Source of the DNA: Sedimentisphaera salicampi
GTDB lineage: Bacteria > Planctomycetota > Phycisphaerae > Sedimentisphaerales > Sedimentisphaeraceae
Reading direction: 5' to 3'
Length of the DNA stretch: 64,000 nucleotides
NCBI RefSeq assembly: GCF_002117005.1
Contig: NZ_CP021023.1
Location: 1,860,001-1,924,000 of the forward strand
Part shown: one piece after another, positions 1 through 64,000 of the stretch
Layout of the letters: each line of letters begins with the position of its first letter
Numbering within the stretch: position 1 is the stretch's first letter
The notes under the pieces: model-generated
Told to the model about the DNA's origin: nothing
Database searches by the model: none
Seen by the model: only the letters and a program-made list of their open reading frames with translations
Position numbers and translations under genes: made by a program

Positions 1-170
1 CGGGAGTGGAAAACTCCGAGCTTGGGATTGTAGTATCTGGCGCGGTAATAGTACAGGCCGGACTCGCTGTCATACCGCCGGCCGGTAAACATATACGGAT
101 TCCCGACAGCGCTTTCATCCACCTTCTGGCAGTTCGGGGCTATACTGTCAATATGATCAACGCTAAACAT
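1..170 (-). CDS. RHS-repeat core fragment, partial (runs off left edge)
   Basis: Read on the minus strand from an ATG at 168-170, this open frame encodes the hallmark end of an RHS/YD-repeat core: a TGRRYD motif, then GLYYYRARYYNPKLG. In full RHS toxins this motif closes the large shell and is followed by a variable toxic tip. Here it begins only about 25 residues after the first ATG, and an in-frame TGA lies six codons before that ATG. The fragment is therefore an orphan core that has lost the long repeat region, and any toxin tip lies beyond the window. It sits 45 bases downstream of a small AT-rich gene that may be an immunity gene. Core identity is clear; whether it is expressed is unknown. 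Confidence 0.7.
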   Translation of the reverse strand, partial: MFSVDHIDSIAPNCQKVDESAVGNPYMFTGRRYDSESGLYYYRARYYNPKLGVFHS

Positions 171-214
171 TGTTTTTGATATTTCTCAAAAAATTGATCT
201 TAAAAGTAATCTGC

Positions 215-565
215 CTATCTATACTCAACGTCAATAACATAACTATCTGCCAATTTCATTTCAAAAACCAATGGAATTCCAGTTATAATCCTTAGATCAT
301 TTCCCTTTATGATTATTTTATTGATATCATAAGTGCCTACCTTTTCACTGTCATTAAGTGTATAATCAAAAACCGGACTTACACTTATATTAAATAAAGG
401 AGTAAATTTTTTATTAAATATGTTTGATTTCACGAATTTACCTACGATAAAAATAATTTTCGCTTTTTGTTGATTGTATTCGATAGTAGAAATATCAATC
501 CAGAGATCGTGAAGTAGATCTATGAGTTCATCGATAGTAGATATGTGATTGTTAATTCTAATCAT
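215..565 (-). CDS. Small hypothetical protein, possible RHS-associated immunity protein
   Basis: A 116-residue soluble protein with no signal peptide or membrane segment, not assigned to a named family. It starts with a short helical region (IDELIDLLHDLWIDI) followed by alternating hydrophobic strands, a layout common among small polymorphic-toxin immunity proteins. The gene is clearly more AT-rich than the genes to its right, as is typical of RHS accessory modules. It lies immediately upstream of an orphan RHS core on the same strand. The immunity role is inferred only from this context and from size. The ATG at 563-565 has a weak ribosome-binding site. Confidence 0.5.
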   Translation of the reverse strand: MIRINNHISTIDELIDLLHDLWIDISTIEYNQQKAKIIFIVGKFVKSNIFNKKFTPLFNISVSPVFDYTLNDSEKVGTYDINKIIIKGNDLRIITGIPLVFEMKLADSYVIDVEYR

Positions 566-831
566 GCCAAAAGGCCTTTATATTGACGTTTCAATCTCCA
601 TAAGAGCTATTCTTATCGTAAACGAAGGGAAAGCAAGAAAAATTTCCAGATTCCCCAAAATTCCCCAAAACCGCCAATTTGGTGAAATGCGGGTGATAGA
701 ATTTACAGAAATGAATGATGGTAGAGGTCTTAGCTATAATCAGCCGGCTGCGCAGATTCAACCTACACAATGAAAAGTACACTTTACTCACATTGGCCGA
801 GTTTGCATATTCTGTATGCAATTCGTATTAT

Positions 832-867
832 AAACGGGACTGCCCTTTGCAGACAGTCCCGTTTTTT
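832..867. terminator. Strong hairpin, probable bidirectional terminator
   Basis: An 11-base perfect stem (832-842 pairing with 854-864, core CGGGACTG/CAGTCCCG) has an 11-base loop and runs into six T's on the plus strand. It lies just downstream of the stop of the minus-strand gene at 877, so it can end that transcript and any plus-strand transcript. Otherwise nothing convincing was seen in the gap 566-876; its small open frames lack ribosome-binding sites. Confidence 0.75.
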
Positions 868-876
868 ACGCCTTTA

Positions 877-3800
877 TTATCGCTGCTGTGCCAACGTGCA
901 TTCGAGCCAGTTGGAAGCAAGCATCTTGAGGTCTAAGAGATTCACGCAGCAGTCTTCGTTGAGGTCGCCTTCAAGATAAACCGTGCAGTCCGGAGCCTGA
1001 GGCATCTGGCTTGCCGGGGTAATATCGCTTGCCGGGTATGGCAGCCTGCCGTCCCAGTTGAGTGATATATCCGCCGGCTCGCCGGAGCTGAGCGATACCT
1101 GCTGAGGTGAAACTGTCAGCCAGTCGCTGAACTCCCAGAGCCTCTCTTTGCCTGGCCTGCCGTAGCTGTGGCCGAAACGGAAATTCGCCGCTGTTACAGT
1201 GCTTCCGCCGGAACCGCAGCTCGGGCATACATCATCGATAAACAGCTCCTGACCGCCTATCTTGAACTGATTGACAGTACCCTGAATCTGCAAAGTCCCC
1301 TTATCGTTGCCGTAGCCGTTTGTTACGCTGATGCTGCAGCCTCCTATGGTGTAGCCGTTGATGTCTGCAAAGTTGTCGAAATTCGAGAAAACTCCGTTCA
1401 CCTCAAGGTTTATATTACCTCCGTATTCGCCGAAAAGCAGGCTCAGGCACTCTACAGGATAGTTGAAGGTGAATTCTGCGTTAATATTATCCAGCTCGAG
1501 TTCACTGCCGGAGCCGCCTGCCTGTCCTGAGGTATCAACTGTTCCTGTGCCGCTTGTTGTGCTGCCGCTGGGAAGCCAGAAGAATTTTTTGAAATCAACA
1601 TCATAGCCCTGAGTGTTGAAAGAACCGCCTACAGAATATGAGCTCGGGGATTTAACGTCTTCGAAATCAGCGCATGGAGCAGAAGAACCACCCGGCCCGC
1701 CTTGGATTGTGAAGGTATGTGTCTCGGGGTCTTGGGTGTATGGATACTGATGCACGAAACGATACTGCCCGAGAAGCCCATCATCGCCGAACAAATCAAA
1801 TGAACCCAGAACATACCCGCCTGAAATATCCGGTATGTCTGTGTTGTCCAGGTCTTCTGTAACGATATTCCAGCCGAATTCAGGCATAAACACGCCCTGG
1901 CTGGTCTGTGGAGTTACAACACCGAAAGCCATATCCACAGGCTGAGAAACAAGCTCGTGGCCATCTGGATAGACCAGCGGCTCCCAGTCTTTGGCCATTG
2001 AATAGGCCTCAATTGATGTGATTTGTATATCTCCGTCGTAGTCTGGGTATGTATCCCTGATCTTTATTTCAATCTCACCGTCTGCGGTATCGCCGGCCAT
2101 TCCGCTCAGCACCATTTCCTGCCAGAGGCAGCCGTCTGATACTATATTGCCCTTGTAGTCTCCATCTACCATAAGCTCTGCGCCAATCACACCTGCTACA
2201 GCTCCTGCCCAAGGAATCTTGTATCTGAGCTTAACCTGATCAGAGTTCGGATTTACGTTCATAATAAGGAAAACAGATGAGCCGCTGTCGCCGTTGCCGA
2301 TTCTCAGAGCCTGATCGCCTGAGCAGTCGTATGCACCTTGAGAAATAGAGCCGTTTTCCTGATATGAATGGCTTGAACGGTCTTCCCAGAAATCAAATTC
2401 GTCTGTTTTAACCAGCGTATCCTTCCATGCAACAGCCTTGTCGTTCCAGCCGTTTTCGAGACTGGTGGTTTTCCAGCCGAATTTTGCATAGCTGTAGCCG
2501 TCTATATCAGCCGAAACGCCGAGCCAGTAAACTTCAGGATTATCTCGGGAACCCTGCTGCTCAAAGGCCTGAGATTCGGGTATATCAATTTCATACTGCC
2601 ATATCCTGTTGTCCCAGCTAAGAGAGGAATTCGTGAACGGATCCCAGAAATATTCCTCCTGTACAATGCTGTACTGGCTTGCTGAAAAATCAGAGAAATC
2701 CCCTTCCCAAAGCAGCTCAAGCGGCTTTGAAGCCTCGTTATCAGGGTCGTCATCGGGGTTTTTCGGGTCATCGCCCACTGGATCATCGCTGTAGATCTTG
2801 AGATGCAGTTTCTGCACGTTCCCTGGAGGGTCGCCTTCTGCATAATCCTGATCCCATGAACCCCAGAGATAGATCTTGGTGATCGGCCCTTCCTGAGTGC
2901 ATTCAAAGTCATCTGCCAAAAGCCTTGGGATATCGTCGTAGGTGTCGCATCTTATATCTGTGCCGAGCGAAGAGTCGTATGGCGGCTGGAGGTATTTTGT
3001 CTCCTGCCCGCCCGGGTATGTGAAGTAAACATCGTCATACCAAACACCGTTCCAGCCCTGAAGCACGAATTCTGTGGTTATCGTTACGTCGTTGCAGTAT
3101 GGCACGGGATTGTCGGAGAGATCCCAGTCTGCGGTAATATCGGATCTTGTGAGGCTCGGAACGTGAGTATTGCTTTCTGTGATTTCCGGAGAGTTGGATG
3201 TCTGCCAGTCTATATCTGTATTGTAGCCGAGGATGTCGTAGTCTGTCCATGCTGTGTAATGCAGATCGGTTGCTGATTCAAGCTCGTCCTGATGGATCTT
3301 ATAAGAGCCCACAACAAGCTGTGTCGGCCCGTCTCCCGGGTCAACAGGGTTGTCTGTTGGTGTAAGAGTGGCGATGTGTTTAATAAACCAGTGGTTGGCT
3401 GAGAAATTGAAATACCAGCCGTTGCCTTCATCATAGCCTCCCGGATTGGGGTTTGTGTAGTCGTCGTAGGTGTAGCTCTGGAAGTCTGTTCCGCCGGTAT
3501 CGCGGTCTGAATCGGCCACAATAACCTCATCCGGATTGCTTCCGAGCTGGGCAGAGGAGCCGTCATCGCCCCATGCAGCTATTGCGTGCCCGCCGCTGGG
3601 ACTTCCTCCCGGGGAAGTTCGCGGCCTGCTGATGCTCAAACCCACCTGCTTATAATCCCGAAGCATATTCCCTATATCCTTCGCTCCGTCAGCATTAGAC
3701 CACGGAACCTTACTTTTATTCCCGTACACGTTCACAACGTTATAGGGATTGGAAGGCCACACGTTATGAGACGAGCTCAGCCACCAAGTTAGGGCTGTAT

Positions 3801-4110
3801 CAATCCAGCCGCCGTCTTGGGTGCCATGCGTGTTTGACGGGTCTATGGTCGCCTGCCAGTTGAGCATATCGATATAGATATCTTCTGCCCGTTCCTGAAT
3901 TGTCGCTCCGCTGCCGTAGCCTGCTCCTGCGAGAAGATTCGAGGCCGAGGCCATCCAGCAGCTGTTGTCTGTCGGGGGCGTGCCTGTATCAATACCTTCA
4001 TTGCCCGAGATAAATTCTTTGTCAACATCGCTTGCCGGATCCCTTTGCCAGTCTGCAAAGACACTGGCGGCTAAAACTGTAATAATAATTGTGAAAATTA
4101 ATTTCTTCAT
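877..4110 (-). CDS. Large secreted cysteine-peptidase-like protein with DUF7901-type module and dockerin-like C-terminus
   Basis: A 1077-residue exported protein with a signal peptide (residues 1-19, cleavage after VFA). The first 250 residues look like a papain-fold peptidase of the IdeS/C39-like kind: NSCWMASASN carries a candidate nucleophile Cys51 and SGGHAIAAWG a candidate histidine near 175, followed by an acidic strand. A central module (about 370-600) with LADDFECTQEGPI and IYLWGSW matches the DUF7901-type domain recurrent in planctomycete secreted proteins. Beta-rich regions follow, and the end (about 1048-1071, DLNEDCCVNLLDLKMLASNW) is a single dockerin-like repeat. The ATG has a clear AGGAG site. 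Protease activity is inferred; the substrate is unknown. Confidence 0.6.
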   Translation of the reverse strand: MKKLIFTIIITVLAASVFADWQRDPASDVDKEFISGNEGIDTGTPPTDNSCWMASASNLLAGAGYGSGATIQERAEDIYIDMLNWQATIDPSNTHGTQDGGWIDTALTWWLSSSHNVWPSNPYNVVNVYGNKSKVPWSNADGAKDIGNMLRDYKQVGLSISRPRTSPGGSPSGGHAIAAWGDDGSSAQLGSNPDEVIVADSDRDTGGTDFQSYTYDDYTNPNPGGYDEGNGWYFNFSANHWFIKHIATLTPTDNPVDPGDGPTQLVVGSYKIHQDELESATDLHYTAWTDYDILGYNTDIDWQTSNSPEITESNTHVPSLTRSDITADWDLSDNPVPYCNDVTITTEFVLQGWNGVWYDDVYFTYPGGQETKYLQPPYDSSLGTDIRCDTYDDIPRLLADDFECTQEGPITKIYLWGSWDQDYAEGDPPGNVQKLHLKIYSDDPVGDDPKNPDDDPDNEASKPLELLWEGDFSDFSASQYSIVQEEYFWDPFTNSSLSWDNRIWQYEIDIPESQAFEQQGSRDNPEVYWLGVSADIDGYSYAKFGWKTTSLENGWNDKAVAWKDTLVKTDEFDFWEDRSSHSYQENGSISQGAYDCSGDQALRIGNGDSGSSVFLIMNVNPNSDQVKLRYKIPWAGAVAGVIGAELMVDGDYKGNIVSDGCLWQEMVLSGMAGDTADGEIEIKIRDTYPDYDGDIQITSIEAYSMAKDWEPLVYPDGHELVSQPVDMAFGVVTPQTSQGVFMPEFGWNIVTEDLDNTDIPDISGGYVLGSFDLFGDDGLLGQYRFVHQYPYTQDPETHTFTIQGGPGGSSAPCADFEDVKSPSSYSVGGSFNTQGYDVDFKKFFWLPSGSTTSGTGTVDTSGQAGGSGSELELDNINAEFTFNYPVECLSLLFGEYGGNINLEVNGVFSNFDNFADINGYTIGGCSISVTNGYGNDKGTLQIQGTVNQFKIGGQELFIDDVCPSCGSGGSTVTAANFRFGHSYGRPGKERLWEFSDWLTVSPQQVSLSSGEPADISLNWDGRLPYPASDITPASQMPQAPDCTVYLEGDLNEDCCVNLLDLKMLASNWLECTLAQQR

Positions 4111-4355
4111 AATAAAACTCCTGCAAAAAAAAATTGAAATATTTCCCCTGCCTCTCGGCAGATTACGCGCATACCAGAAAGCTGATAACCCCAGAATTTC
4201 ATTCGAGGTGAATCAAAGAAGTGGAACTGATACATCCTGCTCAACTCCAAGGTATAAGGATGAGGCTACCATTTTAAAAACGCATTTTCAAGTTAAATAG
4301 CTTAAAGAGGCGGATAAGAGGGAGAAAAAATAAGAAAACCGTAAATATACTTATT

Positions 4356-5570
4356 TCATCCGCGGGAGAAGCGTTTGGCAAGGCATACAACGAAAAGTGA
4401 AATCAAAAACGTTCCGCTGATCGCCTCGAACATCGCAACCGCCCTTGTGAAGGTGTGCGTTGCGTTTGGGTACACATCTCCGAAGCCCAGCGTGGTGAAA
4501 GTGATAACGCTGAAGTACATACTCTCGAAAAACGTACTTCCGTTCGGGGAATGGGGACACTCCAAATCACCCACGCTGAAATACAGCAGCCCGCAGGTTA
4601 TGATAACAGTTAAGGCAGCGTAAATCACCCTGACGGGCTTTTCTCCATAGCCGAAGAGCAGATCGCCGAGCAGGAATTCCGGCAGAAGCTTTATCCCCTT
4701 TGCAAGCTTTGCGATTTTCTGTTTCTTATCGAGCTTAGCGAAATTTTTGCCGTAGAACCTGCCCCGCATATTGCATTTTCGTTCTTCGTAGAAACAGTCG
4801 CCGGCGAGTTTGTAGTAGCCGGCTTCGGTAGCCGCCTGCTTTACGTAGCGCCAGAATGTTTCTCCGTCGCCGGAGCATCTCCTTGCGAAGGTGATATCGT
4901 AATGGGTCGGCAGTGATTTGCCGGTGGAATAAACGCCGCTGAAATCCGCAGCGCTCATGAACAGTGATTCCTTGAAGTTCCCGCCTTTGCTGAGAAGGGT
5001 GTTGATAAATCTTGCGTCTTGAGCAAATCGGGCACGGTTGAAAAGAGCATAGCCGTGGAATTCTACTGTCCTGAACATCGCCTGAGCCCCGAATTTGCAG
5101 TCTGTAAAGGCGGCAACGCTGTAAAACTTGCAGCCGTCGAAGCCCGCCCTGCCGTGAAAGGTGCTGTCTGCGAAGCGGGTCTGCTCTTTGAAAACGGACA
5201 TATTGAAAACCGCATCCTGCTTGAATACAACCCGCAGCAGCCCCTCATCATCCCATTCTGGCGCGAAAAATACGTTACCCTCGAACGTGCATTCATTCAT
5301 AATGATCTTCTGGGGGAATGTGATTATTCTGCACTGCTCTTGTGCAGAGGTTTGGAGGTTTGATGTGTCGAATTTCTCCTCCTTCTCGAAGAAACGGTCA
5401 ACCTCCAGATCGCCTGAAACCGTACACCTGAGAAGACTGATATCCTGCCCGTCCGCAAGGGCCTGCAAAACCTGCGAAGCGGTTAGCCGCTGATGTTCTC
5501 TTCTGAATTCCATAAGCGTATTTGAATGGAATTTAACAAAAAATTCCACAGCCATCCCATAGAAGAACAA
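4356..5570 (-). CDS. Pentapeptide-repeat two-helix potassium-channel-like protein, 5' end reshaped by an IS
   Basis: A 404-residue frame. Residues 90-215 form a pentapeptide-like beta-helix with an aromatic or aliphatic residue about every fifth position. The C-terminus is an ion-channel (Ion_trans_2-like) domain: TM1 about 314-334, pore loop with selectivity filter TTLGFGD at 359-365, and TM2 about 375-398. This architecture belongs to a recognised group of bacterial pentapeptide channels. The first eight codons (MFFYGMAV) lie inside the left end of the insertion sequence that begins at 5547. Internal starts at 5555 or 5513 (MEFRREHQ) are also possible; none has a strong ribosome-binding site. 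The original promoter side is now separated from the gene by the 1.5-kb IS. Confidence 0.75.
   Translation of the reverse strand: MFFYGMAVEFFVKFHSNTLMEFRREHQRLTASQVLQALADGQDISLLRCTVSGDLEVDRFFEKEEKFDTSNLQTSAQEQCRIITFPQKIIMNECTFEGNVFFAPEWDDEGLLRVVFKQDAVFNMSVFKEQTRFADSTFHGRAGFDGCKFYSVAAFTDCKFGAQAMFRTVEFHGYALFNRARFAQDARFINTLLSKGGNFKESLFMSAADFSGVYSTGKSLPTHYDITFARRCSGDGETFWRYVKQAATEAGYYKLAGDCFYEERKCNMRGRFYGKNFAKLDKKQKIAKLAKGIKLLPEFLLGDLLFGYGEKPVRVIYAALTVIITCGLLYFSVGDLECPHSPNGSTFFESMYFSVITFTTLGFGDVYPNATHTFTRAVAMFEAISGTFLISLFVVCLAKRFSRG
5538..5546. repeat. Left target-site duplication of the IS4-type element
   Basis: The nine bases AAAAAATTC directly abut the left inverted repeat. The same nine bases occur at 7055-7063 after the right inverted repeat, marking insertion into the 5' part of the channel gene or its leader. 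Confidence 0.9.
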
Positions 5571-7054
5571 AATATAAGATGTTTCTTTGAAAATAGCGGG
5601 GTATGAGTTACACTAATTTCAACAAACTAACCAAAAATTAGGAGTAACTCATGACACCCGCTAAGCATCAATATACAGTTCTCAAGCAGATATGCCAATA
5701 TATTCCTGCTTATCTTGTTTCAAAATTATCCCGGTTTTACGGTATTGACAAGCAATCACGAACATTTTCGTGCTGGTCTCACATTGTATCTATGCTTCAT
5801 GTCCAGATTGCTCACAGCCTCTCGCTGAACGACGTTGCCGACACATTGCGTAATCATTCCGGAGCTTTGATTCCTATTCGCCGTGCAACCCCACCAAGCA
5901 GGAATGGGCTTTCTCATGCAAACAGGGTTCGAGATCCTCGTATGGCAGAGACTCTCTTCTGGGAGGTGCTGTCCCATATCCAAGCCCAGCATCCTAATTT
6001 TGGCAGAGGTCATAAATACTCCGGCCTTCCAAGGCGTTTTAAGAGAGCAATATATGCGGTTGATTCAACAACGATTCAGCTTGTAGCCAACTGTATTGAC
6101 TGGGCTAAACATCGCAGACGCAAAGCCGCTGCAAAGTGCCACATGCAGCTTAATCTCCAGACATTCCTGCCTCAATTTGCTATTGTAAAAGAAGCCTCAA
6201 CCCATGATTCGACAGAGGCTTATCAGCTCTGTCAGAACCTTAAAAGCGGCGAAATAGCGGTTTTTGACAAGGCTTACGTGGATTTTAAGCATCTGGCTGA
6301 TCTTGACAGGCGAGAATTATTCTGGGTTACCAGAGCCAAAGACAATATGAAATATCGTTTTGTTAAACAGAATACAGAACCAAAAGGTGATATCCAATAC
6401 GATGCATTAATTGAACTTGAAATGCCGAAAAGCTATGAGGCCTACCCGAAGCAGCTCCGTTTGGTTAAGGCTTATGTGGAAGTTAACGGCGAGAAAAAGC
6501 TTATGAAATTTATCACTAACAATACTCAGTGGGCGCCGAGCAGTATCTGCGGCCTATATAAATGCCGATGGGGCATAGAGGTGTTTTTCAAGCAAATAAA
6601 GCAGACTTTGCAGCTAAGCGATTTCCTAGGGCATAGCCAAGAAGCGATTCTATGGCAAGTATGGACGGCAATGCTTGCTTATATTTTAATACGGTATATA
6701 GGTTTCCTCGGCAAATGGAAAGGAACATTCAGTCGATTGTTTACTTTGCTGAGGGGTGTATTATTCAGCCGGCTGGATGTTTTTAGCGTTATGGCTGCCT
6801 GTGGGACAGCACGTGGTTCACCGCGTATGGTTGCAAGCCCTCAGCAGGCTTATTTGCCAGGTTTTAATATGTAGCAAGATTTTACGCAAAGAAAGAGGTG
6901 AAAAAAGAGTGGGCAGTATTGAGCAAAAAACTGACAATTGAACAATAGCCAAAAAAATGCAAACTGGGGTGATTGAAATCCTTCAGGAAAAGGGCGTTTT
7001 AATACAATAAACAAGCCCTCAACGATAAATCTATGGACCTATGGGATGGCTGTG
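5547..7054 (+). mobile_element. Complete IS4-type insertion sequence, about 1.5 kb
   Basis: The element is bounded by perfect 16-base terminal inverted repeats: CACAGCCATCCCATAG at 5547-5562 and its exact reverse complement at 7039-7054. Both are flanked by the 9-base direct duplication AAAAAATTC. It contains one transposase gene (5651-6874). The intact ends, intact transposase and identical target duplication suggest a recent, possibly still active insertion. About 165 non-coding bases lie between the transposase stop and the right end. The size and YREK motif fit the IS4 family; the exact subgroup cannot be named from sequence reading alone. Confidence 0.93.
5651..6874 (+). CDS. IS4-family DDE transposase
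   Basis: A 407-residue transposase, apparently full length. The catalytic core shows AIYAVDSTTIQL (first Asp), an AVFDKAYVDF segment (second Asp) and the IS4 signature Y-x2-R-x3-E-x6-K in YKCRWGIEVFFKQIKQTL (catalytic Glu). The N-terminal third carries a DUF4372-like region (FSCWSHIVSMLHVQIA), common in this family. It catalyses cut-and-paste movement of the surrounding element. The ATG follows a good AGGAG site. No frameshift or internal stop is present. Confidence 0.92.
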   Translation: MTPAKHQYTVLKQICQYIPAYLVSKLSRFYGIDKQSRTFSCWSHIVSMLHVQIAHSLSLNDVADTLRNHSGALIPIRRATPPSRNGLSHANRVRDPRMAETLFWEVLSHIQAQHPNFGRGHKYSGLPRRFKRAIYAVDSTTIQLVANCIDWAKHRRRKAAAKCHMQLNLQTFLPQFAIVKEASTHDSTEAYQLCQNLKSGEIAVFDKAYVDFKHLADLDRRELFWVTRAKDNMKYRFVKQNTEPKGDIQYDALIELEMPKSYEAYPKQLRLVKAYVEVNGEKKLMKFITNNTQWAPSSICGLYKCRWGIEVFFKQIKQTLQLSDFLGHSQEAILWQVWTAMLAYILIRYIGFLGKWKGTFSRLFTLLRGVLFSRLDVFSVMAACGTARGSPRMVASPQQAYLPGFNM

Positions 7055-7063
7055 AAAAAATTC
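7055..7063. repeat. Right target-site duplication of the IS4-type element
   Basis: AAAAAATTC immediately follows the right inverted repeat and equals the copy at 5538-5546. Joining the two flanks restores the pre-insertion sequence. In that joined sequence the channel frame has an upstream in-frame TGA and no ATG before MEFRREHQ. Confidence 0.9.
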
Positions 7064-7194
7064 AACAAAATATTTTTTCAAATCCGTTACAAAATCCTGA
7101 AATCAAATTTTTTTGGGAAAATAGTTTGATTATGAAAAATTACTATGTTAGTATGTTATTCAAATGAAAATTAATATATTGAAAGGTGTTTGAT

Positions 7195-7803
7195 ATGGTT
7201 AAAAAGCTTAGTATATTCTGGATTATATCAGCGGTTTTCTGTTTATCGGCAAACAATGCTTCAGCAGATTATATCAGCATTGAAATCTACGAGCAGGAAA
7301 ACGATGTAATAGTTTCTCACAGCGGCAGCCTCAATATCTCACAATTCAAAGCTGAGGGAGGCTCTTACGCTGAATACACCATCGAGGTCCCTTATAACAG
7401 CGGCGTGATACCTTCAGACGGGTATCTTACTAATTTCAGCGAGCCGTCTGTGGGAGATACTCAAGCCAGAATTATTTTGGAGTCTGTTCCTTCATTTGGG
7501 GACGGCGATCCTGTTGGTGCTGACAGCGCAACCGGGGATTATTTGCATTTAGAAGGCGGAAGCTTAAATAGATTGTATTTTCTGCCTGAAGATGTCGATG
7601 AGAACAACATCTTGACAGTAAGCGGCTCAATGACCTTCCAAAACAGCACAATAAACTCGCTCGGAATGGATATGGGTACATACACAATTACAGATTCCAA
7701 TTTCGCCCAAGGTGAAAAGATCGAAATGACAATAACCCCCGAGCCGGCAACAATCGCCCTTCTTGGAATCGGCGGGTTTGCATTGAGAAGAAAACACTCA
7801 TAA
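7195..7803 (+). CDS. PEP-CTERM sorting-domain protein (paralogue A)
   Basis: A 202-residue exported protein: signal peptide (to about residue 24, NNASA), a beta-rich body, and a C-terminal PEP-CTERM signal. That signal consists of PEP in TPEPATIALLG, a short hydrophobic helix, and a basic end RRKHS. In this system the tail is recognised by an exosortase in the inner membrane; no exosortase is encoded in this window. The ATG at 7195 is preferred over the upstream GTG at 7186 because GAAAGG (7181-7186) sits 8 bases before it. It is clearly paralogous to the protein at 62783-63385: both share SGSLxxSxF near the start, a SMTFQN-like stretch and DSxFAQGE just before the tail. The body is of unknown function. 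Confidence 0.88.
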   Translation: MVKKLSIFWIISAVFCLSANNASADYISIEIYEQENDVIVSHSGSLNISQFKAEGGSYAEYTIEVPYNSGVIPSDGYLTNFSEPSVGDTQARIILESVPSFGDGDPVGADSATGDYLHLEGGSLNRLYFLPEDVDENNILTVSGSMTFQNSTINSLGMDMGTYTITDSNFAQGEKIEMTITPEPATIALLGIGGFALRRKHS

Positions 7804-8172
7804 GCCGCTCATCTTTGCTGATTTTGCTTTGCCCAAATCTATCCGCGTGTTCCAGTGCAGCTCGGTTTTAAATTACGTTGCTATAAATCATCTCGAAGAA
7901 CTTGCGGCAAACACAGCAGAGCAAAGACACCCGCGGACAGGCGCAGGATCTTGCCTCTATAATCCTTGTTAGGAGATATAGGACAAACAGGAAAGACAGT
8001 ACGGAGCGGCAGGCCAGCAAAGCCTTCCTCTCTGTCCTGTAAATCCGGTCTGAAAGCACAAAAATCTAAGATCCTTTGCGGGCTTCCCGCCTGCGCCAGA
8101 CTGACTCAGTGGCAAAAGATTAGATTAAATCAGCGTTTTTTTGGATTAGGCTTGGCCAGTTGCCGAAGTTTA
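7804..8172. other. Gene-free gap
   Basis: No open frame here has a credible start site or protein-like composition, and no clear terminator or repeat was seen. The gap lies between the convergent ends of the PEP-CTERM gene and the minus-strand operon. Confidence 0.5.
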
Positions 8173-8790
8173 TTATTTGAGCGAGTCGGCGAGTTTAAGG
8201 CCGAGCTTGCGGGCATTATCCAAAACCTCCGGGCAGTCTTTGGCTTTGCCCCTTTCAAACAATCCGAAAACAGCAAGCTCATCCACAAATTCATAACCCA
8301 GCGCCTCAAGCGGGAGTTTCATAGAAGGTATGGTAAAGCCCATATCCTCCTCATTCATCTGCTCAGCTATCCCCACAACAGCAGCTTTCCTGCTCTGCCC
8401 GCTGAGCTGGCTGCTCCAGCCGCGAGGAACGGTGTTCTCAAAATTGTAGAAGCAGTAGAGCCGGTCTATAAAGGCCTTCATCATCGCTGTTACGTTGTAG
8501 TTATGTGTTGGGGAAATCAAGACTAAGCCCTGAGATTCGATTAAAGAGGGGTAAAGCTCGGTTAGATCGTCTATGAGGCCTGTGCAGATCTTATCCTTCC
8601 TGCACCTCTCGCAGCCAATGCATGCCTTGAAATCCAAATCTCTGAGCTGAACCTGTCTGCACGAAATCCCTGTTTCCCTGATCCCTGCATCAATGCCTTC
8701 CAGAACTGCATCGGAATTGCCGTTCACTCTCGGACTCGCAGAAACTGCTGTGATCTGCTGTTTGGGCGGGTTTTGCCTGAAGTTTTCCAT
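8173..8790 (-). CDS. Flavodoxin-fold NAD(P)H-dependent reductase, iron-sulfur-flavoprotein-like
   Basis: A 205-residue cytoplasmic flavoprotein. The N-terminus has the flavodoxin-like FMN phosphate loop (SASPRVNGNSDAVL). It is followed by a compact cysteine motif CxxCxxCxxxxxC (Cys57, 60, 63, 69), as in iron-sulfur flavoproteins that bind a 4Fe-4S cluster, and by the SPTHNYNVTAMMKAFIDR segment typical of the NADPH-dependent FMN reductase family. The expected role is electron transfer between reduced cofactors and small acceptors; the physiological partner is unknown. It is the last gene of the long minus-strand operon, 27 bases after the LOG gene, and has no strong ribosome-binding site. Confidence 0.8.
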   Translation of the reverse strand: MENFRQNPPKQQITAVSASPRVNGNSDAVLEGIDAGIRETGISCRQVQLRDLDFKACIGCERCRKDKICTGLIDDLTELYPSLIESQGLVLISPTHNYNVTAMMKAFIDRLYCFYNFENTVPRGWSSQLSGQSRKAAVVGIAEQMNEEDMGFTIPSMKLPLEALGYEFVDELAVFGLFERGKAKDCPEVLDNARKLGLKLADSLK

Positions 8791-8817
8791 CTTGGGCTTT
8801 TCAAATGACTTTGATAA

Positions 8818-9498
8818 TTATTTAATCGGCTGAAGCGGGCCGGTTCCGTGCCTTCTGTGGAATTTCAGGAGGATGTCCAGAGTTTCCTGCGGGTCGTCGG
8901 TGATGTCTATGAAGTCTATATCTTCAGGCGTTATAAATTCGTGAGCCTTGCACATTTTCTCTACCATCCAATCGAGCATATCCTGCCAGAAATCTCTGCC
9001 CATCAGCACAACGGGGAAGTATGCCTGTTTGTATGTCTGGATAAGCACGAGAGATTCGAACACCTCGTCCATTGTGCCGAATCCGCCCGGGAACACAACA
9101 AACCCGTTGGCGTATTTGAGGAACATAACCTTCCTGCAGAAAAAATAGCGAAAACTCAAACACTTCGAGAGATAATCATTCGGCTTCTGCTCGTGCGGAA
9201 GCTCAATATTGAGGCCTATTGTTTCGCCTCCTGCCTCGAAGGCCCCCTTGTTAGCGGCTTCCATAATCCCGCCTCCTCCGCCTGTGATTACAGTGAATCC
9301 GGCCTTTGCAAGCATGGCTGAGGTCTGCTCTGCGAGACTGTAGTATTCATTGCCCGCATCGGCTCTTGCCGAGCCGAAAACAGAAACTGCCGGCCCGATT
9401 TTGCTCATCTCCTCAAAGCCCTCAACGAATTCCGCCATAATACGGAACACGCGCCAAGTTTCTTCGTTCAAGATTTGGCTGTTTCTGCTGTTATCCAT
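8818..9498 (-). CDS. LOG-family (TIGR00730) Rossmann-fold protein
   Basis: A 226-residue protein with both signatures of the LOG/lysine-decarboxylase-like family: a glycine-rich loop GGGGGIMEAANKGA and the PGGFGTMDE motif. Family members hydrolyse nucleoside 5'-monophosphates at the base-ribose bond (cytokinin riboside monophosphate phosphoribohydrolase in plants); bacterial substrates are often unproven. Its first eight bases (ATGGATAA) overlap the stop of the dsbD-like gene, which suggests translational coupling. The acidic N-terminal helix and C-terminal tail look ordinary for the long form of the family. Confidence 0.88.
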   Translation of the reverse strand: MDNSRNSQILNEETWRVFRIMAEFVEGFEEMSKIGPAVSVFGSARADAGNEYYSLAEQTSAMLAKAGFTVITGGGGGIMEAANKGAFEAGGETIGLNIELPHEQKPNDYLSKCLSFRYFFCRKVMFLKYANGFVVFPGGFGTMDEVFESLVLIQTYKQAYFPVVLMGRDFWQDMLDWMVEKMCKAHEFITPEDIDFIDITDDPQETLDILLKFHRRHGTGPLQPIK

Positions 9499-11254
9499 CT
9501 TGCTTCACGCTGAAATTATCCAACACTTCCAGCAGCTCCTTCTTACTATAAATTCCTCTAAGTTTTGTTCTTTCTCCCTCCGGGGATATAATCACCGTGA
9601 GCGGCACGTTCCCCGATTCTCCAAACTCCTCTTTCAGGGCAGTTGTGGCGGGATTTGAGCTGAGCGTTGTATCAGCCAGCACTGTAAACACGTTCTTTTC
9701 TTCCAGAGCAGATGCGATTTTCTCATCCTGAAAGACCTGACTGTCGAGAATATGGCAGTTCGTACACCAGTCTGCTGTGAATTTTATAAGCACCGGCCTT
9801 TCCTGCTCGGTCTGCTGCTGTATCTGAGGTGTGCTGTATGGCTGCCAGTTTATAAGCTTATCGCCAGAGGAGAATATTACAAATGCAGGCAGAACAGCAA
9901 TAACAACCGCTAATGCCCGCACAATCATCTTCTTTCGTTTCGGGGTGGTGAAGTTTACCCAGCTTCCGAACATCCAAACCGCAAAGCTCAGTATAACTGC
10001 GTAAGTAAGCGCTTTGGAAAGCATCTCCGCATTGAGCGATGCGAGCAGTTTCACCGCGATAAAAAGCAGCAGAAATCCCATTGCGTTTCTGAATTTCTCC
10101 ATCCACGCCCCGGGCTTGGGAAGCTTTTCAAGAAGCGCCGGGAAGTTTACAAGCAGGAAGTATGGTATTGCCATACCCACGCCGAGAAGCAGGATTATCA
10201 CCGTGCTGACTGCAAGGGACTGCGTTTGCGCCCAGAGGAAAACCGCTGCGAGAATCGCTCCGCTGCAGGGCGTGCTGAGAAGGGCGGCGAAAAATCCCAT
10301 TACGGTAGTGCCGGCGAGGTCTCCGCCGGAGCTTTTCTGCCCGCCGCCTGAGATCGAAGCGGGAACAGCAAAAGAAAGCACATCAAACATAAATAATGCA
10401 AAAACTATCAGCAGCATACCGGTTGTTACCAGCACGGGCGGGTAGCGAAGATGCTCAGACCAATTCAGGGCATTGCCTGTTGTGAGCTTGATAACTATTC
10501 CTGCAGCAGCGAAAATCGCAAAGAATGATATGATACCCAGAGAATATGCGAGCCCCTGTTCGAAGAGTTTCTTTCTGCCGTGGCCTGCGAAGTTCACAAG
10601 CCTCTGCACCGCAATCGGGAGAACCGGCCAAACGCACGGCATAACATTAAAGCTCAGCCCCGCTGCGAGAGCCAAAAGGCAATACAGCAGAAATTCGCCA
10701 AGCTCAAACGGCTCAGCTTCCTGCGGATCTTCTGCCGGCGGGGTTTCAGTTTGCTTTGAGCCCTCTTCTGCTGCAAAGGCGATATCAAGGGTTTGGATAT
10801 TATCCGAAGGCTCTGCTGTAAGCGACTTCTCGAATGGAGGCAGGCAGGTGTCTCCTGCGCAGCCGATCCCTTCAATAATCACATCAGCCCCGCTCTTTTC
10901 GGCCTCCTGCTTAACGGGAATATAAACTGAAAAATCGCCCTCATAAACCTCATAGCTCTTGCCCTGCTTATCAACATACAGGCTCGTTTCAGGATAAACA
11001 GCGCTGCCTGCTGAGAGGTCAGGGTCTGCAAGGCTCACCGAAAGAACTCGCCCGCCCGGGGCAGTGCTTTGGTCTGCGTAGTAATGAATTACCTCACTGC
11101 CTGTAAAATCAACCTCAACAGCGAGCCTATTCTTAGAGCCTCTTACGAGCCCTGCTTCGGCTGCGCTGGTGTAGTCCTGATAGCTGATTATCTCCACCTT
11201 TTGAGCAATTGCGCCGCTAAGGAGCAAGAGCAAAACAGCAAAATATCTTTTCAT
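9491..11254 (-). CDS. dsbD: Thiol:disulfide interchange protein DsbD
   Basis: A membrane electron carrier that brings reducing power from cytoplasmic thioredoxin to the periplasm. After a signal peptide (MKRYFAVLLLLLSGAIA) comes a periplasmic alpha domain with a CAGDTC cysteine pair. About eight membrane helices follow with the two conserved cysteines (VMPCVWP and STPCSG), then a C-terminal thioredoxin domain with active site WCTNC. All three redox modules are present, and the length of 587 residues is normal. The start at 11254 is chosen because GGCGGGGA lies directly before it; a start 27 bases upstream would add nine non-signal-like residues. It belongs to the envelope operon and overlaps the LOG gene by 8 bases. 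Confidence 0.9.
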   Translation of the reverse strand: MKRYFAVLLLLLSGAIAQKVEIISYQDYTSAAEAGLVRGSKNRLAVEVDFTGSEVIHYYADQSTAPGGRVLSVSLADPDLSAGSAVYPETSLYVDKQGKSYEVYEGDFSVYIPVKQEAEKSGADVIIEGIGCAGDTCLPPFEKSLTAEPSDNIQTLDIAFAAEEGSKQTETPPAEDPQEAEPFELGEFLLYCLLALAAGLSFNVMPCVWPVLPIAVQRLVNFAGHGRKKLFEQGLAYSLGIISFFAIFAAAGIVIKLTTGNALNWSEHLRYPPVLVTTGMLLIVFALFMFDVLSFAVPASISGGGQKSSGGDLAGTTVMGFFAALLSTPCSGAILAAVFLWAQTQSLAVSTVIILLLGVGMAIPYFLLVNFPALLEKLPKPGAWMEKFRNAMGFLLLFIAVKLLASLNAEMLSKALTYAVILSFAVWMFGSWVNFTTPKRKKMIVRALAVVIAVLPAFVIFSSGDKLINWQPYSTPQIQQQTEQERPVLIKFTADWCTNCHILDSQVFQDEKIASALEEKNVFTVLADTTLSSNPATTALKEEFGESGNVPLTVIISPEGERTKLRGIYSKKELLEVLDNFSVKQDG

Positions 11255-11296
11255 TTCCCCGCCTCGCGTATTTCTATGCATTGTTTTGTCTAAGAA

Positions 11297-13441
11297 CTAA
11301 TCTTTCCTGTCCTCGTTATCGCTGCTGTCATGAGAGTCTTTGTCATCATCGTTGTCTTCAAATTCTTCATCTTCATCGAGGTCCCAGTAGAGATCGTCGT
11401 CTTCCTCTTCCTCATCTTCGATATCAGTATCGTAGAAGTCATCTTCTTTGAGAGATTCTTCATCGTCGTCATCAAAGAGGGTTCTCAGCTCAGAAGATTT
11501 ATTCTTCTCCGCCTCTACCAAATCAGAAACTGTAGGTCTGGTAAGTTCACCTCCGTCAAGGATGGTTTTAACCTCATCAGCATCAAGCGTTTCATATTTC
11601 AGAAGCGCCTTAGCAATCCCTTCAACCTTGTCCTTATTTTCTTCAATAAGTTTATAGGCCTCATTATAGCAGCTGTCTATAATCCTCTTCACTTCAGCAT
11701 CAATCACCTCGGATGTTTTCTCCGAGCAGTCGAGCTTTCTCCCGCCGAACATCATCTTCTGGTCGTTATCGCCGCTGAAATTAACCATACCAATCTTATC
11801 GCTCATCCCCCAGTCGGTTACCATATGCTGAACCAGCATGGTCGCCTGTTTGATGTCGTTCTGAGCCCCGCTTGTTACATCATCAAAGAATATGTCCTCA
11901 GCAATCCTGCCTCCGAAGCACACCTTGATAAATGCGTAGCAGTATTTCGAAGAGAACGTCATCCGCTCCTTCTCAGGCAGCGAGAACGTAGCCCCGCCGT
12001 AGGGGCCTCTGGGTATAATGCTCACCTTGTGAAGCGGGTCTGCATCTTCGAGCACGCTTTGAATGAGCGTATGTCCAGCCTCGTGATAGGCCGTGAGCTC
12101 TTTTTCCTTTTTGTCTATTACACGGCTTCTCTTCGCCCTTCCCCATCGCACCTTATCACGGGCTTCTTCAAGGTCGTCCTGCTCCACATAGTTCTTGTTT
12201 GCCATGGTGGCGCCGATAGCGGCCTCATTTATAAGGGCCTCAAGCTCAGCTCCGCTGAACATTGGCGTGCCTCTTGCGATCACCTCGAGATTGACCTTCT
12301 GGCTCATCTTGATTTTCTTTGAATGCACCTTCAGTATCTCAAGCCTTCCCTTGATATCCGGGAAAGGCACATAAATCTGCCTGTCGAATCTTCCCGGCCT
12401 TATCAGAGCATGATCGAGCACGTCAACCCTGTTGGTAGCAGCTATCACAATAACCTGATCGGTGGATTCGAAGCCGTCCATCTCCACGAGAATTGCGTTG
12501 AGAGTCTGCTCCCGTTCGTCGTGCCCGCCGCTTGCAACGCCCGGGCCTCTTTTCTTCCCGATTGCATCAATCTCATCGAGAAAAATAATGCACGGGGCAT
12601 TCTCTTTAGACTGCTTGAAAAGATCGCGCACCCTGCTTGCACCTACGCCGACGAACATCTCCACGAAATCCGATCCGCTGATGCTGTAGAAGGGCACATC
12701 CGCCTCGCCTGCTATAGACTTTGCCAAAAGCGTTTTTCCGCACCCGGGAGGGCCTTCCAGAAGAATACCGCGGGGTATCCTTCCGCCAATCTTCATAAAC
12801 CTCTTCGGATTTTTGAGAAACTCAATCGTCTCGGCTACCTCGTCTTTGGCCTCATCAATACCCGCAACATCCTTGAACGTTACCTTTTTCTGCTCATCTC
12901 CCATGAGCCTTGCCTTGCTTCTGCCGAAGTTCATCAGCATACCGCCGGCGCCGCTCTTCATATTCCTTGCGAAGATGAAGTAGAAAAGGGCGATTATAAT
13001 CAGGAACGGTGCTACCTGTATCAGGAAGGTTACCCAGAATCCGTCTGCAACGAATTTGTAGTCAACCTGTTTCTCTGCAAGCAGGTCTTTAGTTCCCTCG
13101 AGGATTTCCGGAGAATACTGCGTTTTGAAGCGGTTTGCAGCGTTCGGGTTTTCTCTTTTCCTCGCCTGCACGCCCGCATCGGTAAGCTCGCCTTCAATCG
13201 TTACAGAGCCTGTGCCGATTTCAACATTTCGCACATACCCCTGCTCCACAAGCCTTTCAAACTCGCTGTATTTTATTGAGTCTGTGGGGGTGAGCTTGCC
13301 GAAAGAGCTTATTATCAAAAGCATCACCGAAATAATAAAAAGCCAACCCATCGGGTTAGGCTTTTTGAACTTCCCGCCGCCCGGAACCTTTGGAATACTG
13401 TTTTTCTGTTTATCGTTATTGCTGTTATTATCTTCTGCCAT
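11297..13441 (-). CDS. ftsH: ATP-dependent zinc metalloprotease FtsH
   Basis: A 714-residue membrane protease that degrades unassembled or damaged membrane proteins. Two membrane helices (about 31-48 and about 145-168) flank a periplasmic domain. The AAA module has Walker A GPPGCGKT, Walker [12 protein letters not shown] and the second region of homology ending RPGRFDR. The zinc protease has HEAGH and a downstream Asp in [10 protein letters not shown]. The last 60 or so residues are unusually acidic, almost entirely Asp and Glu with a few Ser, whereas most FtsH proteins end in a short flexible tail. The ATG follows AAAGGA. It is the fifth gene of the envelope operon, 65 bases after the LptE-like gene. 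Confidence 0.96.
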
Positions 13442-13506
13442 AAATAGCTAATCCTTTATGTATATTTTTAACCAGCTGAGCGAAAGCCCCGGCAGTTATA
13501 GAGCTT

Positions 13507-14010
13507 TTACCATTCCAACTGCATAGCTTCTACTATTTTCTCGGCGGCCTTGTTCACTGCCGCCTTCCCTGCCAGTTCCACGTCCTGCCCGTCTGCATAA
13601 GTACCGGCAGCCTTAATCCTCTTGTTATTTGCGTACAACTTCCCTGTTACCAGATTCTTCCACGTAAACACCGCATTCACGCCAATCTCTCTTTGAATCG
13701 GGAGTCCTGTTTCGCTGTCTGTATTCAAAACCGTCTGGGAGATTGATTCTATCTCTCCGTAAATCAGGCTGTCTGCCCGGGAACGGTCTGAAACGATCTT
13801 GTACGGGGTTTGCGCCTCAATCTGTTTGCAGAGGGCTTCGGTGAGCTCGAATTCGTATCCCCTGCGGAAGCTCTTGCTCTCAAACATCTCCACGCATACA
13901 GTCTGCACCTTTTCAGGATAAGGGAATCCCTGCGTGTATCCCGAGCAGCCCGAGATATACAGAATGCCGGCAGCAAGGGTGAGCAGTGTGAAAAATTTAA
14001 CAGATCTCAT
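13507..14010 (-). CDS. LptE-like outer-membrane lipoprotein
   Basis: A 167-residue lipoprotein with signal peptide and lipobox (YISGC, lipidated Cys22). The mature part begins SGYTQGFPYP and has the size and fold pattern of the LptE family, which plugs the LptD translocon and helps insert lipopolysaccharide into the outer membrane: strands around TVCVEMFES, then a helix ELTEALCKQI, then DSLIYGEIESI. Planctomycete homologues are usually annotated as LPS assembly lipoproteins. It follows the BamD-like gene by 12 bases in an operon devoted to envelope assembly. Assignment rests on pattern and context and is moderately sure. Confidence 0.7.
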   Translation of the reverse strand: MRSVKFFTLLTLAAGILYISGCSGYTQGFPYPEKVQTVCVEMFESKSFRRGYEFELTEALCKQIEAQTPYKIVSDRSRADSLIYGEIESISQTVLNTDSETGLPIQREIGVNAVFTWKNLVTGKLYANNKRIKAAGTYADGQDVELAGKAAVNKAAEKIVEAMQLEW

Positions 14011-14022
14011 TTTATAGCCCTC

Positions 14023-15039
14023 TTATTTGACATCAAAATCAAAGAAATGAGCGAACCTCCAGAAGATATTCTTATCTACCGGCCTGATACGCGGTTTATC
14101 CTTCAGCTTTTCCAGCTCTTTTCTGCATTCTGCGGCAACCTTCTCCACCTCACCGGCATACTGTGAATCAGGCCAGTTTTCCTGAAAAGATTCAAGATAA
14201 ACCATGGCCGTCTGATAGTCTTCCACGCGGTAGTAGTGCATTGCGATTCTGTATTCCTTGTATGCCTGCTGTTCTTGGGTGAGCTGTATTTTTTCTCTTA
14301 TATCCCTGAGCTCTGCCTCTTCGGGATAGCGTTTTTTGAACTGTCCGTAGTATCCTTCTGCGCTTTTGAGAGATGAGCTGTCGTACTTCGGGCCGTTGTA
14401 TGCCTGATGCATATTCTTGCCCATTTCGTAAAGCGATTTCAATCCTTCCTCGCCCGTGGGCCAGCGAGTGGCGATTTCCACCCAGATATTGTAAGCCTCG
14501 ATATATTCTTCCCGCTTCTCGTAGCTCTCTGCGAGGGTGTAGAACGCTCTCTTAGCGATCGGCGCATTTCCCGCTCTATCGGCTATCGAACGCATAATCT
14601 CTTCGCCCTCATCATAAGCCTTGAGCTTGAATACCATCAAAAAGGTTTTTTTTCTGCCCGAGAGATACAGCTTTCCGCACTGATACAACCCCTCCAAAGC
14701 CGGCTGATAGAATTCGCTCATGGGGTAATTATCCAGCACTTCATAAAACTTCTCAGCGGCCTCTTCCACGTCTCTCTCGGCATATATCATCTCTGCTTCG
14801 GCAAACGCATCCCATGCCTTACCCGAGAGATCCGGGTTGGCGGCTTCAAACTCTTCGAGTTTTTCGCTGAGCCCGTCCTGATTTTGATTCTCCGCAAGAC
14901 GGCAAATCTCTGCAAGGCTCAGCTGCACATCGCTTAGAGCCTCTTGGGCAGGCTGCCAGCCGGTGTCTTCAAGCACCAGCGTTTCTGCATGGGCAGATAT
15001 CATAATCGATATTATCAATGCCGGAATAAATCTTCTCAT
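14023..15039 (-). CDS. BamD-like tetratricopeptide protein
   Basis: A 338-residue exported protein: signal peptide MRRFIPALIISIMISAHA, then helical TPR repeats over the rest, with units such as AEKFYEVLDNYPMSEFYQPALEGLYQ, each ending near a Tyr/Pro turn. The layout resembles BamD/YfiO outer-membrane assembly subunits, but no lipobox cysteine is visible, unlike classical BamD. It lies 9 bases after secA and 12 bases before the LptE-like gene, so a role downstream of Sec export, in outer-membrane protein assembly, is likely. A GGAG site precedes the ATG. Confidence 0.7.
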   Translation of the reverse strand: MRRFIPALIISIMISAHAETLVLEDTGWQPAQEALSDVQLSLAEICRLAENQNQDGLSEKLEEFEAANPDLSGKAWDAFAEAEMIYAERDVEEAAEKFYEVLDNYPMSEFYQPALEGLYQCGKLYLSGRKKTFLMVFKLKAYDEGEEIMRSIADRAGNAPIAKRAFYTLAESYEKREEYIEAYNIWVEIATRWPTGEEGLKSLYEMGKNMHQAYNGPKYDSSSLKSAEGYYGQFKKRYPEEAELRDIREKIQLTQEQQAYKEYRIAMHYYRVEDYQTAMVYLESFQENWPDSQYAGEVEKVAAECRKELEKLKDKPRIRPVDKNIFWRFAHFFDFDVK

Positions 15040-15048
15040 TTAATGCTC

Positions 15049-18000
15049 CTATTTATTTTTCCCGCAGCATTTTTTGTATTTTTTCCCGCTCCCGCAGGGG
15101 CACGGATCGTTCCTGCCGACTTTCGGAGACTTATTTACAATCTGCTTTGGAGAAGCCTTTGGGGCCTGTCCGGCCTCCCTCTGCTTCTCGTTCTGCGCGA
15201 ACTGATCGGCCTGCTGGTGAACCTCATTCTGCTGGCTTCCATATACGTTTTTCGTTTTAGCGTTCGCCTCAAGCCTGAGCTTGAACACCGTATCGGTTAC
15301 GCGGTTTTCAATAGATTCCAGCATATCGCTGAACATCCGGTAGCCCTCGTGCTTGTATTCGATGCGCGGGTCTTTCTCTGCAAACCTTCTGAGCGAAACG
15401 CTTTCCTTGAGCCTGTCCATTGCGTAGAGGTGGTCTTTCCATGCCGCATCAAACACCTGAAGAAGTACGTATCTCTCGAGCCTGCTGAGCTCTCTGCGCA
15501 TAAATTCATGCACCTGATTTTTGAGCTGCTCGGCATCCTTCGGGGCGTTTTCTGCCTCAAGATTGAAGCCGAACCTCTGAGCAGACCACTTTATCGCCTC
15601 TTCAGCTCCGAGGCTCTGTATCTTTTCTTCTACTTCAGCAAGCACTTTCTCCGGCGTGTTCTCATGAGCTATCGCCATGAGCTTTTCTTCCACCTGATGG
15701 AAGCTCATATCCTGCAGTTCGCTGGGGTTTAAGTCTGCATTGTACTTATGCTTTGCCCATTTGGCGAGGCTGTCGAACTGATAAACGTTCGCCGAATCGC
15801 CGGAATATGTCATACTGAGGGCATATTCCACCGGATACTCTATCTCGCGCTGATTATACTTCTCATAGACAAGGCTCAGCACATAATCTCGAACCTCTTC
15901 ACTCTCTTTGCCCTTAATCCTTTCCGGATCAATCTTTATATCAAACCTCGCGGATACAGTATCGGTAAACACGCGTTCTGCGAAGCCGTCTTTTAGGAAT
16001 TCGGCCAGCTTGCTGCAGTCTTTCTTGTTAAGCTGCCCTGACGCTGCTTCAACTGCTGTCTGCTCGATCTCATCCGCTTCCATCTTGCGCAGCTTGGAGA
16101 GGGGAACATTTGCGCTGTAGGTGCTCATAAGCCATTTGCTCAGCTTATCAAGCTTCCATGTGGATTTATCTGAAGAATCTTCGATATACTCGCCCATAGT
16201 TATTGAGATATCGTTCTCGATATTCTTTCTGGCCTTCTCTTTGGCGAGCTCTTCGATCTCTTCCGGCGTGGAATTGGCCTTAATCTGGCCGGGCTCAACA
16301 TCCACACCCAGATTCACACGCAGCCATTCAACGATGCAGTTTTTCGGGTAGTCATCTGCGAGGATCGTATCGCAGGCATCTGCAACAACGTTCTCCATCA
16401 TCTCCTCGATGATCTTGCGCAGCCCGATGCCCTTCAATACGTTCTTTCTTCTCGTGTAGAATTCACGCCTCTGGTAGTCCATCACTTCATCGTATTCCAG
16501 AAGCGATTTTCGTATCTCGTAGTTCTTTTCCTCTACCTTCTTCTGAGCCTTTTCGATCCCGTTGGTGATCCACTTGTGATATATCGGCTCTCCCTCTTCC
16601 CAGCCTGTTTTGGTGAGGGCTTTTATTGTCCAGTCGCCTGCGAAGACAGACAGCAGCTCATCATCAAACGAAAGGAAAAACTGGCTCGAACCGTTGTCTC
16701 CCTGCCTTCCGGCACGTCCGCGGAGCTGATTGTCGATTCGCCTTGATTCGTGGCGTTCAGTACCAACGATATGCAGGCCTCCGGCCTCTGCCACGCCTTC
16801 GCCCAGCTTGATGTCGGTACCGCGTCCTGCCATATTCGTGGCGATAGTAACATTTCCCCACATCTTCCCGTCGCGGCCTTTATGCTGATGGCCGGCCTTC
16901 TCCACAATTGAGGCCTCTCTGGCGTGCTGCTTTGCGTTGAGCACCTCATGCTCAACGCCGTATTTCCGCTTCAATGCGTTGGAAATCGCCTCTGATTTCT
17001 CAATGCTCACAGTTCCCACAAGGACAGGTCTGCCCTTTTCGCTCTCGCGTTTGATCTCTTCAACAATAGCGTTGAATTTCTCCGGCATAGTCTTGTATAT
17101 AACATCGTCCCTGTCGTCTCGTATGCATGGCTCGTTTGTGGGTATCGATACCACATCCAGCCCGTATATCTCGAGAAACTCCTGCGCCTCGGTCATTGCA
17201 GTACCGGTCATACCGGCAAGCTTGTCGTATAGCTTGAAGAAATTCTGCAGGGTGATTGTGGCGAGAGTCTGGCTCTCTTCCTTTATCTTAACGCCTTCTT
17301 TTGCCTCAACGGCCTGATGGAGCCCGTCTGACCACTGCCTGCCGTGCATAAGACGGCCGGTAAATTCATCAACAATAACCACCTTCCCGTCCATAACCAC
17401 GTAATCCTTCTCACGCTCAAAGCATACATGCGCCCTGAGCCCCTGTTCGAGAAGGTGAGGCCAGTCCATATTCGAGCCCACATAGAACGAACCCACATTC
17501 GCTATATCCTGCGCAGCCCCGATGCCTTCGTGAGTGAGGTGTACAGATTTTTTGTCGTATTCAACTTCGTAATACTGTGTATGCCTCTCAAGCTCCGCTT
17601 CCAGCTCCGCCTTTTTCTGCTCTGCGGCCTGAATATCTTTATCGGCCTTTTGCTTCTGCTCCTGCGAGGAAGACGAATCCGAAGAGATACCCTTTGCGTT
17701 TGCGATATCCTTCTCGAGCTTGTCTATCTGCGCCTGAATCTTGTTGTAGCCGCCCTGAAGCCTTATAAGCTCCCGTACCACCGAATCGGCCTTCTTGTAT
17801 CTGGTAACATCGTCGTGCGCAGGCCCGCTGATAATCAGAGGCGTTCTCGCCTCGTCAATCAGGATCGAATCCACCTCATCAATCAGGGCGAAATCCAGCC
17901 TGCCCTGAACGAGCTGCTCTGCGCTGACTTTCATATTATCACGAAGATAATCAAAGCCGAATTCGTTGTTTGTTCCGTAGGTTATATTTTTGGAATACTG

Positions 18001-18519
18001 CTCTTTGCGTTCCGCTCCGCCCGGGTCCATATCGGCCTGAATAGCCCCTACAGTGAGCCCGAGAGATTCATATACCGGCCTCATCCATTCAGCATCACGC
18101 TTGGCGAGGTAGTCGTTTACCGTAATAATATGCACCTTACGCCCGGTAAGACACATCAGATAGCAGGCAAGCGTGGCAACGAGCGTTTTACCCTCACCCG
18201 TGGCCATCTCGGCAATCTTGCCGTCGAAAAGCACGTTCCCGCCAACAAGCTGCACATCATAATGCCGCAAATCGATTTTTCGCTTGGCAACCTCACGAAC
18301 TACAGCAAACGCCTCTGGCAGAAGCTCTTCGGGGTCTGTCCCGCCGGCTATCGCCTCGCGGAACTCGCTGGTTTTATCTCGGAGCTGGTCATCAGACAGC
18401 TCAGCCATCTGCTGCTCATACTCACCCGCCTTCAGCGCAGTTTTCATGTAGTTTTTAACGACTCGCTCATTGCGGGAGCCGAAAAGATTTACAAGCATTT
18501 TTGAAAAGCGTGAAAACAT
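15049..18519 (-). CDS. secA: Preprotein translocase ATPase SecA, enlarged
   Basis: The motor that pushes unfolded preproteins through SecYEG. Walker A is TGEGKT (107-112), Walker B DEVD (214-217), and the second motor domain has GRAGRQGD. The C-terminus ends in the zinc-binding SEC-C tail DPCPCGSGKKYKKCC. At 1156 residues it is well over the roughly 830-900 of most SecA proteins. Two expansions explain this: a Gln/Lys/Glu-rich coiled coil (about 255-315) at the start of the preprotein-binding region, and an enlarged helical wing region with several repeats of about 35 residues built around WL/KW-x3-Y/F. The ATG follows AGAAAGG. It leads the envelope genes, after elongation factor P. Confidence 0.96.
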   Translation of the reverse strand: MFSRFSKMLVNLFGSRNERVVKNYMKTALKAGEYEQQMAELSDDQLRDKTSEFREAIAGGTDPEELLPEAFAVVREVAKRKIDLRHYDVQLVGGNVLFDGKIAEMATGEGKTLVATLACYLMCLTGRKVHIITVNDYLAKRDAEWMRPVYESLGLTVGAIQADMDPGGAERKEQYSKNITYGTNNEFGFDYLRDNMKVSAEQLVQGRLDFALIDEVDSILIDEARTPLIISGPAHDDVTRYKKADSVVRELIRLQGGYNKIQAQIDKLEKDIANAKGISSDSSSSQEQKQKADKDIQAAEQKKAELEAELERHTQYYEVEYDKKSVHLTHEGIGAAQDIANVGSFYVGSNMDWPHLLEQGLRAHVCFEREKDYVVMDGKVVIVDEFTGRLMHGRQWSDGLHQAVEAKEGVKIKEESQTLATITLQNFFKLYDKLAGMTGTAMTEAQEFLEIYGLDVVSIPTNEPCIRDDRDDVIYKTMPEKFNAIVEEIKRESEKGRPVLVGTVSIEKSEAISNALKRKYGVEHEVLNAKQHAREASIVEKAGHQHKGRDGKMWGNVTIATNMAGRGTDIKLGEGVAEAGGLHIVGTERHESRRIDNQLRGRAGRQGDNGSSQFFLSFDDELLSVFAGDWTIKALTKTGWEEGEPIYHKWITNGIEKAQKKVEEKNYEIRKSLLEYDEVMDYQRREFYTRRKNVLKGIGLRKIIEEMMENVVADACDTILADDYPKNCIVEWLRVNLGVDVEPGQIKANSTPEEIEELAKEKARKNIENDISITMGEYIEDSSDKSTWKLDKLSKWLMSTYSANVPLSKLRKMEADEIEQTAVEAASGQLNKKDCSKLAEFLKDGFAERVFTDTVSARFDIKIDPERIKGKESEEVRDYVLSLVYEKYNQREIEYPVEYALSMTYSGDSANVYQFDSLAKWAKHKYNADLNPSELQDMSFHQVEEKLMAIAHENTPEKVLAEVEEKIQSLGAEEAIKWSAQRFGFNLEAENAPKDAEQLKNQVHEFMRRELSRLERYVLLQVFDAAWKDHLYAMDRLKESVSLRRFAEKDPRIEYKHEGYRMFSDMLESIENRVTDTVFKLRLEANAKTKNVYGSQQNEVHQQADQFAQNEKQREAGQAPKASPKQIVNKSPKVGRNDPCPCGSGKKYKKCCGKNK

Positions 18520-18612
18520 TACTGCCTTTCTGTAATAAAATTATTCGCCGGTAACGGCCGGCAAATGCAGGCCGAATGCAGCATTCTGCGAAAACCAAGC
18601 TGGTTCAGCAGA

Positions 18613-19173
18613 TCATTCCTTCACTCTGGTAACATACTCATTCGTGCGAGTGTCAACGCGAATCTTCTCGCCGTTTTTTACAAAAGGCGGAACCATAACG
18701 CTTATGCCGGTTTCTAGGGTTGCCGGCTTGTTCTGGTTGGTTGCTGTGGCCCCTTTGATGTATGGAGCGGTATCGGTTACCTCGAGGTCAACGGTGTTGG
18801 GAAGGTCTATCAGAACCGGCTTGTTCTGATACATACAAACCTGAAGCTCTTCGTTGCCTTTGAGGTATTTCGTGCCGTCGCCGAACTGATCATCATCAAG
18901 CGATATCTGCTCGAAGGTCTCTGTGTCCATCAAAACGTGCTCTGTGCCCGTGGAGTACAGATATTCGTACTTGCGTTTGTCTAAATACGCCTGCTCAATG
19001 TCCTCTTCCGCACGAAGACGAACCTCTCGAGTGCCCCCGTCGGTGAGGTTTTTGAGCTTTGTCTGATACACAGCGCCGCCCTTGCCGAGCTTCACATGCT
19101 GGTAATCGAGGATTATATAAAGCTCGCCGTCCATGGTTATGGACATACCTTTTTTCATATCAGATGCTTTCAT
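18613..19173 (-). CDS. efp: Translation elongation factor P
   Basis: A 186-residue factor that relieves ribosome stalling at polyproline stretches. The three-domain EF-P pattern is complete: the KOW-like N-terminal domain with a tip loop LGKGGA, whose Lys31 is the equivalent of the residue modified in many EF-Ps, the OB middle domain, and the C-terminal OB domain ending RVDTRTNEYVTRVKE. It is the first gene of the long minus-strand run; secA follows after 93 bases. A plausible promoter lies upstream at 19246-19273. The ribosome-binding site is weak. Confidence 0.95.
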   Translation of the reverse strand: MKASDMKKGMSITMDGELYIILDYQHVKLGKGGAVYQTKLKNLTDGGTREVRLRAEEDIEQAYLDKRKYEYLYSTGTEHVLMDTETFEQISLDDDQFGDGTKYLKGNEELQVCMYQNKPVLIDLPNTVDLEVTDTAPYIKGATATNQNKPATLETGISVMVPPFVKNGEKIRVDTRTNEYVTRVKE

Positions 19174-19245
19174 ACTGCTTTTGCCTGTTTAATTAGGGTT
19201 TTAAGTAAGATAAAAACAAAAATCAACGATTTTGCTAATCTCACG

Positions 19246-19273
19246 AGTATCTCTAACAGGCTGGAAAAGTCAA
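19246..19273 (-). promoter_or_regulatory. Candidate sigma70-type promoter for the efp-secA operon
   Basis: On the minus strand TTGACT (19273-19268) is separated by 16 bases from GATACT (19251-19246), about 75 bases before the elongation factor P start. Five and four of six bases match the consensus. Position and orientation fit, but this is by eye only. Confidence 0.45.
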
Positions 19274-19339
19274 GTTTTTTGCCTGTTAAACAGAAAACCA
19301 ACGCCATTTTATTTGCTTTCACGCAGAGCGAGAAGGGAT

Positions 19340-20160
19340 AAAGCTAAAGGGCGTAAGAATACAGGGAATAGGCAGAGAGAATCTTTCAGCCGCTAATCGG
19401 CGCTGAGATTTATTAGCCGCTGAGCAGCACTAAGATACGCTAAGGTTTTTTAATGCGAGATATATTAGCCGCTAATCTCCGCTGATTTTTCTCTAATGAT
19501 TTTGTAAGATACCTTTTTTTGACGGGATTAACAGGATAAATATCCTAAGATTTAAAGATAAAATTCACACATCCTCCGTGATCCTCCGTGTCCTCTGTGG
19601 TAAAAAAAACATTAACCACGGAGAGAAAAGATATATATTAACCACAGAGGCACACCGAGGGGCACAGAGGTTTTTTAAATAAATATATTAACATCCTCTC
19701 CGCTGTCTCCGCTCCCTCCGATGTTTAACTCTCTTTTACATCAGAGAAAACATTTTCATAAATGAGGGAAAGCTCTCTGTCGGAAGAACGTTTCACCGCA
19801 ATACCAAACTCTTCTCCAATGTTTAAATTGTATTTTTGACACAGAGTTATCGGAGGAAGCGGAGGGGAGATATTTTTAGTTGCTAATCAGCACTAATTTT
19901 TCACTAATGATTTAAGATAAGTTTTTTTGATGGAGAAAGCCGATTTAAAATTAATATGAAATCTTTATCTCATCCTGTAAATCCTTGCCCCGTAGCCAAA
20001 GCGGTTCGGGGTTGTTAATCCTGTCTAATTTATCACATCCTCTCCGCTGATTTTTCTCTAATGATTTTGCTGCTTGCAATCCGCCGCAGGCGGACTTGCA
20101 GCTCTGCCACTCTGCCACTTGCCACGAATCTCTCCGCTGTCTCCGCTTACTCCGATGTTT
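19340..20160. repeat. Composite intergenic repeat block, left copy
   Basis: A gene-free block made of shuffled short modules. These include gccgctaatc-type phrases, CTCCGTG and CACAGAGG stretches, and a segment of about 75 bases (19748-19830) found almost unchanged in reverse orientation at about 49795-49872. A further segment (about 19885-20045, with ttaatcctgtctaatttatc) is also reversed at about 49955-50085. No coding frame is credible. Such patchworks are typical of expanding non-coding repeats in environmental genomes. Confidence 0.75.
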
Positions 20161-20187
20161 AACTTTCTCTTAAATTAGAGATTAGAT

Positions 20188-20352
20188 CCGCCTGCGGCGG
20201 ACTCCACGCACGGCTCTGATTGTCGTTAGTATTAAGCAGCGATTTCACGATACGAGATATTTAAACTGAGCCACGCATGAATCCGCCTTCGGCGGAAATA
20301 AGTGGACAGCAGATGCCCATCACAGACATGCCGCAGCATTTACGGACTGAGC
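20188..20352 (+). repeat. Palindrome-bounded dispersed repeat (family R1), copy A
   Basis: The unit begins with the palindrome CCGCCTGCGGCGG, continues with ACTCCACGCACGGCTCTGAT, a T-rich middle, ACGAGATATTTAAACTGAGC, another palindrome CCGCCTTCGGCGG, and ends near the phrase CAGCATTTACGGACTGAGCC. The same order is seen at 37296-37466; shorter copies lie at 50129-50245 and, inverted, at 49500-49605. Confidence 0.85.
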
Positions 20353-20382
20353 CGGCCGAATCTTCCCCCGAAGGCGAAGAAC

Positions 20383-20410
20383 AAAGAGCCCCTCCGGAAG
20401 GCTCTTTTGT
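20383..20410. terminator. Hairpin with T-run, terminator-like
   Basis: AAAGAGCC (20383-20390) pairs with GGCTCTTT (20400-20407) around a 9-base loop, with one further T. It occurs in a gene-free region next to repeat copy A, so the gene it would serve is not evident. Confidence 0.5.
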
Positions 20411-20463
20411 TCGAGACGCCGCCTTTTCTTTTTTATTTCTTTTATTTTTTAAATTATGGTAGA

Positions 20464-20583
20464 CAATTTGTCTATGATCCTCGCCAATCTGTCTATGCTG
20501 CACGCCAATTTGTCTTATGTTTACGCCATTTTGTCTATAGCCATTTTGTCTATGTGCCAAATTGTCTATCTGCAATTTTTCGG
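20464..20583. repeat. Short tandem array of degenerate CAATTTGTCTATG units
   Basis: Seven imperfect copies of a unit beginning CAATTTGTCTATG start at 20464, 20485, 20506, 20527, 20542, 20558 and 20573. The spacing is therefore 21, 21, 21, 15, 16 and 15 bases. On the minus strand the 21-base units would read as seven-residue repeats starting RQIG or RQNG, inside an open frame (20261-20641) without a good start site. The 16-base step breaks the frame, so coding is doubtful. Spacers are too short and repeats too degenerate for CRISPR. Confidence 0.75.
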
Positions 20584-20641
20584 TATTCTGGCGGTTTAGG
20601 GCAGATCGGAAACGAGGCCAAAAAAAACAGAATTTTCTCAA

Positions 20642-21190
20642 TCTGCCATAGCCTATAAAATAATAAGGCCTCTCACCCTTGGCGGGATGTTAAGGGTTTG
20701 CGCGAAAAATCCGGGTTTAATAAATGACGGTAATCACATAAAACCCTGCGAGGGAAGGAGTAAGAAAAATTGAAAAATTTTTGTTTTTCGCAGCTCTTGA
20801 GCTATGAGATTTTAAGCCGCTAATCAGCACTGAGATTTCACTAATGATTTTGCAACGAGCAATCCGCCTCAGGCGGACTTACAGCTCTGCCACTGGCTAT
20901 CCGCCGCAGGCGGACTTGCAGCTCTGCTACCCGCCACAAATTTTTTCTCCTTGAAGCGACCGGTTAAAATAGTATAATAATATCATTATGGCAAGATTTC
21001 CTGAAAATCAAACCCAAATTGCCGCACCTGCTGAGCCGCCGTGGCTGAGCCCAATATTTAACAGCGCCATCTTCATCCATCCGCCGAAGGCGGGTCAAAA
21101 CGCCGCCCGCAAACCCCTAAACCGCAAAACAACCGCATATTGCGGAAAACCCAAAGTGTATAAATTAAACTCATATTTTGTATTCGATAA
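20642..21190. other. Gene-free gap with palindromic repeat fragments
   Basis: The gap contains isolated CCGCC-x3-GGCGG palindromes (near 20868-20880, 20900-20912 and 21080-21092) and gccgctaatcagcactgag-type phrases. It ends in the leader of the DUF262 operon. An 86-codon frame at 20988-21248 runs through a palindrome and is not considered real. Confidence 0.5.
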
Positions 21191-21195
21191 TATAC

Positions 21196-21201
21196 AGGAG
21201 G
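21196..21201 (+). promoter_or_regulatory. Ribosome-binding site deciding a TTG start
   Basis: AGGAGG ends six bases before TTG at 21208. It lies inside the longest open frame (which could start at TTG 21178), so the downstream TTG is the better start for the first DUF262 gene. No ATG is available nearby in this frame. Confidence 0.8.
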
Positions 21202-21207
21202 TCCATT

Positions 21208-23010
21208 TTGTGCCAAAAATTAAAATTAGAACCAAAGACAATTCATAGTCTTTTAGGTGAAGAGTTCTTTATCCCTGCATATCAACGTGGTTATAGATGG
21301 AAAAAAAGGCAGATCGAAAATCTCCTTGATGATATTTGGGAATTTCAAGCTAATGCTGATTGTATTCCTAAGGAAGGGTTTTACTGTTTGCAGCCCTTAG
21401 TTGTTTCTAAAAATAAGGGCAAATGGGAAGTTGTGGATGGGCAGCAAAGATTAACAACGATTTATATTATTCTGTCTTTTTTGGAAAAAGAGCATATTAA
21501 GGTTTCTCTTGAAGAAGCGTTTCAAAAACCGCTTTTTACTCTTGAATACGAAACACGACCAGATAGCGCAGAGTATCTTAGGGATATTAATGCTGAGTTG
21601 TCTGATAGTAATGTAGATTACTATTATATTAATAAAGCTTACCAAACTATTGATTCGTGGTTTCAGAATAAGGACTTCAATGAAAAAAACGTTTTCCTCA
21701 ACATTTTGCTTTCTAAAGAACATAAAGCTGTAAAGGTAATTTGGTATGATATTAGCGATGAGTGTAAAGATAATGATTATGCAATTGATGTCTTTACCCG
21801 TATCAACATCGGGAAGATACCTCTAACTAATGCTGAACTGATCAAAGCCTTGTTTTTAGGTAAAATCCAGAAGGAAGATGGTAAGGATCAAGATCATGTT
21901 GATTTAAAGAGGCTGCAAATTGCTACAGAATGGGATAACATAGAAAATTCACTTCAAAAAGATGATTTCTGGCATTTCATTTACAACGGCACAAAAAACT
22001 ATGATACAAGGATTGAGTATATATTTGACCTAATGAAAAGCAAAAAATTGAATAAGGATGATCAATTTTATACCTTTGATAAATTCAATAAACAGTTACA
22101 TAAAGAAAATATAGATAAGGTATGGCTTTCTGTAAAAAAATATTTTCAGAGATTTGAAGATTGGTTTCATAATAGAGATTTCTATCATTACATTGGCTTT
22201 TTGATTGCTACAGGAAGCAGTGTTTCAGAGTTAGTGAATCAATCTGCTCAGAAATCAAAATCGGAATTCAAACAGTTTCTGGTAGGGGAGATTAAAGAAA
22301 AGAGCACTAATGATATAGATTCTTTGGATTATGGTGAAAATAATGATGAAATAAGAAAGGTTTTATTGTTGTTCAATATTCAGTCGCTATTAAATAATCC
22401 AACGTCATCAAGCCGGTTTCCATTTGACTATTACAAAAACGGCATGTGGGATTTAGAGCATATTCATTCCATCAAATCTGATAAACCTGTTGTTGAAAAG
22501 CAGCAACGTGAATGGCTAAAATTAGTGCTGGAATATTTTATCGGCTATAACCAAATAAATGAGCAAGCTTCAATTAATAATTTACCAGAGAAAGAGAAAA
22601 AAATTGCAAGTCAAATTGAGCAGGCCTTGAATTATAAAGAGAGCGATTTTACGGCTATTTATAATAATGTAATGGGATTCTTCAATAAATCCGAAGAGTC
22701 TGGAGAACCTGAAGATATTGATAAGATCTCTAATTTGACTTTACTTGATTCTGGCACCAATAGGTCTTACAAAAACGCACCTTTTCCCGTGAAACGAAAG
22801 ATTATATTATCCAAAGATACAAGCGGTACTTTTGTCCCTCTCTGCACCAAAAATGTGTTCATAAAAGCGTATAGCTCGAGGTTTGATAATTTGATGTACT
22901 GGCAGCAACAGGACCGCTCGAAGTATCTAGAAGCAATCAAAAAAACATTGGCCGATGCTGGTTTTATCGAAAAAAGTGCAATTGAAGGAGATACCAATGA
23001 CAATCAATAA
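21208..23010 (+). CDS. DUF262 protein with HNH/DUF1524-like C-terminus (first of a pair)
   Basis: A 600-residue cytoplasmic protein. The N-terminal DUF262 (ParB/sulfiredoxin-like) domain shows IPAYQRGYRW (22-31), the signature VVDGQQRLTT (75-84) and FTRINIGKIPLTNAELIKA (about 196-214). The C-terminal region has WDLEHIHS (His at 418) and later SNLTLLDSGTN (508-518) with KR (529-530), the spacing expected of a DUF1524 HNH-type nuclease. Such DUF262-DUF1524 fusions include GmrSD-type modification-dependent restriction enzymes and SspE: DUF262 uses NTP binding or hydrolysis to control cleavage. The gene is much more AT-rich than its neighbours and overlaps the next gene by 14 bases. A restriction role is inferred. 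Confidence 0.85.
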   Translation: MCQKLKLEPKTIHSLLGEEFFIPAYQRGYRWKKRQIENLLDDIWEFQANADCIPKEGFYCLQPLVVSKNKGKWEVVDGQQRLTTIYIILSFLEKEHIKVSLEEAFQKPLFTLEYETRPDSAEYLRDINAELSDSNVDYYYINKAYQTIDSWFQNKDFNEKNVFLNILLSKEHKAVKVIWYDISDECKDNDYAIDVFTRINIGKIPLTNAELIKALFLGKIQKEDGKDQDHVDLKRLQIATEWDNIENSLQKDDFWHFIYNGTKNYDTRIEYIFDLMKSKKLNKDDQFYTFDKFNKQLHKENIDKVWLSVKKYFQRFEDWFHNRDFYHYIGFLIATGSSVSELVNQSAQKSKSEFKQFLVGEIKEKSTNDIDSLDYGENNDEIRKVLLLFNIQSLLNNPTSSSRFPFDYYKNGMWDLEHIHSIKSDKPVVEKQQREWLKLVLEYFIGYNQINEQASINNLPEKEKKIASQIEQALNYKESDFTAIYNNVMGFFNKSEESGEPEDIDKISNLTLLDSGTNRSYKNAPFPVKRKIILSKDTSGTFVPLCTKNVFIKAYSSRFDNLMYWQQQDRSKYLEAIKKTLADAGFIEKSAIEGDTNDNQ

Positions 23011-25552
23011 TAGCTTAAAAGAACATAGCAAACAATTAAGTTTTTATCAACTTATCTCAGAAAATAAGCTTTCAATTGAAATACCAATAATTCAGCGAGA
23101 TTATGCACAGGGTAGAGCGTCTAACAAAAGCATAAGGGAATCTTTCATAAATGTTTTGCATAAGCATGTAACAGGTAATAGTAATATTGACTTGGATTTT
23201 GTGTACGGAGAGATTACAGGCAATAATGAAGATTGTTTTGTTCCTTTAGATGGTCAACAAAGGCTTACTACACTATTCTTGCTGCATTGGTACTTAGCAA
23301 CCAAAGAAGATAAGTTTAAAGAATTTCAAGAATTTATGTTTGCTGATGATTCAGATAGCAAGTCTAGATTCTGTTATGCCACTCGTGCAAGTTCAAGCGA
23401 GTTTTGTACAGCGTTAGCTAAATGTGATATTGATTTTGGAAAAGTTAACGCAGAGAAAGGCGAGGACAGACTGTCAAAAACTATAAAAGATATGCATTGG
23501 TATTTTGAGTCTTGGGATAATGACCCAACAGTTAAAGCCATGCTTACGATGCTTGATACAATTGACGGTAAATTTAAAGATACCGAAAATTTGTTTGATA
23601 GGTTATTGGCAAAAGATAAACCAGTAATAACGTTTAACTTTCTCAACCTAAAAACACTAGGGCTCACCGATGATTTATATATAAAAATGAATTCTAGAGG
23701 AGAACCGCTAAGTGATTTTGAAAACTTCAAGGCCAAATTTGAGCAGTGTATTAAAAGATTTTCAAACGAACTCCCAGAGTATGAACTTACCTATCATCGA
23801 GGATCCCGAAAAGTAAGAGCTCATGAATATTTTTCCCATAAGATAGATACCAGATGGTCAGATTTGTTTTGGAAATACCGCAACAATAAAACGAATACAT
23901 TCGACAAAGAGATAATGAATTTCATCCAGACAGTTATAACAAATAATTATGCATTATCTTCAATTAAGAAAAAAAATGAGGATACCGAAAAGGTTATCAG
24001 AAAACTGCGTAGCGATGAGTTAGCAGAGAAGAATCAGGCCTATTTTTATTATGAAGAGATTGGATGTATTACTAAAGATTTGATTGAAAATCTAATTGCA
24101 ATATTTGATTTGCTTGAAGGCGGAAACGATAAGATTAAAACTTATCTTGAAGATAGCAGTTATTATGATGAGGATAATGTTTTTGAAAAAGCAATCGCTA
24201 GATCAACTACTTATCGAGATAATTTACGGTTCTATGCTTTTTATGTTTATCTCATTCAATTTGGTAAAGATGATACTGGATTAACTGATTGGATAAGGGT
24301 TGTCTATAATTTAACAGAGAACACGATATATGATAGTTCAGGAGATTATATAAGAGATATAAAAATAATTAACCTTCTAGTAAGTAAAGGTCAGGAAATA
24401 TTAAAATATTTAGCCAATATAAACAATTCTATTGAAGGCTTTTCTATTTTTCAAAAATATGAAGAGAGAGTTAAGGCATCTCTGATTCTGAAAAGTCAAG
24501 AGTGGCGTGAAGCTATAATCACTATAGAAAAACATGACTATTTCAAAGGGCAAATCGGTTTTATTCTAGAGTTTGCCGGAATAACTGAGTATTACGAAGA
24601 AAATGGGCATTGTAATTGGGGGCAAGAGCTCAACTCTCGATTTTTAGACAAATTTAAGAGTTATTCGTCAAAAGCAAATTCAGTATTCAGTTGCATTAAA
24701 GATGGGTCTAAATCTATTAAATATCTTTGGGAAAGAGCTGTACTTACAAAGGGAGATTATATGATAAAAACCAGTGCATGGAGACGCAATCTTCTGAGCA
24801 CTAACTCTAGAGAATATAATATCCCTAGAGATTTTAATTGGAAAAGGCTTTTAAGACTACCTAATAATCGAAACTATAGCTCTAAAGATGATTTGGAAGA
24901 AAGAGGCCTCGTTAAGGCTGTGTTTGATGATGTAATGTTTGATGCTGATAATATAGAAAAATCTTTGTGTGATATATGTAAGACAGCTTTGAAAAGTAAT
25001 ACCCTTAAGCCATGGAAAGTATTATTGGTTAGGGACCCTTGTTGTATAGATTATTGTGGCCATGGCTTTTTGAGAATTGAGTCGGATTATAATATACAAT
25101 TGCTGACTAAGGCTCGTCTTAGTAGCTGGCATGCAGAATTATATTCTTATGCCTTTTTTAAAAAATACTTAGAAAACCGTGATTTTACGCCGTTTGAATA
25201 CTGCAAGTATGAATATGTAAGAACTGAATTGGGGCGGGCCCACGCAAAAATTTATGGTTTTATTTTTGAGGATATTAAATTTGAGATAAAAATAACTTTT
25301 TGTAGTGATAGGCAAAGTTATAAGATTTCTTTTGTTTCTTTTGAACCTAAAAATGAAAACTCAATACAAAATGAAGACAGGCCTATAGAGTGTACTCATA
25401 TCCCAAATGCAATTAGAGATATATTGAATGAATCAAAAATGACAGAGATAAAAAATAAAAAATTTACTAAATATGCAAATACTGAAGAAGAGGTAATTAA
25501 TTTAATAGAAGAGCTTTGCGAAAAATTAAAACACATTATTAATGGCAATTAG
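22997..25552 (+). CDS. Large DUF262 protein of the IQRDYAQG type (second of a pair)
   Basis: An 851-residue cytoplasmic protein. Its N-terminus carries a variant DUF262 domain: IPIIQRDYAQGR (29-40), FVPLDGQQRLTT (81-92) and YIKMNSRGEPLSDFENFKA further on. The remaining 500 residues are helical, then mixed. No EHIH-type HNH motif is seen, so this subunit may be regulatory, or its nuclease may belong to an unrecognised fold. The ATG at 22997 has GAAGGAG six bases before it and overlaps the end of the first DUF262 gene by 14 bases, which indicates coupled translation and a shared complex or function. AT-rich, consistent with horizontal transfer. Defence is the most likely role but is not shown by sequence alone. 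Confidence 0.82.
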   Translation: MTINNSLKEHSKQLSFYQLISENKLSIEIPIIQRDYAQGRASNKSIRESFINVLHKHVTGNSNIDLDFVYGEITGNNEDCFVPLDGQQRLTTLFLLHWYLATKEDKFKEFQEFMFADDSDSKSRFCYATRASSSEFCTALAKCDIDFGKVNAEKGEDRLSKTIKDMHWYFESWDNDPTVKAMLTMLDTIDGKFKDTENLFDRLLAKDKPVITFNFLNLKTLGLTDDLYIKMNSRGEPLSDFENFKAKFEQCIKRFSNELPEYELTYHRGSRKVRAHEYFSHKIDTRWSDLFWKYRNNKTNTFDKEIMNFIQTVITNNYALSSIKKKNEDTEKVIRKLRSDELAEKNQAYFYYEEIGCITKDLIENLIAIFDLLEGGNDKIKTYLEDSSYYDEDNVFEKAIARSTTYRDNLRFYAFYVYLIQFGKDDTGLTDWIRVVYNLTENTIYDSSGDYIRDIKIINLLVSKGQEILKYLANINNSIEGFSIFQKYEERVKASLILKSQEWREAIITIEKHDYFKGQIGFILEFAGITEYYEENGHCNWGQELNSRFLDKFKSYSSKANSVFSCIKDGSKSIKYLWERAVLTKGDYMIKTSAWRRNLLSTNSREYNIPRDFNWKRLLRLPNNRNYSSKDDLEERGLVKAVFDDVMFDADNIEKSLCDICKTALKSNTLKPWKVLLVRDPCCIDYCGHGFLRIESDYNIQLLTKARLSSWHAELYSYAFFKKYLENRDFTPFEYCKYEYVRTELGRAHAKIYGFIFEDIKFEIKITFCSDRQSYKISFVSFEPKNENSIQNEDRPIECTHIPNAIRDILNESKMTEIKNKKFTKYANTEEEVINLIEELCEKLKHIINGN

Positions 25553-25670
25553 TTTTGCGTCTACAAAAACCTTTTTATCAATATGCCCTAATTCAGCAGG
25601 GTTCAGGCTGCGATGCGGGGAAATGCCGGCGGGGCCTGGCTGATGAAGCAAATATTATGAAGGAGTTATT

Positions 25671-26174
25671 ATGGAATCATCTGTGGTTTTTGGAGCCCCT
25701 TGGAGCGGCGCTTTGAAGGGGATGACAGGGCTTTTTTCTCTGATTCTTGCCGGCATTGCGATTGTTGGCATATTTACAGGCCCCGAAGGTGATGCAACGT
25801 GGACATTGAGCATGACAGCAATGCCGCTTGCGATACTCATCATTTCGGCCTTTTTTATGATTCGCGGCTATGTCCTCACAGAAGACGCTCTTCTCGTGCA
25901 GCGCCTCGGCTGGAATTCAAGCTTAGATTTAACGGGTCTTATTTCAGCAGAGGCTAAGCCTAAGGCAATGGCCAAATCAATACGTAAATTTGGTAATGGA
26001 GGGCTGTTTTGTTTCGCCGGCGCATTTTATAATAAAGCTCTCGGCTCCTATCGTGCTTTTGCCACAGACAACAGCCGCACAGTTGTTTTGAAGTTTGCCG
26101 AACGCACGGTTGTGGTTTCGCCGGATAAGCCGGAGGAGTTTGTAACACAAATCAAAAATTTCAAAAATCTTTAA
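25671..26174 (+). CDS. Small membrane protein with PH-like C-terminal domain
   Basis: A 167-residue protein with two membrane helices (about 13-36 and 45-66). A C-terminal beta-rich region follows, beginning YVLTEDALLVQRLGW and ending TVVVSPDKPEEFVTQIKNF. This pattern (two helices, then a bacterial PH domain whose last helix starts with a P-x-F-V motif) is common to bPH proteins of unknown function. GAAGGAG stands in good position before the ATG. GC content is back to the window average, so it is probably not part of the DUF262 unit 118 bases upstream. Confidence 0.65.
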   Translation: MESSVVFGAPWSGALKGMTGLFSLILAGIAIVGIFTGPEGDATWTLSMTAMPLAILIISAFFMIRGYVLTEDALLVQRLGWNSSLDLTGLISAEAKPKAMAKSIRKFGNGGLFCFAGAFYNKALGSYRAFATDNSRTVVLKFAERTVVVSPDKPEEFVTQIKNFKNL

Positions 26175-26360
26175 AAAACTATATATTAACCTATTCCCAA
26201 ATAGCATGTTGAGGTTTTTGGCGTGAGATGGCAGGGATAAAGAGTGCTAGGCAATAGATAACGTTTGGCATGTCTCATACCATGCTTATGGAAAACTATT
26301 TAGCTGCTTACAGGTATTATAAAGAAACCATATAACCTTTATTAGTTGAAAGAAATGACG

Positions 26361-26657
26361 ATGAAAACAGCAATGTCTTGGATACACTTTATCTGCTGCG
26401 TAGTCTTTTTAATATGGACTCTCTATGCCTTGCTTGAATATGGTTTGAGAGATAGTGAAGGAATAATTGTAATTTTATACGCCTTACTTACAAGCGTAAC
26501 GGGAATCTACTTATTCGTAATCGAGCAAAAGCAGGATCATAAACAACTTAAAAAGATCAGAACCGACAACAAGATTATTCAGGCAAAACTTGAAAGATTA
26601 AAGCTTCAACAAGAGCTTTCTTCCAAACAAAGAGAAACCAACGAAAAATCTAATTAA
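26361..26657 (+). CDS. Small hypothetical protein, two membrane helices and a coiled-coil tail
   Basis: A 98-residue protein with helices at about 5-25 (SWIHFICCVVFLIWTLYALL) and 35-54. A charged Lys/Glu/Gln-rich helix of about 40 residues follows, likely a cytoplasmic coiled coil. The start is ambiguous: TTG 26346, ATG 26355 or ATG 26361; GAAAGAA lies before the last. It is moderately AT-rich and without recognised homologues. It may be an accessory gene acquired together with its neighbours. Confidence 0.5.
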   Translation: MKTAMSWIHFICCVVFLIWTLYALLEYGLRDSEGIIVILYALLTSVTGIYLFVIEQKQDHKQLKKIRTDNKIIQAKLERLKLQQELSSKQRETNEKSN

Positions 26658-26739
26658 AAAACTATGCACAGCTTCTGACTTATAGAATATAACCCCTAAT
26701 TCAAAATAGAATGCAAAAAAGGGTTCAAGGAGATATTCG

Positions 26740-27576
26740 ATGAAAACTGCCCCGAAGCTCGCAATCATTCTCGCCGCTGTTTTGTTCTCGCTTCCAGCGA
26801 TTGCGGCGGAGAACTACAAAACCGAAACCGACATCCTCTACCGCAGTGCGGGGCAGGCCGAGGCAGACAGCTATATCAAGCAGCGCTGCCGGCTTGATGT
26901 GTACTACCCGGATGAGGAGGGCGTTTATCCGAGCGTGGTATGGTTTCACGGCGGCGGGCTCAGCGCCGGAGGCAAATACATCCCCCACGAGCTCAAGGAG
27001 AAGGGCGTTATCGTTGCTGCTGTGAATTACAGGCTGCATCCGAAGGTGAAATCGCCGGTGTATATCGAAGATGCCGCTGCGTCGATCGCCTGGGTGTTTG
27101 AGAATATCGAGAAATACAACGGCTCGCGCGAGCAGATATTCGTTTCCGGCCATTCGGCGGGGGGCTATCTCACCAGTATGGCAGGGCTCGATAAGAGCTA
27201 TCTGGCGGAATTCGGCATCGATGCGAACGATATCGCCGGCCTGATCCCCTTCAGCGGGCATACAATCACCCATTTCACCGTCCGCAAGGAACGCGGCATT
27301 CCCGGCACGCAGCCGATAGCCGATGAGATGTCTCCGCTCTATCACGTGCGGAAGGATGCACCGCCATACGTGATTATCACCGGAGACAGAGAGCTGGAAA
27401 TGCTCGGCCGCTACGAGGAAAACGCATATATGTGGCGGATGATGAAGGTTTGCGGGCATAAACAAACCAGCATCTACGAACTCGAAGGCTACGACCACGG
27501 CGAAATGCCCCACGCCGCCTTCAAGATCCTCCTCGACTGCATCGAGAAAATATTGAAGGAAAAGCTGGATTCATAA
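26740..27576 (+). CDS. Secreted alpha/beta-hydrolase esterase
   Basis: A 278-residue exported hydrolase of the esterase/lipase (HSL/BD-FAE-like) group. A signal peptide (1-22, ending AIAA) is followed by the oxyanion motif HGGGLSAGG, nucleophile elbow GHSAGG, acid residue in ITGDRE and catalytic His in YDHGEMP. It probably removes acyl groups from sugars or aromatic esters outside the cytoplasm. AAGGAGAT precedes the ATG. The gene is GC-rich with biased codons, in contrast to the AT-rich genes just upstream. It converges with the esterase on the other strand. Confidence 0.85.
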   Translation: MKTAPKLAIILAAVLFSLPAIAAENYKTETDILYRSAGQAEADSYIKQRCRLDVYYPDEEGVYPSVVWFHGGGLSAGGKYIPHELKEKGVIVAAVNYRLHPKVKSPVYIEDAAASIAWVFENIEKYNGSREQIFVSGHSAGGYLTSMAGLDKSYLAEFGIDANDIAGLIPFSGHTITHFTVRKERGIPGTQPIADEMSPLYHVRKDAPPYVIITGDRELEMLGRYEENAYMWRMMKVCGHKQTSIYELEGYDHGEMPHAAFKILLDCIEKILKEKLDS

Positions 27577-27595
27577 AACCACGCAAGGGATTATT

Positions 27596-30500
27596 TTAGC
27601 TCGCCGTTTCAGCCTTATTCTCTACCTTTACAGGCTCAAGGCTGCGGCTTGAGACATTTAAATCAAGATACTGATCTGCTTTCACTTCTCTGAGCGTAAA
27701 TTTCTCGCCCGAAGGCAGAAAAACCCTAACCTCTGCCAGCTCATTTTCCCCAAGGCCGAAGTGTGCCTCAAGCGGACTTCCGGATTTATACGAATGTTCG
27801 GCGTATATCCCTCTCGTGCCTATCCTTTCGCCGTTTTCCGGCTCGAAAAGCTCTATTCGTGTGCCGATAAGGGCGGCATGGGATATCCCGCTGAAACGCA
27901 GACGCAGCCAGTGATTATCTTTAGAATTGCGGGCACCTGTATTCAGATACACCTTATCCTCATAGCGATGTCTCGGGTTGCCCTCCGGAGCTGTGTTGTC
28001 CGGATCGCCTGATATAAACAAATCAACGAGTCCGTCATTGTTCAAATCAGCAGCCTCGCCTGCTATTCCTGTGCTGTCTATGCCGGAGAACGTTGTGGGC
28101 TGAGGCTCAAAGCTCTCTCCATTTTGATTGAGAAAGAGAATAGCCCTGGGCTCAAGAAGCTTTGCCTCCCGCCTGTCTATAGCCACAAAATCTATAAACG
28201 TATCGTTATTGAAATCGGCGAAAACCAAATCGCCGTAATACGGACGGAAATCAAGCGGCGCTTTGCGTGAAAGCCCCGGCTGAGACTTATTCATCTTACC
28301 CCTTGGGATTGTGAATTTCAGCTTTTTCGTAATTTCATTTTCAAAAAACTGGTACCAGTACCTGTATGAATGATTCAGCGCATCGAAACTGGTTTCTCCT
28401 GAGGCCTTACGAAAAGAGAAACCTTCTTCATTCAGCCATAAACAGGCCGCAGTGTCTTCGGTTTTGGGTGTGTAAAGGAAGTCTGTACCGTCCACCGCTG
28501 CGGCATCGAGAAAGGAGTCGTTGTTTATATCTGCAAAAAACAGATATGCCAGCCCCGGGGCGGTTTCTGCGTTTTCAGGGACATAAATCTGCTTTTGTTT
28601 GTCATATTTTAGGCGAGCCTCGCCCGCCATACCATTATCAACGGACTTCTCGAAACGCAGCTCGCCGGTTTCGGCAAGCATATTCCGCCATGTAAAAACC
28701 CCCTGCCTGTATTCGGCGGGAGAAAGCGGGAGATTTCTTGCGTTATAATGTATATTGATAAGCACATGGGTTGACTGGAAAAGGTCCAGATCCCCGTCGT
28801 TATCGATATCCCGCAGACTCACTTTCGGCCCAGCCTTGTCCTTCTGCGGATTGTTGTAAAAGCCTCCGAAATCTGGGGCTAAGTCTGAGCCGCCAATATC
28901 CTCATACCGTCCTGAAGCGAAATCTCCATCCTCAGGGCGGTAAACAAAGAGAGCGGCCTTGGATATCCCCTCGAATGCGTTTGTTGTGTTGTCCGCCCCC
29001 ACTGCTATATCAATCCAGCCGTCCTGATTAACATCCCCGAGAGAAGGCTGGCGATTGTATGCGCGTTCATTGAGCACATTGAGCTTTTCAGATACATCCT
29101 TGAAGGTATTATAACTGCCCTCAGCGAGAAAAAGGCTGCATCCAACAGCTTTATGCCCTTTGCGGCGCTTGTTTCCCATGCCGGGGAACTGTCTGGAAAC
29201 GAAAAAATCGAGCAGGCCGTCGTTGTTGAAATCTGCCGCTACAGGCACCTGACTGCCCCTCCAGCCCTGCCCGAAATCATCCGGCTTTGCCGGCGAGCCG
29301 TTGAGGGTAATCTCTTCGCTGCGAAATTCAAAACTGCCGTAATTCATCATCAGGCGCAGAGTATCTCGGGGGTTTTCACGGCCTTTCATCTCTTCTGCAA
29401 GGATAAATGGAGGCGTTGTAACTGTAAGGGCATCGAGGTATCCGTTGCCGTCGAAATCTGCGAAAGCTATGCCGTTTGTCCCTTCAGGGAAATCGGTCAG
29501 CCCTGGAACGTGAACAGATTCGAACATCTTTCCCCTGCCTCTGGCATCCCTTGAGGCATCCGTATCCGGCATCACCTTTGGCTCTCCTGCGGTTTTGCTG
29601 GCGGCGTTTTTCTCTTCCTTTTCAGGCTTAGGGTGCTTCTTAAAGAATTCCCACATCATATCGTTTGCGGATATGTCCATAGTTGAGTCGCCCAAAATGG
29701 CAGTTGTAGGCGGTCTGCCTGGCCATGTATGCCCGCCTCCCTTAATCTCCACAAGCACCACCTCGGAGCCGTTTTTTCCGTCATCCCACACCTTCTTGAT
29801 GCTTTTCATCCCGTCCTCTGCCCTGTCAGGGAGATTGGTAACAGCAGGTCCATTTCTGCACTGGTTTGCCTCAATCCAGCAGTTAATAGAATGCTCCACA
29901 GAATGGAAAGGGGCTGCGTCTTTTTTTCTTATTGATTTTTTCCCGTAGCCGCCTTCGAATGGGGCATTCTCATCCCCAGTCCCATGAAAGTGAATCACTG
30001 AAACCGGCTCGGAAGGCGTGCATTCCTGAGTTCCCATAGGCCCGGCCACAGGAGCAATCGCTGCAATCTTTCCGGCAAGCTCAGAGGCGAGATAGTAAGA
30101 CATTATTGCACCGTTCGACATGCCCGTTGCGTAGATTCTGCGCTGATCTACTGCTGCATGGGCTTGAATATCCTCCAGAATCGCCTCAACAAAGGCAACG
30201 TCGTCAATACCGTTATTCTTTGCATACGCGCAGCAGTTCCCGCCGTTGAAGGTGAGGAAACGGTCCTCCATAACCCCGGAACCGTACGGATAGACGACTA
30301 TAAAACCCTCCTCATCAGCTTTGGAATTGAGCCCGCTGAGCCTTATCATACTCCGCGGATTCCCGCCGCCTCCGTGAAACGCCAACACCAAAGGAGCTGG
30401 GGCGTCTTTGTCGTAACCTTCGGGGAAATGAACAAGGTATCTGCGCTCTTTGCCGTTTACAGTCAGCTCTTTTATCTGATCTCTTGAGGCGGGCTTATTT

Positions 30501-30784
30501 TCTTCAGGCTCAGAGGTTCTGTTTGTTCTCGAAAACCCTTTCAGCTCTTCAATAGTAAGATCGCCGCTTCCGTCCGAATCCGCTTTGATAAGAATTCTTT
30601 TAAGCCTTGGATAATCATCAAGCTCTTCAGAAGACAGCTTGCCGTCTGTGTTTGCATCTATTCGAGAAAAAAGCCTTACCCCTGCACTGCTTGAACGTGC
30701 AGACAGGACCGAATCAATACAGACAATCCCTGCAAAAATCGCTGAAGCAATCATTCCCGCTCTAAATGTATCAAAAACTGCCAT
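27596..30784 (-). CDS. Giant secreted esterase with EF-hands, FG-GAP repeats and UnbV-like domain
   Basis: A 1062-residue multidomain protein. After an N-terminal hydrophobic segment come two EF-hand loops (DANTDGKLSSEE and DSDGSGDLTIEE). Next is a PHB-depolymerase/LpqC-type esterase with HGGGGNPRSM, the nucleophile motif GMSNGA and catalytic His in GGGHTWPG. The C-terminal 600 residues hold about seven FG-GAP/VCBS calcium loops such as DFDGNGYLDA, DVNQDGWIDI and DLNNDGLVDL, forming an integrin-like propeller. They close with an ASPIC/UnbV-like domain. Such a protein would hydrolyse acetyl, feruloyl or polyester bonds at the cell surface, using calcium for stability. The fusion of all four parts is uncommon. 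Confidence 0.85.
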   Translation of the reverse strand: MAVFDTFRAGMIASAIFAGIVCIDSVLSARSSSAGVRLFSRIDANTDGKLSSEELDDYPRLKRILIKADSDGSGDLTIEELKGFSRTNRTSEPEENKPASRDQIKELTVNGKERRYLVHFPEGYDKDAPAPLVLAFHGGGGNPRSMIRLSGLNSKADEEGFIVVYPYGSGVMEDRFLTFNGGNCCAYAKNNGIDDVAFVEAILEDIQAHAAVDQRRIYATGMSNGAIMSYYLASELAGKIAAIAPVAGPMGTQECTPSEPVSVIHFHGTGDENAPFEGGYGKKSIRKKDAAPFHSVEHSINCWIEANQCRNGPAVTNLPDRAEDGMKSIKKVWDDGKNGSEVVLVEIKGGGHTWPGRPPTTAILGDSTMDISANDMMWEFFKKHPKPEKEEKNAASKTAGEPKVMPDTDASRDARGRGKMFESVHVPGLTDFPEGTNGIAFADFDGNGYLDALTVTTPPFILAEEMKGRENPRDTLRLMMNYGSFEFRSEEITLNGSPAKPDDFGQGWRGSQVPVAADFNNDGLLDFFVSRQFPGMGNKRRKGHKAVGCSLFLAEGSYNTFKDVSEKLNVLNERAYNRQPSLGDVNQDGWIDIAVGADNTTNAFEGISKAALFVYRPEDGDFASGRYEDIGGSDLAPDFGGFYNNPQKDKAGPKVSLRDIDNDGDLDLFQSTHVLINIHYNARNLPLSPAEYRQGVFTWRNMLAETGELRFEKSVDNGMAGEARLKYDKQKQIYVPENAETAPGLAYLFFADINNDSFLDAAAVDGTDFLYTPKTEDTAACLWLNEEGFSFRKASGETSFDALNHSYRYWYQFFENEITKKLKFTIPRGKMNKSQPGLSRKAPLDFRPYYGDLVFADFNNDTFIDFVAIDRREAKLLEPRAILFLNQNGESFEPQPTTFSGIDSTGIAGEAADLNNDGLVDLFISGDPDNTAPEGNPRHRYEDKVYLNTGARNSKDNHWLRLRFSGISHAALIGTRIELFEPENGERIGTRGIYAEHSYKSGSPLEAHFGLGENELAEVRVFLPSGEKFTLREVKADQYLDLNVSSRSLEPVKVENKAETAS

Positions 30785-30880
30785 ATTTCCGCCTTTATAG
30801 ATAAACCGTTAAGTATTTGTTTTACTGCTTAGACGCTTTACAGGCAGAAAAGATTTCAAAAATCAGCGAAAATAATATTT

Positions 30881-31732
30881 TTATGCGAAGCTCTGGATCA
30901 GCGAATCGAGCTTATCGGTATCAAGGCGGTTTTCATAGAGCGGTTCTGGGCCGGCAGAGATATTCTCCTCGAAGCTCGGCTTCTCTTGAGATTTATACAA
31001 CACGCCCATCGGGAGCTTGTCCTTCTTGCATGCGAGGCTGAAGGCCTTGTCTCTGTCTGAGGGGTCGTGCGAATCCTCTAAGCGGTAGGTGTTTTCCTTG
31101 AACCACTTGTAATTATTCACCTTATTGAAGCTCGGGCAAGGCTGAAGCAGATCAACCAGAGCATAGCCATTATGCTCCACGGCCTGCTTTATTATATCCT
31201 TTGTGAGCTCCTTGTCTGTTATGCTGGTTCTGGCGACGAAACCGGCATCAAGCCCAATCGCCACGGCAAGCGGATTGAACGGCTCAAGCACGACGCCGTT
31301 AATCTGAACGCCGGTTTTGAAGCCGCGCCGGCTGGTTGGCGAGGCCTGACCCTTGGTAAGGCCGTACACCATATTGTCGTGCACAATATTCGTGATATTC
31401 GGATTTCGGCGGATTGTATGGATAAAGTGATTCCCGCCTTCGCCGTACATATCGCCGTCTCCGCTTTCCGCTATCACAGTAAGCGAGGGATTGCTCGCCT
31501 TTATCGCTGTGGCGGGGGAGAGAGCCCGCCCGTGCAGGCCGTTGAAGAAGTTCGTCTTCAGATAATGCGGAATCTTGGCGGCCTGCCCAATACCGGAAAC
31601 CAAAACCAGATCCTTCGGAGCAATCTCGAGTTCGGAAAGGGCGTCTTTCAAAACGTCTAAAATTGAAAAGTTCCCGCAGCCCGGGCACCACGCAATGTCT
31701 ATATTTCCCATATCAAATTTTTCAGCACTCAT
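30881..31732 (-). CDS. korB: 2-oxoacid:ferredoxin oxidoreductase, beta subunit
   Basis: A 283-residue thiamine-diphosphate-binding subunit. It shows [11 protein letters not shown] at the start, [14 protein letters not shown], the [18 protein letters not shown] diphosphate-binding segment and [17 protein letters not shown]. With the alpha-gamma subunit 10 bases upstream it decarboxylates a 2-oxoacid (2-oxoglutarate or pyruvate) to the acyl-CoA while reducing ferredoxin, as in anaerobes. No separate 4Fe-4S delta subunit is encoded beside it. The kor name follows the two-subunit architecture; substrate specificity is not proved by the sequence. Confidence 0.88.
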
Positions 31733-31742
31733 TTCTCACCTC

Positions 31743-33458
31743 TTAAAACATCTCGTTAATCTTTTCTGAGAGCGTATCTGCTGCGAACGGCAGCCCGTCG
31801 TATTTGAGAATCTTCTCGTCGGGCTCGAAATCTAGCTGGAGCTTCAATAGCTTTGCAAACTGCCCTGTGGCGTTATTCTCCAGAACGGCCGTTTTCTTGG
31901 CCTTTTTTATGGCGGCAAGGGCATCCTCAGGCGTTGGATACACCTGACTGAAATGAAGCATTGCCGTATCGCCTCTTTCCGAGAGCTCGATCGCCTCTTT
32001 CACGATATTGTAGTTCGAGCCCCAGCAGATAATAAGATTTTCGTAATCTTCTGCGCCCTCAAGCGAAGGCTGCACGTAATCGGCCTTTGCGGCTTCAAGC
32101 TTTTTGAGCCGCTTATCGTTCATCTTCACCCTCAGCTCAAGGTCTTCTGTGATCCTGCCCTGCTCGTCGTGTTCGTCGCTGTCTTGGCATACAAGCCCAT
32201 CGCCGAAGCCCGGAACGCCTCGGGGGGAAATGCCGTTTTCGGTGAGCCTGTAGCGGAGGTAGTCCTTATCGGTTTCAGTGATATGCGGGCTGTTATCGAG
32301 CCCGTCGAGGCTGAAGGTTTCTGTGTTGTAGTATGAATCCATAAAGTACTGGTCTGTGAGGATAATCACAGGCACCTGATACTTATCTGCAAGATTGAAG
32401 GCCTTTTTCGCAAGACTGAAGGCCTCGCTCAGCGTTCCCGGGGCGAGGATAATACGCGGGAATTCGCCGTGGCCGGAATATAGGGCGAGCTCGAGATCGC
32501 CCTGCTCTGTTCTGGTGGGAAGGCCTGTGGCAGGCCCGGGCCTCTGGGCAGCGTGCATCACGAGCGGGCTTTCCATCATCCCCGCAAGGCTGACGCCCTC
32601 GCCCATCAGCGCAAAGCCGCCGCCTGAGGTGGTGATCATAGCCCTCGCACCGGCATACCACGCCCCGATTGCCATATTAACCGCCGCAATCTCATCCTCG
32701 GCCTGCTCGGCAAGCAGCCCAAACTGCCCGCCCTGCTGAGCAAGAAACGCAAGAACCGCTGTTGAGGGAGACATGGGATAAGACGAGATGAAATTGCATC
32801 CGCCGGCAAGAGCCCCCAGCCCAACGGCCTGAGCCCCGTTCACGAGCATTTTGCCCTGAACATCAGGCTCGCCGGAGAGTTTCAGCCCTGCCCCGAAATC
32901 CTCAGCGGGCTTCTCTGCCATCTCGAAGCCTTTTTTAAGTGCCTGCTGGTTTTTTTCGATTATCTCATCGGACTTGCCCGCGAAAAACTTCTCCAAGGGC
33001 TCTTTGCCCTTCTCTGCGGGTATGCCAAGAAGCCTTAGCAAAGCCCCCACGGCCACCGTATTTGCATACACCTTACCGCCGAGGTCTTTGGCCGCCTGAG
33101 AAAAGCCTGCCTCAAAGAAGCTGCCTTTATCGCCGAAGCCCTCGAGAACCTCCTTTTCGCCCATTATCAATGTGTGCGGCGAGATCCTTTTGGCCAGATG
33201 CCCGCCTGCGCTTTTATCCAGCGCCGCCAACACGTCTATCCTGTTGATAAAAGACCGCACAGGCCCCGCTCCAGCGCGAATGAGAGTGGAATTAGTGCCG
33301 CCTCTGATGCGAGACATATACTCCTTCGTGGCAAAGACATTCCAGCCGGAGGCCTTGAGAATTGAGGTTAGCAGCTTTTCTACCGTCTGAATACCCTGAC
33401 CTGCCTGACCGCAAAGAACAATCGACACGCCTGCATTTTTATCGCGTAATGCGTTCAT
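31743..33458 (-). CDS. korA: 2-oxoacid:ferredoxin oxidoreductase, fused gamma-alpha subunit
   Basis: A 571-residue subunit with the gamma domain first (GQAGQGIQTVEKLL, YMSRIRGGTNSTLIR, about 1-190) and the pyrimidine-binding alpha domain after it (GALAGGCNFISSYPMSPST, TTSGGGFALMGEGVSLAGM). The C-terminal transketolase-like domain contains WGSNYNIVKEAIE. It forms a heterodimer with the beta subunit encoded directly downstream. AGGAG stands before the ATG. The pair indicates a ferredoxin-dependent, largely anaerobic central metabolism. Confidence 0.9.
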   Translation of the reverse strand: MNALRDKNAGVSIVLCGQAGQGIQTVEKLLTSILKASGWNVFATKEYMSRIRGGTNSTLIRAGAGPVRSFINRIDVLAALDKSAGGHLAKRISPHTLIMGEKEVLEGFGDKGSFFEAGFSQAAKDLGGKVYANTVAVGALLRLLGIPAEKGKEPLEKFFAGKSDEIIEKNQQALKKGFEMAEKPAEDFGAGLKLSGEPDVQGKMLVNGAQAVGLGALAGGCNFISSYPMSPSTAVLAFLAQQGGQFGLLAEQAEDEIAAVNMAIGAWYAGARAMITTSGGGFALMGEGVSLAGMMESPLVMHAAQRPGPATGLPTRTEQGDLELALYSGHGEFPRIILAPGTLSEAFSLAKKAFNLADKYQVPVIILTDQYFMDSYYNTETFSLDGLDNSPHITETDKDYLRYRLTENGISPRGVPGFGDGLVCQDSDEHDEQGRITEDLELRVKMNDKRLKKLEAAKADYVQPSLEGAEDYENLIICWGSNYNIVKEAIELSERGDTAMLHFSQVYPTPEDALAAIKKAKKTAVLENNATGQFAKLLKLQLDFEPDEKILKYDGLPFAADTLSEKINEMF

Positions 33459-33587
33459 CTTATCTCCTCTTTTCGCCTAATCTGTTTCCCGCCGAATACT
33501 AATACGGCAGATGAAATAATACATTACTTAACCATATATAGCATTATAACGGCCTTTGTTCAAGAAAAATCGAATTCTAACAGGCAA

Positions 33588-33732
33588 GTGAGCGACAATA
33601 TTTTTTGGCAAAGCTTTTTTAAGCCGAATCTCCCCGCCTGCGGCGGACTGGTTCAGTGAATAAAGAGCAATAAATTCTGCAAAGCATTGCAGCACGATAA
33701 TTTGCATTTTGCACAATAAAATTGTCTCACAC
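33588..33732 (-). repeat. MITE-like element (family R2), short copy
   Basis: A 145-base element with imperfect terminal inverted repeats: GTGAGCGACAATATTTTTTG at the left, and ATTGTCTCACAC at the right. Read in reverse, its right two-thirds match the left part of the copy at 62442-62687 over about 95 bases (tgcaaat-atc-tgctgcaatgctttg phrase, then CCAGTCC and CGGCGG). It contains a GC-rich palindrome near 33641. No transposase is inside, so it would need to be moved in trans. Confidence 0.75.
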
Positions 33733-33828
33733 CGCCAAGCAGAAAAAAGGGGATTTATATTGACTCGGCAACCCTGTTTCAATAATATACTCCGAAAAAT
33801 CTGATATATTAATGAAGGGTTTGTGCTT

Positions 33829-34722
33829 ATGTCAAAAACTATACTTCAAACATCCATTCCCGGTGCCAAGGTGCATCGCGGCAAGGTTCGTGATATCTAC
33901 GATGCCGGCAATAAACTTATTATCGCAGCGACAGACAGAATCAGCGCATTTGATGTTGTGATGAAAAACGGCATTCCAGGCAAGGGAACAGTTCTCACGC
34001 AGATATCCAAATTCTGGTTTGATTTCTTTGAAGACGATATAGAAAGCCATTTCATAACCGATGATGTGAGCAATTATCCCGAGCCCTTCAACGAACACCC
34101 CGACCAGCTTGAAGGCAGGAGTATGCTTGTTCGCAAAACAGAAGTTCTCCCGATAGAGTGCATCATCAGAGGCTATATCACCGGCTCAGGCTGGAAGGAT
34201 TATCAGAAAAGCGGTAAGGTGTGCGGGCACAGGCTCCCCGAAGGGCTTAAAGAATGCCAGAAGCTGCCCGAACCGCTCTATACCCCATCAACCAAAGCCG
34301 AATACGGCAAGCACGACGAAAATATCTCCGTTGAGAAAAGCGCGGAGATAATCGGAAAGGAAGCTGCTGAATACGTAAGCAGAAAGAGCATTGAAATCTT
34401 CGAGAAAGCCGGCAGATACGCCGCAGACAAGGGGATTATACTTGCCGATACAAAATTCGAATGGGGCAGATACGAAGGGGATATTATCCTCATAGACGAA
34501 GTGCTCACGCCTGATTCCTCAAGGTTCTGGCCGGGAGACGATTACGAGCCCGGAAGACCTCAGAAAAGCTTTGATAAGCAATTCGTGAGAGACTATCTCG
34601 AGAGCGTCGATTTTGATAAATCCGGCGAAGGTATAGAACTGCCGGAGGATATTGTAAGCAAAACCAGCGAGAAATATATAGAATGCTTCGAAAAGCTTAC
34701 AGGAAAAACTTTTTCTTTCTAA
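33829..34722 (+). CDS. purC: SAICAR synthetase (phosphoribosylaminoimidazole-succinocarboxamide synthase)
   Basis: A 297-residue purine-biosynthesis enzyme joining aspartate to CAIR with ATP. Signatures seen include [10 protein letters not shown] near the start, [30 protein letters not shown], the ADTKFEWGR motif and [15 protein letters not shown]. This is the longer, yeast-like form of PurC. The ATG at 33829 is preferred over GTG 33823 because GAAGGG lies nine bases before it. It is followed after 32 bases by an unrelated amidase gene on the same strand. Confidence 0.95.
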
Positions 34723-34754
34723 ACTTAACAAAAAGATCAGAAAGGTATTGAAGC

Positions 34755-35486
34755 GTGGCTGCTAAACGGATTTTAAGCGGGCTTGTATTCCTGCTGGCAG
34801 GGGCATTTCTTGCAGGCTGCAGCGCTCCGAGCGCTCAGGCTCCTGTGGTAACAGGGAGAGACTCGCGGCTTGAAAGGATTCAAAACAGAACTCCAGACTA
34901 CACTTACCAAGAGCCCCGAACATCTCGTTACGGCGGGGATTCTATCAAGGGCAAAACCTTCATAATTGATGCCGGACACGGGGGCAAAGACCCCGGCGCC
35001 CTCGGCAAGGCGCTTTCAAGGCTGGATGAGAAACAGATCAACTTAGATACAGCTAAGAAAGTGGCATACTATCTCAAACAGAAAGGGGCGAGGGTTGTTA
35101 TGAGCCGCGATGACGACACCTTCATAGAGCTCAATTCCCGAGCCGCCCTTGCAGAGCGGCACAACGCAGACGCCCTTATCTCCATACACGCAGACTGGTG
35201 CGGAACGCCAAGCGTTTCGGGAGCATCTTTCTTCATAGCCCGCTCGGCTGTTGGGCAGAGCAAAAGGCTCGCATCAGCTTTAGAGGACGAATTCAGAGAC
35301 AGAGGCCTTCCCGTACGCGGTGTTAGGCGGGCGGATTTCCGCGTGCTCGTGAAACACAGCAAACCCTCCACGCTCATTGAGCTTGGATTTATGTCTAACC
35401 CGGCCGAGGCCAAAAAACTCAGCAGCAGTTCATACAGAACCAAACTGGCAAAAGCCATAGCTGCCGGCATTGAGCGGGCATACTGA
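34755..35486 (+). CDS. N-acetylmuramoyl-L-alanine amidase, lipoprotein
   Basis: A 243-residue zinc amidase (Amidase_3/AmiC type) that cleaves the bond between muramic acid and the stem peptide. The signal peptide ends in lipobox FLAGC (Cys22). The catalytic domain shows IIDAGHGGKDPGALG (zinc His), SIHADW (second zinc His) and a C-terminal LIELGFMSN with the catalytic Glu. Translation begins at GTG with AGAAAGG nine bases before it. Anchored probably in the outer membrane; a role in cell separation or peptidoglycan remodelling is likely. It overlaps no other credible start. Confidence 0.9.
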   Translation: MAAKRILSGLVFLLAGAFLAGCSAPSAQAPVVTGRDSRLERIQNRTPDYTYQEPRTSRYGGDSIKGKTFIIDAGHGGKDPGALGKALSRLDEKQINLDTAKKVAYYLKQKGARVVMSRDDDTFIELNSRAALAERHNADALISIHADWCGTPSVSGASFFIARSAVGQSKRLASALEDEFRDRGLPVRGVRRADFRVLVKHSKPSTLIELGFMSNPAEAKKLSSSSYRTKLAKAIAAGIERAY

Positions 35487-35550
35487 AACTCGAGGGAGAA
35501 ATGCAGCTCGAATCCGTTTACAAACATCGCTCAATGAAGGGATTTTGCGG

Positions 35551-37047
35551 ATGAGGGCTCTGCAAAACAAATCAAAGCCCATCTGGCGGGATATTGTTCT
35601 CTTAACAGTCTCAGCGGGGCTTCTTCGCTTCTTTATGCTCGGGCAGGAGAGCTTCTGGATAGATGAAATGGCCACATTCCACCGCGTTTCGATGTCTTGG
35701 GAGGATATGTTTGCCCGCCTGCTTGAGCTCAAATACCACCCGCCCCTTCACTACTGCCTCGCAAAGCTCTGGTGCGGGATAGCGGGATATTCGGAATTCT
35801 CGCTGAGATTCATATCCGCCCTTTCAGGGATGCTCGCTGTTTCATTTTTCTACCTCACCGCACTGAAGCTTGCCGGCAGAAAGGCAGCGTTATTCGCTGG
35901 GTGGATGTTTGCAGTCTCTGCATACCATATCCAATGGGCGCAGGAGGCAAGATTCTATTCGCTTATGGGGCTTCTAACCTGCGTTTCGATGTACTTTTTC
36001 GTTCGGCTTATTGAAAAGAGAAACCTCGCCTCGCTTCTGGGACTATCGCTTTCCTCCGCCCTGCTTTTATACAATCACTACTACGGCATCTTCGTTATAG
36101 CTGCGCAGAACCTTGCAGCCCTCACGCAGATCATAATCGAAACACGCAGATCGGGGCGCTTGAAAAGAAAAGATCTTTTCGGCTGGATATCAAGCCAGCT
36201 TTTTGCCGCTGCCTTGTTTATCCCGTGGTTTGCAGTATTGCTTCAGGGGCTAAGCAAATACGGAGGCGGGACAGGGGTTTTAGAAAGGCCCGGGATAATC
36301 CATCTGCTTGCAGCGCCCTATTTCTTTGCGGGAGAAAGCCTCGTGCTTGCGGCTGTTTTTGCAGGGCTTTTTATGCTGTACCTCTGGGCGGTTTACAAAG
36401 CCGCCGGCAGTATGAAAGCTTTCGCCCCTGAGCTGCTCAAAGACCATATTGCCATTTGGTGGCTGATTGGGACGGTGATTTTGCCTTACGTTTTCTCTCT
36501 CATTGCTGCGCCCGTATATTCAGGACGCTATATACTTGCAGGTTCGTTTGCGTTTTTCATCCTTGCGGGCAAGGCCCTAAGCCGGCTTGAAGGGAAACGG
36601 CTGCTTTTCGCTGGCGCTGCTCTCTTTATTGTGATGAGCGGTGTTTTGGCTGATTACTACATCGGCCCGTTCAATGAAAACTGGAAGGCAGCAGCCGGAG
36701 AAATCTCAGCACAGGCAAGTCCTTCAGAGACAGTTATAATCCATCCGGCCTTCTGCAGAAAGGCCTTCAACTACTACTATGCCGGCGAGGCTGAGGTGGA
36801 AGGATTCCCGCTTCTCGATCAGAAAATTGAGGGCAAAGGCCCCGCTGTAACCCCTGAGAACGCCCCGCTTATTCATCGCCAATCAGAGGGCAGCGATGGG
36901 GTTTGGCTGGTTTACTGCCACAGCTACGATCCAAATTATCTGCTCGTTGAAAAGCTCAAAAAGGACTTCAGACTCGAAGAAAAGATTGAACTGCATAAGA
37001 TTGAGATCTTCCGCTTTGAAAAATCGCTGAACGTGCCGACGGATTGA
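35551..37047 (+). CDS. GT39-type membrane glycosyltransferase
   Basis: A 498-residue integral membrane protein with about ten hydrophobic segments. It belongs to the ArnT/PMT-like glycosyltransferase 39 group. The first periplasmic loop carries the family Asp-Glu motif (SFWIDEMATFHR), followed by YHPPLHYCLAKLW and WAQEARFYSLMGLL. Such enzymes move a sugar from a polyprenyl-phosphate donor to lipid or protein on the periplasmic face; donor and acceptor here are unknown. The ATG at 35551 is preferred because GAAGGGA stands before it; upstream residues of the open frame do not look membrane-like and would overlap the amidase gene. Confidence 0.82.
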   Translation: MRALQNKSKPIWRDIVLLTVSAGLLRFFMLGQESFWIDEMATFHRVSMSWEDMFARLLELKYHPPLHYCLAKLWCGIAGYSEFSLRFISALSGMLAVSFFYLTALKLAGRKAALFAGWMFAVSAYHIQWAQEARFYSLMGLLTCVSMYFFVRLIEKRNLASLLGLSLSSALLLYNHYYGIFVIAAQNLAALTQIIIETRRSGRLKRKDLFGWISSQLFAAALFIPWFAVLLQGLSKYGGGTGVLERPGIIHLLAAPYFFAGESLVLAAVFAGLFMLYLWAVYKAAGSMKAFAPELLKDHIAIWWLIGTVILPYVFSLIAAPVYSGRYILAGSFAFFILAGKALSRLEGKRLLFAGAALFIVMSGVLADYYIGPFNENWKAAAGEISAQASPSETVIIHPAFCRKAFNYYYAGEAEVEGFPLLDQKIEGKGPAVTPENAPLIHRQSEGSDGVWLVYCHSYDPNYLLVEKLKKDFRLEEKIELHKIEIFRFEKSLNVPTD

Positions 37048-37073
37048 GCTGGATGGGCAGTAATCAGATAAAA

Positions 37074-37148
37074 TCGGGGCGAGAGGATTTGAACCTCCGA
37101 CCTTTGCGTCCCGAACGCAACGCTCTAGCCAAACTGAGCCACGCCCCG
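37074..37148 (-). tRNA. tRNA-Pro (anticodon CGG)
   Basis: The minus strand gives a full cloverleaf: acceptor stem CGGGGCG/CGCCCCG, D arm with GGCTCAGTTTGGCTAGAGC, anticodon stem TTGCG/CGCAA around loop TTCGGGA, and T arm GGAGGTTCAAATCCTC. Discriminator A; no CCA is encoded. It reads CCG codons. Confidence 0.95.
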
Positions 37149-37215
37149 ATAGAACAGCAGATTGTAATATTTGAATACGATTAGTCAAATACTATCATCC
37201 CGAGATAAGCCTCGT

Positions 37216-37285
37216 GTGTGCGACAATATTTTTTGGTGGAGCTTTTTAAAGCCGAATCTATCCGCTTGTTTTCCGCCGAAGGCGG
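37216..37285 (+). repeat. Truncated MITE-like element (family R2)
   Basis: GTGTGCGACAATATTTTTTG begins it, followed by an AAGCCGAATCT phrase and a palindrome, as in the left half of the element at 33588. The right inverted repeat is missing; R1 copy B takes its place, so one element has probably inserted into, or deleted part of, the other. Confidence 0.65.
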
Positions 37286-37295
37286 ACAGGCTCTT

Positions 37296-37466
37296 CGCCT
37301 TCGGCGGACTCCACGCACGGCTCTGATTGTCTTTAGTATTACGCAGCGATTTCACGAAACGAGATATTTAAACCGAGCCACGCATGTAGGCCCGCCGCAG
37401 GCGGGACGGAATAAGTGGACAGCAGACGTTCATCACAGATTGGCCGCAGCATTTACGGACTAAGCC
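37296..37466 (+). repeat. Palindrome-bounded dispersed repeat (family R1), copy B
   Basis: It matches copy A (20188-20352) in order and almost base for base over ACTCCACGCACGGCTCTGAT, ACGAGATATTTAAACCGAGC, an internal CCGCC-x3-GGCGG palindrome, AATAAGTGGACAGCAGA and GCAGCATTTACGGACTAAGC. Confidence 0.85.
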
Positions 37467-37610
37467 AGAGGCTTACAGAGGCACACGGAAGGGCACTGCC
37501 TGTTAAACCTTACATCTCCACCAATGTTTTAAATCAAGCTTTCAGCGAATTTGCATAATTTTCTTTTCTGCGTACATTATAATGAACAGGAAATTTTTAA
37601 GGAGATTCTT

Positions 37611-39422
37611 ATGTCTGCATTACGTTTGGCAGCGGCGGCTGTTTTGATTTGCTCTTTTGCTCAGGCGGGGGCGGTTGATGATTTCTCTATAAGCGAAAAG
37701 ATCAAAAAAAGCCACCCCAGAATAACTTGGACAAAACAGAGACAGGAGCGTTTGAATAAGCTCAGGGGGAAGAGTAAAGAGCTTTCAGCAATGTATCATG
37801 GGGCGCTCAGGCAGGCGGAAAATATGCTTGATTTAAGGCCTGTGGAGGAAAAGAAAATCGGGCGAAGGCTGCTCAGCAAATCCCGAGAGACAATCGAGCG
37901 TGTGCTCTATCCTGCCCTGTGCTACCGTATTACTGGCCAGAAGCGCTTCCTCAAAAGTGCAGAAGCCGCAATGCTCAACGCCGCCGGCTTTAAGAGCTGG
38001 AATCCTTCACATTTTCTCGATGTAGGCGAGATGAGCTGCGCACTGGGATTCGGCTTAGACTGGCTCTATAACGACCTGCCCGAAGATAGCCGAAAGATAA
38101 TAGCAGATGCGATTATTGAAAAAGGCCTTAAGCCCTCGCTGAAAGGAAAGCACTGGTGGGCAAGGGCAAATATGAACTGGAATCAGGTTTGCAACGGCGG
38201 GCTCACAATCGGGGCGCTTGCTGTTTATGAAAGGGCTCCTGAGATTGCGGGAGAGGTTATCAAAAGAGCGGTTAAAAATATCCCGCCTTCAATGGAGGTT
38301 TACGAGCCCAACGGCTCCTATCCCGAAGGCCCGGGCTACTGGAAATACGGCACGTCTTACAATGTTATTTTCCTCGATGCCCTCCAAACCGCCCTCGGCA
38401 CCGATTTCGGGCTCTCGGAGATGGAAGGCTTCAGCAAAACCGGCGAATTCTACAGCTTTGCCACCGGACTGAGCGGGAGATACTTCAATTATTCCGACGG
38501 CGGCAGCGGCAGAAACTTTACACCCGCAGCGTTCTGGCTTGCCGGCAGATACGATAAACCCTCTTGGACAGACCACGAGATCGATGAAATTTCCCATTTC
38601 GCCAAAGGCGATTTCTCAGGTACGCCGCACGGAAGATTTTTCCCTCTCAGCCTGCTGTGGGCAGAAGAAGATATGCTCAAAAACCACAGTAATACATCCG
38701 AAAATGAATATTTCAGCAAAGGGATCAACCCAATTGCCATATTTCGTACAAAGCATTTCTATCTCGGCCTCAAGGGCGGAACCCCATCAGCCAACCACGC
38801 CCATATGGATGCCGGCTCGTTTGTGCTCGATACTGAAGGCGTAAGATGGGCTGCTGACCTTGGCTCCCAAAGCTACCACGGCCTCGAGAAAAGAGGAATA
38901 AAGCTTTGGCAGGGCTCGCAAAACGGTCAGAGATGGACAATTTTCCGCCTCAACAACTACTCACACAACACCCTCGTGGTTGACGGGAAGCTCCAGCGGG
39001 TGAAAGGCTTTGCTTCAGTTGGCAAGCCCTCGCCAAACAGCAGGCTTGCAGCACAAACCGACCTCAGCGAGATATATGAAGGCCAGCTTGAATCTGCGAT
39101 TCGAAAAGCAGAGCTTGTTGGCAGAAATGCAGTAATAAAAGACAGCCTCTCTGCAGGCGATAAAGACCGCACTGTTCGCTGGGCGTTTATGACAAAGGCA
39201 GATATTGAAATCTCAGGCAGCTCGGCCATTCTCAAACGCAAAGGCCAGGAACTGAAATTCAAGGCGATCTCGGATTCATTCGTTCCCAAGCTTGAGATTT
39301 ACTCGGCCAAGGGGCCAAGAGAATACGACGCAGAAAACAAAGGGGCAAAAATGCTTGGATTTAAATTTGAGCTCAAAAGCGGCGAAAAAGCTCAGCTCAA
39401 GGCAGTTTTTACGAAAAACTAA
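37611..39422 (+). CDS. Secreted heparinase II/III-like polysaccharide lyase
   Basis: A 603-residue exported enzyme: signal peptide to about residue 21 (FAQAGA), an alpha/alpha toroid (about 60-330), and a heparinase II/III-like beta-sandwich. Catalytic-type motifs are NMNWNQVCNGG, EGPGYWKYGTSY and the sandwich segment PSANHAHMDAGSFVLD with its histidine pair, then NNYSHNTLVVDG. The fold is shared by PL12, PL15, PL17 and PL21 lyases acting on uronate-containing chains (alginate, heparin-like or ulvan-like). The ATG has AAGGAGA. It converges with the sulfatase gene across a terminator hairpin, so a sulfated or uronic-acid substrate is a reasonable guess. Confidence 0.82.
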   Translation: MSALRLAAAAVLICSFAQAGAVDDFSISEKIKKSHPRITWTKQRQERLNKLRGKSKELSAMYHGALRQAENMLDLRPVEEKKIGRRLLSKSRETIERVLYPALCYRITGQKRFLKSAEAAMLNAAGFKSWNPSHFLDVGEMSCALGFGLDWLYNDLPEDSRKIIADAIIEKGLKPSLKGKHWWARANMNWNQVCNGGLTIGALAVYERAPEIAGEVIKRAVKNIPPSMEVYEPNGSYPEGPGYWKYGTSYNVIFLDALQTALGTDFGLSEMEGFSKTGEFYSFATGLSGRYFNYSDGGSGRNFTPAAFWLAGRYDKPSWTDHEIDEISHFAKGDFSGTPHGRFFPLSLLWAEEDMLKNHSNTSENEYFSKGINPIAIFRTKHFYLGLKGGTPSANHAHMDAGSFVLDTEGVRWAADLGSQSYHGLEKRGIKLWQGSQNGQRWTIFRLNNYSHNTLVVDGKLQRVKGFASVGKPSPNSRLAAQTDLSEIYEGQLESAIRKAELVGRNAVIKDSLSAGDKDRTVRWAFMTKADIEISGSSAILKRKGQELKFKAISDSFVPKLEIYSAKGPREYDAENKGAKMLGFKFELKSGEKAQLKAVFTKN

Positions 39423-39447
39423 AATCATATTTATCAGGCAAAATCAA

Positions 39448-39483
39448 AAAGGGCAGAAGGTAAATCCAATCCCGCTGCCCTTT
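39448..39483. terminator. Hairpin between convergent lyase and sulfatase genes
   Basis: AAAGGGCAG (39448-39456) pairs with CTGCCCTTT (39475-39483) around an 18-base loop. It lies between two converging stop codons and can end both transcripts. Confidence 0.7.
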
Positions 39484-39518
39484 ATAATGCCCTTTTTGAA
39501 GCTTTCCGCTCAACGCGG

Positions 39519-41126
39519 CTACCAGTATGAAGGCGGTCGGACATTGCATTTTGCTGCCCATGTGTTGTAATCGGCTTCCAGCTCTGCCACCTTATCCGGA
39601 TGCTCACTTGCCAGATCATTCGTTTCGGTTCTGTCTGCCTCCATATCATACAGCTCCCATGGCTCATTGGCCACAGCCACTAATTTCCATTTGCCCTTCC
39701 TGCAGCAGCGATGCCCTTCATGCTCAACGCAGATATAATCGTGCCCCGGACGTGTTCCTTTGGTGAAAATCGGGGCGAGGCTCTTGCCTTCCAGCGGGGT
39801 AATCTGATGGCCGTCGTACGTTTCGGGGTACGCCGTGTCGGCGAGGTCGAGACAGGTTGCCATAATGTCTGTAATGTGTCCGGGTTCCGGGGTAATCATC
39901 CCATGCTTTTTGATTTGAGCCGGCCAGTTTGCAATCAGGGGGGTTGCGATGCCGCCTTCGTGAGCCCAGTGTTTGTATCTCCTGAACGGAACATTGCTCA
40001 CATTCGCCCAGGACTGCCAGTATGCAGTCATAGAATCGGCCGAGCCTATTTTGCCTTCCTTTTTGTTGTAGTGCTCTGCGCAGGCGCCGTTATCAGCGAG
40101 GAACATAATCAGGGTGTTGTCTCTGATATCGAGCTCTTCGAGCTTTTCAACCAGCTTGCCGATATTCTGATCCATTGAATCTATTTGAGCAGCATACACC
40201 GCCATACGCAGGTCCATCTCGTCCTGATCAACACTGCTCCAGTCCAGCACGCCCTGATCGGGCTCAGATATATCCCAGCTCGGGTCTATAATGCCCATCT
40301 TCTTCATACGCTCGAATCTCTCAGCCCTCACCCCTGGCCAGCCTCCTGCGGCCTTGTATTTGCCGCGGTATTTCTCTATGTCCTCCGGTCTTGCGTGCAG
40401 AGGCCAGTGCGGGGAGGTGTAGGCAAGGTACATAAAGAACGGCTCCTGCTTCTCTTCGGCCGCCTCTTCGATGAACTTATTTGCATACTTTGTGAATTCG
40501 TCTGTTATGTAGAAGTCGTCGTGATTTGCATCGATCTTTTTGTCGTTCAAAACGGTTACATTTGGATTCATCCTGAAATAGCTGCTCGCCCCCACGATCA
40601 GCGAGAAGGATTTATCAAAGCCTCGCTGAAAAGGCCAGTGCCCTCTGTCTCTGTCCTCGCCAACGTGCCATTTGCCGGACATCATCGTATGATAGCCGCC
40701 TCGTTTGAGCCCCTCAGCGATTGTGATGCATTCCTTGTTGAGCCCGTCTGTGTAGGCGGGGCTGTTGAGATTTTCACGCTGATTTTCCGCCCACTTGTCT
40801 GTCATCCAGCCAATGCCCGCCTGATGGGGGTGCAGACCTGTGAGAAGAGACGCCCTTGTGGGGCAGCAGCGGGCGCTGTTGTAGAACTGTGTGAAACGGA
40901 TTCCCTGAGCTGCGAGCTTGTCGAGGTTGGGGGTTTGAACCTCAGAGCCGTAGCAGCCTATATCCGCAAAACCCATGTCATCTGCAAGAATCAGGATGAT
41001 GTTTGGGCGGTCGGATTTGCTTACCTTCATCTTGCTGTTGGCAAAAAAGGTTTGCCCGCTCACTGTTGAGCAGAAGGCTGCGCCGAATGCGGAGCCGGCT
41101 AATTTAACAAAATCTCTTCTTTTCAT
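39519..41126 (-). CDS. Tat-exported sulfatase
   Basis: A 535-residue type I sulfatase. The N-terminus is a twin-arginine signal (RRDFVKLAG). Metal ligands lie in ILADDMGFADIGCYG (Asp49, Asp50). The C-x-P-x-R maturation motif is C87-C-P-T-R91 within SARCCPTRASLLTG, so Cys87 would become formylglycine. The C-terminal CRKGKWKLVAV segment is also typical. It hydrolyses sulfate esters, most likely of polysaccharides, judging from the adjacent lyase. Tat export fits folding before export. AGGA stands before the ATG. The maturation enzyme is not in this window. Confidence 0.92.
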   Translation of the reverse strand: MKRRDFVKLAGSAFGAAFCSTVSGQTFFANSKMKVSKSDRPNIILILADDMGFADIGCYGSEVQTPNLDKLAAQGIRFTQFYNSARCCPTRASLLTGLHPHQAGIGWMTDKWAENQRENLNSPAYTDGLNKECITIAEGLKRGGYHTMMSGKWHVGEDRDRGHWPFQRGFDKSFSLIVGASSYFRMNPNVTVLNDKKIDANHDDFYITDEFTKYANKFIEEAAEEKQEPFFMYLAYTSPHWPLHARPEDIEKYRGKYKAAGGWPGVRAERFERMKKMGIIDPSWDISEPDQGVLDWSSVDQDEMDLRMAVYAAQIDSMDQNIGKLVEKLEELDIRDNTLIMFLADNGACAEHYNKKEGKIGSADSMTAYWQSWANVSNVPFRRYKHWAHEGGIATPLIANWPAQIKKHGMITPEPGHITDIMATCLDLADTAYPETYDGHQITPLEGKSLAPIFTKGTRPGHDYICVEHEGHRCCRKGKWKLVAVANEPWELYDMEADRTETNDLASEHPDKVAELEADYNTWAAKCNVRPPSYW

Positions 41127-41177
41127 AAAGCTTCCTGTATGTTAAATTTGAATATACCATAATTTTTCCCGAAATTC

Positions 41178-43076
41178 TTATTTATTTGAAGGGCGTTTGA
41201 TATCCAGCCCTATCGAATCAACAAAAACTGTTCCGCTGCCCGTTTGCCCGGAGCCAGCCTCAACACCGATCTTCAAAGAGCTGATTTGCGTAAGATTCAC
41301 ACCCTCTGATTCAAATTTGCTCAAAGGGATCCTCACCTTTTCCCAAGGGGACCACTTTGGCTCCACAAGCTGCTTCCCGCTTTTTGTGCAGGTAATTTTT
41401 GCCGCCTGACCCTGCAAATCCTCGATCTCAATGTAAAGAAGGGCGGGGTAGTTCTGGGGGGTTCCGCGAAAAAAGAGTTCCATCACCTCCGCTTCGCTAT
41501 CGAGCCAGTTTTGAGGCTCATTGAATTTTCTTTTCGCCTCGCAAAGCTTCACCATAGTGTCGTAATCGAGCCTCATAGACTGCCCGTCTGCCTCGAAACT
41601 GAGGCTTATAGAAGCGGCATTGGAAGGTTTGCCGCCGCCATCCTGCCAGAAGCTTTCCAGCTCAGAATTTTCTGTGTATTTATCGAAGTATTCAACCTTT
41701 ATCGGCGAATCATAAAGCAGTGGCATAACCTCGCTCACCCCCTCCATCTCGGGCTCGCCGGGTTTGTATGCCCGAACTTTGAAATAGTATTGCCGGCCAA
41801 TGGCAAGTTTGCCCTCTTCAGGCTTCCAAGAAGGCTTTTTCAGCCCATTTGCTCGTTCTGCGATTTTCTGGAAATCTGAATCTTCCGCAATCACCGCCTC
41901 GTAAACAGGGTCTGAAATATCACGCGGAGGATCCCAAGTGAGCTTTATATCGGGCAGCTCGCCGTTTGCTTTGAGCTGGGATGGGCAGGCCTTGAGCCTT
42001 TGGGTTGTGAATTTCCATACCCTGCCCTTCCAAGGGCTTTCGGAGAAGTCTGCATTGCGCTGGTCAACCCGCCAGTAATACGTTCTTAAAGGCCTTAATT
42101 CGATTTCCTCTTCTGATAAATCTATCCTGTATCGGCCGATCTGCCCGGAACCTGTGAGCCTTGCTGTCTCCAAATACACGCCCATCGGTTTTTTGGGGCT
42201 TGCCCTTGATACGTCATAATAATTGTTCCCGAAATATAAGTCCTGCTGTTTTGAGTGTATCCCCGCCAGCCACGAGAGCGAATCTATTGAAACAGGCACG
42301 TTCTGCTCGTTTGCAGGCATCGGGCTCCATGCAGTTTTCTGACCCATATCCTTTATCACCTCGTCTTCTGAGAGGGCGGTATCATATATCTTTACATCCC
42401 CCAGATATCCGACCATCGCCTCGCGTGGAGGTTTGCCGCTGCCGGCCTGAGCCGCTCCGCCCAGGTGCACATACCCGTCCTCGCCGTTGATGCGGGTGTT
42501 TATGATTTGGTTTACCCCGGCGGTTTGTTCTCGCTGGCGCCCATCGAAATAAAACTTCACTTCAGGCGTGCGGGTTTGTCCGTCGCCGTTGAAATCATCA
42601 ATCACCAAAGCTGCATAATGCCAGCAGTTCAGAGAGATATCGCCTGCATTCAATGCAAGCGCATTGCCATTGGCAACCTCAAAACGAAGCCGCTGGTCTT
42701 CTGCAAGCAGGCGGAAATATTCCCCGCCTCGGCCTGTCCCGCCGTATTGGAGCAGTGTATGGCGGTGTTTGCTGCTGAGCAGATAAAACCATACCGTTAT
42801 CGTGCGAGGCCTCCCGCCCAGAACGCCGCGGGAATTTGTGAGTATCCAGTCGTCCCCGTCGAACTCCAAAACGCTGCCCCGCTGGGAATCGCTGTACCAG
42901 CTCGGGCCATGCTTTCCGCTCTTGCCCGCCTGCATCAGCGTGCCTGAGCTTTCAGCTTTACCTATACCCGATATACTAAAACCGCTGCCTTCGTTAAGCT
43001 GCCAGTGGTTCACAAGCTCAGCCTGAGCTGAAAAGCCGACAAAACAAATAATTACAAAAAGAATCTTCAGCTTCAT
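41178..43076 (-). CDS. Secreted LamG-domain protein with fibronectin-like and carbohydrate-binding modules
   Basis: A 632-residue exported protein of unknown enzymatic activity. A signal peptide (MKLKILFVIICFVGFSAQA) leads into a concanavalin-like LamG domain (LVNHWQLNEGSG ... AMVGYLGDVKIYDTALSEDE, about 20-240). Two fibronectin-like segments follow (PLRTYYWRVDQRN and YYFKVRAYKPGEP), then a C-terminal jelly-roll likely to bind carbohydrate (IKVEYFDKYTENSELESFW onward). No catalytic motif was seen; a substrate-binding or adhesion role is likely. The start is placed at 43076, where GAAGGA precedes the ATG and a signal peptide begins. It follows the sulfatase gene's direction. Confidence 0.75.
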   Translation of the reverse strand: MKLKILFVIICFVGFSAQAELVNHWQLNEGSGFSISGIGKAESSGTLMQAGKSGKHGPSWYSDSQRGSVLEFDGDDWILTNSRGVLGGRPRTITVWFYLLSSKHRHTLLQYGGTGRGGEYFRLLAEDQRLRFEVANGNALALNAGDISLNCWHYAALVIDDFNGDGQTRTPEVKFYFDGRQREQTAGVNQIINTRINGEDGYVHLGGAAQAGSGKPPREAMVGYLGDVKIYDTALSEDEVIKDMGQKTAWSPMPANEQNVPVSIDSLSWLAGIHSKQQDLYFGNNYYDVSRASPKKPMGVYLETARLTGSGQIGRYRIDLSEEEIELRPLRTYYWRVDQRNADFSESPWKGRVWKFTTQRLKACPSQLKANGELPDIKLTWDPPRDISDPVYEAVIAEDSDFQKIAERANGLKKPSWKPEEGKLAIGRQYYFKVRAYKPGEPEMEGVSEVMPLLYDSPIKVEYFDKYTENSELESFWQDGGGKPSNAASISLSFEADGQSMRLDYDTMVKLCEAKRKFNEPQNWLDSEAEVMELFFRGTPQNYPALLYIEIEDLQGQAAKITCTKSGKQLVEPKWSPWEKVRIPLSKFESEGVNLTQISSLKIGVEAGSGQTGSGTVFVDSIGLDIKRPSNK

Positions 43077-43312
43077 ATATAATCCTTCAGATGAATCTTG
43101 AGCTAATAAGTATTTCAAAACTTCTTTGCGTTAAGCTCTGGCCATAGTTTACCAGTCTTTCATCACCTGTTAATATGAACAGCTGCGGGATTTTTGCAAT
43201 TTTTCTTAAGATTTATTCTTCATTGCATATCCGGGGCATCCCTGTCCGCCTTGTCGCATTTTTTAATCATAAGCAGAAGCGATGTCCTGTCCTTGAGTTC
43301 AGAAGAACTCGA

Positions 43313-43330
43313 TGTAATCTGCAGATTACA
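43313..43330. promoter_or_regulatory. Perfect 18-base palindrome, possible operator
   Basis: TGTAATCTGCAGATTACA is an exact palindrome in non-coding DNA, about 235 bases upstream of the LamG gene on the minus strand. Dyads of this length are usual for dimeric repressors, but the regulator is unknown and chance or a repeat remnant cannot be excluded. Confidence 0.35.
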
Positions 43331-43442
43331 CAAATTGCCCAGATCCAATATCGGTTTTGGTGGGTGCGAGGGTACAGAAAATAAACCGGATCAACTCCAG
43401 AATTTTGCGAATTAGAGGAGACTTTTCAAACGGAAAACTAAA

Positions 43443-43465
43443 AGGGGCGTAAATTATACGCCCCT
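43443..43465 (-). terminator. Rho-independent terminator of clpB
   Basis: On the minus strand AGGGGCGTA (43465-43457) pairs with TACGCCCCT (43451-43443), followed by TTTAGTTTT. It begins ten bases after the clpB stop codon. Confidence 0.9.
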
Positions 43466-43474
43466 AGATCTATG

Positions 43475-46075
43475 TTAATCGCCGGCTTCGAGTTTCTTTA
43501 CAGTGTAGTTAAATCTATCGGCGTCTATGAGTATCTTATCGCCTTGGGAGAATTTGCCTTCAAGCATCTCTGAGGCGAGTTTGTTTTCAAGTCTGTGCTG
43601 GATAGCCCGTTTTAGAGGCCTTGCACCAAAAACGGGGTCGTACCCTTCGTCCATAATCAGCTCGGTAGCAGCATCGGTAAACTCAACCTCAACATCCTTC
43701 TCAGCGAGCCTTTGCCTGAGGTTTTCAAGCTGGAGCTCAACAATCTGCTTTAGCTCTTCTCTTCCGAGCGTCTTGAATACGAGCTTCTCATCAATCCTGT
43801 TGAGAAATTCCGGCCGGAACACCTGCGAAAGCACATCCCGCACGTGGGCTTCGATCTCCCAGTCTGCCCCGTCTTCCTGCGTGAGCGATCTGATCTGATC
43901 GCCTGCGAGGTTGCTGGTCATAATGATAACGGTGTTCTTGAAGTCCACCGTTCTGCCCTTGCCGTCTGTAAGCCGGCCGTCATCAAAGATCTGGAGCATC
44001 ACGTTGAACACGTCTTCATGCGCCTTTTCGATCTCATCAAGCAGTACCACAGAATAAGGCCGCCTGCGCACGGATTCGGTGAGTTTGCCGCCTTCTTCAT
44101 AACCCACGTATCCCGGAGGGGCTCCGATAAGCCGAGAAACAGAATGGGCTTCCATAAATTCGCTCATATCGATTCGTATCATGGCGTTTTCGTCGTTGAA
44201 CATAAATTCAGCGAGCGCCTTGGCAAGCTCTGTTTTGCCTACGCCTGTAGGCCCGAGAAACAGGAACACGCCTATCGGGCGTTTCGGATCGCTGAGGCCT
44301 GCACGGCTCCTCCGCACTGCGTTGGAAAGCGAGGAAACCGCCTGATCCTGCCCGACAACCCTCTCTTCGAGCTTGGTTTCCATATTGATAAGCTTCTCTC
44401 TCTCGCCCACCATCAGGTTTGAAACGGGGATTCCCGTCCAGCTAGAAACCACCTCTGCGATTTGCTCGGCTGTTACCTCGTTCTGGATGAGCTTGGGCTC
44501 TTCGCTGCCTTCCTCGCGGGATTTCTTTTCGGCCTCCTCGAGCTGTTTTTCCAGCTCGATAATCTTGCCGTACTTGATCCTTGCAGCCTTTTCGAGCTCG
44601 CCGTTCCTCTGGGCTTCCTCGAATTCGTTATGAGCCTTCTCAACTTCCTGCTTTATCGATTTGAGCTCATCGATACCTTCCTTCTCACGGTTCCACTGCT
44701 CCGTGAGCTTCTGGTTTTCTTTTTCGAGCTCTTCAAGCTGCTTTTCCGTATCGGCAAGCTGTTTCTGGCTCGCCTCATCGCTCTCTTTCTTGAGAGCCTC
44801 CCGCTCAATCTGCAGCTGAACGATCCTCCGCCTTATCTTATCAAGCTCCTCGGGCAGAGAGTCGTTTTCAATGCGCAGCTTCGAAGCGGCCTCGTCTATG
44901 AGGTCTATAGCCTTATCGGGGAGCCAGCGGTCTGTAATATAGCGGTTGGAGAGGGTGGCCGCTGATACGAGCGCAGAATCCTGAATCCGCACGCCGTGAT
45001 GGGCATCGTAGCGGTCTTTCAGGCCGCGTAGAATCGCAACGGTTTCCTCCACAGAAGGCGCCTCCACCAGCACCGGCTGGAATCTCCTCTCAAGGGCGGC
45101 ATCTTTCTCGATATGCTTGCGGTATTCGGTGAGGGTAGTAGCGCCTATGCAGCGAAGTTCGCCCCTTGCAAGCGAGGGCTTCAGGAGATTTCCTGCATCC
45201 ACAGAACCTTCTGTCTTCCCCGCTCCTACTATATTATGGAGCTCATCGATAAACAGAATAATCTTGCCTTCTGATTCGGTTACCTCTTTGAGAACGGCCT
45301 TGAACCTGCTCTCAAACTCGCCGCGGAATTTCGTGCCTGCAATAAGAGAGCCCATATCGAGAGCTATAATCTTCTTTTCCTTGAGCCCCGCCGGGACGTC
45401 TCCATCCACAATTCTCTGCGCCATTCCTTCAACGATAGCCGTTTTCCCAACCCCCGGCTCGCCAATCAGCACGGGGTTGTTTTTCGTGCGTCGGGTTAGC
45501 ACCTGCATACATCTGCGGATCTGGTCTTCTCGGCCTATAACAGGGTCTAGCTTGCCGTTTCTTGCCATCTCCACAAGATCAATCCCGTATTTCTCGAGCG
45601 CCTGATAGCCCGCCTCGGGATTCTCATCGGTTACCTTCTGCCCTCCGCGAATTGTGTCAACGGCCTCTTTTATCTGGTCTGCGTTAATTGAATTGAGGCT
45701 CAGGATTTCTTTTACCGTACTTTCCACCTTCGCAAGGGAAATCAGAATATGCTCAACACTGAGATACTCATCTCCCATCTGATCTGCCTCATTCTGGGCG
45801 TTCAGCACTATCTGATTGAGCTGCATATCCGGCATAATCATAGAGCCTGTCTTGCCGGTGGAGAGCTTCATAATCTCAGATTCTGTCATCTCCTTGAGCC
45901 TTGAAGCCTTCACCCCAAGCTTTTCGAAAACCTGCCCCGCAACACCTTCTTCGTCATCGAGTATTGCAGAGAACAGATGCAGCGGGCTCAAAACCGTATT
46001 TTTCTTAGCCATAGCAATCTGCTGAGCAGTAGCCAGGGCTTCTTGTGCTTTTACTGTAAATTTGTCAAATTTCAT
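43475..46075 (-). CDS. clpB: ATP-dependent disaggregase ClpB
   Basis: An 866-residue Hsp100 chaperone that threads proteins out of aggregates together with DnaK. In order it has the Clp-N repeat domain (1-150), first AAA module with Walker A GEPGVGKT, a long coiled-coil middle domain (about 400-540, Glu/Lys/Gln-rich) that distinguishes ClpB from ClpA/C, second AAA module with GPTGVGKTE, and the C-terminal D2-small domain ending [16 protein letters not shown]. The start [14 protein letters not shown] is typical. ATG 46075 is favoured, with AAAGG further upstream; TTG 46081 would add two residues. No CIRCE or clear heat-shock promoter was recognised. Confidence 0.96.
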
Positions 46076-46352
46076 CCTCAATTACCTTTCCGTAAAATTC
46101 AGGAACGCACAAAGATACACAAAATCCGTGCCATACCGGCTTTCGCTCTCCATATCAAACAAAACGGGCTAAAATCCGGAATCGGGAAATATTTTCTGCT
46201 GTCATTTTGGCATATCCGAGCGGTAACTATCCACAGAGATTACACCGATTACACGGATTTTATTGTTGTTTTGTATCACTAAGCCCGCGAAGGGCTCGAA
46301 GGGATTTGACGGTTATTATTTGTGTGGAGGTTTGCGGGCGCATGGAAAACCT

Positions 46353-46376
46353 GCCGCCTTGCCGGGATAAGGCGGC
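46353..46376 (-). terminator. Hairpin downstream of the YibE/F gene
   Basis: GCCGCCTT (46353-46360) pairs with AAGGCGGC (46369-46376) over an 8-base loop. On the minus strand it is followed by AGGTTTT. It lies 36 bases after the YibE/F stop codon. Confidence 0.6.
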
Positions 46377-46411
46377 TTTCGCTGTTATAGGGAAACTCAC
46401 AATCTGCGTAT

Positions 46412-47545
46412 TTAAACCGGTTTGCCGTTTTCGGCTTCGTGTTTATCGGTTTTGAAGAGCAGCCCAGCTACTAAAGCTGTAAACGGGGCAACAGCCACGA
46501 GCCCGAAGCTTCCCACAAGCACATTTAGTATCTCAGCGGAAACGAGCTTCAGGTTGAAAAATTCAATCAGAGGAGTCCCCTGCCCCATATAATACATCAG
46601 CATAGTTGTATATCCGCCGGAATAGGCAAGCAGGAGGGTTGTTGTCATAGTTCCGATAACATTTCTTCCCACTCTCAAACCGGAAAGGATATGCTCGGTG
46701 AAATGTATATCAGGCCTTTTATGCTTGATCTCGTGCATTGCGGAGGATATATCCATCGCCAAATCCATCACCGCACCAGAGCAGGCAATAAAAATCCCGC
46801 AGGTAAATATTGCGTTCAAATCCAGCTCAGGGAACCCGGCATAAAGCAGCGATTCGGCAAACGGCCGTACCGCCCCGTCAACACTGAACAGATTCGTGAA
46901 TACCACCGCTAAAACGCTGGCAAACACGAGCCCGGAGAACGAACCTGCGAATGTGGCAAGGCCTCGTTTGTTTATCCCGCCCACGAGAAAGCTCACCGAG
47001 GCGGTTAATGCGGCCACGGTAAACACGGAAATGGGGTATGGATTCCAGCCCTTGAGCATGGCAGGTATAAGCAGCTTCCATATCATAAGAGCAGCAAATA
47101 CGAACGACAGCAGAGCCTTTGTTCCCGTCCAGCCGGCTACAGACACGAGGAACACAGCAAACATTACAGCCAGCAGGATTTCCAGATGTATTCGGTAGTG
47201 CCCGCGGGAATATGCGGTTGTTGAGTCTGCTTTGTAGCGGTATTCGATGAGGATTGTATCGCCCTTTTCGTATATCTCATCAAATTCCATCCTGCCCTGA
47301 AGCTGGTTAATCGCCTGAAATTTCTCCCCCTCGTGCTCACCTGAGAGCACCTCAACCTCCATCCGCTGGCTGCCTGTAAGCACGATTGAGAACTGCTGGA
47401 GGTCGCTGTTGTCAATCGAGAGAACCTTAGCCCTTGCATGCCTTGAGCCCCGGTCGGTGTTGGTTTTGAAGCCGGTGGGCACAAAAAGCAGGCCGGCGCA
47501 GCAAAGGATAAATACTATTACGGCAGTTAAATCTCTATTTTTCAT
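46412..47545 (-). CDS. YibE/F-like membrane protein
   Basis: A 377-residue membrane protein matching the YibE/YibF family. One N-terminal helix is followed by an extracytoplasmic domain of about 80 residues (with EVEVLSGEHEGEKF and YEKGDTILIEY), then about seven helices. Two conserved stretches are present: FIACSGAVMDLAMDISSAMHE and IGTMTTTLLLAYSGGYTTML. The family is widespread and may act in small-molecule or metal-linked transport, but its function is not established. GGAAAGG precedes the ATG. No operon partner is apparent; a hairpin follows the stop. Confidence 0.85.
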   Translation of the reverse strand: MKNRDLTAVIVFILCCAGLLFVPTGFKTNTDRGSRHARAKVLSIDNSDLQQFSIVLTGSQRMEVEVLSGEHEGEKFQAINQLQGRMEFDEIYEKGDTILIEYRYKADSTTAYSRGHYRIHLEILLAVMFAVFLVSVAGWTGTKALLSFVFAALMIWKLLIPAMLKGWNPYPISVFTVAALTASVSFLVGGINKRGLATFAGSFSGLVFASVLAVVFTNLFSVDGAVRPFAESLLYAGFPELDLNAIFTCGIFIACSGAVMDLAMDISSAMHEIKHKRPDIHFTEHILSGLRVGRNVIGTMTTTLLLAYSGGYTTMLMYYMGQGTPLIEFFNLKLVSAEILNVLVGSFGLVAVAPFTALVAGLLFKTDKHEAENGKPV

Positions 47546-47617
47546 CGTTACCTTTCCAAGAATTTATGGAAATATACACAACTGCCGGAAAAAACAAAAT
47601 TAGAATAATGTTTGTGT

Positions 47618-49252
47618 TCAGAGCTGATAATATTCAAGCTCCGCCAGCGACCTGTCTATTCTTTGCAGAACGCAAGCCTTTCCGAGAATCTCGATCGAAT
47701 CAAATATAGCAGGGCTTATAGTCCCGCCGGAAAGGGCAACCCTGATAGGCTGGGCAATCTTCCCGAGACCAAGCTCATTCTTCTCGCCGTAGGCACGGAG
47801 CTGGGATTCAATGTTTTCAGCGCAGAAATCTTCAATCCCTTCAAGCAGTATCCGCATATCACGCAAAACCGCAAGTCCCTGCCATTCGTTCTTCGCAATC
47901 ACCTTCTTCACGGCCTTTGGATCGTATTGGATATCATTGGTGTCGATGAAAAAGAGCCTGCATTTATCGAGCACGTCCCTGAATGTTTTCGCTCCTCTGC
48001 TCAGGTGCACCGCCCTTTCAAGCAGCCAGTCTTCCTTTTCCAGAAGCGGGCTTGAATTCTTCTCGAGGAATGTTTTAAAGTGCCGGAGGAGGGTTTTGGA
48101 GTCTGCATGGTTTATGTGTTCGGTGTTGAAGGCTATGAGTTTGTCGCGGTCGAAAAAGCTGTTGGCCCTGCCGAGCTTATCGAGCGTGAAGGCGTTTTTT
48201 ATTTCCTCACGGCTCATAATCTCCTTATCTCCGCCGGGATTCCAGCCCAGAAGGGCCACAAAATTCAGCACGGCCTCCGGAACATACCCGCTTTTTACGA
48301 AATCACGCACGTTTATCTCAGGCAGCTTAACCCCGAGGAAATCGGCAATATGATTTACGGCATCCTCATCCGGAACAGCCTTCTTCTTGAGGAATCTCTC
48401 AAGGTCTTCTTCGGTCATCCCGCCGGCAGCGGCAATCTCTGCTTTGCTTTTATCGCTTGCCTTTACAGCTTTGCGCAGTGCGTTTGGCCTTTCCCGCTTG
48501 CTGAGCTTCCCGCCTGTATCGCTTACGGTGAGCGATATATGGGCATACTCCGGCCTTTCAAAGCCAAGGGCCTCCTGCAGGAGGATATGCCCGGGGGTGT
48601 TCATAAGGTGCTCCTGCCCGCGGATAATATGGCTCACGCCCATCAGCGCATCATCCACCACAACAGCAAAATGATACGTGGGGAAGCCGTCGGATTTGCG
48701 GATTATGAAATCGGAAATCTCAGACGGATTTACAGCCACAGTTCCGCGCACCTTGTCTTCAAACACGATCTGTTTGTCCTGCGGGACGGCAAACCGGACA
48801 GTTACAGGCCTGCCCTCTCGACGCGCCTTTTCTGCATCCTGTTCTGTGGGAAGGCTGGCTGGGGTTTTGTAAATAAAGCCGCCGGAATCCTTCACTGCCT
48901 TATCACGCATTTCTGCAAGTTCTTCAGCAGTTTCGAAGCAGTAGTAGGCATTGCCGCTTTCCAGCAGGCGGTTTAAGTGTTCTTGGTATATATCCATCCG
49001 CTCGCTCTGGAGATAAGGGCCGTTCTCCCCGCCCGCTTCGGGGCCTTCGTCCCAGTCTATACCGAGCCAGCGGAGGTCTTCGAGAACCTGCTTCATGGCT
49101 GTGGAGGTGTTGCGTTTCTGGTCGGTATCTTCTATGCGGAGGATAAATTTCCCGCCTGTTTTTCGCGCGTAGAGCCAGTTGAAAAGAGCGGTTCTCGCTC
49201 CGCCGATATGTAAGTAGCCCGTGGGAGAAGGGGCGAATCTTGTAACTGCCAT
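47618..49252 (-). CDS. gltX: Glutamyl-tRNA synthetase
   Basis: A 544-residue class I synthetase charging tRNA-Glu (and tRNA-Gln in organisms that use the amidotransferase route). The start MAVTRFAPSPTGYLHIGG gives the HIGH-type motif at 15-18. RIEDTDQKR and the KMSKS-type motif KLSKR also follow the family, and the C-terminal anticodon-binding helical domain is complete. The longest open frame begins 34 residues earlier, but the conserved start and a GCAGG site favour 49252. This is a bacterial-type GltX of slightly over usual length. Confidence 0.95.
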   Translation of the reverse strand: MAVTRFAPSPTGYLHIGGARTALFNWLYARKTGGKFILRIEDTDQKRNTSTAMKQVLEDLRWLGIDWDEGPEAGGENGPYLQSERMDIYQEHLNRLLESGNAYYCFETAEELAEMRDKAVKDSGGFIYKTPASLPTEQDAEKARREGRPVTVRFAVPQDKQIVFEDKVRGTVAVNPSEISDFIIRKSDGFPTYHFAVVVDDALMGVSHIIRGQEHLMNTPGHILLQEALGFERPEYAHISLTVSDTGGKLSKRERPNALRKAVKASDKSKAEIAAAGGMTEEDLERFLKKKAVPDEDAVNHIADFLGVKLPEINVRDFVKSGYVPEAVLNFVALLGWNPGGDKEIMSREEIKNAFTLDKLGRANSFFDRDKLIAFNTEHINHADSKTLLRHFKTFLEKNSSPLLEKEDWLLERAVHLSRGAKTFRDVLDKCRLFFIDTNDIQYDPKAVKKVIAKNEWQGLAVLRDMRILLEGIEDFCAENIESQLRAYGEKNELGLGKIAQPIRVALSGGTISPAIFDSIEILGKACVLQRIDRSLAELEYYQL

Positions 49253-49499
49253 AGTAAAACCTGCAAAATACAATAAAATTCCAGTTCCTTTGAAAGAGGG
49301 CATTATATTCAAAAAGAGCCTTTTGGAAAGTGGGGAAAGGGCCGGCAGAAACACGCGGACAGATATCTTTTTTGATGCCAGAAGAAGGTTTGCTTGAATC
49401 GCAAAAGAGATAAATCCGCTGATTGCACAGACCTCGCAGATATATTACACAGATTGCACGGAGTTTTTGTGGCCTGTGGCGAGCAGCAGAGCTGCAAGT

Positions 49500-49605
49500 C
49501 CGCCTGCGGCGGGTGGCTCGCGGCTCGGTTTAAACGTTAGTTTCGTGAAGTCGCTGCGAAATGCTAACGACAATCAGAGCCGTGCGTGGAGTCCGCCGAA
49601 GGCGG
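49500..49605 (-). repeat. Palindrome-bounded dispersed repeat (family R1), copy D
   Basis: In reverse it reads CCGCCTTCGGCGG, ACTCCACGCACGGCTCTGAT, TGTCGTTAGCATTTCGCAGC, GTTTAAACCGAGCC, then a closing CCGCCGCAGGCGG, in the same order as copies A and B. Confidence 0.8.
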
Positions 49606-49679
49606 ACGAAACAAGCGGATAGATTCGCTGCTCGTTACGAGTGGCGAGTGGCAGAGCTGCAAGTCCGCCTGTGGCGGAT

Positions 49680-50105
49680 TGTGAGGGGCAAAATCATTAG
49701 TGAAAAATTAGTGTAGATTAGCGGCTGAAAACATCTCTCTCATATTTTTTTCCTCTCCCCTCCGTTTCCTCCGATACCTCCGTGTAAAAATCAATTTAAA
49801 CATTGTAGAAGAGTTTGGTATTGCGGTGAAACGTCCTTCCGGCATAGAGCTTTCCCTCATTTATGCGTCTGTCCCCTCAAATGTGAATTTGATTTATACC
49901 GAGCCTGTCCGCCGGAGGCGGAGAGGAATCGGAGCAATCGGAGGAGGATGTGATAAATTAGACAGGATTAACAAGATTTACAGGATGAGATAAAGATTTC
50001 ATATTAATTTTAAATTGGCTTTCTTATCAAAAAAACTTATCTTAAATCATTAGTGAAAAATTAGTGCTGATTAGTGGTTAAAAAAATATCTCCCCTCTGT
50101 GCCCC
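49680..50105 (-). repeat. Composite intergenic repeat block, right copy (inverted)
   Basis: It shares two long segments in reverse orientation with the left block. About 49795-49872 corresponds to 19748-19830 (phrase GAAGAGTTTGGTATTGCGG), and about 49955-50085 to 19885-20045 (phrase GATAAATTAGACAGGATTAA). Between them lie different short modules. Confidence 0.75.
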
Positions 50106-50128
50106 TCCGCCTGCGGCGGACAGGCTCT

Positions 50129-50245
50129 CCGCCTTCGGCGGACTCCACGTGCGGCTCTGATTGTCTTTAGTATTACGCAGCGATTCCACAAAACGAGATA
50201 TTTAAACTGAGCTACGCTTAAAGGCTTGCCGCAGGCGGGAAGGGT
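50129..50245 (+). repeat. Palindrome-bounded dispersed repeat (family R1), copy C
   Basis: CCGCCTTCGGCGG is followed by ACTCCACGTGCGGCTCTGAT, TTTAGTATTACGCAGCGATT and ACGAGATATTTAAACTGAGC. It ends at a degenerate palindrome near 50228 and lacks the distal GCAGCATTTACGG part of copies A and B. Confidence 0.8.
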
Positions 50246-50481
50246 TAGGAGGTGTTCTAAAGATGATTATCTAGAAGCTTCCGGGATAGAATCTGACAAT
50301 ACAAATTCAGAGTGTATACTGAACCGTATATTGAAACGCCTACTAAACCGTATATGCAGGGCAATTCAAAGAGTTGTGATTATGTGCAAACGGCAATTGA
50401 AAATCTTTCTAAGTATCACGGAGACAATGATTTATGCGAGGAAAATCTACGCAGTGCGTTTGCTTGTGAAATTGGTAAAAA

Positions 50482-50555
50482 TGGGCCGTGCAGGACTTGA
50501 ACCTGCGACCCCCTGCTTGTAAGGCAGGTGCTCTAGCCAACTGAGCTAACAGCCC
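50482..50555 (-). tRNA. tRNA-Val (anticodon TAC)
   Basis: The minus-strand cloverleaf has acceptor stem GGGCTGT/ACGGCCC, D arm GCTCAGTTGGCTAGAGC, anticodon stem CCTGC/GCAGG with loop CTTACAA, and T arm GCAGGTTCAAGTCCTGC. Discriminator A; CCA is not encoded. The repeat-rich gap abuts its 3' side. Confidence 0.95.
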
Positions 50556-50711
50556 TTTAAGAGAGAGGTATAATATTGAAAGCTTTGAAAGAGTCAACTT
50601 TTTTTTGCAGAAAGTTAGGCCTATTGCAAAATTTTTTATTAAGGAGTTTTTGTCATTTTAATGCCCTTTCAATTACTTTAAGTTTTGCTGCAGCAGCCGC
50701 TTCCACACTCT

Positions 50712-53000
50712 TTAAAGCTGAATCTCGCATAGAGCCAGAGAATATGCCGGCAAAGAATAATAAACTGAATTCCCCTTCTCAATAGAATCAGCGGTATTCA
50801 GCAGGGCGCTGTCTCTCCAAACATCGCCGTTTTGAGCGGAAAGTATCTGCACCTGCGCCGATTGCACTGGTGAGCTGTTTTCGATAAGTATCTTTTTTCG
50901 TGAACCGGTTTTGTTGAGCAGGATATTGAACAGCTTATTGTCTTCCTCGTTGTAAGCAGAAACGCAAGGAACAGCCGGCACGCCTGAATCAGAACTCAGG
51001 AGCGTTTCGCCCAGAATACTATTGAAAAGATTCATCGCTTTGAGTACTGGTCTGGGCTGCAATGTTTCGGGGTCTATAAATGCCCTGTCGCCCTGCACAG
51101 CTCCCCATGAGCCCGGCCACCTCGTGGCCATAAACAAATCGCCCTTAATAAACTGCATCATCATCTCACTCTGAATCAAGGCAGCCTGATAATGCGATCT
51201 CTCAATTCTGTGCCATAGGGGCCCTGCGTTCCATTCTGAAATTATAACGTCTATCCCATACTGGGAATACCTGCTGCGGAAATTGTTTATCTCCTCGTTG
51301 TAAGTCAAATGTTCGCCTGCCCATTCGGTATGCTCAGCTGTGATTGGAACATCATTGATAAAATTCTCCCACGTAGCCAAATTCTCAGCCGGCTCATCCT
51401 TATCGCCCCATCTCCAGTAGCAGTGCAGGTCTGCATAGTCAACTTTATCACCTGCAAGCTCAAAAAATTCGCTCCATCTCGGTGCAGAATAAGGCGTATT
51501 GAAATGATTGGAGGTGTTTACGATAATCTCAATATTCGGGTCTATCTGCTTCATTGCGGGGACAAACATATTAACAATACCGGCAAGCTCTGATGCTGTC
51601 ATATTAAAAGGCTCGTTGCCTATACGCCAGTATTTGATGTTGTAATTGTTGTTTTTGCAGTGCTGCACAAGAGCAAGCGTTTCGTTCAATGAATCCTGAA
51701 TTCTGTTGTATCTCCAGCCGGACTGGAAGTTTATCGTAATAAAAGGCTCCACATCAAGCAAATAGCACCAGTACCGATAATCATCTATATCCATGGTATG
51801 TTCGGACTGGCAAACACTTTTATCCTCGAAGTAGTAAAAGGAATCCGGATCGGTCTCCCACGAATCTCTCCAAGCCGGGGCTCCCGGGCATTCCTGCCAG
51901 TGCCAGCCGCCTTTTGCTGTGTCGGGATAACGAAGAACCTCAGCCCCCAGCTCGGAAATCCTCTGGGGAATAATTCCGTTAGACCAGCGCTGGTCATTGT
52001 CGAAGCAGGTATTCACGCACGTTCCGTTTAGGTATGGGCTGATCTGGTGAAGCTGGTTATTATTGTCTATCACTATTTCTACATCCGATTTTAAGCTAAG
52101 CCAGCTAATAGCAAGCTGTTTGAGGTCTTGTTTTGTAATATTTCCTGAGGGCTCTAAGTCTGCGGTTTCGCTGAAATTATCATTCTCAAAATCTGAAAGC
52201 CAGCATTCGCCCAAATTCGAAAAGTCCTCTAAATCTACAACATAATCTGCGTTCAGATCGGAGGGAAAAGTTTTGATTTGCGTTTGGATTATCGTCTTGC
52301 CGTTTTCAAGACGAACCTCCACCTCTGCCAGCGGATGGCCTCCGTATGCCTTGATAAAGCCTTCTGATTTGAGCTGATTTGCCAAATCCTGCTGATCTGC
52401 ATTGATTGTAAGACTGCCGTCAGTTATGTTTATCTTTCCCGTGCTGAGCTGTGAATTATCCACCCTGAGCCAATTCACCTCTACCGTGCCGTCTGCTATA
52501 AACAGATGCCCTGAAGCCGGAGCGTTATTTTCGCTTCTGGCAATCCAGAGGGTGTTGCTGATTCTAACTGAAGAGCCGTTTTTAACAGTCATCCTTCCCG
52601 TTTGAGAATTTCCGACGTAAAAAATGCCTTCAGCATCAAGTGTGCTGTCTGAAAGCAAAAGCTCGGCAGTTCCGCCTCCCCAGCTTCCTGCACCGCCCCA
52701 GCCGTTTACCTGCAGGGAGGCTGATTTCAGCTGCATTTTACCGGTCTTAAATTTGAAAGCATTGCAGCAGAGCTCATCTCCGGATTCTATCACAGGGCTG
52801 GCTGAATCACCCTGCACATCGATTGTAATATCCTCGCTGCAAATCGGGACATGGTTCTGTCCCCAGTTTGCGGGGGTTGTCCATTTATGTCCGCTGCCGT
52901 TGTCAGACCACCAGTTTCCTGCTGCCGCGCAGACTGGTGAGAACAATAAAAAAGCTGAAGCAAATAAGCAAATGATTTGGCTGTAACTTTGTTTTATCAT
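50712..53000 (-). CDS. Secreted GH51/GH39-like glycosidase with internal dockerin-like module
   Basis: A 762-residue exported enzyme. The signal peptide (to about residue 27) is followed by a beta-helical repeat region (NWWSDNGSGHKWTTPANWG onward, 30-240) also found in the neighbouring LamG protein, and a dockerin-like pair of calcium loops (DLNADYVVDLEDF and DLEPSGNITKQDL, 248-302). A TIM barrel (about 310-680) has acid/base Glu463 in WRIGNEPF and nucleophile Glu589 in VIISEWNAG. A C-terminal beta-sandwich completes it. The clan-A layout fits alpha-L-arabinofuranosidase (GH51) or a GH39-like enzyme. It probably removes arabinose from arabinoxylan alongside the other enzymes here. The ribosome-binding site is weak. 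Confidence 0.75.
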   Translation of the reverse strand: MIKQSYSQIICLFASAFLLFSPVCAAAGNWWSDNGSGHKWTTPANWGQNHVPICSEDITIDVQGDSASPVIESGDELCCNAFKFKTGKMQLKSASLQVNGWGGAGSWGGGTAELLLSDSTLDAEGIFYVGNSQTGRMTVKNGSSVRISNTLWIARSENNAPASGHLFIADGTVEVNWLRVDNSQLSTGKINITDGSLTINADQQDLANQLKSEGFIKAYGGHPLAEVEVRLENGKTIIQTQIKTFPSDLNADYVVDLEDFSNLGECWLSDFENDNFSETADLEPSGNITKQDLKQLAISWLSLKSDVEIVIDNNNQLHQISPYLNGTCVNTCFDNDQRWSNGIIPQRISELGAEVLRYPDTAKGGWHWQECPGAPAWRDSWETDPDSFYYFEDKSVCQSEHTMDIDDYRYWCYLLDVEPFITINFQSGWRYNRIQDSLNETLALVQHCKNNNYNIKYWRIGNEPFNMTASELAGIVNMFVPAMKQIDPNIEIIVNTSNHFNTPYSAPRWSEFFELAGDKVDYADLHCYWRWGDKDEPAENLATWENFINDVPITAEHTEWAGEHLTYNEEINNFRSRYSQYGIDVIISEWNAGPLWHRIERSHYQAALIQSEMMMQFIKGDLFMATRWPGSWGAVQGDRAFIDPETLQPRPVLKAMNLFNSILGETLLSSDSGVPAVPCVSAYNEEDNKLFNILLNKTGSRKKILIENSSPVQSAQVQILSAQNGDVWRDSALLNTADSIEKGNSVYYSLPAYSLALCEIQL

Positions 53001-53031
53001 AAAAGCTCAATTCTGAATATTGGAATTAACA

Positions 53032-53064
53032 GAAAAAACCTGCACGCCCCTTTAAGAACGTGCA
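53032..53064 (-). terminator. Terminator between the LamG-dockerin and GH51-like genes
   Basis: On the minus strand TGCACG (53064-53059) pairs with CGTGCA (53046-53041) around a 12-base loop, followed by GGTTTTTTC. It ends the upstream LamG-dockerin transcript, so the GH51-like gene likely has its own promoter. Confidence 0.75.
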
Positions 53065-53092
53065 AGTTTTAGAGCACAGTTGGATGTTTTGA

Positions 53093-55522
53093 TCAGTCTT
53101 CAGAAGGCCAGAGCTTTTCTTCAACCCAGCAGTCGAACATATTGCTCAAATCTGTCAGGTCAACTGAATTGTCGTGGTTTTTATCCGCCCAAGAACGAAC
53201 GGCCTGATACACTGAATCCTGCCCAGCAAGATACAAGATCTCTTCCTGGCTCAGAGCACGGTTGTAGAATCTCAGATCATCAACCTTTCCGTTCCAGCCA
53301 CGAATAAGCTCCCAGTTTGTAACATCAATCAGACTGCAGGCAGAGTAGGCATCTCTTGCCATCATCTCGCCGTTTCTGTATATGTTCAGCTCGCCTGTGT
53401 TTGCATTTTTCACAAAGGCATAATGATTCCAGCTTCCCTGCCAGTCTTCAGGACCTGCCCAGCCCCAGCTGAGCTTGTCGCCGTTCAGTGCAAATTCAAC
53501 TATGTTGCCTTCCTTCTGATACGACCCGGGAAGATAAACTGCTCCAGCCCAGTTTGGATTCTTAAACTTCATCAGATTTTGATCTGATGTCCTGGCATCA
53601 GTATTCCCGTTCACCCACAATGATACAGTAACTTCATCTGCTCCTGCGGCATTCGGGTCTGAGAGTCTTTCAGGTACTAATGATTCTCCCGGGAACTGGA
53701 ACCAGCCGCTGGAAATCACAGAAAGATCTAAACAGCCCCCGTCATAGCCGCTGGTCGGGTTCCAAGCCCCAGCTGGCATACTCGTGCCTTTTAACTCTCC
53801 GTCAAGCTGGTTAGCTGAGCAGTCAGAAATGATTTCACCTTCTGTTTCGTCAAACTTATATCTTGCGGTAAGGCCTGCCGGCTCGCTTTCGGCTGCTGTT
53901 ACAATCTTTCCAGACATTCCCCAGTCATTAGCAATTACAGAATAATCACCAAGATCAGCTAAGCAGTCTGTACCACGGAAATCCCCAAAAGCGTATCTGT
54001 TAACGCAGCGTTTCGGATGAACTTGCAGATTGTCGAAGAATATGCTTCCCTCTCCGCAGCCTGCAGCATCGATCCCGAGAGTAACTGTTTGAACATCTGT
54101 GATATCAACGCCTCCTGCAGCGAAATCAGAGAGCTTTGCATCAAAGCCCTTCCACTGATTTGCCCTGTCTGCAACGGAAGGATTATACAATACGCTGTAG
54201 CTGTTTGAGCTGCTGTCTGTAAGGGAAATAGAAAGCAGAGCGTTCATCGGCAGCTCGCCGAAGAAGCTTACAGTAATTGCTTCGCCCTCTCCAAAAGAAA
54301 GGTCGCTGAATGGCAGAATTCTGGATGTCTCAGCCAGCCCGTCATTGTATGCAAGCTCTACAGCCTGCTGATTCTCCGCTATAACCGTATTAGGGTCGGG
54401 TGCAGGGGACCATACATCGCCAACAGGGGAGGCTTCATCGTAGCTCTCAAAATCATCTATAAGATTATACTCAGGCGTGTTAAAGCTCCATACATCACCC
54501 TTCCAAACTTCAGAAGTATCAGTGTTCACTGAATCCACTCTCCAGAAATACTCCTCATCAAGGCTCAGGCCGGACATAGGCCCGTAAGAATAAACGAGAT
54601 TCGGGTCTGAGTCTGGAGTTTCGAATCTGCCCTGATATATGCCCGTAGTTGAAGGTGTTGCCGCTGATACGTCCTCATAGCTTGTTCCGAAATAAACATC
54701 GTGATGTGTTTCGAATTCACCCGGCTGCCATGAAAGTGTGAGCGGAGCTGTATAATACTCCAATTCCTTCGTATCTGCGGGCATAGGATTGAATACATTC
54801 TCCTCTGGCAGTTTTGATGCGGTTATCACAGTGTGCGTACCGTCTTCAATTATGCTGACTGATCCTCTCGGATCGCCGCCGTAAGCTGTAAGCAGACCGT
54901 CTTGAACATACTGCTCGAATTTGTTCTTCTTATACCCGGCCACTTTCAGCGTGCCTCCGGTTACATCTACTTTACCGCCATCCTGAATGACGATGTCGTC
55001 AGCTGTTACAGTGCCGCCGTAGGCGTTGAGCTCTGCAGTTCCCCCGGAGCTGCTCCAGTCGCCCGGAACATAGAGGCTCCAGTTTACATCAACCGTCCCC
55101 GAATTTACATTCAGCACGCCTCTTGTGTCTGCGTACCGTCCTAGAAACAGTGCTTTCTCTCCAATGAATGAGCCCCCTTGGCTTATTTCGATAGTCCCGT
55201 CTGCATCGCTGCCCCAGTTTCCTGCTGTAACGTTGTCGTATGCCTTCAAGCTGCCTTTAACTACCAGATAACTAGGGCCTGAGTTTTTTCCGACTAACAA
55301 ACTTCCGCATTCAAAATCACCTTCCGGGCTCACCTGAGCCCTTGCTTCCCAGCCGGATTTATTGATCTCTACAGCAGCGGCTGAAGAATCGGGAACTGTG
55401 CTTTGCCCCCAGTTATTCGCATTGCCCCAAGACCAGTCATTATACTCGGCATTAGTCCACCAGTTGGCTGCCTGCGCACTTACGATAATGCACAAAATAC
55501 ACGTAAAGTTTAACAACTTCAT
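53093..55522 (-). CDS. Secreted LamG protein with two dockerin-like modules
   Basis: An 809-residue exported binding protein. After signal peptide MKLLNFTCILCIIVSAQA comes the same beta-helical region as in the GH51-like protein (NWWTNAEYNDWSW onward). Next are a fibronectin-like segment (LTLSWQPGEFETHHDVYFG) and a jelly-roll (NLIDDFESYDEAS). The first dockerin-like loop (DFRGTDCLADLGDYSVIANDW), a LamG domain (ARYKFDETEGEIISDCS) and a final dockerin-like end (DKNHDNSVDLTDLSNMFDCW) complete the order. No catalytic motif. It probably holds plant or algal polysaccharide. The ATG at 55522 has AAGGAG nine bases before it. Confidence 0.8.
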   Translation of the reverse strand: MKLLNFTCILCIIVSAQAANWWTNAEYNDWSWGNANNWGQSTVPDSSAAAVEINKSGWEARAQVSPEGDFECGSLLVGKNSGPSYLVVKGSLKAYDNVTAGNWGSDADGTIEISQGGSFIGEKALFLGRYADTRGVLNVNSGTVDVNWSLYVPGDWSSSGGTAELNAYGGTVTADDIVIQDGGKVDVTGGTLKVAGYKKNKFEQYVQDGLLTAYGGDPRGSVSIIEDGTHTVITASKLPEENVFNPMPADTKELEYYTAPLTLSWQPGEFETHHDVYFGTSYEDVSAATPSTTGIYQGRFETPDSDPNLVYSYGPMSGLSLDEEYFWRVDSVNTDTSEVWKGDVWSFNTPEYNLIDDFESYDEASPVGDVWSPAPDPNTVIAENQQAVELAYNDGLAETSRILPFSDLSFGEGEAITVSFFGELPMNALLSISLTDSSSNSYSVLYNPSVADRANQWKGFDAKLSDFAAGGVDITDVQTVTLGIDAAGCGEGSIFFDNLQVHPKRCVNRYAFGDFRGTDCLADLGDYSVIANDWGMSGKIVTAAESEPAGLTARYKFDETEGEIISDCSANQLDGELKGTSMPAGAWNPTSGYDGGCLDLSVISSGWFQFPGESLVPERLSDPNAAGADEVTVSLWVNGNTDARTSDQNLMKFKNPNWAGAVYLPGSYQKEGNIVEFALNGDKLSWGWAGPEDWQGSWNHYAFVKNANTGELNIYRNGEMMARDAYSACSLIDVTNWELIRGWNGKVDDLRFYNRALSQEEILYLAGQDSVYQAVRSWADKNHDNSVDLTDLSNMFDCWVEEKLWPSED

Positions 55523-55640
55523 AATATAGCTCCTTAAAATTAACATTAAAATCTATTATACACTGCCAAGCCTCTCTGAAGAACACCTATTTGTATTTAT
55601 TATCCGCCAAAACTTAAACAGTGGCTCAGCCTTCTTGTTC

Positions 55641-58517
55641 TTAATTAAATACTGCCCTTAGCTCTTCAGTACTAATGCTCTGCTGCGGGGCAAAATTTTC
55701 GCTCTGCATATAGTTGTAGATGCTGGTTTTCAGCTGTCTTGCAGCGGGCCTTTCATCCAGCCCAGACTCTATATCCATGCAGCAAACCAGTACGCTGCCT
55801 TCGCCCACTTTCGCCTCAAAAAGCAGCCCGAGCTTTCTGTTTCTGTGCCAGTCGTCTATCATCTGGATCGCCGGCCGGAAATCTCTCGGCATCTCGTTTA
55901 GTATCATAGGCTTGCAGTCATTCATCAATCCCCACCACTGCCAGTTTGTATGCATATCAGTGGGAAAATCATTGAATACCGGATGGTTTGGATCACAGAG
56001 CATACCAAGCGTATCTGATTCGCCGCCGTCTGTCCACGGGCAGTTCCAGTATATGCTGGGGAAGCACGGTTTCACATTTCCCTTAATGTAATCTTTTTCC
56101 GGAAGAAGGAGCATTTTCGCGCCTTCCAGCAGATAATCCATACTCTCCGCATTTAGCGTTTCTGCGATTATGAAATCCTTTGGCTCGGGCACTTCCGCCT
56201 TTTCCGGATAAACCCAGAAATCCCAGTTATTCTCAGCATCTGCCTGAAGGATGCTGACGCTGATGTTATACTTTGCCGGTGCGTTCAGGCTGGAGAGATT
56301 GAATCTGATTCTGCCTGCCCAATGCCCGTTGCCCACTGGCAGATTCACCTCAGGGCAAACCCCGCGTTTTACCGTCTCGCCTGATTCATCTTTAATCGCC
56401 CATCTGAGCTGAGTATTCGATATCTCGCTTTGGCTGAAATTTGCGGCCTCAAGTTTGGCATCAAATTGTTCATGCGAAGTAAACACTCGCTTTTTCATTC
56501 TGAGAAGCGGAACAACCGGCGAGCAGAATTTTCGGAATTCTTCCCCGCTTACATAACCCTTTGAGTCCCAGAAACCATCAAGAACGCCCACTAAGGCCGT
56601 GCCCTGACCGAGGAAATCATGAATATCCAAAAGCTGAAAGCCTCCGAGGCCTTTGGTTCTGAGCCCTGCTTCAATTTCCTCCTTAAACTGCTTAACCTGC
56701 CATTTTCCTGAGGCCTGAACGAAATCATCATTCTGCTCAAGCATTCCCCTCTCTTCGAGCTGGTCTCTGGCTATGATCAAATAGCCGGGCGTTAGGCTGC
56801 CGGTAAATTTATCGATATCGTCAACATCCGGATAGCTGCACCTCTGGACAGTTTCATGCTGAATAAGCGGCTTGGGATAAAGCGCTGCGATAGTGCTGTA
56901 GTCCAGGTTGGTATCAGGCTCTCTTGAGGTAAGATAGCTGGAGCCGGGAACAGGCGGCCAGCCGCACTGGTATCGAATCCGGAATCTTCGCAGAGCTTCA
57001 AGATTTTGTGCCCCGCTTACGCTTACAGATTTGCCTATATAGTATTCAGTGTTTTCCGAATTGAAGCCGTTTGCGTAGCCAGTATAAAGCCTTCTCCGGT
57101 CATCGTTTTTGGTTTCCCGAATCAATTCTTCCATTATCTCGGCCTTCATCCAGCCTTCATTCCCAACGCCGTAAAGAGTGAATGATGGGTGATTACCGTA
57201 TTCTTTGAGGATTCTTTTCCATTCGGCTTTAACATAAGCCGCTATATCTGAATCTCTTCTTTTTACACCCGCCCAGATATTGCATTCGGGCTGGAGATAT
57301 ACCCCTGCCCTGTCTGCCGCCTCAAATGCCGGCTCAGGAGGGCACCACGAATGGAATCTTATGTGATTTAGGCCGTAGTTTTTGCACTGAGTCATAATCT
57401 TTTCCCAGTACTCAATATCCATTGAGGGATAGCCTGTTTTTGGGAAAATGCAGCATTCAAGTGTTCCACGAAGGAAGGTCTTTCTTCCATTAACAAGGAA
57501 GCTGCTTCCTTCTGTTTCGATCTCCCTCATCCCGAAAACTGCCGATTCTGCTATTTCCTGCCGGCCTTCAAGATTAAGGCTCAAATTCATCCTGTAGAGA
57601 TTGGGGCTGAATTCATCCCAGAGCAAAACGTCTTCGCCCATCGGGAAACTAACGGCTATCTCCGGATTTATGCTGCCTGCAGTTACGGGAAATGAATGGA
57701 CGCCTGTTTTATGCTGATTGCCGGTATTAAAAGAAGATGCGCTGATTTTCAGCTTGCCGTATTCAGATTCCTCAATGCCTGATACTTTAAGCTTAACTTC
57801 GGCAGTTTTTTCTGCTATATTCGGATACACCTGCACATCGCTTATCCTGAGCTTCGGCTTGGCAGAAAGCTCAATCGCTCCGATAATTCCGTTCCACGGG
57901 GTTTGGGTGTGGTTGGTGATTGAATGGGAGTTTTTACCTATAGGATAGAGCATCCTGTTATCCACAGCTATAGTAATCTTATGCCTACCCGAAGACAATT
58001 GGTTTGTGCAGTTATACTTATGACTCGCTGCAAGGCTGTCGAACTGACCGACCTTTTCAGAATCAATCCAGACGTGAGAACGCCAGTGAACTCTTTCAAG
58101 GTTTAGGAATATCTCCTTATCTTCCCAGTTTTCAGGAATCTCAACTTCCTTTGTGAACCATGCGAGCCCCGTATAATGACGGTCTGGATTGAGAAAATAG
58201 GGTATCAGGATATTGCCCGGCTTTGAATACTCATCATACATAGGATGCTCAGGCCATTTGGGATAATTTTTAAAGTCAACAGACTTTCGCCAGACAAAAT
58301 CGGTGTCTAAACCGATCTCTTCTCCGTACCCCTGCTCCTGAATAGAGCCGGGCAGATTTATTCTCTTTTCAAAGCTTTGATTAAACCAACTCTGTTCTTC
58401 GCCTTCATCCTGAGGATCTAGTTTGAACTGCCACTGACCGCTTAAGTCGATAGAGGCTGCAAAAACGGATACAGACAAAAGGAGTGTGAGAAAAATTGAT
58501 GTTTTGTTTTTACGCAT
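55641..58517 (-). CDS. Secreted GH2-family glycosidase
   Basis: A 958-residue exported GH2 enzyme: signal peptide to about residue 20, jelly-roll sugar-binding domain (SIDLSGQWQFKLD onward), immunoglobulin-like domain and TIM barrel. Acid/base Glu454 is in YGVGNEGW and nucleophile Glu555 in PLIQHETVQ; GNHPSF before Glu454 is typical. A long C-terminal region carries further beta domains. GH2 covers beta-galactosidase, beta-glucuronidase, beta-mannosidase and others; the sequence alone does not settle the activity. A GAAGG site precedes the ATG. Next to the xylanase and GH127 it could trim side chains of xylan. Confidence 0.85.
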   Translation of the reverse strand: MRKNKTSIFLTLLLSVSVFAASIDLSGQWQFKLDPQDEGEEQSWFNQSFEKRINLPGSIQEQGYGEEIGLDTDFVWRKSVDFKNYPKWPEHPMYDEYSKPGNILIPYFLNPDRHYTGLAWFTKEVEIPENWEDKEIFLNLERVHWRSHVWIDSEKVGQFDSLAASHKYNCTNQLSSGRHKITIAVDNRMLYPIGKNSHSITNHTQTPWNGIIGAIELSAKPKLRISDVQVYPNIAEKTAEVKLKVSGIEESEYGKLKISASSFNTGNQHKTGVHSFPVTAGSINPEIAVSFPMGEDVLLWDEFSPNLYRMNLSLNLEGRQEIAESAVFGMREIETEGSSFLVNGRKTFLRGTLECCIFPKTGYPSMDIEYWEKIMTQCKNYGLNHIRFHSWCPPEPAFEAADRAGVYLQPECNIWAGVKRRDSDIAAYVKAEWKRILKEYGNHPSFTLYGVGNEGWMKAEIMEELIRETKNDDRRRLYTGYANGFNSENTEYYIGKSVSVSGAQNLEALRRFRIRYQCGWPPVPGSSYLTSREPDTNLDYSTIAALYPKPLIQHETVQRCSYPDVDDIDKFTGSLTPGYLIIARDQLEERGMLEQNDDFVQASGKWQVKQFKEEIEAGLRTKGLGGFQLLDIHDFLGQGTALVGVLDGFWDSKGYVSGEEFRKFCSPVVPLLRMKKRVFTSHEQFDAKLEAANFSQSEISNTQLRWAIKDESGETVKRGVCPEVNLPVGNGHWAGRIRFNLSSLNAPAKYNISVSILQADAENNWDFWVYPEKAEVPEPKDFIIAETLNAESMDYLLEGAKMLLLPEKDYIKGNVKPCFPSIYWNCPWTDGGESDTLGMLCDPNHPVFNDFPTDMHTNWQWWGLMNDCKPMILNEMPRDFRPAIQMIDDWHRNRKLGLLFEAKVGEGSVLVCCMDIESGLDERPAARQLKTSIYNYMQSENFAPQQSISTEELRAVFN

Positions 58518-58687
58518 TGCTAAGCCTTCTAAAACTTTTTTAACTTAAAAAACGCCTAACCTGTAATATTAGAATATTTTGCAGGGCAAAGCAACGCAAA
58601 TTTGTTTTAAAATTCCGCATTTTTGTGCAATAATTCTGTCTGCAAACCGATTTAAACGGGTTGTAAATAAGTTTGGGACACAGAGGT

Positions 58688-59800
58688 TTACTTTCTGCCG
58701 GCCTTGACAACCGCATTAAATGCCGGCTTCGGCTCACAGTTCCTGTTGAACAGAAGCGGGTAATCCGTTCTGCCGCTAACTGGCCAGTTGTTTCGCCAGG
58801 AGCAGCCGTCGTGCACTCCCCAGAAAGTTACTCGGCTGATCTTCCCCGAATTCCGGGTGAACAGGGCGAACAGCTGCTGATAGCGATTTGAAAGCTTGCT
58901 CTGCATATTTGCCGGCAAACCGTCCGGGAAGGGGTTAATCTCTTTTCTAAGCTCATAATTTTGGCTTATATCTGCGCCTCTGTGCTCCCATGCGCTCGGA
59001 AGCACCGTTAAATCCAGCTCTGTAATCATCACCTTCAGCCCAAGGCTTGAAAATGCATCAATGCTTTTTTGAATTTCAGCAGCAGATGGATGGCTGAGCC
59101 CCCAGTGCCCCTGTATGCCGATGCCGTCTATCCGCAGGCCCCTGCTTTGCAGCTTCTCTGCAAGCTCTGCGGCGGCCTTCCTCTTTTCACTTCGATACAT
59201 ATTATAGTCGTTGTAGTAGAGTTCTGCATCCGGAGCTGCCTGATGGGCGTATTCGAAGGCCTTGGCGATATAATCATCGCCTATAATCTCACGCCATTTG
59301 GTATTTCTGAGCGAGCCGACATCCTCAATCGCCTCGTTCACAACATCCCAGCCGTGTACTCTGCCCTTATACCTGCCTGCAACCTTGAATATATGCTCCC
59401 TCATCCTTTTGAGCAGCTCTTTGCGGCTAACCTCGCTTCCATCTGCATTTTCGAACACCCAATCCGGCGTCTGATTATGCCAGATAAGCGTATGGCCTGC
59501 AACGAACATCGAATTTTCCTCGCCGATGGAGGCGTATTTATCTGCCGGCTCAAAGTTGTATTCATCAGGCTTTGGATGTATGCTGCTCCATTTCATAACA
59601 TTCTCAGGCGTAATGGAGCTGAACTGCTCGGCAAGAAGAACGCCTGCTTTTGGGTCTCGCCCGTAAATCTGGCTTCTGTTAACCGCAGCACCGATGTGAA
59701 AATCATCTTTGAAAACGTTTTTCAGTTTTGCCTCAGAAACACCTTCTGATGCATAGCATAAAGACACTGCTGCAAATAATGCTGCAAACCACAATCTCAT
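58688..59800 (-). CDS. GH10 endo-1,4-beta-xylanase
   Basis: A 370-residue exported enzyme cutting internal xylan bonds. Signal peptide to about residue 17 (LCYA), then a single GH10 barrel: GAAVNRSQI, SSITPENVMKW, AGHTLIWHNQ, acid/base Glu156 in GWDVVNEA, YYNDYN and nucleophile Glu261 in MITELDL. No carbohydrate-binding module or dockerin end. AGGGAGA precedes the ATG. It is the central indicator that the surrounding genes target xylan-type hemicellulose. Confidence 0.95.
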   Translation of the reverse strand: MRLWFAALFAAVSLCYASEGVSEAKLKNVFKDDFHIGAAVNRSQIYGRDPKAGVLLAEQFSSITPENVMKWSSIHPKPDEYNFEPADKYASIGEENSMFVAGHTLIWHNQTPDWVFENADGSEVSRKELLKRMREHIFKVAGRYKGRVHGWDVVNEAIEDVGSLRNTKWREIIGDDYIAKAFEYAHQAAPDAELYYNDYNMYRSEKRKAAAELAEKLQSRGLRIDGIGIQGHWGLSHPSAAEIQKSIDAFSSLGLKVMITELDLTVLPSAWEHRGADISQNYELRKEINPFPDGLPANMQSKLSNRYQQLFALFTRNSGKISRVTFWGVHDGCSWRNNWPVSGRTDYPLLFNRNCEPKPAFNAVVKAGRK

Positions 59801-59908
59801 AAATTCTCCCTTAATTCTAACCGCAGAAATTTTACTACTAAACGATGATATTCCAATTTGATTTAATTTGCAAATACCCTCTAACGGCTCTTCTGCATTT
59901 AAGCGAAT

Positions 59909-62338
59909 TTATTCGGTCTCAATTTTCGCCTCGAGAATGCCTGCTGAGGAGGTCTTTTTCGGGGTTACCACAATCCTCATCGCCTCGCAGGGCTTCACCT
60001 CTGCGGGGTGCACGGTGTTGAATGAATCCTCAATCACACTGTAGGAATCGGTGAGATACGGCTCCATCTTCTCCCAGCTTCCGCTGATTTTTCGCTCGAT
60101 ATGCCAGCTTGCAGGGAGCTGCACTCCCCCGCCGTCGTTGTAGAAATAAAGCCCAACAGAGGAAATTTTTTGAGGTTCATCGAAATTGTAGGTGATTGTC
60201 TGGGTTTTCCCCTTTCGCGGCCAGCTCGTCCAGCGGGGGATGCTTCTGTCGCTGGAAGACTCTGGGATCTTACCGTCGCTCACAGCTTCCGCATCATCGC
60301 CGCGGTATGTGTAGCTCGCTTCAATAATGCCCATATCGCTTATGAACGCATCCTCACCCATTGCAGCCTGCCTTGCTCCCTGCTTTGTTTGGGCGAACCA
60401 TACAACCATACTCGTTCTCGGGTTGCGGTTGTTCCAAACGTTGTACGGCGTTAGCACCACCTGCCTTACTTCAGGACTCTTGTATTTGCGTGCAGGCAGA
60501 ACAATCTTCTTATTACCCGCAAGCATACCGCTTTTAATCTCAAGCACCTTGCCTGCAGCGTTGGTTCTGGGCAGATAAAAATTCTGCACCTTGCCTTCGC
60601 CGTTATCAGGCTCTTCAGCGCAGTAAACAATCGGGCCGCGTTCCACGGCCGCCTTGCCGATATTCGCCTCCACCTTATCTATGCAGTCAACGTATCGAAC
60701 GGGCATATCCATAAACAGCCCCACGCTGTCTCCTTTCTGCCATTTGCGTTTTATAACTGCATAGCCCTTCTTCATTTCCGGCTCAATTACCCTGCCGTTT
60801 ACTGATATATTCCAGTTTGGCTTGATATTGTCTATATAGCTGTATAGACCGCCGGGAGCGGGCTCATTTCTGCACCAGCCAGGGATGCGAACCATAAGCC
60901 TGAATTCCTTCTCCTTCGCTGGGGAAACTTCAATCTCCACATCGCCGTTCCAAGGGTAGTCTGTTTTCTGCACGAGCTCCACATCGCCTGAATTAAGAGA
61001 GATATTCGCTTCGCTCCTGCCAAACAGATTTACGTACAAATCACCATTACGCACTGCATAGACGTACCCGGGGACTGATGCCATAAAGCGTGTTATGTTT
61101 GTCGGGCAGCATGCGCAGCCGAACCACGGCGAGCGGGAGTAGCTGCCATGCGATTCCAGCGGATTGGGATAGAAGAATTCATCGCCGTCCAGCGAAACGC
61201 CGCTTACTGTGCTGTTGTAGAGCGTTCTCTCCAATACGTCTATATACTTGGAATCCCCGTTAAGGAGGAACATCCTGTGATTGAGCATCACAAACGCCAC
61301 TTGAGCGCAGGTTTCGCAGTATGCGCTTTCGTTAGGCAGTTCGTAGTTATCGCCGTAGGCCTCGCCGCCGTGCCTTGCACCAACGCCGCCGGTAATGTAA
61401 TACTTTTTACCTACTATATTATTCCAGATGGTATCGATAGCCCCGATGTATTCTTCGCTCCCTGCCATTGCCGCAATATCGGCCATCCCGCTGTACATAT
61501 AATTTGCGCGCACGGCATGCCCCACCGCCTCCTTCTGCTGGGTAACGGGTTTATGAGCTTGGCGATACTCCGAATGCGAGCCCGGGTTGCTTTGATCACC
61601 CCTTCTTTCGAGGAATTCCTGAGCCATCTTGAGATAACTCTCATTTCCAGTAACGCGGTAGAGCCTTCCAAGCCCCATTTCAATCTCCTGATGGCCGGGG
61701 AAGCCCTTATGCCCGCCGTCTAAGAACACATCGCAAACCAAATCGGCATTTTTTATCGCAACATCGAGGAAAGTTCTGCGTCCGGTAGCTATATAATGAG
61801 CAACCGCCGCCTCGTACATATGCCCCGCATTGTAGAGTTCGTGTGAGCTTTTGAGATTATCCCAAGGCTTATTTACGTAGCAGCAGTTTCCGGTTTTCGC
61901 TTCTCTGTCTCTTGCTTTTAATGTCCAAGCTGTGTACAGATAGCCGTTATCGTGCTGAGCTCCGGCAACCCATCCAATAAGATTCTCCAAATACTCCTCA
62001 AGCTCGGGATCTTCCTCTACCATAAGGCAGTATGCAGCGCCTTCCATAATCTTGAAAACGTCTGAATCGTTGAAGCCCTGCCTGCCCTGAAATTCCTCAT
62101 CGATCACTCCAGCAGCCGCCTTGAAGTTATCTATCCGGCCGGTCTGTTCGCATTTCTCGAATGCGTAGGGGATGGTAACGTTTTTGTTCGTTTCGAGCCG
62201 AGGCTTCCAGAATGAATCATTGAAATGAACTTTTGTAAAATCCACCGGCTGATATGGATAGCTCCCTGAGGCCATAACTGCCGAAATCGAAACTAAAAGC
62301 ACAAACATAACTGATAAAGCTCTTCCTGAACGCTGCAT
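59909..62338 (-). CDS. GH127 beta-L-arabinofuranosidase-like enzyme
   Basis: An 809-residue exported enzyme of the DUF1680/GH127 family: a signal peptide-like start, then an alpha/alpha barrel and C-terminal beta domains. The zinc and cysteine centre of the family is visible: Glu342 and Cys344 in CETCAQ, and Cys410-Cys411 in CACCPTN, where Cys410 corresponds to the catalytic nucleophile described for HypBA1. It removes beta-L-arabinofuranose from oligosaccharides or glycoproteins, although some related families act on other sugars. A long C-terminal part (from about 650) adds a jelly-roll likely for binding. It is first in the run of hemicellulase genes in transcription order. Confidence 0.88.
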   Translation of the reverse strand: MQRSGRALSVMFVLLVSISAVMASGSYPYQPVDFTKVHFNDSFWKPRLETNKNVTIPYAFEKCEQTGRIDNFKAAAGVIDEEFQGRQGFNDSDVFKIMEGAAYCLMVEEDPELEEYLENLIGWVAGAQHDNGYLYTAWTLKARDREAKTGNCCYVNKPWDNLKSSHELYNAGHMYEAAVAHYIATGRRTFLDVAIKNADLVCDVFLDGGHKGFPGHQEIEMGLGRLYRVTGNESYLKMAQEFLERRGDQSNPGSHSEYRQAHKPVTQQKEAVGHAVRANYMYSGMADIAAMAGSEEYIGAIDTIWNNIVGKKYYITGGVGARHGGEAYGDNYELPNESAYCETCAQVAFVMLNHRMFLLNGDSKYIDVLERTLYNSTVSGVSLDGDEFFYPNPLESHGSYSRSPWFGCACCPTNITRFMASVPGYVYAVRNGDLYVNLFGRSEANISLNSGDVELVQKTDYPWNGDVEIEVSPAKEKEFRLMVRIPGWCRNEPAPGGLYSYIDNIKPNWNISVNGRVIEPEMKKGYAVIKRKWQKGDSVGLFMDMPVRYVDCIDKVEANIGKAAVERGPIVYCAEEPDNGEGKVQNFYLPRTNAAGKVLEIKSGMLAGNKKIVLPARKYKSPEVRQVVLTPYNVWNNRNPRTSMVVWFAQTKQGARQAAMGEDAFISDMGIIEASYTYRGDDAEAVSDGKIPESSSDRSIPRWTSWPRKGKTQTITYNFDEPQKISSVGLYFYNDGGGVQLPASWHIERKISGSWEKMEPYLTDSYSVIEDSFNTVHPAEVKPCEAMRIVVTPKKTSSAGILEAKIETE

Positions 62339-62441
62339 ATAAAAAACCTTTCCTGTAATTTCAAATTGCGAAAACTGTCTTAATATAATAAACCTGAAAC
62401 TTAGGTTTTACAAAAAAAACTTTTTAGCCTTCAGGATTCGA

Positions 62442-62687
62442 GTGTGCGACAATATTTTTTGGTAAAATGCAAATCATCATGCTGCAATGCTTTGTAGAAT
62501 TTATTGTTATCTATATTACTGAGCCAGTCCCCCTGCGGCGGAAAACTCGCTAAGGATTTTTTGTCTGCGGGTTTCGTTGGCGAGTAGAGGCGAACCTGCG
62601 CGAGCGCCCGCCTGTGCAGCGTGAAAATTCTGCGAAAAAAAATTATGCCTATTGCCTTCTCATTGCCCCAAAAAAATTGTCGCACAC
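62442..62687 (+). repeat. MITE-like element (family R2), long copy
   Basis: A 246-base non-coding element with terminal inverted repeats: GTGTGCGACAATATTTTTTG at the left, and AAAAAAATTGTCGCACAC at the right. No clear target duplication was seen. Its left 95 bases match the 33588 element in reverse; the right part has a different interior. Confidence 0.8.
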
Positions 62688-62712
62688 CAAAAATGCTTCG
62701 CCCTAAAAACAC

Positions 62713-62740
62713 TTGACCTGCTGTTTTTTCAGGTTATAGT
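62713..62740 (+). promoter_or_regulatory. Candidate sigma70-type promoter of the PEP-CTERM gene
   Basis: TTGACC (62713-62718) and TATAGT (62735-62740) are separated by 16 bases and lie 43 bases before the ATG at 62783, 26 bases downstream of the MITE-like element. Confidence 0.6.
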
Positions 62741-62782
62741 GTTATCTTAATATGCTAAACTTAAATTTGAAGGTGTATTGAA

Positions 62783-63385
62783 ATGAAAAGAATTGCTTTG
62801 GTTTCGGCTGTTTTGTTAGCGGCAGTTAATTATGCTTATTCAGCCGGTATAGAAATGAATATTTCACCTGACGGCAGCAATGTGAAAGCAACTTACAGCG
62901 GCAGCCTCGATTTAAGCGGCTTTTTCAACTCTGGCTCAGTAGAAAGTATGTACTCTGGCGGCGAGGAGGCTTTACTATGGCCTCAGGAACCGGTTATTGG
63001 CGTCTCAACTACCTCTGCGGAAACGGAGATGGGGTCTATCTGGGGTATTGATTCTCCGCTGCCCTCTTTCGGCTCTGATGTACAATCTGTCCCAGACAGT
63101 TTTTACGGCGACAGTTTTGGAGTAACAATAGATTCTGGCACGTCAGATCAAGCTATCTTTTTTGACGTGAAGGATATCGACGAGAATAACATTGTCTCGG
63201 TAAGCGGGGGGATGACTTTTCAAAACAAAACAATTTCCGATCTGGGGCTCAATCTGGGCACTTACCAAATGAACGACTCAGATTTCGCCCAAGGCGAGAA
63301 TATCACTTTGACAATCACCCCTGAACCTGCGACGATGGCTCTGCTCGGCCTCGGCGGGCTCTTCATCCGCCGCCGAAGCTCATAA
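62783..63385 (+). CDS. PEP-CTERM sorting-domain protein (paralogue B)
   Basis: A 200-residue exported protein with signal peptide (to about residue 21, AYSA), a beta-rich body and the C-terminal tail TPEPATMALLGLGGLFIRRR. It is recognised as the second copy of the protein at 7195-7803: the pattern SGSLDLSGF early on, VSGGMTFQNKTISDLGLNLG and DSDFAQGE appear in both in the same order. It may be a surface or extracellular-matrix protein processed by an exosortase encoded elsewhere. GAAGG lies before the ATG and a promoter-like site precedes it. Confidence 0.88.
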   Translation: MKRIALVSAVLLAAVNYAYSAGIEMNISPDGSNVKATYSGSLDLSGFFNSGSVESMYSGGEEALLWPQEPVIGVSTTSAETEMGSIWGIDSPLPSFGSDVQSVPDSFYGDSFGVTIDSGTSDQAIFFDVKDIDENNIVSVSGGMTFQNKTISDLGLNLGTYQMNDSDFAQGENITLTITPEPATMALLGLGGLFIRRRSS

Positions 63386-63532
63386 GCTGGGGAATTTATG
63401 GATAACATACCAATATAATCTGCGAATCTGGTTCGTTAAACAGAGAAGCTCGAACGCTTATGTTTACTGCCCCTTAAACAAGTTTGTGCATATTATTGCC
63501 TAATCGAAATCTTGCAGCTTAACCCTTGATAA

Positions 63533-64000
63533 TCAGATTCTGCAAAGTTTCAGAAGTTCGCCGATATGCTCCCTGCCGACTTTCCTTGCAGTCTTATTGT
63601 ATTTTCTGGATAAAGCAGCAGCAAAACCCACGGCAGCCCCCATCTGTCCGCAAGTGTTCATAACGCGCGGCCCGCCGAGGCCAACGTGAGAACAGCTGAA
63701 ACACCTCCCGGCCATCATAAGATTTTTTACGTTATGGGAATAAAGGCTGCGGAAAGGGATATAGTAAAATTTGTTCTTTGCCTTTCTGAAAATTGCTTCG
63801 GATAAAAAGTCGTATGGGCTGCCTTTCAAAGACCGCTGGTAGTGAATATCGATCGAGCGTTTTTCAACAACAACAGCATCTTCAAATTCAACCGATTCTG
63901 CGGCGTCTTCTCCGGTGTACACATAATCTCCCGTCAAACGGATAGATTCTCGTTTGCCCGCATTGTAGCCAACCCATGTAAGCCTTCTTTTCTTGTGCTT
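63533..64000 (-). CDS. FAD-dependent oxidoreductase, C-terminal part (runs off right edge)
   Basis: The minus-strand frame is open to the window edge, giving about 155 residues of the C-terminus. It shows WVGYNAGKRESIRLTGDYVY, IPFRSLYSHNVKNLMMAGRC and GGPRVMNTCGQMGAAVGFAA, the recognisable end of the FAD-dependent oxidoreductase family (PF12831-like) often found among planctomycete secreted or sugar-related enzymes. The N-terminal FAD-binding motif would be beyond the window. A shorter start inside the window (63937) is not real because the frame continues through it. Substrate unknown. Confidence 0.85.
   Translation of the reverse strand, partial: KHKKRRLTWVGYNAGKRESIRLTGDYVYTGEDAAESVEFEDAVVVEKRSIDIHYQRSLKGSPYDFLSEAIFRKAKNKFYYIPFRSLYSHNVKNLMMAGRCFSCSHVGLGGPRVMNTCGQMGAAVGFAAALSRKYNKTARKVGREHIGELLKLCRI

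Follow-up and report, generated by a model that had tools for sequence, protein, structure and literature searches.

A GrwAB-type pair of DUF262 genes in Sedimentisphaera salicampi as a probable two-subunit, modification-dependent restriction system

Introduction

What is the function of two overlapping DUF262 genes in the genome of Sedimentisphaera salicampi? The genes, called A and B here, lie in a window of 64,000 nucleotides (the whole stretch of DNA that was analysed). A first-pass annotation made from the sequence alone proposed that they form a two-part restriction system that works on its own against modified phage DNA. A match to the published system GrwAB and the strict pairing of the two genes support this proposal, though such a system is not new. 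By analogy with GrwAB, the pair is very probably a two-subunit, modification-dependent (type IV) restriction system. The gene structure, motifs, pairing, co-inheritance and predicted folds of A and B are described below, together with three alternative explanations.

The two genes and their products

The annotation described two dissimilar DUF262 genes that overlap by 14 bases, each with its own strong ribosome-binding site, in a block far more AT-rich than its flanks. All of this is borne out (Table 1). Gene A starts with TTG, 5 nt after the motif AGGAGG, and the starts of its homologues line up with this codon. The ATG of gene B lies inside the end of A and is preceded by GAAGGAG. The overlap is consistent with translational coupling. 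The two proteins share 26% identity over 86 residues (E 2e-4), and the GC content of their genes (0.333 for A, 0.320 for B) is more than 6 s.d. below that of the 32 other genes of the window (0.499 +/- 0.026).

Table 1. Coordinates of the features of the pair within the window.
Feature	Position	Strand	Evidence
Shine-Dalgarno-like AGGAGG of gene A	21197..21202	+	Sequence reading
Gene A, GrwA-like, 600 aa	21208..23010	+	Pfam; conservation across 50 homologues; structure model; SspE, DndI and BrxU fold matches
A/B overlap, 14 bp	22997..23010	+	ORF coordinates; median spacing of relatives -4 bp (n=99)
Gene B, GrwB-like, 851 aa	22997..25552	+	Pfam; conservation across 66 homologues; structure model; SspE match

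Protein A was originally read as a DUF262-DUF1524 HNH-like nuclease. Profile searches and structure prediction of the single proteins, both suggested in the annotation, agree with this reading. Pfam GmrSD_N (DUF262) matches residues 17-217 of A (2.7e-34), and GmrSD_C (DUF1524) scores 22.9 bits, just below the Pfam cut-off of 23. The DUF262 region carries the motifs Q26-R27, D77GQQR81 and F196xxxN200, and is followed by a helical linker and a C-terminal His-Me/DUF1524-like nuclease with the predicted nuclease residues H418, N509 and N518. Five residues (R81, N200, H418, N509 and N518) are invariant across 50 A sequences. In the structure model (pLDDT 87.6), H418 ends strand 414-418 and N509 just precedes strand 510-514, with helices after; as modelled, this is the arrangement of a beta-beta-alpha site. 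The best solved fold matches of A are SspE (Z 16.5) and DndI (Z 14.9), with BrxU at Z 7.6, and those to SspE and BrxU span most of its length. Models of HEC-05, HEC-06 and Orf5 from PADLOC match A partially, mostly in the N-terminal DUF262 region.

Protein B consists of a DUF262/GmrSD_N region, a helical middle and, from about residue 690 to 851, a C-terminal alpha/beta domain that varies in sequence. GmrSD_N is its sole significant Pfam family (residues 18-248, 3.8e-21). The motifs Q33-R34, D85GQQR89 and N232 are present, and Q33, R34, D85, R89 and N232 are invariant across 66 B homologues. Like A, B resembles SspE: in a model with pLDDT 89.7, its first 237 residues match that protein with Z 14.0 and rmsd 4.5 over 210 aligned residues. 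The annotation found no recognised nuclease in the long C-terminal region, and neither does Pfam. At the thresholds applied, searches of PADLOC and NCBIfam gave no match to B.

Pairing and co-inheritance

Evidence that two proteins work together can be provided by the arrangement of their genes in other organisms. A tblastn search of plasmids with B gave 17 records, 12 of which were examined; an A gene lies upstream of B in all 12, with an IS3 transposase between the two in one of them. A single-sequence search of genome contigs with B gave no match. A profile made from the plasmid homologues was then used for species genomes and for IMG/VR, where it found 80 and 11 loci, respectively. B was not found in phage records.

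Among 103 loci, all found through B (A was sampled only via B), A immediately precedes B on the same strand in 99. In these 99 the median spacing is -4 bp; the genes overlap in 61 and lie within 20 bp of each other in 97. The other four loci are an IS insertion (L012), a fusion (L090), and two in which B begins at a contig end and the locus is cut off there (L019 and L087). The annotation had called for such a survey of the gene order, with homologues usually found apart as the outcome that would speak against a two-gene system; they are found together.

The two genes have also changed together. Over 45 loci, the distances between A sequences and those between B sequences are correlated with a Mantel r of 0.882, while the maximum in 2000 permutations is 0.218. 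A and B are strictly paired and co-inherited.

The fusion is found in a Victivallis MAG, where A and B form one uninterrupted ORF (L090:1878-5666) of 1263 residues from stop to stop that keeps both DGQQR motifs and the His-Me residues.

A different kind of change is seen in a Paenarthrobacter plasmid, in which an IS3 transposase (L012:6602-7621) lies between A and B. Because B is also split into two ORFs, this copy of the pair is probably broken. In the Entomospira plasmid p28, a third, divergent DUF262 gene lies beside the pair on the opposite strand (L013:10285-12138).

These arrangements bear on the first alternative, in which A alone is a single-chain restriction enzyme like GmrSD or BrxU and B restrains it as a regulator or immunity factor without being required. 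A does have a complete DUF262-linker-His-Me architecture, most of which matches SspE and BrxU, and the toxicity of the two genes of GmrSD-ECOR17 when co-expressed at a high level implies that regulation matters (PMC12373910). However, B keeps the invariant QR, DGQQR and N motifs expected of an active DUF262 protein, the two proteins are fused in one locus, and GrwAB (PMC12137116), TgvAB (PMC11411939) and GmrSD-ECOR17 (PMC12373910) each require both of theirs. This makes a dispensable B improbable.

The B tree mixes phyla, and the B of the window groups with Bacteroidota and viral contigs. Together with the low GC content, the tree fits horizontal transfer of the pair, leaving the donor unproven. 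The nearest relatives are only about 40-47% identical, and thus target specificity is not transferable from them. When Gammaproteobacteria were scanned for a copy like that of V. cholerae, 3 of 369 genomes, counting the seed, had strong matches.

Genomic setting

The genes that recur beside the pair in other hosts are those of WYL regulators (24 loci), 3'-5' exonucleases (16), HsdR (15), AAA ATPases (15) and HsdM/HsdS (13). At some loci (L017, L023, L026, L035, L040 and L076) the pair is flanked by hsdM/hsdS-like genes on one side and by the hsdR gene of a type I restriction-modification operon on the other. The pair is thus beside or inside a type I system in many hosts, while the Sedimentisphaera salicampi genome is without an HsdR or N6_Mtase match. 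Here secA and efp, identified by their sequences, lie to the left of the pair, and genes for an esterase and a bacterial PH-domain protein lie to its right. As the annotation stated, no modification gene adjoins the pair; of the window proteins that were scanned, none was recognised as a methylase or as another defence protein. In the closed 3.19-Mb genome, A and B are the sole GmrSD_N matches, and HsdR, N6_Mtase and DndB have zero matches. Since no HsdR, N6_Mtase-family or DndB gene was found, the pair would act on its own in this genome.

The same searches weigh on a second alternative. SspE and DndI, which rely on phosphorothioation, are the best solved fold matches for both proteins, and the pair could be an effector of their type that senses phosphorothioates and depends on modification genes (dnd or ssp) at another place in the genome. 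This is the least probable of the alternatives, a slight chance at best: no DndB was found in the genome, none of the scanned window proteins was recognised as the product of a modification gene, and SspE and DndI are single-chain proteins without a partner like B.

Is the pair part of a mobile island? The annotation took it for an accessory island preceded by repeats, and one half of that description stands. The 2 kb of repeats at 19174-21200 have more than 160 BLAST matches across the same genome, some of them elsewhere in the window. Because they are dispersed genome-wide, the repeats were rejected as an island border. The accessory status of the pair is supported by comparison with a congener, the one searched, in which the pair was not found. 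There, the left flank has a counterpart with about 90% identity that reaches as far as window position 19319; about 75 kb separate it from the counterpart of the right flank (25649-27536). The absence of the pair and the separation of its flanks in the congener support an accessory pair at a rearrangement breakpoint. The single DUF262 gene of the congener is of another type and has no adjoining B.

Other features of the window were seen in passing. Dispersed intergenic repeats, found at 19174-21200 and also at 37296-37466 and 49466-50217, hold ACCACGGAG-like and CCGCCGCAGGCGG-like units. A short tandem array of CAATTTGTCTATG-like units, with periods of 21 and 15 bp, precedes the operon at 20464-20569. 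A transposase with DDE_Tnp_1 and DUF4372 lies at 5651-6874. A copy of it with 93% identity adjoins the counterpart of the right flank of the pair in the congener; the transposase may be linked to the rearrangement.

The variable C-terminus of B

Conservation along B is uneven. In the DUF262 region, which is conserved most, the best blocks of 50 residues are 42-53% identical to the window protein; past residue 600, identity drops to 10-17%. The C-terminal regions that are long enough to compare (n=59) fall into similarity groups of 21, 16, 8 and 2, with 12 singletons. This variability and the several sequence groups suggest, without proving, that the C-terminus sets the target; they fit a role in recognition, and fast drift would look similar.

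A more specific model is tentative and more likely wrong than right: the C-terminal domain of B would be an exchangeable recognition module that sets which DNA modification is attacked, and the conserved DUF262 parts of both proteins would be a common NTP-driven clamp. Natural single-chain fusions of A and B (L090) would offer a ready format for testing this reading. In fold searches, the domain matches KmAtg10 (Z 7.2), Mediator (Z 6.6), the C-terminal domain of T4 MotA (Z 6.2) and the DNA-binding domain of McrB (Z 4.3). MotA and McrB both bind modified DNA. The likeness to them was dropped, and no fold is claimed, because its scores do not rise above background and are equalled by those of unrelated folds.

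Recognition of modified DNA by GmrSD-like enzymes is described as unknown (PMC12409362), and the variable C-terminus of B gives a concrete place to seek it.

Proposed function

GrwAB, which was described and tested in 2025, is a type IV restriction system that resembles GmrSD and occurs in WASA strains of V. cholerae; it needs both of its genes and restricts phages with hypermodified bases (PMC12137116). Its essential residues include the arginines of both DGQQR motifs (R81 of GrwA and R86 of GrwB) and H431, N521 and N530 of GrwA; phages that escape it have mutations in dpdA, the gene of the DNA-modification enzyme DpdA (PMC12137116).

The mechanism proposed for the pair rests on these requirements of GrwAB. 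A and B would be made together and probably form a complex. Their DUF262 domains, which have SspE/ParB-like folds, would bind and hydrolyse NTP and help to sense hypermodified bases in incoming phage DNA, as GrwAB, SspE and BrxU lead one to expect. The His-Me site of A (H418, N509 and N518) would then cut the modified DNA. B, which has no recognised nuclease, would be an obligate partner in recognition or regulation, and its variable C-terminal domain may set the modification that is attacked.

The third alternative is an abortive-infection or toxin-antitoxin module, in which the nuclease of A is freed from B on infection and damages host DNA. The two-gene overlapping layout is compatible with such a module, and cultures protected by GrwAB later filament and lyse (PMC12137116). 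On the other hand, B is the larger protein and has a conserved nucleotide-binding motif, unlike a small antitoxin, and the nuclease gene precedes it. A module of this kind is very unlikely, and restriction of modified DNA is the preferred function.

Comparison with known systems

Several known proteins resemble A alone. GmrSD, BrxU, SspE and DndI combine DUF262 with a His-Me/HNH nuclease, but are single-chain and have no partner like B. HEC-05, HEC-06 and Orf5 of PADLOC resemble A in part and provide no match for B; the HEC-05 and HEC-06 proteins act independently (PMC11411939).

TgvAB (V. cholerae VPI-2) and GmrSD-ECOR17 are tested two-gene systems. In each, both proteins contain DUF262 and one of them also has an HNH/DUF1524 nuclease, and TgvAB also sits beside or inside type I systems, like many relatives of the pair. 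The gene order, however, is reversed. In TgvAB the non-nuclease DUF262 gene comes first and the nuclease histidine is near 571 (PMC11411939), and in GmrSD-ECOR17 this histidine is at 583 (PMC12373910). In the pair the nuclease gene comes first and the histidine is H418. DUF262 is reported to be all that TgvA has in common with GrwB.

GrwAB is carried by about 1% of genomes, and its operon has GrwA (DUF262-DUF1524) first and GrwB (DUF262 and unknown domains) second (PMC12137116). The pair shares with it two adjacent, co-directional genes with that of the nuclease subunit first and no modification gene within the pair. A likewise combines DUF262-DUF1524 with R81 and a His-Me H/N/N set, and B combines DUF262 with a long, nuclease-free C-terminus. 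Residues R81, H431, N521 and N530 of GrwA correspond to R81, H418, N509 and N518 of A; the spacing between the asparagines is 9 in both, and that from histidine to asparagine is 90 in GrwA and 91 here. R86 of GrwB corresponds to the DGQQR arginine R89 of B, which has QR, DGQQR and FxxxN-type motifs. The differences are an unrelated host, the position of the histidine (H431 versus H418) and a location outside the VSP-II island.

On this basis the pair is filed as GrwAB-type, with the match drawn from the published gene order, domains and catalytic residues of the V. cholerae system. The annotation had named membership of the second gene in an already described system as evidence against its proposal; GrwAB largely accounts for that gene, which lowers the novelty of the locus and leaves the functional assignment unaffected. 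GrwAB-type pairs occur far beyond Vibrio; some lie within type I restriction-modification operons, and one is fused into a single ORF. The Sedimentisphaera salicampi pair, with an ordinary mechanism, is one more, well-supported member of this widespread and recently described family.
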